Source: a virus. Taken from it: a stretch of 28,680 nucleotides of DNA. A model generated the notes under the pieces. It saw nothing but the letters and a program-made list of their open reading frames with translations, was not told the DNA's origin and ran no database searches. The position numbers and the translations under genes were made by a program. The DNA is taken from positions 1 to 28,680 of IMG/VR virus record IMGVR_UViG_3300019132_000067; one strand, 5' to 3'. Positions 1 through 28,680 of this stretch are shown piece by piece; the stretch's first letter is position 1; every line of letters starts with the position of its first letter.

Positions 1-321
1 ACCCCCCATTCCGAGGCTAACGCCTCGGGCGCTGCTGCGCCGAACGTCGTGGCTTTGGGTGATCCAAGGGGTGAGCTGTTCAGCCGAGGGCTGAAGGCCG
101 TCATGGCGATGACAGGCAAGGCTGAGCCGCAAGCCCGCACGATGCTCGGGCGATGGCTCCAGCTCGTCAGCGACGAAGCGTTGTTCGTCCTGCACACCAT
201 CGATGAGGCCGTAGACCATCGTCCGGCCAATCCAACCGCATGGATCGAGGGGGCGCTGCGTAAGCGCAAAACGGGGCCGCCGGCTGGCGGCTTCCGAAGG
301 CCAGCGGAGGGCTTCCTATGA
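1..321 (+). CDS. C-terminal part of probable DUF1376/YdaU-like phage replication protein (partial at left edge)
   Basis: The frame is open to the first base of the window, so the gene probably begins upstream; a GTG at 49 is the first possible start inside. The visible C-terminus contains a stretch with 'MTGKAEPQARTMLGRWL' followed by 'RPANPTAWIEGALRKR'. This resembles the C-terminal region of DUF1376 (YdaU)-type phage replication proteins, which often end with such a small helical module after a DNA-binding N-terminus. It overlaps the next gene by ATGA, and primase, helicase and SSB follow, which fits a replication role. The family call is from memory of the pattern and is tentative. The N-terminal domain cannot be seen. 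Confidence 0.5.
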   Translation, partial: TPHSEANASGAAAPNVVALGDPRGELFSRGLKAVMAMTGKAEPQARTMLGRWLQLVSDEALFVLHTIDEAVDHRPANPTAWIEGALRKRKTGPPAGGFRRPAEGFL

Positions 322-608
322 CTGCCGCAGAGATCCTAGCCGACCTGAACATCAAGACCCGATCCACAGCCCCAGGCCGCTACTACACGACATGCCCGCA
401 GTGCTCCGAAACCCGCAAACCCTCGCATCGCCGGCTCCGGTGTCTTGGTGTGACCATCGATGCGGAAGGCTGTCGGTGGGGATGCAATCACTGCGGATGG
501 AAGGGAGGTCAATTCTATGACGCTCAGCCCACTTCACATTCAATGGCTGGAAGAAAAGCGCGGGATCAGCGCGGAAACGGCTACTCGTTTCGGTCTCTAT
601 ACGGCTGA
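318..608 (+). CDS. Primase-type zinc-ribbon protein
   Basis: A 96-residue protein starting at an ATG that overlaps the upstream stop (ATGA), with GGAGG 8-12 bases before it. It carries a C-x2-C pair (C26, C29) and a second C-x2-C pair (C56, C59, in 'GCNHCGW'), with further cysteines at 42 and 52. This is the layout of the zinc-binding domain at the N-terminus of T7 gp4-type and CHC2 primases, where it recognises the primase template site. Here it is a separate ORF whose last 30 codons run over the start of the TOPRIM-helicase gene in another frame. The conserved part ends near residue 65, so the tail may be only readthrough. It could work in trans with the next protein or be joined to it by frameshifting. 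Confidence 0.7.
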   Translation: MTAAEILADLNIKTRSTAPGRYYTTCPQCSETRKPSHRRLRCLGVTIDAEGCRWGCNHCGWKGGQFYDAQPTSHSMAGRKARDQRGNGYSFRSLYG

Positions 609-1998
609 CGGCGCGTTGGTTTTCCCATTCCTCGAAAACGGCAAAGAGGTTGCTGCCAAGTATCGCGGGCCGCAGAAGAAATTCTGGCAGCGGGCTGGGG
701 GCAAGCGCACCTTCTGGAATGCCGATGCTCTGGACGATCCGGGCTTCGTCTCAGGTGAATTGCCGCTTGTCATCACCGAAGGCGAGATCGACGCCCTGAC
801 CGCCATTCAGTGCGGGTTCCCGCTCACGGTTTCCGTGCCGGACGGTGCGCCGCCTGCATCGGACGAGCCGGTGCAAGAGACCGGCCCGGATGCCGACCGG
901 ACCGGCAAGTTCGAGTTCATGTTCAACAACCGGGATCGGCTGCGGAAGGGCAAGCGCTTCATTCTTGCCGTGGACAGCGATGCGCCGGGACAGAGATTGG
1001 CCGCTGAGCTGGTGCGCCGGCTTGGAGCCGGACGGTGTTCCTTCGTCACCTATCCCGAGGACTGCAAGGACTTGAACGAGGTCCTTTTGGAGCACGGTGC
1101 TGACGCCGTGGCCGAAGTCCTGAACGGGGCCAAGCCTTATCCGGTCCAGGGTGTCTACACCTTCGCGGATTATCCGCCGGCCGAACCCATTCGCCGCATC
1201 TCCACCGGGTGGCCGACGCTCGATCAGCATTTCGGACTGTTCCCTGGAGCTTTCACGGTCGTCACCGGCATTCCAGGCCACGGCAAGACGACATGGGTCA
1301 TGAACCTGTCGTGCAACATTGCCCGCATGCACGGGTGGCGCACGGCGGTGTTCTCCCCGGAAATGCCCACCGTGCCGCATCTGTTCGACAAGCTGCGGCG
1401 CATCGCATCCGGCCTGCCGCTGTACCGGGTCATGCAGGACCGCGACATCCTTCGCAAGACAGATCAGTTCCTCAATGATGCCTTCGTGCTGATCGACGCC
1501 GATCCAGAGGACGGCATGGACGGCGACATGACCTTGGAATGGATCGTGGAGCGTGCTCATGACGCCGTGCACCGCTTCGGCATCAAGCACCTGATCATTG
1601 ATCCGTGGAACGAGGTGGAGCACGCCAAGCCGGCACACGAAAGCATGCCGGATTACATCGGGCGCGGCATCCGCATGCTCAAGCGCTTCGCCAAGGAACG
1701 GCAGGTGGCGGCGACGGTGATCGTCCATCCGACAAAGGCCGTGGGTGGCGATCAGCCCCGCATGCCGAACCTCTACGACTGCGAGGGCTCAGCCCATTGG
1801 TACAACAAGCCGGATCTTGGGGTGATCGTCGGGCGCGATCCTGAGAACCCCATGGGCGGCTCCACAATCATCCGTATTGCAAAGGTCCGGTTCGATGAAA
1901 CCGGGGAGCGCGGTGACGTGGTGCTTCGCTACGATCGCGAGACGTGCCGGTTTGAAATGCTCGATCCGACCTACGGCTATCAGCAGGCCGCCGAATAA
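517..1998 (+). CDS. TOPRIM primase-helicase (T7 gp4-like, without zinc domain)
   Basis: A 493-residue protein expected to unwind DNA and make primers at the phage fork. The TOPRIM domain shows 'VITEGEIDAL' near residues 85-94 (catalytic Glu) and 'AVDSDAPGQ' near 151-159 (metal-binding DxD). A RecA/DnaB-type helicase core follows, with Walker A 'GIPGHGKT' at 251-258 and Walker B 'HLIIDPW' near 358-364. I chose ATG 517 over an in-frame GTG at 460 because AAGGGAGG lies just upstream and the extra 19 residues look unlike coding sequence. The zinc domain that normally precedes TOPRIM is encoded in the overlapping upstream frame, an arrangement like T7 gp4B with a separate zinc module. Confidence 0.9.
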   Translation: MTLSPLHIQWLEEKRGISAETATRFGLYTADGALVFPFLENGKEVAAKYRGPQKKFWQRAGGKRTFWNADALDDPGFVSGELPLVITEGEIDALTAIQCGFPLTVSVPDGAPPASDEPVQETGPDADRTGKFEFMFNNRDRLRKGKRFILAVDSDAPGQRLAAELVRRLGAGRCSFVTYPEDCKDLNEVLLEHGADAVAEVLNGAKPYPVQGVYTFADYPPAEPIRRISTGWPTLDQHFGLFPGAFTVVTGIPGHGKTTWVMNLSCNIARMHGWRTAVFSPEMPTVPHLFDKLRRIASGLPLYRVMQDRDILRKTDQFLNDAFVLIDADPEDGMDGDMTLEWIVERAHDAVHRFGIKHLIIDPWNEVEHAKPAHESMPDYIGRGIRMLKRFAKERQVAATVIVHPTKAVGGDQPRMPNLYDCEGSAHWYNKPDLGVIVGRDPENPMGGSTIIRIAKVRFDETGERGDVVLRYDRETCRFEMLDPTYGYQQAAE

Positions 1999-2012
1999 GG
2001 AGGGTAGGGTTC

Positions 2013-2243
2013 ATGGGACAGGTTGAAAAGCTTACCCGCCTCGCCAAGCGGATGCAGAAGACGAACCAGACGCTTTGCTTCGGTTATGGGCCGAATGGCG
2101 GGCGCATCTGGTGGCTGGAGCCATCTCAGAAAGTCGTCGATGACGAAGCCGCCCGGCGCGCTGTTGAAAGCGGGTCGGTGCAGCCTTGCGACATGGGGCT
2201 GTTTGGCGACCTGCCGCAGTCCTACCGCGTGACCGCGCAATGA
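2013..2243 (+). CDS. Small phage protein of unknown function, 76 aa
   Basis: Starts at ATG 2013 with AAGGAGGG spanning the end of the helicase gene and the gap, and ends in an ATGA overlap with the next gene. The sequence is basic at the N-terminus ('KLTRLAKRMQKT') and has an aromatic centre ('GGRIWWLEP'). I recognise no domain. Its place between helicase and SSB, and its translational coupling downstream, suggest a replication-module accessory gene, but nothing in the sequence defines a function. Confidence 0.7.
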   Translation: MGQVEKLTRLAKRMQKTNQTLCFGYGPNGGRIWWLEPSQKVVDDEAARRAVESGSVQPCDMGLFGDLPQSYRVTAQ

Positions 2244-2446
2244 GCCGCAAGGTCAAATTCTTTCAGACGGAGAAGCCGCCTGCGAAGCTAGTCGCTCCGC
2301 CGCAACAGCATTGGTGCGAGGTATGCGGCGGTCGAGCCTCCTTCGGTTTTGAAGTCAGGACCCGCCACAACCAACCCGGCCGCTGGTTCTGCGGCGAACA
2401 CAAGCACCTAGGCGACAAACCAGAGCAAGAAAGGAACGCCGCATGA
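2240..2446 (+). CDS. Small zinc-finger-like protein, 68 aa
   Basis: ATG 2240 overlaps the previous stop (ATGA), and the end overlaps the SSB start in the same way. A possible metal site is formed by C26-x2-C29 ('WCEVCGG') and C51-x2-H54 ('FCGEH'), separated by 21 residues, a CCCH pattern seen in many short phage proteins of unknown role. The N-terminus is lysine-rich. It probably binds zinc and perhaps nucleic acid or a replication partner; this is inference from the motif and the position next to ssb. A longer start at 2186 is possible but would overlap the preceding gene heavily. Confidence 0.7.
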
Positions 2447-2925
2447 GCGGTTCGGTCAACAAAGTCATCCTGATTGGTCATCTCGGAAGAGACCCGGAAG
2501 TCCGCCGCACGAACAGCGGAGAACCGATTGTCAATCTCCGCATCGCCACCTCGGAAAGCTGGAGGGACAAAGCCTCTGGCGAGCGCAAGGAAAAGACCGA
2601 GTGGCATTCGGTCGTGATCTTCAACGAGAACCTTGCTCGTGTCGCGGAACAGTACCTTCGCAAGGGCTCCAAGGTCTACGTCGAAGGCCAGCTTCAAACC
2701 CGCAAGTGGTCTGATCAATCCGGCCAAGAGCGGTACACCACCGAGGTCGTTCTTCAGCGCTTCCGGGGCGAACTCGTTCTGCTCGATGGGCAAAGCGCGG
2801 TCCAGCAAACCACGCCCTCAGAGCGCGCCTATCGCAAGGAAGCTGACCGCGACGCTCGCCAAGCCGAGAGCATCGATAAGGGCGGCGGAATGCTGCCTGA
2901 CCTAGACGACGATATTCCCTTTTAG
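2443..2925 (+). CDS. ssb: Single-stranded DNA-binding protein
   Basis: A 160-residue SSB that coats single strands at the fork and recruits partners through its acidic tip. The N-terminal OB-fold begins '[18 protein letters not shown]', and '[19 protein letters not shown]' and '[15 protein letters not shown]' are diagnostic of bacterial-type SSB. A linker of about 35 residues leads to the canonical acidic end 'DLDDDIPF'. Length matches the family. The start overlaps the upstream stop by ATGA. It belongs to the same transcription unit as the primase-helicase. Confidence 0.97.
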
Positions 2926-2936
2926 GAGGCCGCCCC

Positions 2937-2978
2937 ATGACCGTCAGAAACGAGATGGTGGAGGGCGCAAATGGCTGA
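2937..2978 (+). CDS. Possible 13-residue leader peptide
   Basis: A perfect AGGAGG at 2924-2929 lies 7 bases before ATG 2937. The reading frame is 'MTVRNEMVEGANG' and stops at 2978, just inside the next gene (ATG 2971). The strong ribosome site and stop-start overlap suggest real translation that feeds ribosomes to the following gene. It may also be the remnant of a longer gene. No function can be inferred from the peptide. Confidence 0.3.
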   Translation: MTVRNEMVEGANG

Positions 2979-3189
2979 CCTGATCGACTTCCGCCATGAG
3001 CACGTCAAACGGCAGCCGGTCCATTACAGCGTGCATATCTCGCACGCGCACGAGGGCATGTCGGCTTCTCTCGAAGGGATAGATCCAACCGCCAAGAGCC
3101 TGCTGGCAGTCGCGGAGGATCTAGAATTTCTCGCAAAGAGATGTCGTGAGGACGCCGCCCTCTCAGAAACAGAGAGGGGGAGAGGATGA
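2971..3189 (+). CDS. Small phage protein of unknown function, 72 aa
   Basis: ATG 2971 is preceded by GGAGGG at about the right distance and lies inside the end of the 13-codon leader frame. The product is soluble and charged ('MADLIDFRHEHVKRQ' at the start, acidic helix 'LLAVAEDLEFLAKRCREDAAL' near the end). Its stop overlaps the next small gene by ATGA. No family is recognised. It ends the run of replication-module genes. Confidence 0.6.
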   Translation: MADLIDFRHEHVKRQPVHYSVHISHAHEGMSASLEGIDPTAKSLLAVAEDLEFLAKRCREDAALSETERGRG

Positions 3190-3329
3190 GGCTCCTGGTG
3201 TTCTCGTACCTCGTCATGATCGCCCGGCATGTTGGCGTGCCCTGGTCGAAGATCACCACGGTTTCGCTCTTGGTGATGCTCTGCGAAGCGGCCCTCTTCG
3301 TCTGGGCCGCCCTCAAACACAAACCCTAA
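3186..3329 (+). CDS. Small membrane protein, 47 aa
   Basis: ATG 3186 overlaps the stop of the preceding gene (ATGA). The reading frame gives 47 residues with one clear hydrophobic segment near residues 24-43 ('TTVSLLVMLCEAALFVWAAL') and a short basic C-terminus 'KHKP'. A second, weaker hydrophobic stretch lies at residues 3-12. The coupling and hydrophobicity argue that it is expressed. Its function is unknown; small phage membrane proteins at such positions are often exclusion or host-interaction proteins, but nothing here proves that. Confidence 0.55.
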   Translation: MRLLVFSYLVMIARHVGVPWSKITTVSLLVMLCEAALFVWAALKHKP

Positions 3330-3366
3330 TCCACCCTTCCATCAACCGACCGTGGGGGTCCCTGGC

Positions 3367-3957
3367 ATGGCAATGCAAATCACAGTCATCAAAGTCGGGA
3401 GGCCCCGGAAGACGGGCGTGCCCCGCAACGACAAGGGGCGGATTGCATCGGGCTTCGACCGTGAGCGGCCGGAAGAGATCCGCCGCGTCGTTGAGATGCA
3501 GCCGCATCGGCGCAATCGCAAAGACTTCACCTACCAGGGGAAGAAAATCACGAAGAGCGATCCTCTGTATGGGTACTCCCTAGGCCGGCTGCGCGTGGCT
3601 GGCATGGGCGATAAGGGCGATGGGATAACTCAAGAGCAGCACGACGCCGGTATGAAGTGGATGCAGCTCCACGTCCGGTATTGCCACTATCAAGGCTTCG
3701 CCAGCCCGAACCTACAATCCCCGGCGATGCAAATGGTGGCGCGTGGCCTGACCTGCGCTCCTGACCCTGATGAAGATGTTATTCTAAAGGTCCGGCGTCA
3801 GTGGGCCGATGCCTACGAAGCCATCAACCGTTATGGCAATCATTTCGAGCTGCTGAAGCGGGTCATTATCGAGGATCGTGACCCGACGAACATGCTGGAA
3901 CTTGGAGCGCTGCGGATCGCATTGAACGCGCTCGTGCATCTGTGGCGAGCGGCATGA
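3367..3957 (+). CDS. Phage protein of unknown family, 196 aa; positional candidate for late regulator
   Basis: I prefer ATG 3367 over an in-frame GTG at 3352, because the G-rich stretch at 3352-3358 can serve as ribosome site. The N-terminus is very basic ('VGRPRKTGVPRNDKGR' and 'MQPHRRNRKDF'), then comes 'LGRLRVAGMGDKGDGITQEQHDAGM', a pattern I associate with uncharacterised rhizobial phage proteins, and a helical C-terminus. There is no zinc site or enzyme motif. Twenty bases past the stop lies a TTGACG-17-TAAACT promoter followed by terminators. Lambdoid Q genes sit in exactly this position and have about this length. The Q-like role is inference from position only. Confidence 0.65.
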   Translation: MAMQITVIKVGRPRKTGVPRNDKGRIASGFDRERPEEIRRVVEMQPHRRNRKDFTYQGKKITKSDPLYGYSLGRLRVAGMGDKGDGITQEQHDAGMKWMQLHVRYCHYQGFASPNLQSPAMQMVARGLTCAPDPDEDVILKVRRQWADAYEAINRYGNHFELLKRVIIEDRDPTNMLELGALRIALNALVHLWRAA

Positions 3958-3977
3958 GAGAGTTGGGAAAATAGGGC

Positions 3978-4006
3978 TTGACGGCTCGCGCGTGCGCGCG
4001 TAAACT
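3978..4006 (+). promoter_or_regulatory. Strong sigma70-like promoter (candidate late promoter)
   Basis: TTGACG at 3978-3983 (5 of 6 to consensus) and TAAACT at 4001-4006 (4 of 6) are separated by exactly 17 bases. The spacer contains an alternating purine-pyrimidine run (CGCGCGTGCGCGCG). Predicted transcription starts near 4013, and the first terminator-like hairpin begins only about 17 bases later. Confidence 0.55.
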
Positions 4007-4278
4007 CCGCTAAATTCAATCTGAGAATTGCGCCTCGGGGACAAATCACCTGAGGCGCTTTTGATTCCGACCGGCGGTGAGGGCCTTGGAGTGCAGCCGT
4101 CGTGCACTCATCGCGTACGCTTGGCCTTCCGCGAGCCTTACGGCAAGGGCCGTTTCGGTCGGTAGTAGTTTGGTGGTTCCGGCTCAGCAATGACCTCGGC
4201 TCGCGCGGCAAGCCAGTAGTCCGCGCAAATGGCGATCCGACTTCTGGATTGGGATTGCCCCACCAAAGCAAATTTATG
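4007..4278 (+). other. Non-coding structured leader between promoter and second terminator
   Basis: No credible gene lies between 3958 and 4415. Besides the first terminator, the + strand can form a perfect 7-bp hairpin (4089-4095 with 4103-4109, 7-base loop), a 5-bp hairpin (4140-4144 with 4149-4153, loop AAGG), a 6-bp hairpin GCGCGG/CCGCGC near 4203-4226, and a hairpin with stem ATCC/GGAT near 4233-4248. The last of these feeds into the terminator at 4279. A chain of hairpins downstream of a promoter is what a cis-acting antitermination leader or a short regulatory RNA would look like. No tRNA consensus fits. Confidence 0.4.
4030..4062 (+). terminator. Intrinsic terminator 1
   Basis: A 10-bp stem (4030-4039 with 4049-4058, one G-U pair, 9-base loop GACAAATCA) is followed by TTTT. 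It lies about 17 bases after the predicted start point of the promoter at 3978-4006, so it would yield an RNA of only about 50 bases. Confidence 0.6.
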
Positions 4279-4307
4279 GGCCTCGTTCTTCGGAGCGGGG
4301 CCTTTTT
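4279..4307 (+). terminator. Intrinsic terminator 2 (UUCG loop)
   Basis: A 10-bp stem (4279-4288 with 4293-4302, two G-U pairs) closed by a stable TTCG tetraloop and followed by TTTTT. It is a textbook rightward terminator. It stands between the candidate late promoter and the structural genes. Confidence 0.75.
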
Positions 4308-4415
4308 CATTTCGGCGTTCAACGGCAGACCTGATCACTCTCGACCGTATGGGGCCTCAACCCCGCGCCGAATACCCTTTGGGGCCGCCTCGCCCACAAC
4401 ACAAGCGCATGAGCC

Positions 4416-4640
4416 CTAGGTGGCTGCTGAGTTGCGAGCCCCAATCTTTACATCTCGCCAAGGCGGCAGGCCGTAAGCGAGAGCCGCACAGGCGAGCCCG
4501 ATATACTGCGGAGCGCCCTTCTCGGACCAAATGGCGATCTGGTTGACGCCGCATCCGAGTTGCCGGGAGCACTCACGGGCGGACCAATTGCGGGTGGCCT
4601 TCATGTGGGCCACCCAGGAGGAGAAATCAGAGGCGGTCAT
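4416..4640 (-). CDS. Small XRE-type helix-turn-helix DNA-binding protein, 74 aa
   Basis: The stretch 'NWSARECSRQLGCGVNQIAI' followed by 'WSEKGAP' matches an XRE/Cro-type helix-turn-helix (A-x3-LG-x5-I-x2-W-E). The protein then ends with 'LACAALAYGLPPW', a tail common to small alphaproteobacterial phage regulators. It probably represses or modulates a phage promoter; the repeats at 5119-5150 upstream of its own operon are the obvious candidate operators. ATG 4640 overlaps the stop of the upstream gene, so translation is coupled, and the Shine-Dalgarno is weak. An in-frame extension to 4742 would overlap the upstream gene strongly and is rejected. Confidence 0.75.
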   Translation of the reverse strand: MTASDFSSWVAHMKATRNWSARECSRQLGCGVNQIAIWSEKGAPQYIGLACAALAYGLPPWRDVKIGARNSAAT

Positions 4641-4843
4641 GCCGCTTTCTCGGCTTTGGGTTCTTTTTCGGCTTCGAGTTCTTTGAGCAGTTCGACTGCT
4701 TGGGCGGCCGAATAGCGTCCAATTAGAGTCTCGCCGCGCCAAATGGAATGGCGGGAGTCAATGTGTGAGTATGCGTCGCGGGCATGGCGTAGGCCTGCTG
4801 AAAGGAGTAGGTCGCTGATGCTTGGTTCTTTTTGGCCGTCCAT
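4637..4843 (-). CDS. Small phage protein of unknown function, 68 aa
   Basis: Second gene of the leftward three-gene unit. ATG 4843 (a GTG sits directly before it at 4846) has GGAG about 10 bases upstream and overlaps the upstream stop. The sequence has 'RGETLIGRYSAAQAVELL' and a lysine/glutamate-rich tail 'KEPKAEKAA'. No domain is recognised. Coupling to the helix-turn-helix gene suggests shared regulation. Confidence 0.6.
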   Translation of the reverse strand: MDGQKEPSISDLLLSAGLRHARDAYSHIDSRHSIWRGETLIGRYSAAQAVELLKELEAEKEPKAEKAA

Positions 4844-5088
4844 CACAGGGCTCCATGGATAAAGATTTCGTGGGGCTGGTTGAAGGAGAAGCGGCCGAAC
4901 TCGCGACCAACAGCGTCGCGGTAGCCTTCGGAGTTGAGAACCTGAAGGACGGTGGACTGCTCCCCTTCGAAGCAGATGCGGAAAGAGTGGCTGAACTTGC
5001 GGATGCGGGCCTTCACGCCGGCACTAGTGAGAGCAACGGTGAGACGGGACTTGTCGAGGTCGTTCAGGCGGCGGAGGCGGATGGGCAT
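4843..5088 (-). CDS. Small phage protein of unknown function, 81 aa
   Basis: First gene of the leftward unit. ATG 5088 is chosen because AGGAGAG lies just before it; the frame stays open to a GTG at 5121 that lacks a ribosome site and would lie upstream of the predicted transcription start. The product is basic in its first half ('RLRRLNDLDKSRLTVALTSA') and contains 'EFGRFSFNQPHEIFIHGAL' at the end. I recall similar short proteins in rhizobial phages but no assigned role. Confidence 0.6.
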   Translation of the reverse strand: MPIRLRRLNDLDKSRLTVALTSAGVKARIRKFSHSFRICFEGEQSTVLQVLNSEGYRDAVGREFGRFSFNQPHEIFIHGAL

Positions 5089-5111
5089 TTGGTCTCTCCT
5101 GTCTTGGAGAG

Positions 5112-5140
5112 ATATTGTCACTGATTAGAGTCGATGTCAA
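5112..5140 (-). promoter_or_regulatory. Leftward promoter of the regulator operon
   Basis: On the minus strand a perfect -35 TTGACA (complement of 5135-5140) is followed after 17 bases by CAATAT (complement of 5112-5117, 3 of 6). Transcription would start near 5105, leaving a short leader before ATG 5088. The operator-like repeats at 5119-5128 and 5141-5150 lie in the spacer and directly upstream of the -35. Confidence 0.5.
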
Positions 5141-5150
5141 CACTGATTAG
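5119..5150. repeat. Operator-like direct repeats CACTGATTAG
   Basis: CACTGATTAG occurs at 5119-5128 and again at 5141-5150, a centre-to-centre spacing of 22 bases, about two helical turns. A degenerate inverted copy (CACCGATTGA on the minus strand, 7 of 10) lies at 5175-5184. The copies flank and overlap the leftward promoter elements, the usual layout for repressor sites. Confidence 0.5.
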
Positions 5151-5225
5151 TGATGCATAGCGATGTTTTTATCGTCAATCGGTGACATAGCGCTAGGCTT
5201 CTGACCTTCGATGAGGATGGGGACA

Positions 5226-5273
5226 ATGCAGCAGACAATCATCGTTGATCTGCCAGACGAGACAGGCGTCTAG
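5226..5273 (+). CDS. Tiny ORF, 15 aa
   Basis: ATG 5226 is followed by 'MQQTIIVDLPDETGV' and a TAG. A G-rich stretch (GAGGATGGGG) precedes it. It is the first of four head-to-tail tiny frames before the terminase genes. It may be a leader peptide; coding status is uncertain. Confidence 0.3.
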   Translation: MQQTIIVDLPDETGV

Positions 5274-5275
5274 CC

Positions 5276-5344
5276 ATGACCATCCTCGATCCCAAGACCG
5301 GAGAGACGGTCACGATCAGTCTGCCGAAGCCAGAGGCGAAGTGA
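5276..5344 (+). CDS. Tiny ORF, 22 aa
   Basis: ATG 5276 lies two bases past the preceding stop. The product 'MTILDPKTGETVTISLPKP' plus three residues could form a small beta hairpin. Its stop overlaps the next start (TGATG), which favours translation. Function is unknown. Confidence 0.4.
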   Translation: MTILDPKTGETVTISLPKPEAK

Positions 5345-5454
5345 TGCTTCGTCTACTTCGTTCACCGGAATTCTGGGACGGGTTCTGGTGTGGCTTCGCA
5401 GGTCCCCTGCTGATCTGGACCAAGTGGGGCCGTACTCGGCTCATGGGCCGCTAA
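5344..5454 (+). CDS. Small aromatic, possibly membrane-associated protein, 36 aa
   Basis: ATG 5344 overlaps the upstream stop. The product is rich in Trp and Phe ('FWDGFWCGFAGPLLIWTKWG') with basic residues on both sides, which suggests membrane association. Short proteins of this style are common just upstream of terminase genes in alphaproteobacterial phages. No function is known to me. Confidence 0.5.
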   Translation: MLRLLRSPEFWDGFWCGFAGPLLIWTKWGRTRLMGR

Positions 5455-5455
5455 C

Positions 5456-5539
5456 ATGCTCCGTTCCGCCACTCACACACTCTGCCTTGCCTCTGTTGGT
5501 TTGGTGATTGTGTGGGCGGTGATGTGGGTTCTTGTCTGA
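5456..5539 (+). CDS. Small membrane protein, 27 aa
   Basis: ATG 5456 lies one base after the previous stop. The product ends in a clear hydrophobic helix ('LCLASVGLVIVWAVMWVLV'). It is a single-span peptide with a short polar N-terminus. Position and hydrophobicity support expression, but the role is unknown. Confidence 0.45.
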   Translation: MLRSATHTLCLASVGLVIVWAVMWVLV

Positions 5540-5560
5540 AAACAATCAAAGGAAATCAAA

Positions 5561-5860
5561 ATGGCACGCGGCGGCAAGAGGCCGGGCGCGGGGCGTAAGC
5601 CTGGGTCAGCCAATACCAGGACGAGAGAGATAGCCGACAAGGCTATTGCCGAGGGCATTACTCCGCTGGAGTACATGCTGTCCGTGCTGAGAGACGAGGA
5701 CGCTGACAAGCTGGTGCGGTTCGAGGCTGCGAAAGCTGCTGCGCCTTATGTGCATCCGAAGCTTGCCGCGATTGAGCACACCGGCAAGGACGGCGGACCT
5801 GTTGAGGCCATCACTCGCGTTGAACTAGTCGCGCCCGATCATGGCAACGGCGAAGATTGA
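5561..5860 (+). CDS. Probable small terminase subunit
   Basis: A 99-residue protein with a basic N-terminus ('GGKRPGAGRKPGSANTRTRE') typical of phage small terminase and related DNA-recognition proteins. It is followed by helices with 'GITPLEYMLSVLRDE' and 'RFEAAKAAAPYVHPKLAA', a pattern I associate with proteins encoded directly before terminase large subunits. It would bind the packaging start site and load the large subunit. Its end overlaps the large terminase by 20 bases. It is shorter than P22 gp3 (162 residues). The position matches P22 gene 3. Confidence 0.75.
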   Translation: MARGGKRPGAGRKPGSANTRTREIADKAIAEGITPLEYMLSVLRDEDADKLVRFEAAKAAAPYVHPKLAAIEHTGKDGGPVEAITRVELVAPDHGNGED

Positions 5861-7151
5861 GCTTCCGCCGAAGCTGATCCCGGTCTTCTCGGGAGAGGCG
5901 GATGTCAGAGGCGCATACGGCGGTCGCGGTTCGGGTAAGACCCGCAGCTTCGCCAAGATGACGGCTGTGCGCGGGTATATGTGGAGCAAGGCGGACCGCG
6001 AGGGCATCTTGCTCTGCGGCCGGCAGTTCATGAACTCGCTGGACGATTCCAGCTTGGAAGAGATCAAGGCCGCGATCCGGTCGGAACCCTGGCTGGATGC
6101 TCATTACGAGATCGGAGAGAAGTACGTTCGCACGAAGGACGGACGGATCTCCTACAAGTTCACCGGGCTTGACCGGAACATTGATAGCGTCAAGTCGAAG
6201 TCGCGCATTCTGCTCTGTTGGGTGGATGAGGCGGAGCCTGTCACTGAAGAGGCGTGGCAAAAGCTCATTCCAACGCTTCGTGAAGAGGATAGCGAGCTTT
6301 GGGTGACGTGGAACCCGGAGCGCCGCAACAGTCCGACACACAAGCGCTTCCGCGAGGCGAAGGACCCTCGCATGAAGGTCGTAGAGCTGAATTGGCGGGA
6401 TAACCCGTGGTTCCCGGCAAGCCTCGACCGCAAGCGGCTCAAGGACAAAGAAGAGCGCCCTGACAGCTACGAGCACATTTGGGAAGGCGACTTTGTGACT
6501 GTGGTTGAGGGCGCGTATTATGCGAGCCATCTCACGAAGGCGAAGGAAGAGGGTCGCATTGGCCGGGTTGCGGCTGACCCGCTGATGACGCTCCGGGCCT
6601 TTGTCGATATTGGCGGCACGGGCGCAAGGGCTGATGCATTCGCGATCTGGATTGTTCAATTCGTGGGCAAGGAAATCCGCGTTCTGGACTACTACGAGGC
6701 GGTTGGACAGCCGTTAGAGGCGCATCTGAATTGGATGCGCGGTCGCGGCTACACGTCGGACAGGTGCCAAATCTGGCTGCCGCATGACGGTGCGTCGAAC
6801 GACAAGGTTTATGACGTTTCTTATGAGAGCGCGTTGAGCGCCGCTGGCTACACGGTGACCGTGGTCCCGAACCAGGGCAAGGGCGCTGCCGCCAAGCGGA
6901 TCGAGGCGGCGCGGCGCATCTTCCCGGCCGTCTGGTTCAACGAGAGCACGACGGAAGCCGGGCGTGCTGCTCTTGGCTGGTATCACGAGAAGCGGGATGC
7001 GGAGCGAGGCATTGGCCTGGGCCCGGAGCACGACTGGTCATCGCATGGGGCCGATGCTTTCGGCCTGATGGCCGTCGCTTATGAAGAGCCGCGTGTTGAG
7101 CGTGAGAAAAAGTTGAGGCCGCGCCCAATGGGCGGCTGGATGGGTGCTTGA
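5841..7151 (+). CDS. Terminase large subunit (packaging ATPase/nuclease)
   Basis: A 436-residue DNA-packaging motor that docks on the portal and cuts concatemers. The ATPase domain shows Walker A 'GGRGSGKT' at 27-34 and Walker B 'ILLCWVDEAE' at 123-132, with 'TWNPE' at 156-160 as coupling motif. The RNase H-like nuclease domain has acidic residues in 'FVDIGGTG' (D256), 'WLPHDG' (D316) and 'SHGADAFG' (D405). Length and motifs fit the PBSX/P22-type group. The start overlaps the small subunit gene and the stop touches the portal start (TGATG). The position matches P22 gene 2. Confidence 0.95.
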   Translation: MATAKIELPPKLIPVFSGEADVRGAYGGRGSGKTRSFAKMTAVRGYMWSKADREGILLCGRQFMNSLDDSSLEEIKAAIRSEPWLDAHYEIGEKYVRTKDGRISYKFTGLDRNIDSVKSKSRILLCWVDEAEPVTEEAWQKLIPTLREEDSELWVTWNPERRNSPTHKRFREAKDPRMKVVELNWRDNPWFPASLDRKRLKDKEERPDSYEHIWEGDFVTVVEGAYYASHLTKAKEEGRIGRVAADPLMTLRAFVDIGGTGARADAFAIWIVQFVGKEIRVLDYYEAVGQPLEAHLNWMRGRGYTSDRCQIWLPHDGASNDKVYDVSYESALSAAGYTVTVVPNQGKGAAAKRIEAARRIFPAVWFNESTTEAGRAALGWYHEKRDAERGIGLGPEHDWSSHGADAFGLMAVAYEEPRVEREKKLRPRPMGGWMGA

Positions 7152-9277
7152 TGGCTGACGATCAGAACACCACGGCGAAGTCGGATGAGACCGGCGACGC
7201 GGATTTTCTGAAGGAAGCCCGCGAGCGCTATGACCGCGCGCGTCAACGCGAACTCAGCAACGTTGCCGAGGCTTATGAGGATCTTGAGTTTCGAGCAGGC
7301 GAGCAATGGGACAATGAAGCCAAGAAGGCGCGGGCTGATCGTCCTTGCCTGACCATTAACCGCATTCCGCAGTTCGTGCGCCAAGTCACGGGCGACATGC
7401 GGCAGATGAAGCCGGCCATCAAGGTCGTGCCGGTCGACAACAAGGGCGATCCCGAGACGGCGGAAGTCCAGGCGGGCATGATCCGCTATATCGAGAACCG
7501 TTCGGATGCGCCTGCTGTGTACTTCCAGGCTGCCGATAGCCAGGTCGCCTGTGGCGTTGGCGCGTGGCGTGTGCTGACCGAATACGCGGATGACAGCACG
7601 TTCAATCAGGAGCTGCGAATTGCTCCGATTGAGGACGCTGTTGCGGTCATGTGGGACCCGGACGCGGTTTTGCCGACGCGCGAGGACGCCATGTGGTGCT
7701 TCGTGCCGGTCGATATGACCCGCGCGGCCTTCAAGGCCAAATACCCGAACGCCAGCGTCGAGAGCTTCGACGGTGGTGAGCACCAAGCGACGTTCACCGA
7801 TTGGTACGGGGACGATTACGTTCGGGTTGCGGAGTACTGGTACAAGAAGCCGGCCAAGCGCTTGTTGGCCTTGTCGCCCGATGGATCGGTTGTCGATCTG
7901 ACCGATGCGGAGCCGCAGGAGATCGAGCTAGCGAAGGCGGAAGGCGCTCGGATCGAGTGGCGGGATAGTTACAAGGTTTGCCGGGCCATCATCTCGGCAA
8001 GTGAAGTGCTGGAGCCGCATACCGAATGGCCGGGGCGCTATATCCCGATTGTGCCGGTGTGGGGCGAAGAAATCAGGATCGGCCGCAAGATCGTCCGTCA
8101 TGGCATCGTGCGCTACGCCAAAGATCCGCAGCGCATGTACAACTACTTCCGCTCGGCTCAGACGGAGGTGATCGCACTCCAGCCGAAAGCGCCGTTCATT
8201 GGGACGGAAAAGCAGTTCCAGCAGTATCAAGACGTTTGGGAAACGGCGAACACCGCGAACCATCCGTATTTGGTGTACACGCCGGACGGCGCAGCTCCCC
8301 CGCCTCAACGGGTTCCGCCGCCTGTCTCGTCTCAGGGCATCGATGAGGGCGTTGCTCTTGCCGCCGAGGACATGAAGGCGGTCACCGGCATTTATGACGC
8401 TTCGCTCGGGGCCAAGTCGAACGAGAGCAGTGGCAAGGCCATTCTGGCCCGGCAACGGGAAGGCGACACGGGCACATACGTCTATATCGACAACTTTGCC
8501 CGCGCGATCCGTTACACCGGCAAGATCCTGATCGACCTGATCCCGAAGGTCTACGATACGGCCCGTACCATTCGGATCATCGGAGAGGATGGCAAGGTTG
8601 ATGTGGTGGACATCAACAAGCCGCAGGGGCTGGCTGAAGACGGAGAAACGACCATCTACAAGAACGATGTGACGGTCGGTTCCTACGATGTCGTTCTGGA
8701 AATGGGGCCGAGCTACAATACGCGGCGCGAGGAAGCCAAGGAGGGGATGACAGCCTTCCTGCAATCGGCTCCCGACACTGCGCCGTTGATCATCGATCTG
8801 ATCGCCAAGGCGCAAGATTGGCCAATGGCGAACGAGATTGCCGAGCGTCTGGAAGCGGTTTTACCGCCACAGATCAAGGCGCTGAAAGCCGAGAAAGAGG
8901 GCAAGCCTCTTCCGCCCGAAATGGCCCCGCCGCCTCCCGACCCGTTGCAGGAGCTGGAAGTGGCCGGCAAGCAGCTCGACATCCGCAAGAAAGAGCTTGA
9001 GGTGGCGGAAAAGGAAATGGCCCTTCTAGCGCCATCCGCGCCTGTCGGGGCTCAGCAACCCGCTCCAACGGCGAATGCCGCTCCTGAGCCAAATGCGGGG
9101 CGCGTGGAGGCTATCGAAGCGGCAGTGATCGAGTTGCAGGGCGTCGTTTCGCAGATCGTGGCGCTGCTACAGCCGCCACCGATGCCGCAAGCGCCCGAGA
9201 TGACCATGCAGCAGCCGCCTTCGGGCGGCTCTTTTGTTTCCGAGATCCCGCCGGAGCAGCAGTCTCCGGTGATGTGA
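7151..9277 (+). CDS. P22-type portal protein
   Basis: A 708-residue portal, very close in length to P22 gp1 (725). It forms the dodecameric ring at one capsid vertex through which DNA enters and leaves. N-terminal features such as 'FRAGEQWDNEAKKARADRPC' and 'LTINRIPQFVRQVTGDMRQ' are characteristic of P22-like portals. The C-terminal 150 residues are rich in Pro, Gln, Ala and Glu, the coiled-coil barrel region. I chose ATG 7151, overlapping the terminase stop, over a TTG at 7148. The extreme 3' end of the gene contains a terminator-like hairpin at 9213-9230. The position matches P22 gene 1. Confidence 0.93.
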   Translation: MADDQNTTAKSDETGDADFLKEARERYDRARQRELSNVAEAYEDLEFRAGEQWDNEAKKARADRPCLTINRIPQFVRQVTGDMRQMKPAIKVVPVDNKGDPETAEVQAGMIRYIENRSDAPAVYFQAADSQVACGVGAWRVLTEYADDSTFNQELRIAPIEDAVAVMWDPDAVLPTREDAMWCFVPVDMTRAAFKAKYPNASVESFDGGEHQATFTDWYGDDYVRVAEYWYKKPAKRLLALSPDGSVVDLTDAEPQEIELAKAEGARIEWRDSYKVCRAIISASEVLEPHTEWPGRYIPIVPVWGEEIRIGRKIVRHGIVRYAKDPQRMYNYFRSAQTEVIALQPKAPFIGTEKQFQQYQDVWETANTANHPYLVYTPDGAAPPPQRVPPPVSSQGIDEGVALAAEDMKAVTGIYDASLGAKSNESSGKAILARQREGDTGTYVYIDNFARAIRYTGKILIDLIPKVYDTARTIRIIGEDGKVDVVDINKPQGLAEDGETTIYKNDVTVGSYDVVLEMGPSYNTRREEAKEGMTAFLQSAPDTAPLIIDLIAKAQDWPMANEIAERLEAVLPPQIKALKAEKEGKPLPPEMAPPPPDPLQELEVAGKQLDIRKKELEVAEKEMALLAPSAPVGAQQPAPTANAAPEPNAGRVEAIEAAVIELQGVVSQIVALLQPPPMPQAPEMTMQQPPSGGSFVSEIPPEQQSPVM
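9213..9236 (+). terminator. Terminator-like hairpin inside 3' end of portal gene
   Basis: A perfect 7-bp stem AGCCGCC/GGCGGCT (9213-9219 with 9224-9230) with TTCG loop, followed by CTTTTG. It lies about 45 bases before the portal stop, so translating ribosomes would disrupt it. It is nearly the same as the hairpin at 9324-9341. Confidence 0.45.
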
Positions 9278-9323
9278 GCTTCGCGCAGGCAGTCGCACAA
9301 CGTGGCTGCCGCGACGATGAACG

Positions 9324-9350
9324 GCCGTCCTTCGGGGCGGCTTTTTCTTT
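9324..9350 (+). terminator. Intrinsic-terminator-like hairpin before scaffold gene
   Basis: A 7-bp stem GCCGTCC/GGGCGGC (9324-9330 with 9335-9341, one G-U pair) with TTCG loop, then TTTTTCTTT. It sits in the 82-base gap between portal and scaffold and ends 10 bases before ATG 9360. That is inside the late operon, so it should reduce downstream expression unless polymerase is antiterminated. Confidence 0.65.
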
Positions 9351-9359
9351 GTGAGAACC

Positions 9360-10205
9360 ATGCAAGAGGATGACAACCTGACCGCCGAGCAGGCCACCGA
9401 GGGTGTGCCAGCCGAAAGCGAAGCGTCTGAGGCTAAAGCCGAGGAAAACACCGAGGCCGTAGCCAATACAGAGACAGAGGCCGGCGCGCAGACTGACGAG
9501 CAGGATGCGGACGGCGACGAAGACTCCGAAGAGGACAAGCCGAAAAAGCCGTCGCGCTATCAGCGTTTGAAGCGCGACCGTGATGCGCTCGCCCAAGAAG
9601 TTGCCGAGTTGCGCCGTCGCACTGAAGCAGGCGGCCAGGGGGCAACGGATCAAGCGAGCATCGATCGGCTTGTAGAGGCCGAAATCGGCGCTCCTCCGCA
9701 GGAAAAGGACTACCCGGATTACCTCGCCTTCGAGCGCGCCATGACGGCCTATGAAGCCGCCAAGGTGCTCGTTACTCGCGAGGTGAAGCGCAATGCTCAA
9801 TCGGCTCAAGCCGACCAGGAGCGGCGCGCACGCGAATTGTTGGCGGATTACGAGGATTATCGACGGGATCTGGCGAAGGCCATTCCCGACCTGGAACCGA
9901 CCCTCAAGAACGCGAATATCCCGGTCAGTCGCGTCGTCGAAAACCTGATCCTCGAAACCGGGGAGAAGGGTCCGCTGATCGCCTATCATCTGGCGAAGAA
10001 CCCGGCCAAGGCCGCCGATCTGAACGCGATGAGCCCGCTTGCGGCTGCCCGCGAGATTGGACGCCTTGAGGCCAAGCTGTCTCTGCCGAAACCCAACACC
10101 ACAACCAAGGCTCCACCTCCGACTTCGCCGCCGAAAGGCGGGGCCACGCCATCCAATCCCGAAATGGAGCTGGATGCGTGGATCAAGAAGAAGTACGGGC
10201 GCTGA
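9360..10205 (+). CDS. Capsid scaffolding protein (P22 gp8-like)
   Basis: A 281-residue protein of scaffold character lying between portal and coat, as P22 gene 8 (303 residues) does. The first 70 residues are strongly acidic and low in complexity. A charged helical region follows ('RYQRLKRDRDALAQEVAELR' and several Lys/Glu/Arg-rich helices). The C-terminus is basic ('MELDAWIKKKYGR'), like the coat-binding end of P22 scaffold. It would direct coat assembly and then leave. I chose ATG 9360; a GTG at 9351 is the alternative. Neither has a strong Shine-Dalgarno, and the start follows closely after a terminator-like hairpin. Confidence 0.8.
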   Translation: MQEDDNLTAEQATEGVPAESEASEAKAEENTEAVANTETEAGAQTDEQDADGDEDSEEDKPKKPSRYQRLKRDRDALAQEVAELRRRTEAGGQGATDQASIDRLVEAEIGAPPQEKDYPDYLAFERAMTAYEAAKVLVTREVKRNAQSAQADQERRARELLADYEDYRRDLAKAIPDLEPTLKNANIPVSRVVENLILETGEKGPLIAYHLAKNPAKAADLNAMSPLAAAREIGRLEAKLSLPKPNTTTKAPPPTSPPKGGATPSNPEMELDAWIKKKYGR

Positions 10206-10233
10206 AGCCATCTCTTAGAAAGCATCAGCAGAG

Positions 10234-11463
10234 ATGAGCAACAACCTCATTACGACTTCGATCTTCGCCAAGGCAGCGGTGAAGATCCTCGACAACGAGC
10301 TTGTCATGGGCTCCCGCGTCTATCGCGGCCATGAAAGCGACTTTGACAAGAAGGTGAACGGCTACGAGCCGGGGCAGACGATCTCCGTCCGCAAGCCCAA
10401 CCAGTTCAAGGTCCGTAAGGGTGCCACTGCCTCCAATCAAGACATCGTTGAGGGCAGCACGACCATCACCGTCAACAAGCAGATCGGCGTGGATTTTAAG
10501 CTCACTTCGGTTGAGCGGACCATGCACATCACGGAGCTTGCCGAGCGGGTGATCAAGCCGGCGATGGTCCCCTTGGCCAACGAGATCGACCGCGACCTTC
10601 ACACCTTGGCGATGACCAACTTCTATAACTGGGTTGGCACGCCGGGCGGCGCTCTCGACAGCTACTCCAAGTGGCTGAAGGGACCGCAGCGTCTGAAGGA
10701 AATGGCCGTCCCGATGGATGACGTGGCCGGTGTCATTTCGCCGGCAGACGAAGCATCTCTTCTCGGCTCCCTGTCGAGCACCTATGTCCAGCAGATCGCA
10801 TCCAGCGCGATCCGCGAGGGCGCGGTGGGCCGTCTGGCGTCGGTCGATACCTACGTGACCCAGAACGCTCCGGTTCTGACCACGGGCAGCCGCACGAATG
10901 GTCTGGTCAATGGTGCCAGCCAGGCGGTGACCTATGATGCGGCACAGGCCAAGAAGTGGGGGCAAACCCTCAACGCCGATGGCTTGGGCGCTTCGGCCAC
11001 CATCAAGGCCGGTGAAGTGTTCACTATCGCGGAGGTGTACGCCGTCAATCCGGTCACGAAGCAAGTGCTGCCCTATTTGCAGCAGTTCGTGGTCACGGAG
11101 GATGTCACCGCAGATGGCAGCGGCGCTGCAACGCTGTCCATTCAGCCGGCGATCATCACGACCGGTGCGTTCCAGACGGTCTCTGCCGCTCCTGCCGACA
11201 ACGCGGTCATCACTTGGGTGGGTTCTGCCTCGCAGAATTATCAGCAGAACCTCATCTTCCACCGCAACGCTCTGTCGCTTGTGGTGGTCCCGCTGGTGAT
11301 GCCGGACGGCGCGACAGGCGGCGCTCGCGAGAGCTACAAGAACCTCTCGGTTCGCGTTCAGCCGTACTATGACGGCACGAACGACGTGAGCAATTGGCGT
11401 CTTGATGTGCTCTACGGCTGCGCGGCCATCGATCCGCGCCTCGGCACCCGTATCAACGGCTGA
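10234..11463 (+). CDS. Major capsid protein (P22 coat family)
   Basis: A 409-residue coat protein. The N-terminus ('NNLITTSIFAKAAVKILDNE') and the block 'VNGYEPGQTISVRKP' followed by 'GVDFKLTSVERTM' match the P22 coat family (P22 gp5 is 430 residues; HK97-like fold with an inserted domain). The segment after about residue 220 (Val/Thr/Ala-rich, 'TKQVLPYLQQFVVTEDVTAD') corresponds in position to the inserted beta domain. It forms the icosahedral shell on the scaffold. The ribosome site is weak (GCAGAG), unusual for the most abundant phage protein. A terminator-like hairpin follows 13 bases after the stop. Confidence 0.93.
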   Translation: MSNNLITTSIFAKAAVKILDNELVMGSRVYRGHESDFDKKVNGYEPGQTISVRKPNQFKVRKGATASNQDIVEGSTTITVNKQIGVDFKLTSVERTMHITELAERVIKPAMVPLANEIDRDLHTLAMTNFYNWVGTPGGALDSYSKWLKGPQRLKEMAVPMDDVAGVISPADEASLLGSLSSTYVQQIASSAIREGAVGRLASVDTYVTQNAPVLTTGSRTNGLVNGASQAVTYDAAQAKKWGQTLNADGLGASATIKAGEVFTIAEVYAVNPVTKQVLPYLQQFVVTEDVTADGSGAATLSIQPAIITTGAFQTVSAAPADNAVITWVGSASQNYQQNLIFHRNALSLVVVPLVMPDGATGGARESYKNLSVRVQPYYDGTNDVSNWRLDVLYGCAAIDPRLGTRING

Positions 11464-11473
11464 TGATGCCGAC

Positions 11474-11502
11474 AAAGGGGAGGGCTCCGGCTCTCCCCTT
11501 TT
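11474..11502 (+). terminator. Intrinsic-terminator-like hairpin after coat gene
   Basis: A 9-bp GC stem (11477-11485 with 11490-11498, loop TCCG), extendable by three A-T pairs to 11474-11501 and ending in TTTT. It lies between the coat gene and ATG 11520. Partial termination here would boost coat relative to the downstream tail genes. Confidence 0.65.
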
Positions 11503-11519
11503 GCATTCTGGAGCATCGC

Positions 11520-11792
11520 ATGAGCCCGAACACCATTCCGACGTGGGGCTATCACCCCAAGGAGCCGGCGCGCATCTTCCATCTTAGCGAGGGCGAAAGC
11601 CTTCCCGAAGGATGGGCCGACACGCCGGCTGCGTTTGTCAAAGACGCCACGAGCGACGATCGATCGGATGCCGTTCGCCTGAAGGGCGCTGATGCGGCCA
11701 CGGCCGGCAAACCTCGCAACGTTCCTCCAGCCTATCGAGGCAAGCCCGAAGGGGCGCTTTGGCTCGAAGGCTACGACAGCGTTCAGAAGTAA
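11520..11792 (+). CDS. Small virion-module protein of unknown function, 90 aa
   Basis: ATG 11520 has GGAG 7-10 bases upstream; an in-frame ATG at 11463 would run through the terminator stem and is rejected. The sequence contains 'WGYHPKEPARIFHLSEGE' and 'LPEGWADTPAAF', a pattern found in short proteins encoded next to phage coat genes. The end has 'VPPAYRGKPEGALWLEGYD'. It lies between coat and the gp4-like gene, where P22 has no counterpart. Its role is unknown, perhaps decoration or connector assembly. Confidence 0.65.
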   Translation: MSPNTIPTWGYHPKEPARIFHLSEGESLPEGWADTPAAFVKDATSDDRSDAVRLKGADAATAGKPRNVPPAYRGKPEGALWLEGYDSVQK

Positions 11793-11803
11793 GGCTTTGG
11801 CGC

Positions 11804-12190
11804 ATGACGAGCCGCACCGATCTGATCAAGATGGCCCTTCAGCACGTGAAGGCTGTGGCGGCTGGACAGCCCGTCAGCGCAGAGGACAATCAACTTGTGT
11901 CGGATCGCCTAGCCGGGATCTTCGCAGAACTGGCGGCGCGAGAGATTTGCTATGTGCCTGATCTGGACGATGTGCCGGATGAGTGGGCCGAAGCACTGAG
12001 CCTGATCGTCGCGAAGCACGTTGCCCCTGCATTTGGCCTGGCTGGCTCCGAGTTGTCCGACATCGTAGCGCTTGCCGGCGACGCAGAGGGGCGCTTGCGC
12101 GTGATGACCCGCAAGAACGGTACGGGCCGTCCTCTCGGAATTGATCCAGCATTGCGCTCCCGGCGTCTTGCGGGAACGTGGCGGTCCTGA
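11804..12190 (+). CDS. Probable P22 gp4-like head-tail adaptor
   Basis: A 128-residue, mainly helical protein ('MTSRTDLIKMALQHVKAVAA' at the start, 'LVSDRLAGIFAELAAREICY', 'DEWAEALSLIVAKHVAPAFG'). It is encoded between coat and the gp10-like gene, the place of P22 gene 4 (166 residues), whose product plugs onto the portal and begins the tail. ATG 11804 is chosen because in-frame starts further upstream would overlap the preceding gene. The stop overlaps the next ATG by one base. Assignment rests on position and fold style more than on clear sequence identity. Confidence 0.6.
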   Translation: MTSRTDLIKMALQHVKAVAAGQPVSAEDNQLVSDRLAGIFAELAAREICYVPDLDDVPDEWAEALSLIVAKHVAPAFGLAGSELSDIVALAGDAEGRLRVMTRKNGTGRPLGIDPALRSRRLAGTWRS

Positions 12191-13608
12191 TGCCCGCGCT
12201 GACGTTTCCCCTCAATTCATCGCCGGGCCTTGAGCCGCAGGAGAGCGGCGGGCGCTTGATCAACTGCTATGCCGAGAAGCTGAACGATGGCCGGATCATC
12301 CGTCGCCGCGTCCCCGGTTTGCGGCAGTTGTTCGACATTACCGGCCGCTCGCATTGTCGGGGCTTTTTGGAGGTCAACGGCACCCTGATCGTTGTTCTTG
12401 ATGATCGGGTCTACACGGTCACGGAAGCAAGCGGGATCTACACCGTCTTGGATCGGGGGGCGTTACCTGGCAGCGGCCCGGTTACCCTGGCACGGAACAA
12501 CAAGACGCCAACACCCGATATTGCCTGTGTGGCTGATGGCATCGCCTATGTGTTGTCCTTGTCAGGGGCTCCGGCCAACTATCCTGACAATGATGTGGGC
12601 TCGCCCAACGCCGTCACCTCAATCGATGGCTATTTCGTGTTCACCTATGGCGATGCGCGGGCGCGTTCGTCGGGTTTGAACGATACAGCCATCAATACCC
12701 TGGATTATGCCTTTGCGGAGTCGAAGCCGGACGGCCTCTTTCGTCCTGTGTCGTTCCGCCGTGAGCTGTACCTGATGGGCTCCGGCACCATCGAGGTATG
12801 GCGCAACACGGGCAATGCTACGGGCTTCCCGTTCTCGTTCCTCGATACCATTCCGAGGGGCCTTGCCGGGCCCTATGCGGTTGCCGGCTTTGAGGATGGC
12901 TGGACCAACACCCTAATTTGGGTCGGTGATGACAGTATCGTCTACCAACTCAACGGGTACACCCCCACGCGGATCTCCACGCACGCCGTGGAGCGCATGA
13001 TTGAGGCTCTGGAGGACAAGAGCGATCTGCAAGCCTCCGTCTTCATGGTTTCGGGGCATGCCTTCTGGGCGCTGTCTTCAGGCGCATGGACGTGGGTTTA
13101 TGACCTGACAACGGGCGCATGGCACGAGCGCAAGTCCTACGGGGTTAGCCGCTGGCGTGGGTCTCAGTCCGTCAAAGCCTTCGGTAAGTGGCTCGTAGGA
13201 GACCTGGCGTCCGGAAAGGTGTTTGAGGCCCGTGAGGATTATTACCGGGAAGGCAACGATCCGATCCCGGTTCGTTTGGTCACCCAAAGCGTTGGAGATT
13301 TCCCGAACCGGACGGCGGCAACCCGGCTCGATCTTGACCTTGTGGCCGGCACCGGGGCAGCGGCTGGCCTCGATCCCATCGAGACGGCCCCGAAGGTGTC
13401 GATCTCCTGGTCGTTGGATGGGGGTTATACCTTCACCCAACCCATCTTACGCGAAATCGGCGCGCAAGGCCGGTCAATGACGCGCATTTCGGTGAACCGG
13501 CTGGGGCTCATTCAGCCGGCAGGTTTCTGCGTCGCCATCGAATGTTCCGACCCGGTGCATTTTGGGGTGACGGGCGCACATCTCGACGCACTGCCGAGGG
13601 CAAAGTAA
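12190..13608 (+). CDS. P22 gp10-like packaged-DNA stabilisation / tail hub protein
   Basis: A 472-residue protein, the same length as P22 gp10. The N-terminus 'ALTFPLNSSPGLEPQESGG' and the phrase 'LINCYAEKL' followed by a beta-rich body with repeated 'G.L.VV', 'GYFVFTYGDAR', 'LYLMGSGTIEVWRNTG' and 'LIWVGDDSIVYQLNG' are typical of this family. The protein extends the tail tube below gp4 and holds the DNA in. ATG 12190 overlaps the upstream stop; a GTG at 12178 is possible. The gene directly after it in P22 encodes the tail needle, but here it is a macro-domain protein. Confidence 0.9.
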   Translation: MPALTFPLNSSPGLEPQESGGRLINCYAEKLNDGRIIRRRVPGLRQLFDITGRSHCRGFLEVNGTLIVVLDDRVYTVTEASGIYTVLDRGALPGSGPVTLARNNKTPTPDIACVADGIAYVLSLSGAPANYPDNDVGSPNAVTSIDGYFVFTYGDARARSSGLNDTAINTLDYAFAESKPDGLFRPVSFRRELYLMGSGTIEVWRNTGNATGFPFSFLDTIPRGLAGPYAVAGFEDGWTNTLIWVGDDSIVYQLNGYTPTRISTHAVERMIEALEDKSDLQASVFMVSGHAFWALSSGAWTWVYDLTTGAWHERKSYGVSRWRGSQSVKAFGKWLVGDLASGKVFEAREDYYREGNDPIPVRLVTQSVGDFPNRTAATRLDLDLVAGTGAAAGLDPIETAPKVSISWSLDGGYTFTQPILREIGAQGRSMTRISVNRLGLIQPAGFCVAIECSDPVHFGVTGAHLDALPRAK

Positions 13609-14165
13609 TGAAGATCACGATCCGCGACACTAATCCGGCGTTCGCGGCAGCGTGGACCTTTGATTTGCCGGGCGTTGTGGTGGAGCACGGCTCCATTCTG
13701 GATGTGATCTGCGACGCCTTTGTGAGTCCGGCTAATTCGTTCGGTTTCATGGACGGCGGAGTGGATTATGCCTATTCGGCCTATATGGGCTGGCATGTGC
13801 AAGCCGCAGTTCAACGCGAAATAGCTAAGATGCCGTTCGGTGAACTGCTTGTCGGACAGGCCCTTGTGATACCGACCGGCTACGACCGCGCTCCGCATCT
13901 CATTTGCGCCCCCACTATGCGCATTCCAAGGCGCATCACTGACCCTGCGGATGTCATGTTGGCGACCAGAGCGGCCGTTTCCGCGGCCCTTGAGCGTGGA
14001 TTGGAACACATCGCCTTCCCCGGCATGGGGACTGGCTGTGGTGGATTGCCGTTTGACATAGCTTCAAAGGCCATGCGCGCGGGCATCGAAACCGCCCTCG
14101 CGCCTCTCCCTCCGCCGCAGACGTGGCGTGAGGCCCAAGAGAGGCATTCCCTACTCATAGGCTAA
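13608..14165 (+). CDS. Macro-domain (ADP-ribose-binding) protein
   Basis: A 185-residue protein that is almost entirely one macro domain. The ligand loop is 'DAFVSPANSFGFMDGGVDYA' at 36-55 (Asn43 and the GGVD segment), followed by 'GQALVIPTGYDRAPHLICAP' at 83-102 and the second loop 'FPGMGTGCGGLPF' at 137-149. Macro domains bind ADP-ribose, and some remove it from protein or DNA. ATG 13608 overlaps the gp10-like stop (TAATG), so it is translated with the virion genes. No catalytic assignment can be made from sequence reading alone. I recall similar 'SPANSFGFMDGG' proteins from other phages, but not an established role. Confidence 0.88.
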   Translation: MKITIRDTNPAFAAAWTFDLPGVVVEHGSILDVICDAFVSPANSFGFMDGGVDYAYSAYMGWHVQAAVQREIAKMPFGELLVGQALVIPTGYDRAPHLICAPTMRIPRRITDPADVMLATRAAVSAALERGLEHIAFPGMGTGCGGLPFDIASKAMRAGIETALAPLPPPQTWREAQERHSLLIG

Positions 14166-14167
14166 AG

Positions 14168-14377
14168 ATGACCACAAAAGTTTTGCCGCTCCCGTCCGCG
14201 CAAGCACCTGTTGCCGAGCCGGGCAGCGGACGCATGGACGCGACTTGGTATCGTCAGCTCAACTCTCTCGAACGGGCCGTGCGTGAGCTGCAACAGAATG
14301 TCGAGACGCTGCGGCAAGCTTTGAACGAGGCCCGGCAGAATCCGACGACCGCTTACCCACCCATTTCCTCTTTCTAA
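14168..14377 (+). CDS. Small coiled-coil virion-module protein, 69 aa
   Basis: ATG 14168 lies two bases after the macro gene stop. The first 20 residues are Pro/Ala-rich. Then comes 'MDATWYRQLNSLERAVRELQ', leading into a coiled coil to about residue 55 (heptad-like Leu/Val spacing), and a short tail 'YPPISSF'. The gene sits where P22 carries genes 26 (needle) and 14. A short trimeric plug or needle stub is conceivable. No homology to P22 gp26 (233 residues) is visible to me. Confidence 0.6.
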   Translation: MTTKVLPLPSAQAPVAEPGSGRMDATWYRQLNSLERAVRELQQNVETLRQALNEARQNPTTAYPPISSF

Positions 14378-14389
14378 GGGACCTGACCC

Positions 14390-15103
14390 ATGGCGAGCGC
14401 TAAAGGCGCGCGGAGGGCTGCAATTTGGGGCACGCAACAGCTCCAGCAGAACGAGCCGCGCATTCTAGGGGAACTCGATAAGGGGTTCGACTACGCCAAG
14501 GGGCAATACGGGGCGGCGGATACCTATTACCAGCCCTACGCCGAGCAATATGGGCGCGGCTCCGTCCTCTATGGCGATGCCAGCGGCATCAATGGGGCCG
14601 AGGGCGCACAGAGGGCCACGCAAGCTTTCCAGGCCGGTCCCGGCTATCAGTGGGCCATGGACCAGGGAATGCAAGCCCTGAACCGCCGCAGGGCCGCTGG
14701 AGGCATGTTGAACAGCGGCAATGCCGATACCGATGCGATCCAGTTCGGGCAGGGCCTTGCCAACCAGCGCTGGGATCAGTGGCTTGCGAACTTGGGGCAG
14801 CTCGATCAGCGCGGACTTGCCACGGCTGGCGCGCGTGCCGGTATGACAACCCGGCTGGGCGATCTCGGCATGGGCCATTACGGGCAGCGCGCCGGCATCA
14901 TGGACGAAAACGTGCGTGACATCGTGGGGCTTGGCGTGGGGGCTTTCAAAGCGGGCGATCAAGCGAAAGCCGCGAACGAGCAGATGCGTATGGGCGCGAT
15001 CAACCTGGGCATGCAGATCCTTGGCAACGGGATTGCTGGCGGGGGCGGCGGAGGCGGCGGAGGCGGCGGTTTCGCTGCCTTGAGCAAGCTTTTCGGAGGG
15101 TAG
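14390..15103 (+). CDS. Ejection (DNA transfer) protein, P22 gp7 position
   Basis: A 237-residue protein similar in length to P22 gp7 (229) and in the same position before two larger ejection proteins. 'GPGYQWAMDQGMQALNRRRA', then 'AAGGMLNSGNADTDAIQFG', is a signature I associate with phage internal virion / DNA transfer proteins. The C-terminus has a run of 11 glycines (residues about 217-227), encoded by a GGCGGA-type repeat near 15040-15070, then 'FAALSKLFGG'. AAGGGA precedes ATG 14390. The protein is expected inside the capsid and to be ejected with DNA. Confidence 0.75.
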   Translation: MASAKGARRAAIWGTQQLQQNEPRILGELDKGFDYAKGQYGAADTYYQPYAEQYGRGSVLYGDASGINGAEGAQRATQAFQAGPGYQWAMDQGMQALNRRRAAGGMLNSGNADTDAIQFGQGLANQRWDQWLANLGQLDQRGLATAGARAGMTTRLGDLGMGHYGQRAGIMDENVRDIVGLGVGAFKAGDQAKAANEQMRMGAINLGMQILGNGIAGGGGGGGGGGGFAALSKLFGG

Positions 15104-15106
15104 TTG

Positions 15107-17002
15107 ATGGCGCTGCGCATCTATGACCTGAGCACGAACTACCCCGACTATTTCGGGATGCTGTCTCAGATTGGGCAAACGGTTACCAGTGGGTTCGATA
15201 AGGCGCGGAAGAACGCCCAGGAAGGCGAGGCCGCTCAGCTCCTCAGTGAGCTTGCCGGTCAGCCCCAAACGGCTTCCGCTTCGGATGCAACTGGAGGCGT
15301 GACCACGCTTGCCAGCCTTGGTCAGAGCACCCCGCAGCAGCAGGGCTATAACGCCTCCGGCAAGATGCCCTCTTTCGTGGAGCGTCAGGGGGCAACCCCG
15401 TCGCTGGATCTCGCCGGACTGTTTACGGAAGCGGAGCGGCGCTATGCTCTGCCAAACGGCTATCTGTCGCGCACCGCCTCTATCGAGAGCCGCAACGATC
15501 CGAACGCGCGCAATCCCAACTCTTCGGCCGAGGGCCTGTTTCAGTTCACGGATCGCACGGCGCGCGGCTATGGCCTGAACAACAAGTTCGACCCGGTTGC
15601 AAGCACGGATGCGGCGGGTCGTCTCGCTGCGGACAATCGGGCTGCTCTCAAGCGCGCTCTTGGCCGTGATCCGACGCCTGGCGAGCTTTATCTTGCCCAT
15701 CAGCAGGGCGCGGGCGGGGCAATCAAGTTGCTCAGCAACCCGAATGCGCGGGCCGTGGATGTCGTGGGGCAAGATGCCGTTCACCTGAATGGCGGCGATC
15801 CCAACATGACCGCCCAACAGTTCGCCGGCCGGTGGATCAGCAAGTTGGATGGACGCGCGGACGCTCCGGCTCCCGGCGCTCAACCGGCGCAATTCCAAGT
15901 GCCGGGGCAGGCGGGCCTTCCGGGCTCGGCCGTAGGCAACGGCCAGATCCGCCCCGATTTGATCCGCCGTCTTGCCGCTAATCCGTATACGCGGGAGCTG
16001 GCAAGCAAACTGATCACCCAGCAACTCAGTCCGCAGGGGCAATACAGCCTGACGACTGTTGGCGATCAGGCCGTACGGTTCAACCAGAGGACCGGGGCGG
16101 TTGAGGTCGTGCCGGGCATCACGAAGCCAAATATCGAGGTAAAGGAGGTGAATGGGCGGCTTGTGGCAGTCGATAAGTCCAATCTGTCCACGCGCGACGT
16201 AACGCCTGACGGTCTCCCGCAGGCCATGTTTAATGGCAACAGCGTTGACGCTCAGGCTCTGAACTATCTGGTCCAGTCCGGCCAATTGACTCGCGAACAG
16301 GCAGCACAGGTTGCCGCTGGAAAGACGATCACAGGTCCGAATGGGGAGATCTTGTTTGCGCCTCCGGCCGCTCTTGTTGGCGGTGTATCCGGTGGCCCGC
16401 AAATGCAGCCACAGCAGCCTCCCGAAGGCCCCACTGCGCAATCCTCTGCCGCGCAACCTGGCTTGGTGCAGCTGACTGCACCGAAGGCGGAAAAGCCCAC
16501 TGATGGACAATCCACCACAGCACTTTATGCCAGACGCGCGAAGGAGGCCGACCAGGTTCTGAGCGGCACCGAGGATGTGGGAAAGAGTAGCTGGGAGAAC
16601 ATCAAGTCAGCCGTTCCCAAGGTGGGGAACCACTTGGTCAGCGAGGACTTTCAGAAATTTGAGCAAGCGCAACGCAACTTCATCAACGCCCTTCTTCGTA
16701 AGGAGTCCGGCGCTGTTATTGGCCCGGAAGAATTTGACAACGCACGGAAGCAATACTTCCCACAACCCGGTGATAGCGATGCGGTTCTCGTTCAGAAACG
16801 ACAGAACCGCCAAACGGCTATTGAAGAGCTTACCAAAGCGGCTGGTCCTGCCATGCCACGTCAGCCATTGCCGACCGGCGTGACTGCGGCGCAGGCCCTA
16901 GCCGAAGCAAAAGGGGCTTACGCCAAGGCAACCCCGCAGCAAAAAGCCGCCATTCGGCAACGCCTGCAATCCTGGGGTATTGACCCATCGAGGCTCGACT
17001 AA
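15107..17002 (+). CDS. Ejection protein with lytic transglycosylase (SLT) domain, P22 gp20 position
   Basis: A 631-residue internal virion protein. Residues about 103-250 form a lytic transglycosylase-like domain: 'LPNGYLSRTASIESRNDPNA' (catalytic Glu127), 'SSAEGLFQFTDRTARGYGL', 'PGELYLAHQQGAGGAIKLL'. It would open the peptidoglycan during DNA entry. The rest is Gln/Ala/Pro-rich with a charged helical C-terminus ('QTAIEELTKAAGP', 'AYAKATPQQKAAIRQRLQSW'). I chose ATG 15107, 7 bases after GGAGGG, over the TTG at 15104. The stop overlaps the next start. The enzymatic domain appears to be absent from P22 gp20, so the equivalence is positional. Confidence 0.85.
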   Translation: MALRIYDLSTNYPDYFGMLSQIGQTVTSGFDKARKNAQEGEAAQLLSELAGQPQTASASDATGGVTTLASLGQSTPQQQGYNASGKMPSFVERQGATPSLDLAGLFTEAERRYALPNGYLSRTASIESRNDPNARNPNSSAEGLFQFTDRTARGYGLNNKFDPVASTDAAGRLAADNRAALKRALGRDPTPGELYLAHQQGAGGAIKLLSNPNARAVDVVGQDAVHLNGGDPNMTAQQFAGRWISKLDGRADAPAPGAQPAQFQVPGQAGLPGSAVGNGQIRPDLIRRLAANPYTRELASKLITQQLSPQGQYSLTTVGDQAVRFNQRTGAVEVVPGITKPNIEVKEVNGRLVAVDKSNLSTRDVTPDGLPQAMFNGNSVDAQALNYLVQSGQLTREQAAQVAAGKTITGPNGEILFAPPAALVGGVSGGPQMQPQQPPEGPTAQSSAAQPGLVQLTAPKAEKPTDGQSTTALYARRAKEADQVLSGTEDVGKSSWENIKSAVPKVGNHLVSEDFQKFEQAQRNFINALLRKESGAVIGPEEFDNARKQYFPQPGDSDAVLVQKRQNRQTAIEELTKAAGPAMPRQPLPTGVTAAQALAEAKGAYAKATPQQKAAIRQRLQSWGIDPSRLD

Positions 17003-18756
17003 TGCCCGGACTTTTTGACGACATTATGCGGGAGCAGGCCGCAAGCGAGCCCACTGCCGCACCTCCGAATGCCGGCGGTGGCTTGTTTGATGATATTATG
17101 GCGGTACAGCCGCAGCCCTCACAGCCTGCGCCGCGCGTGATCGAGGATTTCACAGACCCGACATCACGGCTCTACAGCCAGCGCCACGGCGGATCGTTCG
17201 TGACCGGCTTGTTTGACGGCATCAAGAAGCTGGTCACGGACCCCGCGCGAGCGGCCACGGGCGAGCTACAGGTATGGGACCCCGTAACCGGGCATGTCTC
17301 GGACGAAGCTGTGGAGAGCGGGTTCAATGCTGCCGCGTTTGCGAACCCTGTTGCGCCGCGCGGACTTGTGCCAACAGTAAAAGCTCCGCCTGTTGCCGCC
17401 CATCCCAAAGGGGGCGGCGAGGTTGCGGAGGCCGCCGCACGGCTCAGTCAGGAGGGCTCGCCCGTCAACGTCCCGCGTGGTGTCGCTTCCGACCGGGCTG
17501 CTGTCCAAGCGCTGTACCAGCGCGGGCGGCAGGTGCCGGGCGCAACAGAGGTTATCACGAAATCTCTCGACGATTTCTACAAGGGCGTTGAGACCAAGGT
17601 GGACGAAGTCGCGGCGCGGGCCGCTGGTGGCGAGGTCAAGGACCCAGCAACGTTAGGCGCTTCCGTTCGCACATCGGTGGAAAAGGCAATTGAGGGAGCC
17701 GAAGCCAAGGGGGATGAAGCTTTCGCCATCATGCGGCGTGCCATCGACCCGGAGATGCCGGTGCATGCTCTCACAGATGATGTTGCTAAGACGTTGAATT
17801 ATGTCATGGCGGAGCGCTCCGCAGCTGGAGAGCGCGGAATTGCGGACCAGCTTACGCCGACATTTAACATTTTGACTGACCCGAAGGGTGTTTCCTTCAA
17901 CGGGCTCCAGCGCGCACGCTCTCAAGTGGGTCGCGCTATTCAGTGGGACGAGGCGCGCGGCGGCATGGTCGCGGGCGATCTCAAGCGGGTTTACGGAGCT
18001 TTGACGCAGGCGATGGAGACGGCGGCGCGGGCTTCTGCGAAGAATGACCCGGATGCTGCTGTCAGTCTTCTTAAAGCGGCCGATGCACGCTTTGCCAAGA
18101 TGAGCGCCGACAATAAAGTGCTCCGATCCGTTCTCCGTCCAGACGCCGATGAGGGGCTTGTCAATTCGCTGATCAGTATGGCCTCCAGCAAGAGCGGCAA
18201 TATCCGCAAACTCAGCCAGACGCTGCACGAGATGGGGCCGGATGCGATCAACGATCTTACCGCGTTCGTGGTCCAGGGTCTCGGTCGCAACCGCAAAGGA
18301 GAGTTTTCGCCCAATGCTTTTGAGACAAATTGGGCCTCTCTGAGCCCGGCTGGGAAGTCGCTTCTGTTCCGTGATAAGGCCGTGCGTCAAGCGCTTGAAG
18401 ATCTCGCGACAGTCGCGAAGCGCATGGCCGAAACTCAACGGAAATTTGCAAATTCGTCCAACACAGCGGGCAATTTGGGCGCTGGGGCGACTGCCGCGGG
18501 TCTTTTCGTTGACCCTGTGACCACCATCGCGACCTTGATTGGCGCAAACGGCATGGCACGCATCCTCTCAAAACCTGCAACAGCTCGGGCAGCGGCCCGA
18601 TATGCGAAGACGCTGGAGGCTTTGTCTAAATCAAGATCACCGGAAGTTGCCGCGCGATTAGAAAAAGCGCAGCTTCAATTCCTGGCAACGGTGGAGCGAG
18701 CGGGCATTGTCGCCGTCAACGATAATTCGGCTATTCAGGCAGCTTCCGGGCAATAG
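17002..18756 (+). CDS. Large ejection protein, P22 gp16 position
   Basis: A 584-residue protein in the place of P22 gene 16 (609 residues). The N-terminus carries three copies of a short motif, GLFDDI at 3-8, GLFDDI at 27-32 and GLFDGI at 69-74, separated by Pro/Ala-rich linkers. The middle is helical and charged. A Gly/Ala/Val-rich hydrophobic region near 470-510 ('AGNLGAGATAAGLFVDPVTT', 'IATLIGANGMARI') could insert in membranes, as expected of a protein that forms the DNA conduit. The last 26 bases overlap a convergent leftward gene. No enzyme motif is visible. Confidence 0.72.
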   Translation: MPGLFDDIMREQAASEPTAAPPNAGGGLFDDIMAVQPQPSQPAPRVIEDFTDPTSRLYSQRHGGSFVTGLFDGIKKLVTDPARAATGELQVWDPVTGHVSDEAVESGFNAAAFANPVAPRGLVPTVKAPPVAAHPKGGGEVAEAAARLSQEGSPVNVPRGVASDRAAVQALYQRGRQVPGATEVITKSLDDFYKGVETKVDEVAARAAGGEVKDPATLGASVRTSVEKAIEGAEAKGDEAFAIMRRAIDPEMPVHALTDDVAKTLNYVMAERSAAGERGIADQLTPTFNILTDPKGVSFNGLQRARSQVGRAIQWDEARGGMVAGDLKRVYGALTQAMETAARASAKNDPDAAVSLLKAADARFAKMSADNKVLRSVLRPDADEGLVNSLISMASSKSGNIRKLSQTLHEMGPDAINDLTAFVVQGLGRNRKGEFSPNAFETNWASLSPAGKSLLFRDKAVRQALEDLATVAKRMAETQRKFANSSNTAGNLGAGATAAGLFVDPVTTIATLIGANGMARILSKPATARAAARYAKTLEALSKSRSPEVAARLEKAQLQFLATVERAGIVAVNDNSAIQAASGQ

Positions 18757-18961
18757 GGGAGCGCCTCAGGAGCGGCCTTAAAACATCGCCCAACAGAAGA
18801 AGCCCGGCCCCCATCAACGTGGCGCAACTTATAACAACCATCGTCCGGGGATTCTCCCCGGACGGTAAAATCGTAAAGTGACTGACCAGGAAGTAAGCAC
18901 CGATGCCGAGTAGCGCCGACCCAAGTGCTAGGCAAACTGATAGTCGGATCATCTGTTTCAT
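18731..18961 (-). CDS. Two-helix membrane protein, 76 aa
   Basis: ATG 18961 gives 76 residues with hydrophobic helices at about 5-27 ('IRLSVCLALGSALLGIGAYF') and 42-60 ('VVISCATLMGAGLLLLGDV'), then a basic tail 'RPLLRRSPIARK'. A TTG at 19012 could add 17 residues but would overlap the upstream lipoprotein gene. There is no good Shine-Dalgarno, so expression may depend on coupling to the lipoprotein gene 25 bases upstream. It is the last gene of the leftward cassette and its 3' end overlaps the ejection gene tail to tail. Its slot corresponds to the P22 region holding sieA. Confidence 0.6.
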   Translation of the reverse strand: MKQMIRLSVCLALGSALLGIGAYFLVSHFTILPSGENPRTMVVISCATLMGAGLLLLGDVLRPLLRRSPIARKLPE

Positions 18962-18986
18962 TTGATCTATGTTATGTCCAGCGGAC

Positions 18987-19415
18987 TTAATAACACGATA
19001 CGGTCTGGCCAACGCGACTGCATCTGATGGGAGCTGATGCAGCTTCCTGGGCGGCTACAGCTCTACGCGCAATGCCCCTGCGTTCCATCTCGCTAACTAG
19101 GCGATGGTTCGCTTCTGCTTCTGCGAGTTCCGCTTGCGCAGCGGTCATCTCACCTCGGTCAACTTTCTCCGCAATAGCTGTCCGCGTAGCAAATTTGACG
19201 TTCCAAAGATCGGGGTAATGCCCCTGAACCTGAGCAAGGGGGGCTTCCGCAGCATTAAGGCATCTGGCCGCATCGACCCACGTTCTGAATTTCCCGGCTT
19301 GGGCATTGGCTCGGCACTCGGCTCTTGCGCCATCTACGCCGGCGCGGATTTCGGCATTCCGCGAAACACACCCGGACAGCATGATAGCGAGCGCCACCGC
19401 AGTAATTGCTCGCAT
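18987..19415 (-). CDS. Secreted lipoprotein of unknown function, 142 aa
   Basis: ATG 19415 has GGGGGGAG just upstream. The N-terminus is a lipoprotein signal: basic start, hydrophobic 'ITAVALAIMLSGC' with lipobox L-S-G-C and lipidated Cys16. The mature part is helical and charged ('NLWDV...' type region near the middle, 'EMTAAQAELAEAEANHRLVS'), with paired cysteines in the early part and near the end ('RCSRVGQTVSC'), so disulphides in the periplasm are likely. It lies between two small membrane proteins in a leftward cassette. It could mediate superinfection exclusion or be a spanin-like subunit; the distance from the lysis genes argues for the former. Confidence 0.75.
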   Translation of the reverse strand: MRAITAVALAIMLSGCVSRNAEIRAGVDGARAECRANAQAGKFRTWVDAARCLNAAEAPLAQVQGHYPDLWNVKFATRTAIAEKVDRGEMTAAQAELAEAEANHRLVSEMERRGIARRAVAAQEAASAPIRCSRVGQTVSCY

Positions 19416-19454
19416 GAATACTCCCCCCAAGAAGCGGGGTAACCTTAGCAGTTC

Positions 19455-19721
19455 TCAATTATGAGTCGAGTGGCGCAAGCTCTCGCCGTGCGGCTCACTT
19501 ACCTTGGAGCGGCGGAAGCGGGCCGCAATAGCCCCGGCCAGTCGCGATAAAACAAACAGCAGGAAGGAAACGATCAGGGCGAAGGCAAAGCCCAGCATGG
19601 CTACGGCCGGTCCATCGCCAAACCGCTGGGGACCGAGGTATCCACTCTGGTGCAACCAAATGGCTCCCATGTACCCTGCGAAGAACAGGGCGAAGAACAG
19701 CCATTTGGGGAGGCGCGTCAT
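19455..19721 (-). CDS. Two-helix membrane protein, 88 aa
   Basis: ATG 19721 (AAAGG upstream) is preferred over a longer frame to 19787 that starts with polar, unlikely sequence. Helices lie at about 7-23 ('WLFFALFFAGYMGAIWL') and 39-59 ('AVAMLGFAFALIVSFLLFVL'), followed by a basic segment 'RLAGAIAARFRRSK' and a polar tail. It is encoded between the Doc toxin and the lipoprotein, 39 bases before the latter. Holin-like topology is possible, but a standard holin is encoded beside the endolysin at 24190. An exclusion or envelope-modifying role is more likely by context. Confidence 0.6.
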   Translation of the reverse strand: MTRLPKWLFFALFFAGYMGAIWLHQSGYLGPQRFGDGPAVAMLGFAFALIVSFLLFVLSRLAGAIAARFRRSKVSEPHGESLRHSTHN

Positions 19722-19791
19722 GCTTGAACCTTTGGTCCGCCACGGGGAATATGGCGGCAAGCGTGGCTGAGCGCAACTGGAGTCCAAGCGG

Positions 19792-20205
19792 CTAGTCCGC
19801 CACGTAATCGGCTAACTCCGCGATGAATATCTGCATGGTTTTGGTAAAGGACGCTTCGGAGATTTCCCCATTGATCACTTGGAGCACTAATTCACCGAAG
19901 AGTTCAGTATCAGCTACAGTGAGCATGTAGCCGTTCATCTCCAAGAACATCACTGCAGCGATAAAGCCGGCCCGCTTGTTGCCTTGTTCAAAGGCATGGT
20001 TGCGCGCGATACCGAAAAGCAAGGTGGTGGCGAGCGCAAGGATGTCCTGCTCGCCACCATACAGGTAGTGGTAGCGCGGCTTATTCACCGCACTATCCAA
20101 TAGCTCTGGGCTTCGGAGGTTAAACGGCTCACCTGTCTGAGCAACCGCGTCGCGGCAGATCTCTATGACCTCCTCAACAGGAAGCCACAGAGGCTCATTT
20201 GGCAA
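19792..20205 (-). CDS. doc: Doc-type (Fic-fold) toxin, death-on-curing family
   Basis: Contains the Fic/Doc active-site motif 'NHAFEQGNKRAGF' (His70, Asn76, Lys77, Arg78), within the alphaproteobacterial Doc variant HxFEQGNKRxGF, plus 'RSPELLDSAVNKPRYHYLYG' at 31-50, the flap region. Doc kinases phosphorylate EF-Tu and halt translation. No ATG lies at a sensible place; TTG 20205 gives 137 residues beginning 'PNEPLWLPVEEVIEI', which aligns with normal Doc starts and overlaps the antitoxin end by 11 bases. A longer frame to 20292 would overlap the antitoxin fully. Coupled translation after the antitoxin fits a toxin-antitoxin operon. Confidence 0.88.
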   Translation of the reverse strand: MPNEPLWLPVEEVIEICRDAVAQTGEPFNLRSPELLDSAVNKPRYHYLYGGEQDILALATTLLFGIARNHAFEQGNKRAGFIAAVMFLEMNGYMLTVADTELFGELVLQVINGEISEASFTKTMQIFIAELADYVAD

Positions 20206-20368
20206 GATGGGCGAGTACCTTCGGGAAACGAGCCATCGCCTTCTTGCGAAGGGCGGCGTAATCAACAGGCCCACTTTGCGGCTTCGCGACAAGCACCTGC
20301 TTCGCGACCGCGTGCTCGCCGTGGGCCGCAGGACGGCTATCGACGATCACTTGCTTGCGCGCCAGCAT
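20195..20368 (-). CDS. Antitoxin of the Doc pair (Phd-like role)
   Basis: ATG 20368 is preceded by AAGGAG at ideal spacing and gives 57 residues. The C-terminal stretch 'VDYAALRKKAMARFPKVLAH' matches the short antitoxins found with this Doc subfamily, whose C-terminal helix blocks the toxin active site. The N-terminus is basic ('MLARKQVIVDSR'). A longer start at 20416 is possible. It is the first gene of the leftward cassette, directly before doc. No classic Phd/YefM DNA-binding fold is evident at this length, so autoregulation may differ from P1 Phd/Doc. Confidence 0.75.
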   Translation of the reverse strand: MLARKQVIVDSRPAAHGEHAVAKQVLVAKPQSGPVDYAALRKKAMARFPKVLAHLAK

Positions 20369-20437
20369 GGGTGGCTCCTTGGGGCTCTTAGGGTTTTTGT
20401 CGCCGGGCTTGCGCATAGCGCCAGTCCAACGCAGGGG

Positions 20438-20466
20438 ATGATGAACTGTTCCATCTAACTTGGCAA
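20438..20466 (-). promoter_or_regulatory. Possible promoter of toxin-antitoxin cassette
   Basis: On the minus strand TTGCCA (complement of 20461-20466, 5 of 6) and CATCAT (complement of 20438-20443, 4 of 6) are separated by 17 bases. The start point would be near 20431, about 60 bases before the antitoxin ATG 20368. It is the only reasonable promoter seen upstream of the leftward cassette. Confidence 0.4.
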
Positions 20467-20560
20467 TAAGGCTTAACAGTGGCCGAGCCGTGTGAGACGG
20501 GCGGGGCATATGCACCCAAAGCGCACCGGGCGCAAGGGTGGTTTGGCATCATGTTGATCA

Positions 20561-20590
20561 AAGGCTCGCTTCGGCGGGCCTTTTTCTTTT
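20561..20590 (+). terminator. Intrinsic-terminator-like hairpin before first tail fibre gene
   Basis: A stem of 9 bp (20561-20569 with 20574-20582, one G-U pair) with TTCG loop, followed by TTTTTCTTTT. The T-tract runs almost into the ribosome site GGAG at 20591-20594 of the fibre gene starting at 20605. Confidence 0.7.
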
Positions 20591-20604
20591 GGAGAACCGC
20601 CGGC

Positions 20605-21747
20605 ATGGCAACTCTTTGGCCGCTCTCACACACGGTCATCTTCGACCTGAACGGGCAGATCGCACGGGGTGCGCTCGTTTACTTCTACGACAGCGGGACC
20701 ACGACACCGCGCACCGTTTATGCCGATAGCGCCTTAACAACACCTCGGACCCATCCGGTTGTTGCCGATGCGGTTGGGCGCTTCCCGGCCATCTTCCTGC
20801 CTTACGGGGACTACCGCGCCCGTGTGACCGACGCGAGCGGCGTTTTGATCTTCGACACAGATGCGATCAGCAATCCTGCCCCTCCCGACGATGGCGGCGG
20901 CTCAGGCATTGTCGTTTCCATAGAGCAGATCTTTCAAACCGGCGATGCGCTGTTTCTGGAGAAAACAGGCACACGCAACGGATGGGTTCGAGACAACGGG
21001 CGCACCATTGGCAATGCGGCCTCTGGTGCAACAGAGCGGGCCAACGCCGACTGCGCCAATCTCTTCGCGTGGTACTGGAACAACTTTTCCGACAGCATTT
21101 GCCCGGTTTCAGGCGGACGCGGCGGAAGTGCAGCGGCAGACTTCGCCGCCAACAAAACCATTCAAACCCTCGACAAACGAGGCCGCGCCGCAGTCGGTCT
21201 CGACGATATGGGCAACAGCCCGGCGAACCGCATTCAACGCTCTACCACGATCAACACGACCAACGGATCAACAAGCGTCACTGTCGCATCCGTCGCCGGT
21301 ATCGTGCCCGGCATGTACGTGATCTCTGCCAATATTCCGGCCGGAGCCACGATCACGGCCATATCGGGAGCGACGCTCACCTTGTCGCAGGCCGCGACGG
21401 CAACGGCATCCAGCACGGCGGCCCGGTTCTCGCTGTTCCGTGATGCTCAAGTGCCAGGGTACAGCGCGGGCGGCGATACCCATGCTCTCGTTTTGAATGA
21501 GATCCCGGCCCACAATCACGGCGGCACGACAGGGCATGCAGGATCGCACAACCACAACTACACGGGCAGCACGAACAACACCGTGGTGGGGGTCGGTTCT
21601 GGAGCGAATCCAGCCGGACCAGTCTCTACAGGCAACGTCACATCCACCGCGCCCGACCACAGCCACACCATTGCTTCGGCAGGCGGCGGGCACCCCCACA
21701 ACAACCTCCAGCCCAGCATTCTCGGGACTTGGTATCGGAAACTTTGA
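20605..21747 (+). CDS. Tail fibre with head-binding-like N-terminus and His-rich collar C-terminus
   Basis: A 380-residue receptor-binding protein. ATG 20605 with GGAG upstream is chosen; an in-frame GTG at 20479 would read through the terminator stem. Residues about 10-85 ('FDLNGQIARGALVYFYDSGT', 'PVVADAVGRFPAIFLPYGDY') resemble the tail-attachment domain of podoviral fibres. Residues 125-210 are collar-like ('GWVRDNGRTIG', 'LDKRGRAAVGLDDMG'). At 215-275 a Thr/Val/Ala-rich beta segment interrupts the collar. The end is rich in His pairs ('IPAHNHGGTTGHAGSHNHNY', 'DHSHTI'), like metal-binding collar tips in T4 short fibres. It sits where P22 has gene 9. Confidence 0.85.
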   Translation: MATLWPLSHTVIFDLNGQIARGALVYFYDSGTTTPRTVYADSALTTPRTHPVVADAVGRFPAIFLPYGDYRARVTDASGVLIFDTDAISNPAPPDDGGGSGIVVSIEQIFQTGDALFLEKTGTRNGWVRDNGRTIGNAASGATERANADCANLFAWYWNNFSDSICPVSGGRGGSAAADFAANKTIQTLDKRGRAAVGLDDMGNSPANRIQRSTTINTTNGSTSVTVASVAGIVPGMYVISANIPAGATITAISGATLTLSQAATATASSTAARFSLFRDAQVPGYSAGGDTHALVLNEIPAHNHGGTTGHAGSHNHNYTGSTNNTVVGVGSGANPAGPVSTGNVTSTAPDHSHTIASAGGGHPHNNLQPSILGTWYRKL

Positions 21748-21757
21748 GGAGGCGCGC

Positions 21758-22072
21758 ATGTTCACGGGAACCCTGCCGCCCATTTCACCGGGTGAGACCT
21801 ACGAGGAAACACTTGAGCTGATCGGGGATGACGACGCCCCGGTCTCGAAAGCCTTTCTCGACGCTTGCACGGTCGATGTGGTGCTGCTCGATCAGAATGC
21901 CTGCCCGATCATGACGGGCGCGGCCTCCAGCCCGGCGGACGGCATTCTCATTCTCACACTGCCATCAACCTCCAGCTTGCGTCCAGGACTGCCGCGCCTG
22001 TGCGTGCGCCTGACCAAAGATGGCGTGACCGACACTCTTCTGAGCGCCGCGCTGCCGATTACCCAAGGATAA
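21758..22072 (+). CDS. Small tail-fibre-module protein of unknown function, 104 aa
   Basis: ATG 21758 is preceded by GAGGAGG. The beta-rich sequence begins 'MFTGTLPPISPGETYEETLE' and includes 'VDVVLLDQNACPIMTG' and 'ILILTLPSTSSL', like a small immunoglobulin-type domain. It lies between two fibre genes and may be a fibre-associated or adaptor protein. No family is recognised. Confidence 0.65.
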   Translation: MFTGTLPPISPGETYEETLELIGDDDAPVSKAFLDACTVDVVLLDQNACPIMTGAASSPADGILILTLPSTSSLRPGLPRLCVRLTKDGVTDTLLSAALPITQG

Positions 22073-22076
22073 ACTC

Positions 22077-23108
22077 ATGAGCCTGTTTCCTTCGGCCCGC
22101 CCAGCAATCCGGGTGCGCGTTCTCCCGCGCTTCCCGGCTGACGTGCAGGGCTCGGGCCTGATCACAGTTTCAAAGTCGGGTCTGACTTACACCTTTAGCT
22201 ATAACCAGGCCGCCTTGCCCACCATCGACATGCCGGCGCTCGACAGCGGCGCAAAGCTACTCGTGCGAATTGGCGGGGCCTATGGTGAAGTCGATGTGTC
22301 GGGGTTCCAGGCGGCGCAAGTGGCCTGGGCCAACGTGACGGATATTCCGTCACAGTTCCCACCTCAGGCGCATCAACACCCCTTCGATGACATCACGGGC
22401 TTGCAAGCGACACTTGATAGCAAGCTCAATGCCAGCCAGATCGGCGTGGATGTCCAGGCTTACGACGCCGACCTTGCCGCCCTTGCCGCTCTCACGGGCA
22501 CGAACACCATTTATTATCGGTCGGGGATCAGTACGTGGTCTCCCGTCACCATCGGCACGGGCATCACATTCTCCGGCGGCACGTTGTCCGCAGCGCAGTC
22601 GGCACCTATCGGCGCCGTGATGCCATATGCGGGGTCATCCGCCCCGTCTGGATGGCTTCTTTGCGCGGGGCAAGAGGTTAGCCGCACGACCTATGCGGCC
22701 TTGGATGCGGTAATTGGCACCACATACGGCTCGTATACCAATGGCAGCGGCGGGGCGGGGACAACCCATCTCCGGCTGCCGGATCTGCGTGGACGGGCCG
22801 TGTTCGGCAGGGACGACATGGGCGGGTCCGCCGCCGGTCGCGTGACGAACAGCGGGATCGGCAATCCTGGCATCAATGGCGCGGCGCTCGGCGCGACCGG
22901 CGGCGCAGATCGCCATACTCTGACGACGGCACAAATGCCCTCGCACTCGCACTCCATCGGCAATGCGTCCGGCGGCAATTCGGGCGGTGCCATTTCCTTC
23001 GCGGGCCAAAACGGCATTGTTCAAAGTGCAGCGGCTGGAGGCAGCGAAGCCCACCCGCAGATGCCTCCGGCCATCATTCTGAACTTCATCATCTATGCTG
23101 GGGTTTAG
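22077..23108 (+). CDS. Second tail fibre, phage tail collar domain
   Basis: A 343-residue protein with an N-terminal beta domain, a repeat-like region around 'HQHPFDDITGLQATLDSKLN' and 'LAALAALTGTNTIYYRSGIS' (typical shaft text of phage fibres), and a classic collar domain at about 177-245 ('PIGAVMPYAGSSAPSGWLLC', 'LRLPDLRGRAVFGRDDMGG'). The C-terminus has 'QMPSHSHSIG' and ends hydrophobic. ATG 22077 follows five bases after the upstream stop. Two collar genes in a row suggest a branched or replaceable receptor-binding apparatus. Confidence 0.88.
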   Translation: MSLFPSARPAIRVRVLPRFPADVQGSGLITVSKSGLTYTFSYNQAALPTIDMPALDSGAKLLVRIGGAYGEVDVSGFQAAQVAWANVTDIPSQFPPQAHQHPFDDITGLQATLDSKLNASQIGVDVQAYDADLAALAALTGTNTIYYRSGISTWSPVTIGTGITFSGGTLSAAQSAPIGAVMPYAGSSAPSGWLLCAGQEVSRTTYAALDAVIGTTYGSYTNGSGGAGTTHLRLPDLRGRAVFGRDDMGGSAAGRVTNSGIGNPGINGAALGATGGADRHTLTTAQMPSHSHSIGNASGGNSGGAISFAGQNGIVQSAAAGGSEAHPQMPPAIILNFIIYAGV

Positions 23109-23110
23109 AC

Positions 23111-23623
23111 ATGAAGCTATCCATCATTCCTGCCGATAGGGTCGTTGTGGTCGATGGAGATGGGCGGTCTTGCGCTTTCTCCGCGCCGGATGACGTGCAT
23201 GCAATTCATTGGGATGGGTCCCGTGGCTTCATTGAGCGCAAGCCAGGGCAGGGCGAGCGGGAGCAGTTCACGGACGAAGCAGTGATCGCGCCTTATCTCG
23301 CTGCTTGGGAGGCAGCCGCGCCATTGCCAGAGCCGCCGTCCTCTCCGACGATTTCAGATCGGCAGTTCGCGCATGGCCTCGCGAAACGCGGCCTTATCAC
23401 TTACGACGAGGCGATGGCCTTTGTGCAAACGGGGACCATTCCGCCGGCCCTCCTGAGCGATATTGAAGCGCTGCCCATCGATGAGCAGGCCGATGCGAAG
23501 CTGATCTTGGCCGGCGCGGTTGAATACCAGCGCCATCATCCTTTGACGGAGTATTTCGCGGCGCGGCGAGGCTGGAGCCCCACGCAAACCGACGAGTTCT
23601 GGCGCTTTGCCGCCACTCTCTAA
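23111..23623 (+). CDS. Probable tail fibre accessory / assembly protein, 170 aa
   Basis: ATG 23111 lies two bases after the collar gene stop. The N-terminal 55 residues ('MKLSIIPADRVVVVDGDGRS', 'VHAIHWDGSRGFIERKPG') form a small beta domain often seen in proteins encoded just after phage fibres. A Pro-rich linker and a helical C-terminal region follow ('SDRQFAHGLAKRGLITYDEA'). Its position suggests a fibre chaperone or a distal fibre piece. No exact family is identified. Confidence 0.6.
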   Translation: MKLSIIPADRVVVVDGDGRSCAFSAPDDVHAIHWDGSRGFIERKPGQGEREQFTDEAVIAPYLAAWEAAAPLPEPPSSPTISDRQFAHGLAKRGLITYDEAMAFVQTGTIPPALLSDIEALPIDEQADAKLILAGAVEYQRHHPLTEYFAARRGWSPTQTDEFWRFAATL

Positions 23624-23624
23624 C

Positions 23625-23649
23625 AGCCGCCTCCGGGCGGCTTTTTCAT
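23625..23649 (+). terminator. Intrinsic-terminator-like hairpin before endolysin gene
   Basis: A 7-bp stem AGCCGCC/GGCGGCT (23625-23631 with 23636-23642, loop TCCG) followed by TTTTTC. It starts two bases after the stop at 23623 and ends shortly before GGAG of the endolysin. It separates the tail module from the lysis module. Confidence 0.7.
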
Positions 23650-23662
23650 TTCTGGAGCCACC

Positions 23663-24193
23663 ATGAAAACAGGACCCAAGGGCCTGGACCTCATCAAGAG
23701 GTTCGAGGGGCTGAGAACGCGCGCCTACCAGGATAGCGTTGGCGTCTGGACAATTGGTTATGGTCACACGGCTGCGGCCGGCGATCCCAAGCCCGTGGCC
23801 GGCATGGTCCTGACCGTTGCCGAATGCGAGGCGATCCTGAAGCGTGACCTCGCCAAGTACGAGCGTGAGGTGTCCAGCCTCGTCAAAGTCCCGCTCTCGC
23901 AAGAGCAGTTCGACGCGCTCGTTAGCTTTCATTTCAACACCGGAGCGCTCGGACGTTCGACGCTGCTGAAGCGGCTGAACGCTGGCGATTATGCCGCTGT
24001 GCCGTCCGAACTGCGTAAGTGGACGAAGGCAGGCGGCAAGGTCCTAGCCGGGCTCGTCAAGCGCCGAGAGGCAGAAGCTGCCCTTTTCATGTCAGCAAGC
24101 CCGGTTCTGCCGGATGTCGAGCCATCCGCCGATGCTCCAAAGATCCCTCCCGGTATCCGCCTCATCAACTGGCTCAGGAGCCTTTTCGCATGA
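23663..24193 (+). CDS. Endolysin, T4-type lysozyme (glycoside hydrolase family 24)
   Basis: A 176-residue muramidase that cuts peptidoglycan at lysis. The catalytic triad follows the T4 pattern E-x8-D-x5-T: Glu15 in 'RFEG', Asp24 in 'AYQD', Thr30 in 'VWTIGYGHT'. 'QEQFDALVSFHFNTGALGRS' and 'KAGGKVLAGLVKRREAEAAL' are family hallmarks. There is no signal or anchor at the N-terminus, so release depends on a holin, and one is encoded next. The C-terminal 30 residues ('PPGIRLINWLRSLFA') add an amphipathic tail beyond the usual lysozyme. The stop overlaps the holin start by ATGA. Confidence 0.94.
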   Translation: MKTGPKGLDLIKRFEGLRTRAYQDSVGVWTIGYGHTAAAGDPKPVAGMVLTVAECEAILKRDLAKYEREVSSLVKVPLSQEQFDALVSFHFNTGALGRSTLLKRLNAGDYAAVPSELRKWTKAGGKVLAGLVKRREAEAALFMSASPVLPDVEPSADAPKIPPGIRLINWLRSLFA

Positions 24194-24588
24194 TCCTGCA
24201 AATTCTCGGGCTCGTTGCCCCTATTCTGGAAAAGGTCATTCCCGATCCAGAGAAGCGCATCGAAGCAGAACGCGAGCTGCAAAAGACGCTCTTGGAGAAC
24301 CAGGCTTCACTCAATCAGGCCATGGCTGATGTGATGAAGGCCGATGCTCAAAGCGAGGGCTTTCTGACCCGCAATGCGCGGCCGGTCACGGTCATCTGGT
24401 CGGTTGCCATGGTGACCTATGTTGGCGTGATCGCGCCGCTGTTCGGCATCCAGAAAGAAACGATTGACGCGTTGCAGGCCGTGCCGTCCGACCTGTGGTC
24501 GCTGATGACGGTCGGCATCGGGGCCTACATGCTCGGCAAATCCGGTGAGGGCATCGCTCGCACGGTCGCGGGGAAGGGCAGGCCGTGA
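24190..24588 (+). CDS. Holin, three-transmembrane GTA type
   Basis: A 132-residue membrane protein directly coupled to the endolysin. Hydrophobic segments lie at about 2-18, 66-86 ('VTVIWSVAMVTYVGVIAPLF') and 101-117 ('LWSLMTVGIGAYMLGKS'), with a charged helical stretch between the first two. The phrase 'TRNARPVTVIW' followed by 'GIGAYMLGKSGE' is characteristic of the GTA-holin / 3TM holin family common in alphaproteobacterial phages. It would form inner-membrane holes that let the endolysin out. ATG 24190 is fixed by the ATGA overlap; GTGA joins it to the next gene. Confidence 0.88.
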   Translation: MILQILGLVAPILEKVIPDPEKRIEAERELQKTLLENQASLNQAMADVMKADAQSEGFLTRNARPVTVIWSVAMVTYVGVIAPLFGIQKETIDALQAVPSDLWSLMTVGIGAYMLGKSGEGIARTVAGKGRP

Positions 24589-24848
24589 CCACCCCCATCA
24601 CCATCAGCAAGGACGATCTGGAAGAGATCGTCAAGAATGCGGTCCAGCAAGCTTTTCGAGATGTGGGGCTTCACACCGATGAGGCCGAACATCTGGAAGA
24701 CGCCAGGGCGGACATTCGGTTCTTGAGGCGGCTCCGTCTCTCGGTAGACGGCCTCGCCAGCAAGATCGGCACAGCCATCATCCTCGCTTTGGTCACGGGG
24801 CTGATAACTCTGATCGGCCTTGGGGCGAGATCCTTCATCGGAAAGTAA
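24585..24848 (+). CDS. Small membrane protein of the lysis cassette, 87 aa
   Basis: GTG 24585 overlaps the holin stop (GTGA). The first 55 residues are charged and helical ('DDLEEIVKNAVQQAFRDVGL', 'EDARADIRFLRRLRLSVDGL'), and a single hydrophobic helix follows at 61-80 ('IGTAIILALVTGLITLIGLG'). It resembles DUF6127-style small phage membrane proteins. As the third gene after endolysin and holin it may act as antiholin or pinholin partner. No spanin lipobox is present. Confidence 0.75.
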   Translation: MTTPITISKDDLEEIVKNAVQQAFRDVGLHTDEAEHLEDARADIRFLRRLRLSVDGLASKIGTAIILALVTGLITLIGLGARSFIGK

Positions 24849-25097
24849 GCGCGGGCCGGGCTTGATACCGGCTTCCTCGTTTTAACTACCCCTGCAAGTG
24901 CCGGCAGCAGGGGGCCACTCGGTTAGGCAACTTCCTCTTACGAGGCTGTTATCCCCGGAGCCGCTGGTCCGTCAAAGACCGGCAGGATTATCCAGCCGCG
25001 TGTCCTTCCACGCCGCCGCGCCAAATTCCTTATACCACTGAACGACTTCGCGACCAAGCGAAGCGCCCTCTCATCCCGAATATTCGGGGGCTTCTCC
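24849..25097 (+). other. Gene-free, structured interval with tRNA-like folding potential
   Basis: No ATG frame of note lies here. The + strand can pair 24899-24904 with 24979-24984 (TGCCGG/CCGGCA). Inside lie small arms: GCC/GGC (24914-24916, 24926-24928, loop ACTCGGTTA), CCTC/GAGG (24934-24937, 24942-24945) and GGTC/GACC (24966-24969, 24977-24980, 7-base loop CGTCAAA). The last arm shares two bases with the outer stem. The picture is roughly cloverleaf, but the T-loop and anticodon-loop consensus are absent. A weak GCCGG/CCGGC hairpin with a TTCCTCGTTTT tail lies at 24855-24883 and may be a lysis-operon terminator. Confidence 0.35.
25075..25088. promoter_or_regulatory. Perfect 14-base palindrome over ribosome site of protease gene
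   Basis: CCCGAATATTCGGG is a perfect inverted repeat ending about 10 bases before ATG 25098. Its right arm overlaps the G-rich run (25086-25090) that is the only candidate Shine-Dalgarno. It could be a protein operator or an RNA hairpin limiting translation. Confidence 0.45.
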
Positions 25098-25802
25098 ATG
25101 CTTAAATTGTCTCTTGCGGCAGCCGTTGCGCTGCCTGTGATCGCGTGCGCCCAAGTTCAAACGGAGGTTCAACAGCGTCAGTCCGAAATGCTCAATCCCA
25201 CGGTGCGGGTTGAACTGGAACAGGGCAGCGGATCGGGCACCGTCATTCATTCCTCGTCCAAGGGGACCTTTCTACTCACCAATCATCACGTGGCCGGCGA
25301 GAAAGGGGCGAAAGTCCAGGTCCGGTTCTGGCTGCTCAACGACAACAGCGAAACGGTTCTCTCGGTCCTGCGGGACGCGGAAGTGGTGGCGTCCGATGCT
25401 GACCGCGATCTTGCGTTGCTTCGTCTTGTGGATAGCGAGTTCAGGGCGGAAGCCGTCGCGCGCATCGCGCCTGAACGCACTCGGCTCCACCCTGGTGAGG
25501 ATGTGTGGGTGGCTGGTGCTGCGCTGGGCCTACGGGCGCACCTCACGCAAGGGCTTTTGAGCCTTGTGGCGCATTCGGTCATGAAGCGGGATCACATGGT
25601 GACCTCGGCTCCAGTGGTGCCGGGTAATTCAGGGGGCGGCGTCTACCATCGTGGGGCCGATGGGCGGTTCTACTACATCGGCACGGTGCGCGCTGTGGCT
25701 TTGGTCGGGTTCGGCTCCGTAGTCCCCACCACGAATTACGCCATTCCCAATTCCAGCCTGCGGGAGTTCCTGAAGGCCAATGACTTCGGGTGGCTGGTGT
25801 AA
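25098..25802 (+). CDS. Trypsin-like serine protease with lipoprotein signal
   Basis: A 234-residue chymotrypsin-fold protease with all three catalytic residues visible: His64 in 'LLTNHHVAG', Asp104 in 'DADRDLALL', Ser178 in 'VVPGNSGGGV', plus 'GSGSGTVI' at 43-50, as in HtrA-type proteases. There is no PDZ domain. The N-terminus 'MLKLSLAAAVALPVIAC' has a lipobox V-I-A-C, so Cys17 is probably lipidated and the enzyme faces the periplasm. It has its own intergenic region upstream and is coupled (TAATG) to the metallophosphoesterase gene downstream. Substrate is unknown; it could process envelope or surface proteins of the lysogen, or help lysis. Confidence 0.88.
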   Translation: MLKLSLAAAVALPVIACAQVQTEVQQRQSEMLNPTVRVELEQGSGSGTVIHSSSKGTFLLTNHHVAGEKGAKVQVRFWLLNDNSETVLSVLRDAEVVASDADRDLALLRLVDSEFRAEAVARIAPERTRLHPGEDVWVAGAALGLRAHLTQGLLSLVAHSVMKRDHMVTSAPVVPGNSGGGVYHRGADGRFYYIGTVRAVALVGFGSVVPTTNYAIPNSSLREFLKANDFGWLV

Positions 25803-27013
25803 TGGGGATCGCCCCGCTTTCCGATGAGGTGCTTGCCGAGGCTGTTGCTCTCCGCAAGCGCCACCCGAGCACCCAGGCTGCGGCCGATGCAGCCGGATTG
25901 CCGGTGTCTACTCTCAAGTCACGGCTGGACCAAGCCAAGAGAAGGGGGCTCTACAGCACCTACGAGCAGATCCACGAGAAGCCTAAAGGCCAGCCGCGAG
26001 AGCCGGGTGGAAAGTTCGAGGTGCCGGATGGACATGTGGTCAAGGGCTATTCGGTCCTGACCGACCCAGAGGGCAGGGTTCTCCAGCAATGGGTTAAGAC
26101 GCGAGAGGATCTATCCCACGTTGATGTGGTTGAGGCCGTTCGCGAAGCCTTCAAGGATTTCGAGGGTACGGCTCCCGCCATCCCAGCGCCGCCGTCGCCC
26201 AATGCCGATCTCCTGACCCTCTTCCCGTTAGCCGACTGGCATATGGGGCTGTTCTCTTGGGGAGCCGAAACCGGCAACAATTGGGACCTTAAAATTGCCG
26301 AAGCCGTCATCGGGCAAGCGGTGGACGATGTGTTTGCCCGTTCGCCCAGCTCCGGCACTGCCATCATCCTAGGCGGCGGCGATCTCATGCACGCCGACAA
26401 CAAAGATAACCGGACAGCGCGTTCCGGCCATGTGCTGGATGTGGATGGGCGCTATCCCAAGGTGCTCCAGGCCACTTGCCGGCTGACGGTTCGCGTGATC
26501 GACCGCGCTCTTGAGCGCAACGAGAAAGTCATCGTCCGCATTCTCCCCGGCAATCACGATGAGCACGCGGCCATTGCGATCTCGTACTTTCTCTTGGCTT
26601 GGTATCGGAACGAACCGCGCGTGACGGTTGATGTGGACCCGTCGCTGTTCTTCTGGTTCCGGTTCGGGAAGGTGATGCTTGGAGCCACGCACGGGCACGC
26701 CGCCAAGGCGAAGGACATGCCGCAGATCATGGCGCATCGCCGGGCAGAGGATTGGGGCGCAACCCGCTACCGTTACATTCACACCTTCCACCTTCACCAC
26801 ACCCGCGAGACCAAGACCGAGGGCGGTGGTTGCGTTGCCGAAGTCCATCAGACACCGGCCCCGCAAGATGCCTGGCATTTCGGGGAAGGGTTTTTGTCCG
26901 GTCGTTCCGTGCAAACCATCACGTACCACAAAGAATATGGCGAGATTTCGCGGTCGCGCGTTGCAATCATCGACGGATTGCAACAAAATAAACCAGTAAT
27001 GGAATACGCATGA
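25802..27013 (+). CDS. Helix-turn-helix / calcineurin-like metallophosphoesterase fusion
   Basis: A 403-residue protein. Residues 8-50 form a helix-turn-helix ('AVALRKRHPSTQAAADAAGL' then 'PVSTLKSRLDQAKRRGL'). Residues about 135-395 form a metallophosphoesterase with the expected metal ligands: 'LADWHMG' (D145, H147), 'GGGDLMHADN' (D194), 'LPGNHDEH' (N251, H252) and 'GATHGHAAK' (H297, H299). 'HTFHLHH' at 327-333 adds more histidines. It probably cleaves DNA or a phosphodiester after DNA recognition; SbcD/Mre11 belong to the same superfamily. ATG 25802 overlaps the protease stop; a GTG at 25790 is less likely. The stop overlaps the next gene by ATGA. Confidence 0.87.
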   Translation: MGIAPLSDEVLAEAVALRKRHPSTQAAADAAGLPVSTLKSRLDQAKRRGLYSTYEQIHEKPKGQPREPGGKFEVPDGHVVKGYSVLTDPEGRVLQQWVKTREDLSHVDVVEAVREAFKDFEGTAPAIPAPPSPNADLLTLFPLADWHMGLFSWGAETGNNWDLKIAEAVIGQAVDDVFARSPSSGTAIILGGGDLMHADNKDNRTARSGHVLDVDGRYPKVLQATCRLTVRVIDRALERNEKVIVRILPGNHDEHAAIAISYFLLAWYRNEPRVTVDVDPSLFFWFRFGKVMLGATHGHAAKAKDMPQIMAHRRAEDWGATRYRYIHTFHLHHTRETKTEGGGCVAEVHQTPAPQDAWHFGEGFLSGRSVQTITYHKEYGEISRSRVAIIDGLQQNKPVMEYA

Positions 27014-27228
27014 CGCCCGATCAAAAGATGCTCTACACGACGTTGTTAGATGAGGCGGGCGGGGATCATCAGATAGCCTTTGGCCTTGCCGTCTCAACTC
27101 TCGCCAAGATCATCCCAGGTGTATCTTTCGGAGCCATTCGCATGGGCCATCTCTCGAAAGAGGTGAAGCCTCCGAAGGCTCCGCCACCGCCGCCGCTCGA
27201 CATTGCCAAGGAAGAGGCTCCGCTATGA
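27010..27228 (+). CDS. Small phage protein of unknown function, 72 aa
   Basis: ATG 27010 and the stop are both in ATGA overlaps with neighbours. The first 50 residues are helical with a mildly hydrophobic stretch ('QIAFGLAVSTLAKIIPGVSF'), followed by a Pro-rich tail with five prolines in a row. It may bind the metallophosphoesterase or act beside it, but no family is recognised. Confidence 0.6.
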   Translation: MTPDQKMLYTTLLDEAGGDHQIAFGLAVSTLAKIIPGVSFGAIRMGHLSKEVKPPKAPPPPPLDIAKEEAPL

Positions 27229-27599
27229 ATGAGATCGCCAAGGTTTTAGAAACAGAGTTCTCTCCCGAGTTTGTGAAGCACATGCAAAACGCAATGGTGG
27301 TGAGCTTCTATAAATACGGTCCTTTGGTTGAAGGCTATCCACATAAGGTTGATGCAATCGGCTCACTGACTGAGCGTCTTCGCAAGTACGCGCAGACCGG
27401 CAATACCGAGTACCTTGTTGACGTTGCCAATTTTGCAATGATCGAATTTATGCATCCTCGCCACCCGGAAGCTCACTTTCAAGGGACGGATGACGATGGA
27501 TCGCCTGGCCGGCGCGCAATCAAGAACGGCTTGCTCGACAAGAGGGGCAATGCTGAGATCGGCAGTAACCCAGGTAGCAAGCTTGCTGCTTTCAGGTAG
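27225..27599 (+). CDS. Conserved-type phage protein of unknown function, 124 aa
   Basis: ATG 27225 overlaps the preceding stop. The central text 'LTERLRKYAQTGNTEYLVDV' and 'ANFAMIEFMHPRHPEAHFQG' is a pattern I recall from many phages of Proteobacteria, reminiscent in helix layout of MazG-like nucleotide hydrolases, but the metal-binding EExxE/ExxD motif is not evident. The C-terminus is 'SPGRRAIKNGLLDKRGNAEI' and polar. The gene closes the rightward operon begun at 25098. Confidence 0.65.
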   Translation: MNEIAKVLETEFSPEFVKHMQNAMVVSFYKYGPLVEGYPHKVDAIGSLTERLRKYAQTGNTEYLVDVANFAMIEFMHPRHPEAHFQGTDDDGSPGRRAIKNGLLDKRGNAEIGSNPGSKLAAFR

Positions 27600-27622
27600 C
27601 CCATCTTGTTCCTAGTTTGTTC

Positions 27623-27644
27623 CCATGCCAATCATAAGGCATGG
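27623..27644. promoter_or_regulatory. Inverted repeat over a start codon
   Basis: CCATGCC (27623-27629) and GGCATGG (27638-27644) form a perfect 7-bp dyad with spacer AATCATAA. The right arm contains ATG 27641, and the weak ribosome site AAGG lies at its edge. In RNA the hairpin would hide the start; in DNA it could be an operator. Confidence 0.4.
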
Positions 27645-27880
27645 CGAACATCTACAACCTTGATGACCTCACATTCTTTGTCATGGAGCGGAGCGACAAC
27701 GGATCGGATCTGGTCGAGATCCTGGCCGCATCCATGAACTTCGACATTGCCCTTGCGGCTTATGAGAAGGCGCTAGAGGTTCGCCCCAACCGCTATATCA
27801 CTCTTCAGCAGAGGAGCCGGGTGATACGGGAGAGGCCCGCTTCTCAGCCCATGTCACCCCGACAGCCCAGCCCATCATAA
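27641..27880 (+). CDS. Small phage protein of unknown function, 79 aa
   Basis: ATG 27641 starts a soluble protein with 'LDDLTFFVMERSDNGSDLVE' and 'ALEVRPNRYITLQQRSRVIR', a pattern I associate with small phage proteins that end after 'RVIRERP'. The last 15 residues are Pro/Ser/Gln-rich, and this is the part antisense to a small leftward gene. The Shine-Dalgarno is weak and very close to the start, and a perfect inverted repeat covers the start codon. Confidence 0.6.
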   Translation: MANIYNLDDLTFFVMERSDNGSDLVEILAASMNFDIALAAYEKALEVRPNRYITLQQRSRVIRERPASQPMSPRQPSPS

Positions 27881-27920
27881 AAATGTAGGTGGCAATTGCC
27901 AGAAGGTCGAGTGGGCTCAT
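27798..27920 (-). CDS. Small membrane protein, 40 aa, antisense to neighbouring gene end
   Basis: ATG 27920 overlaps the stop of the upstream leftward gene (ATGA). The product begins 'MSPLDLLAIATYIFMMGWAV', continues 'GVTWAEKRASPVSP' and ends acidic, so it has one N-terminal transmembrane helix and a short cytoplasmic tail. The junction and hydrophobicity make it credible although 83 bases are antisense to the gene ending at 27880. Function is unknown. Confidence 0.6.
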   Translation of the reverse strand: MSPLDLLAIATYIFMMGWAVGVTWAEKRASPVSPGSSAEE

Positions 27921-28156
27921 CCCTCATTCCCTTTCTGTTGGAGAGCGGCGTCAACTAGGCGCTGCCATGACTGGAAATCTGAAAGCCAGTTATCAGTGTC
28001 ATAAGAGGGGCCTAAGGGCGGGTCTCTCATGGCCTCCAGCGCCGCAACTGCCATGTCGATGTGGGCGCGCTGAGTGACCGGGCCTACACGGTCCCAGGCC
28101 ATATCTGGATAGCGGGCAGCGAAGATCGCCTGCGCCACCTTCTCAATCATGGTCAT
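27917..28156 (-). CDS. Small phage protein of unknown function, 79 aa
   Basis: ATG 28156 has AGGGA upstream; a second in-frame ATG lies two codons on. The start 'MIEKVAQAIFAARYPDMAWD' with 'HIDMAVAALEAMRDPP' is the style of small phage and prophage proteins that begin with an 'MIEKVARAI'-type helix. The C-terminus 'SWQRLVDAALQQKGNEG' is helical. It is the middle gene of a leftward group of three. Confidence 0.65.
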   Translation of the reverse strand: MTMIEKVAQAIFAARYPDMAWDRVGPVTQRAHIDMAVAALEAMRDPPLGPSYDTDNWLSDFQSWQRLVDAALQQKGNEG

Positions 28157-28167
28157 GGGGAGTGTCC

Positions 28168-28680
28168 CTACGTGTTTTGAATGATCGGAATTTTGCAGGT
28201 CTTGAGAGCCCAATCGATCCAGAACTCTAGCCAGATCAAACGCGCCAAGGTCGGATCTTTCCCGTTGTCGATTGACTCCCACGGGCGTTCCGGCGACGCA
28301 TCCCAAAAACCCGGTTCCTTCCCGCCGTTGCTGGCCTGCCGGCGCTCTCTCGCCTGGCGAACGAGGTCAAGATCGGCCTGCCCCAGCACCGCGTGGCCTG
28401 GGTGGGAGGTAATCAGCCCGTCGTTGCGATGCGGCGCTGACGGCGTAATGTGTCCGGTCTTGTAATCTGTGCGCCCGCCGTAAAACAGCTCATAGAGGCC
28501 GGTTTCCTGGCAAAGATTCGACCACACGGAATAGGAGGGCGACCGGGAGTTGCTCTTGCCGGTGTACTCGTCGTGGTCCGGCGCGTCGGGGTGTGTCGTC
28601 CGTTCCGCCTCGATCCAGAGATAAAGATCGTCGGGCTCATATCTCATCAGAGCTTCGCCGATGGTCAGCGTATAACCCAT
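28168..28680 (-). CDS. Uncharacterised phage protein, 170 aa, at right window edge
   Basis: The ATG is the last codon of the window (complement of 28678-28680), so its ribosome site is out of view and a longer start cannot be excluded. 'MGYTLTIGEALMRYEPDDLY', 'PDAPDHDEYTGKSNSRSPSY', 'GLYELFYGG' and the end 'IWLEFWIDWALKTCKIPIIQ' match a family of uncharacterised phage proteins that I recall without a known function. The product is soluble and acidic. It leads the leftward group and is 11 bases from the next gene. Confidence 0.75.
   Translation of the reverse strand: MGYTLTIGEALMRYEPDDLYLWIEAERTTHPDAPDHDEYTGKSNSRSPSYSVWSNLCQETGLYELFYGGRTDYKTGHITPSAPHRNDGLITSHPGHAVLGQADLDLVRQARERRQASNGGKEPGFWDASPERPWESIDNGKDPTLARLIWLEFWIDWALKTCKIPIIQNT

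Follow-up and report, generated by a model that had tools for sequence, protein, structure and literature searches.

A complete macro-domain protein of the phrog_2613 family is encoded in the virion operon of the window, which is a linear 28.7-kb IMG/VR fragment (28,680 nucleotides), and is probably a late-made hydrolase of an ADP-ribose derivative that serves counter-defence. Taking the parts of this reading together, it seems reasonably likely that the gene is mobile cargo and that its product, made late in infection, hydrolyses an ADP-ribose derivative and so blunts an NAD-derived defence or clears by-products. The general idea has already been published (Iyer et al., 2022; PMC9503650), and the window protein fits it.

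The window virus is a short-tailed podophage of the P22 type, and its genes come in the order terminase, P22-type portal, scaffold, P22-type coat, gp10-type head closure, macro, a 69-aa ORF, gp7-like ejection and an SLT-domain virion protein. The features of the operon that are used below are as follows.

7148..9277, + strand, P22-type portal (PF16510, E 3e-198)
10234..11463, + strand, P22-type coat protein (PF11651, E 4e-45)
12178..13608, + strand, gp10-type head-closure protein Hc3, 476 aa (phrog_578, E 1.2e-96)
13606..13610, + strand, TAATG stop/start overlap coupling gp10 to the macro gene (read from the sequence)
13608..14165, + strand, macro-domain protein, 185 aa, intact, phrog_2613 family (PF01661, phrog_2613, AlphaFold2)
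14168..14377, + strand, 69-aa ORF, candidate needle/tip protein (homologue of the small ORF directly after gp10 in relatives)
14390..15103, + strand, gp7-like DNA ejection protein (phrog_598, E 5.8e-6)
15104..17002, + strand, SLT transglycosylase-domain virion protein (PF01464, E 3.9e-7)

The window gp10 protein shares 41% identity with the head completion protein of Pam5, and the gp7-like ejection gene gave tblastn matches in gp10-bearing contigs (e.g. L172, E 1e-25). Promoter and terminator scans from 11.4 to 15.2 kb returned sites no more numerous than in shuffled sequence. A promoter of its own for the macro gene was considered and rejected, as the single weak promoter-like site seen in 3.8 kb is what chance predicts and none adjoins the gene. 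The base composition of the macro region was unremarkable in a composition check.

The macro protein matched PF01661 from profile position 1 to 118 of 118 (E 4.3e-16, 59.4 bits against a curated cut-off of 22), which is far above chance, and matched phrog_2613 with an E-value of 1.9e-49. The original prediction of a complete macro domain, made from the letters of the DNA, is borne out by this whole-profile match within an intact ORF of 185 aa. The predicted overlap with the preceding gene was likewise found, the ATG at 13608 overlapping the gp10 stop as TAATG; the longest mechanical start would be 13542, and the start at 13608 is common to nearly all relatives. The gene had also been described as preceding the ejection genes in the tail-needle position. 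An ejection-like gene of phrog_598 does lie downstream, but the 69-aa ORF (14168-14377) intervenes, and the term tail-needle position fits only loosely, the gene after macro being the needle-like ORF.

To define the joint at which the macro gene sits, the region after gp10 was compared with that of relatives. In Pam5 and at loci L165 and L171, an ORF of 48-53 aa carrying a G(R/Q)..W motif comes immediately after gp10, joined to it by TGATG or TAATG. The 69-aa ORF of the window has this motif in common with the small post-gp10 ORFs and aligned with those of Pam5, L165 and L171 at local scores of 68-72, compared with 22 ± 4 for shuffled sequences, none of which reached these scores in 500 trials. 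A macro gene followed gp10 in none of the five named phages that are its nearest gp10 relatives (Pam5, BA3, DSL-LC05, P26218 and X14). A macro-family HMM, which recovers the two positive controls (L020 and L001), found no member in 80 gp10-bearing loci collected by scanning IMG/VR with a gp10 profile; some of these contigs end soon after gp10, so that a few of them do not count as absences. A single-protein scan of IMG/VR returned no close gp10 relatives. Because relatives that lack a macro gene have gp10 directly before the small ORF, the macro gene is, on this gene-order comparison, an insertion at the joint between the two, and these relatives provide a paired natural control. Accessory genes in general seem to settle at the joint after gp10. 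A toxin-antitoxin pair formed by the macro gene and the 69-aa ORF was rejected, since homologues of the latter follow gp10 in phages that have no macro gene. The post-gp10 small ORF is annotated as hypothetical in Pam5 and is apparently unnamed in this podophage group. In DSL-LC05 (L154, 6451-7014), a sialate O-acetylesterase gene lies directly after gp10.

Among the selected loci whose neighbours were annotated, a sample that speaks to recurrence and movement and not to enrichment, the macro gene was found at many joints. It follows a gp10-like gene in the Microcystis phage Mae-JY35 (L001), where the preceding gene belongs to phrog_3287 and is gp10-like by size and place only, and follows a phrog_578 gp10 in L020. 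It lies two genes after the portal and before the scaffold in L012 and directly after the portal in L019. In L043 the preceding gene encodes a MuF-type head protein, in L016 and L080 large virion proteins precede it in the vicinity of ejection genes, and in L009, L071, L076, L094 and L062 it comes behind tail fibre genes. In Gifsy-1, SEN4 and Chuche it has a tail fibre gene on one side and the tail fibre assembly (Tfa) gene on the other. In the rhizobiophages phiM12, P106B and TM16 it sits in early or accessory regions, and the copies of L021, L047 and L055 have genes for replication or tRNA repair nearby. In the tree, the window copy groups with those of L009 and L071, the latter from Agrobacterium (bootstrap 99, SH-aLRT 95), which use a fibre/endolysin joint, unlike the window copy. 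A single clade of the copies near gp10-type genes (window, L001 and L020) was rejected by an AU test (p-AU 0.0006), the group having been chosen post hoc, after the first tree. At least seven joint changes were counted on the tree among 15 late copies. Judged by these placements, the macro gene behaves as mobile cargo and not as a fixed tail part. In L009 (8444-9001) and L071 (7447-8001), a phrog_32459 protein of 184-185 aa, possibly a fibre chaperone, is encoded between the tail fibre and the macro gene.

The Mae-JY35 protein (XAI96517) is 52% identical to the window protein and is likewise encoded after a gp10-like gene, and the Gifsy-1 protein (STM2588.1n) sits between fibre and Tfa; both belong to tree branches separate from the window copy, Gifsy-1 being represented by the near-identical SEN4. 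Iyer et al. surveyed phage macro domains, reported their occurrence among virion-morphogenesis genes, and proposed that such proteins are packaged, serve early counter-defence and act on soluble derivatives of ADP-ribose (Iyer et al., 2022; PMC9503650). The window gene resembles the virion-operon macros of that survey in being a standalone gene among morphogenesis genes, whereas its placement represents an insertion, repeated within the family at changing joints.

The structure was modelled with AlphaFold2 from an alignment of 66 sequences (A3) comprising the window protein and fetched homologues, giving a mean pLDDT of 96 and a pTM of 0.92. Compared with the PDB, the model matched 289 chains at Z ≥ 8; the top rows are all macro domains, and every listed match either is a macro domain or has one as its core or fusion partner. 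Among them the yeast ADP-ribose-1''-monophosphatase 1njr scores best (Z 18.9, rmsd 2.8, 177 residues); YmdB reaches Z 18.2 and DarG macro domains Z 16.7-17.3. Z gaps below 1 are ties, and 1njr is distinguished by coverage, being the only one among the PDB matches listed to span residues 1-185, and not by Z. A profile search of PDB sequences also placed 1njr first (E 1.6e-15). The macro fold is common to DarG, the MacroD-type proteins and the window protein, with the best coverage by 1njr. The predicted ligand loops lie roughly where they had been placed, loop 1 at residues 41-53 and the beta6-alpha4 loop at about 137-148.

13728..13766, + strand, loop 1, residues 41-53 (PANSFGFMDGGVD), N43/D53 kept and aligned with E. 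coli YmdB
13911..13922, + strand, PTMR motif, residues 102-105, invariant in 66 of 66
14016..14051, + strand, beta6-alpha4 phosphate loop, residues 137-148 (FPGMGTGCGGLP), conserved in A3 and placed by the secondary structure of the model

All 66 sequences of A3 have P41, N43, S44, G46, M48, D53, E79, P102, T103, M104, R105 and G145, a conservation that for loop 1 and GELLVGQ is partly due to selection because those peptides served as patterns in the homologue scans; D53 and P102-R105 were absent from all search patterns. In OiMacroD, N30 and D40 bind the 2''-OH of the distal ribose, and mutants lose catalytic efficiency (PMC5413906). N43 and D53 have the same 10-residue spacing, align with YmdB and are the counterpart of the MacroD-type pair. 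The protein is probably active as an enzyme. The PTMR motif is invariant in the aligned members, cellular ones included.

These observations suggest a course of events in which a macro cargo gene landed among the late genes of a P22-type podophage, separating gp10 from the needle-like small ORF and becoming the gene translationally coupled to gp10. The protein would then be produced late, alongside the virion proteins. We infer that it binds and hydrolyses an ADP-ribose derivative, which may be a soluble ADP-ribose substituted at the 1'' or 2'' position or an ester-linked adduct, and that hydrolysis in the infected cell could blunt NAD-derived host signals, toxins or adducts, or clear by-products. 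Counter-defence, as first predicted, stands as the leading hypothesis and is the reading published for phage macro domains in general (PMC9503650), and the Asn/Asp pair is kept in this macro protein of a virion operon; the parallel with DarG is not supported. Another phage macro protein, PhiKZ104, has been characterized by knock-down, which lowers the level of ChmA (PMC12571901).

Late expression is awkward for action against an early-acting defence unless the protein is packaged, and packaging is possible, although the sequence carries no mark of it. That the protein is carried in the virion, ejected with the DNA and active when the next infection begins is nevertheless judged unlikely. It is co-translated with gp10 and encoded close to the ejection genes, several relatives adjoin ejection, portal or MuF genes, and packaging has been proposed for such genes (Iyer et al., 2022; PMC9503650). 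However, relatives also occur beside fibre or endolysin genes and in early regions, so that no single virion compartment is indicated, and the window protein has no extra domain compared with early-region homologues. No virion proteomics was found for the family, and no virion mass-spectrometry report of it was found in the literature. Position in the virion operon has been read as evidence of packaging; the changing joints and early copies weaken that reading and make position by itself a poor guide. The more specific proposal, that the podophage ejects packaged macro protein to erase an ADP-ribose alarm before phage expression and that insertion among virion genes recurs because their timing and placement allow packaging, is slightly less likely still.

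A purely metabolic or RNA-repair function, in which ADP-ribose-1''-phosphate or O-acetyl-ADP-ribose is cleaned up without any role in defence, appears as improbable as packaging itself. In its favour is the nearest full-length fold, the yeast protein YMR087W (1njr, 1txz and 1ty8), which has 25% identity and has in common with the window protein the N-terminal strand and helix and the SPxNS(F/Y)G..GG.D and PT motifs. Unlike YMR087W, the window protein has no long insertions and carries Cys100 at the position of His145 and PTMR in place of PTVV. His145 has a catalytic role in the yeast 1''-phosphatase; the aligned position is Ser, Ala or Cys across the macro family and Cys100 in the window protein, and because of this substitution the yeast reaction and substrate are not transferable. 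MacroD-type proteins (E. coli YmdB and OiMacroD) have the Asn and Asp of loop 1 likewise 10 residues apart and the same fold (Z 16.7-18.2), but share only about 20-23% identity with the window protein, which has an extra N-terminal element and falls far below the NCBIfam cut-offs of the PRK00431 models. The phrog_2613-type macro is widespread in cellular genomes (L071 to L150), including those of Herpetosiphon, cyanobacteria, planctomycetes, Bacteroidota and Lokiarchaeota, which would allow a housekeeping or metabolic role. Against clean-up, the window genes that were searched include no partner for RNA repair or NAD salvage, the window being a fragment, and the scattered occurrence in phages hints at selection by conflict.

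The original prediction drew a parallel with DarG; a DarG-like enzyme that removes ADP-ribose from DNA and reverses the action of a host DarT is now very unlikely. The similarity consists of a shared fold (Z 17.3), N..G.MG.G and PTxR-like motifs, and weak profile matches (PADLOC, E 5e-6; NCBIfam DarG model, 18.9 bits against a cut-off of 250). Two DarG proteins above the NCBIfam cut-off (L156 and L157) were fetched and aligned with the macro family. Their INFPTK(R/K)HW segment aligns with APTMR(V/I)P, so that the Lys is replaced by the invariant Met104. K80 is essential in DarG of T. aquaticus (PMC7003065; PMC11543638), and numbering and alignment suggest that it corresponds to the FPTK Lys (residue 81 in L157). 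The window protein is, furthermore, a single domain of 185 aa that lacks the DarT-binding C-terminal domain. No darT turned up in the window genes that were searched, and the neighbours of the macro gene are gp10 and a small ORF conserved in phages. DarG-like activity is rejected as the main reading on account of the change of Lys to Met. N43, D53 and M104/R105 set the macro family apart from DarG and make soluble or ester-linked ADP-ribose derivatives the first candidate substrates of the proposed late-made hydrolase.

The least probable alternative is that the macro fold has been reused for a structural or assembly role in the tail, as needle, plug or fibre chaperone: the gene lies within the virion operon, its relatives in Gifsy-1, SEN4 and Chuche are flanked by tail fibre and fibre assembly genes, and some PHROG and GenBank labels read "tail", but the joint is not fixed, near relatives of the window phage do without the gene, other copies lie in early regions, and the ligand residues are invariant. 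A functional meaning of the tail-needle slot is not supported, since many other joints are used by relatives and a separate ORF is the needle-like one; a needle or structural role is rejected in view of the insertion, the variable joint and that separate ORF. A needle also disagrees with the globular alpha/beta fold, which is not a trimeric coiled-coil fibre, the needle-like homologue being the next ORF.

Elsewhere in the window, positions 25098-25802 encode a serine protease of the Trypsin_2 type whose N-terminus is hydrophobic; its gene adjoins a DNA-repair-type exonuclease gene, and it weakly matches the protease modules of defence systems.

Follow-up and report, generated by a model that had tools for sequence, protein, structure and literature searches.

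A putative lysogenic-conversion cassette with candidate SieA-like exclusion genes and a Doc module at the immI/sieA position of a P22-like alphaproteobacterial phage

SieA is a small inner-membrane protein encoded by a leftward gene between gene 16 and the tailspike (fibre) gene, and of the systems studied, it is described as the only one believed to stop short-tailed phages from injecting (PMC10883804). According to Leavitt et al., sieA-like genes occur only in enterobacterial genera, and they lay at this position in all cases examined in detail (mBio 2024, PMC10883804). In the P22 record (NC_002371), gene 16 is followed 22 bases on by the leftward sieA and then by the leftward mnt, the divergent arc and ant, and gene 9. 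A limited literature search found no description of this slot in alphaproteobacterial phages. To our knowledge, the extension of the SieA-like slot by position that we propose here is new, whereas the kind of system is already known.

The window analysed here is the complete virus record IMGVR_UViG_3300019132_000067 (28,680 bases). It contains a P22-type late region with terminase, portal, scaffold, P22-type coat protein, head closure, three ejection-type genes, fibre, endolysin and holin, all of them rightward. The slot between the gp16-position gene (end 18756) and the first fibre gene (start 20605) holds five leftward ORFs (18731-20368), and all five were found as claimed in the first-pass annotation. 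The features of the slot and its borders are as follows.

17002..18756, + strand: gene of the gp16-position (last) ejection protein, third after the head closure/ejection-type genes; left border of the slot
18731..18961, − strand: TM5, 76-aa two-helix membrane protein with a basic C-terminal tail (ORF with hydropathy TM segments)
18987..19415, − strand: LP, 142-aa lipoprotein with a two-Cys C-terminal hairpin (lipobox LSGC, then V)
19455..19721, − strand: TM3, 88-aa two-helix membrane protein with a basic C-terminal tail (ORF with a codon score above all other frames)
19792..20205, − strand: Doc-family toxin, 137 aa, TTG start (motif HAFEQGNKR; Pfam PF02661, TIGR01550, phrog_577, PDB 3k33)
20195..20368, − strand: Doc antidote, 57 aa, without a recognised DNA-binding domain; its 3' end overlaps the Doc start
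20438..20466, − strand: promoter-like site for the leftward cassette (TTGCCA-17-CATCAT, 9/12 match; 0.9 expected by chance)
20560..20583, + strand: intrinsic-terminator-like hairpin just 5' of the fibre gene (10-bp stem, T-run); right border of the slot
20605..21747, + strand: first tail-fibre gene, head-binding N-terminal domain (phrog_8763 tail protein, 1.1e-41); right border of the slot

The gaps of 70 (Doc/TM3), 39 (TM3/LP) and 25 bases (LP/TM5) agree with the 25-70 bases claimed earlier. A scan of the cassette for leftward promoters gave none that was significant, and the promoter near 20450 that had been proposed to drive a single cassette transcript is unsupported, as its one match is at chance level. 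For all five ORFs, the codon usage score is highest in the own frame. The score is clear for the antidote, Doc and TM3, weak for LP and very weak for TM5, so that TM5 is called mainly from its recurrent position and topology. The product of the gp16-position gene had no PHROG match, and the gene found nothing as a single-sequence query against IMG/VR; the product is 28% identical over 398 aa to its counterpart in two survey loci (L003/L047).

The TM5 gene is convergent with the gp16-position gene, with which it overlaps by 26 bases at the 3' ends, and TM5 is the positional counterpart of P22 sieA. The analogy to the P22 immI/sieA slot is supported by the leftward sieA of NC_002371 and by a relative in Rhodovulum sp. 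PH10 that holds immI-type genes here. TM5 and TM3 share with SieA the position, the orientation, the small size and the predicted membrane location, but we do not file them as SieA because sequence and helix number differ. They gave no meaningful alignment with P22 SieA, the motif FxRYPxEAxxFNK is absent by eye, and each has two hydrophobic segments and 76-88 aa instead of the three (or four) TM helices of the SieA type (three helices and about 163 aa in SieA). The cassette further differs in adding a lipoprotein and toxin-antitoxin genes. Arc/Mnt or antirepressor genes, which belong to the sieA region, were not found in the slot of the window but occur among relatives, as Bro-N/ANT in the slot of the PH10 prophage (L046) and as P22_AR_N with Arc in L239.

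We give about an even chance to the reading that these genes are a lysogenic-conversion cassette at the immI/sieA position of a P22-like temperate alphaproteobacterial phage, composed of SieA-like exclusion genes and a Doc module. Expression in the lysogen, cellular location, exclusion and its target are what we infer. The leftward genes could be transcribed from the prophage while the rightward late genes stay off. TM5, and probably TM3, would be small helical hairpins in the inner membrane with an N-in/C-in topology, and like P22 SieA they may interfere with the gp16/gp20-type ejection conduit through which the DNA of a superinfecting relative passes. LP, anchored in the outer membrane or periplasmic, might act from the periplasmic side by obstructing the same DNA route or its receptor. 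Doc and the antidote would be a separate unit, acting in prophage retention or abortive infection.

A survey of the slot was made on loci gathered from bacterial genomes and IMG/VR via coat and head-closure alignments, and an HMM of the fibre N-domain, partly built from the fibre of the window, located the slot in 76 of them. The closest relatives of the window are prophages in Agaricicola taiwanensis and Rhodovulum sp. PH10 and a Proteobacteria MAG. The Agaricicola and MAG slots contain one small leftward membrane ORF each, the end of which overlaps the gp16-like gene. The PH10 slot contains Bro-N and Bro-N/ANT antirepressors (PF02498, PF03374), a DUF4145 protein, a HigB/HigA pair and two small proteins that are Arc-type by eye, without a Pfam match. 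In the Acetobacter phage phiAX1, a leftward gene without a membrane segment and two divergent Arc-type genes follow a lysozyme-like structural gene.

Across the survey, gap sizes extend from just below zero up to 4.7 kb. Among the 53 slots with at least 150 bases, 38 have a leftward strong-TM ORF that terminates at the gp16-like 3' end, compared with 1.9 ± 1.3 (maximum 6) in dinucleotide-shuffled gaps, and a rightward TM ORF is present in only 7 of these 53 slots with room. The non-redundant set comprises 58 slots; the gp16-like proteins were clustered at 80%, and seven loci were left out because the upstream gene or the phage type did not fit. In this set, a small leftward membrane gene lies at or overlaps the gp16-like 3' end in 34 of the 39 slots with at least 150 bases (30 of 39 at a stricter hydropathy cut), where hydropathy is a rough TM test, many gp16-like genes are assigned by position alone and related sequences are only partly independent. 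The gene is also present in 21 of the 25 records from bacterial genomes or with isolate-type IMG numbers. By sequence, the membrane proteins form many clusters. The pN/pS values are 0.09-0.49 in the largest slot membrane family and 0.25 in the L117/L177 lipoproteins, whereas values for spurious frames across the same DNA reach 1.2-5; this purifying selection indicates that the slot genes are real protein genes. The comparison across related prophages suggested in the first-pass annotation thus identifies the slot as a variable hotspot that recurrently carries leftward membrane genes. Co-evolution of the membrane gene with the C-terminus of gp16, its presumed target, was not supported, because membrane-protein type tracked this C-terminus (correlation 0.78) no more than expected from linkage, given its correlation with the gp16 N-terminus (0.74; fibre 0.58).

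A terminator-like hairpin lies close to the fibre start in 31 of the 58 slots, against 4.4 expected from mononucleotide shuffles. By bounding rightward late transcription, such a terminator could make the slot tolerant of leftward cargo. The site may then accept insertions in general, and the envelope genes would be unrelated lysogenic-conversion genes (for surface change, stress or as a T1SS-related lipoprotein) with no exclusion role. The cargo is indeed very mixed, including a Cas2-like protein (L119), a GT25 LPS glycosyltransferase (L104), a HicA-like toxin below the curated cut-off (L137), HigBA, a trypsin-like protease and a protein that is HNH-like by eye, and the cousins of LP behind HlyD genes (see below) point in the same direction. 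However, random cargo would not put a membrane gene at one end and in one orientation in nearly all of the non-redundant slots with room (34/39), and both position and orientation equal those of sieA. We consider mere tolerance of insertions rather unlikely.

TM3, LP and TM5 matched no family above chance in Pfam, PHROGs, NCBIfam and PADLOC. TM5 has no confident sequence relatives. TM3 matched the profile of one slot 2-TM family with an E value of 0.0027; this weak match was kept as a hint, and membership in the family was rejected. A single-sequence IMG/VR scan and tblastn in phages with TM3 gave nothing, nor was there similarity to the membrane protein of L045. The predicted structure of TM3 consists of two helices, at low confidence.

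LP has a signal peptide and a lipobox ending in Cys (MRAITAVALAIMLSGC), and this Cys is kept in all aligned relatives. The AlphaFold2 model of LP is confident (pLDDT 84.9) and has four helices and a C-terminal beta hairpin that bears two Cys; searches of PDB and viral structure libraries with this model gave no match. An alignment was required to detect relatives, as a single-sequence IMG/VR scan and tblastn in phages and plasmids gave nothing. The LP profile recovered only the seed genome among 289 class-wide genomes. The profile search of IMG/VR yielded four viral relatives (L086, L117, L177 and L239), the first three of which are leftward genes in the gp16/fibre slot. In L086, a gene for a 78-aa 2-TM protein has an overlap with the gp16-like gene, and the LP relative comes next; this is the TM5-LP order of the window. 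In L239, the LP relative directly follows a gene with an Arc domain (PF03869, 9.4e-13). A small RHH-like gene and a P22_AR_N antirepressor (2.7e-27) on the opposite strand accompany this pair, and this gene layout is that of an immI region. Because it resembles the layout of P22, in which mnt is a lysogeny-maintenance gene, the place of the LP relative behind an Arc-like repressor suggests, by analogy, prophage expression. LP is also carried by L044, an integrase-bearing element of Agaricicola.

More distant cousins of LP are chromosomal (profile E values of about 1e-7 to 1e-4), and three of them are behind HlyD-family genes, which suggests that LP is of non-phage origin. Like LP, these alphaproteobacterial lipoproteins have the lipobox Cys and two further invariant Cys, a helical body by alignment and mostly a two-Cys C-terminal tail; they differ in being encoded with type I secretion genes and not in phages, and in an identity of 24-26%. 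Exclusion lipoproteins of phages include Llp of T5 and Cor. LP resembles them as a small phage-encoded lipoprotein or exported protein expected in the outer membrane or periplasm, but its match to the Cor family is not significant (phrog_1119, E 0.11), and its helical model with the C-terminal hairpin matches no known fold.

The same genes might instead serve late functions from the other strand, either as holin, antiholin or spanin-like lysis accessories or by antisense control of the gp16-like gene via the convergent overlap. Pairs of a 2-TM protein and a lipoprotein resemble holin/spanin anatomy, there is 3'-end overlap with the gp16-like gene, and LP matched an Rz-like spanin model, non-significantly (E 0.11). 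Nevertheless, endolysin and holin genes are already present rightward at 23663-24588, and the leftward orientation of the cassette excludes co-transcription with these lysis genes. LP as a spanin or lysis protein was ruled out by this orientation and by its context. The repressor-linked LP relative of L239 also speaks against late functions, and the protein-level selection on slot genes argues against a purely antisense role. Such late functions seem highly improbable to us.

Within the preferred reading of an exclusion cassette, the three envelope proteins had been proposed to form one system. This proposal is not supported, since neither TM3 nor TM5 has a confident homologue, LP is found without both of them (L117, L177, L239 and L044) and in other phages the membrane gene stands alone. 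The best reading is that the envelope genes are independent and swappable, with no obligate three-gene system. In a wider interpretation, which we regard as possible but somewhat short of probable, P22-like phages well beyond enterobacteria share a conserved exclusion locus at the gene-16/fibre junction, where many small membrane proteins, convergently encoded and unrelated in sequence, were recruited to block the ejection conduit of related phages, often together with periplasmic or lipoprotein partners, TM5-LP-TM3 being one set that acts at both membranes. If this is true, dozens of candidate injection blockers of many unrelated families can be found in alphaproteobacterial prophages by their position and not by sequence. 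They would be a testable set for studying the way in which small membrane proteins halt a DNA conduit across the envelope, and for asking if the slot lipoproteins form a second barrier.

Judged from its sequence, the toxin is certainly Doc, as had been claimed. It matches Pfam Fic (PF02661, 1.8e-10), phrog_577 (2.7e-23), PDB 3k33 (1.6e-7) and TIGR01550 (48.6 bits, cut-off 38.65), and its motif is of the HxFxxxNKR type of the Fic/Doc fold. In contrast, the label 'Phd' for the antitoxin was not upheld. No match to the Phd/YefM N-terminal DNA-binding domain was found in Pfam, NCBIfam, PHROGs or PADLOC, and only the C-terminus (ARFPKVLAHLAK) is of a kind common to Doc antidotes. Doc homologues were fetched from 150 related genomes; the ORFs upstream of them carry this type of tail ([YF]xxTLxxLAK) and are mostly AbrB-like by eye. 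The window therefore resembles known Doc modules (TIGR01550) in its Doc-family toxin and overlapping upstream antidote with the common tail, but differs in that neither a Phd nor an AbrB DNA-binding domain is recognised in the 57-aa antidote. The Doc gene is intact with a clear coding signal, and HigBA and a HicA-like toxin are present in other slots. These observations would fit a cassette in which selection acts on the Doc-antidote pair as a unit, for retention or abortive infection, and the membrane and lipoprotein genes hitchhike on the same transcript. Most slots, however, have a membrane gene without any toxin, and LP recurs without Doc, which makes hitchhiking improbable.

Rap1a-domain exported proteins (L068 and L198) and further lipoproteins are other cargo of sister slots; together with the GT25 LPS glycosyltransferase they are envelope cargo, which favours the exclusion reading. 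L068 is also the source of the trypsin-like protease. The membrane and exported proteins of the L068 slot have a common N-terminal leader (RWVQITLTVVFFAA, RWAQITLTLVLFAA), a sequence likeness that suggests recombination or duplication within the slot.

The slot between the gp16-position ejection gene and the first fibre gene is bordered on its fibre side by a hairpin, and an inverted repeat lies in the leftward gene of its 76-aa two-helix membrane protein.

Window 20560-20583: terminator-like hairpin, a short way ahead of the first codon of the fibre gene
Window 18842-18864: inverted repeat with perfectly matching 10-bp arms, CGTCCGGGGA-GAA-TCCCCGGACG, within the gene of the 76-aa two-helix membrane protein

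A terminator-like hairpin near the fibre start is kept in 31 of the 58 non-redundant slots, against an expectation of 4.4 from mononucleotide shuffles, and in these slots it mostly lies about 45 b ahead of the fibre start.

In some slots (L068, 8815-9870; slots of loci L198, L081 and L086) the membrane and exported proteins have common N-terminal leaders, such as RWVQITLTVVFFAA and RWAQITLTLVLFAA, which look as if they had arisen by leader swapping or duplication.

L119:17184-17453 (-): Cas2-like protein, slot cargo (PF09827, 4.7e-6)
L104:16507-17325 (-): GT25 LPS glycosyltransferase, slot cargo (PF01755, 6e-24)
L273:3850-4375 (-): Pam5_14 and Pam5_15, two leftward slot genes with a hydrophobic segment, Pseudanabaena phage Pam5
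L138:8742-9341 (-): ORF preceding the fibre gene, N-terminal part TolA-like by eye; slot assignment unsure
Window 25098-25802 (+): gene of a trypsin-like protease (phrog_9683), apparently with a signal peptide, adjoining the lysis genes

The GT25 glycosyltransferase could alter a phage receptor. A trypsin-like gene is also slot cargo in L068.

Distant chromosomal relatives of the window's 142-aa slot lipoprotein adjoin HlyD-family genes of type I secretion in three loci (L281, L284 and L287).
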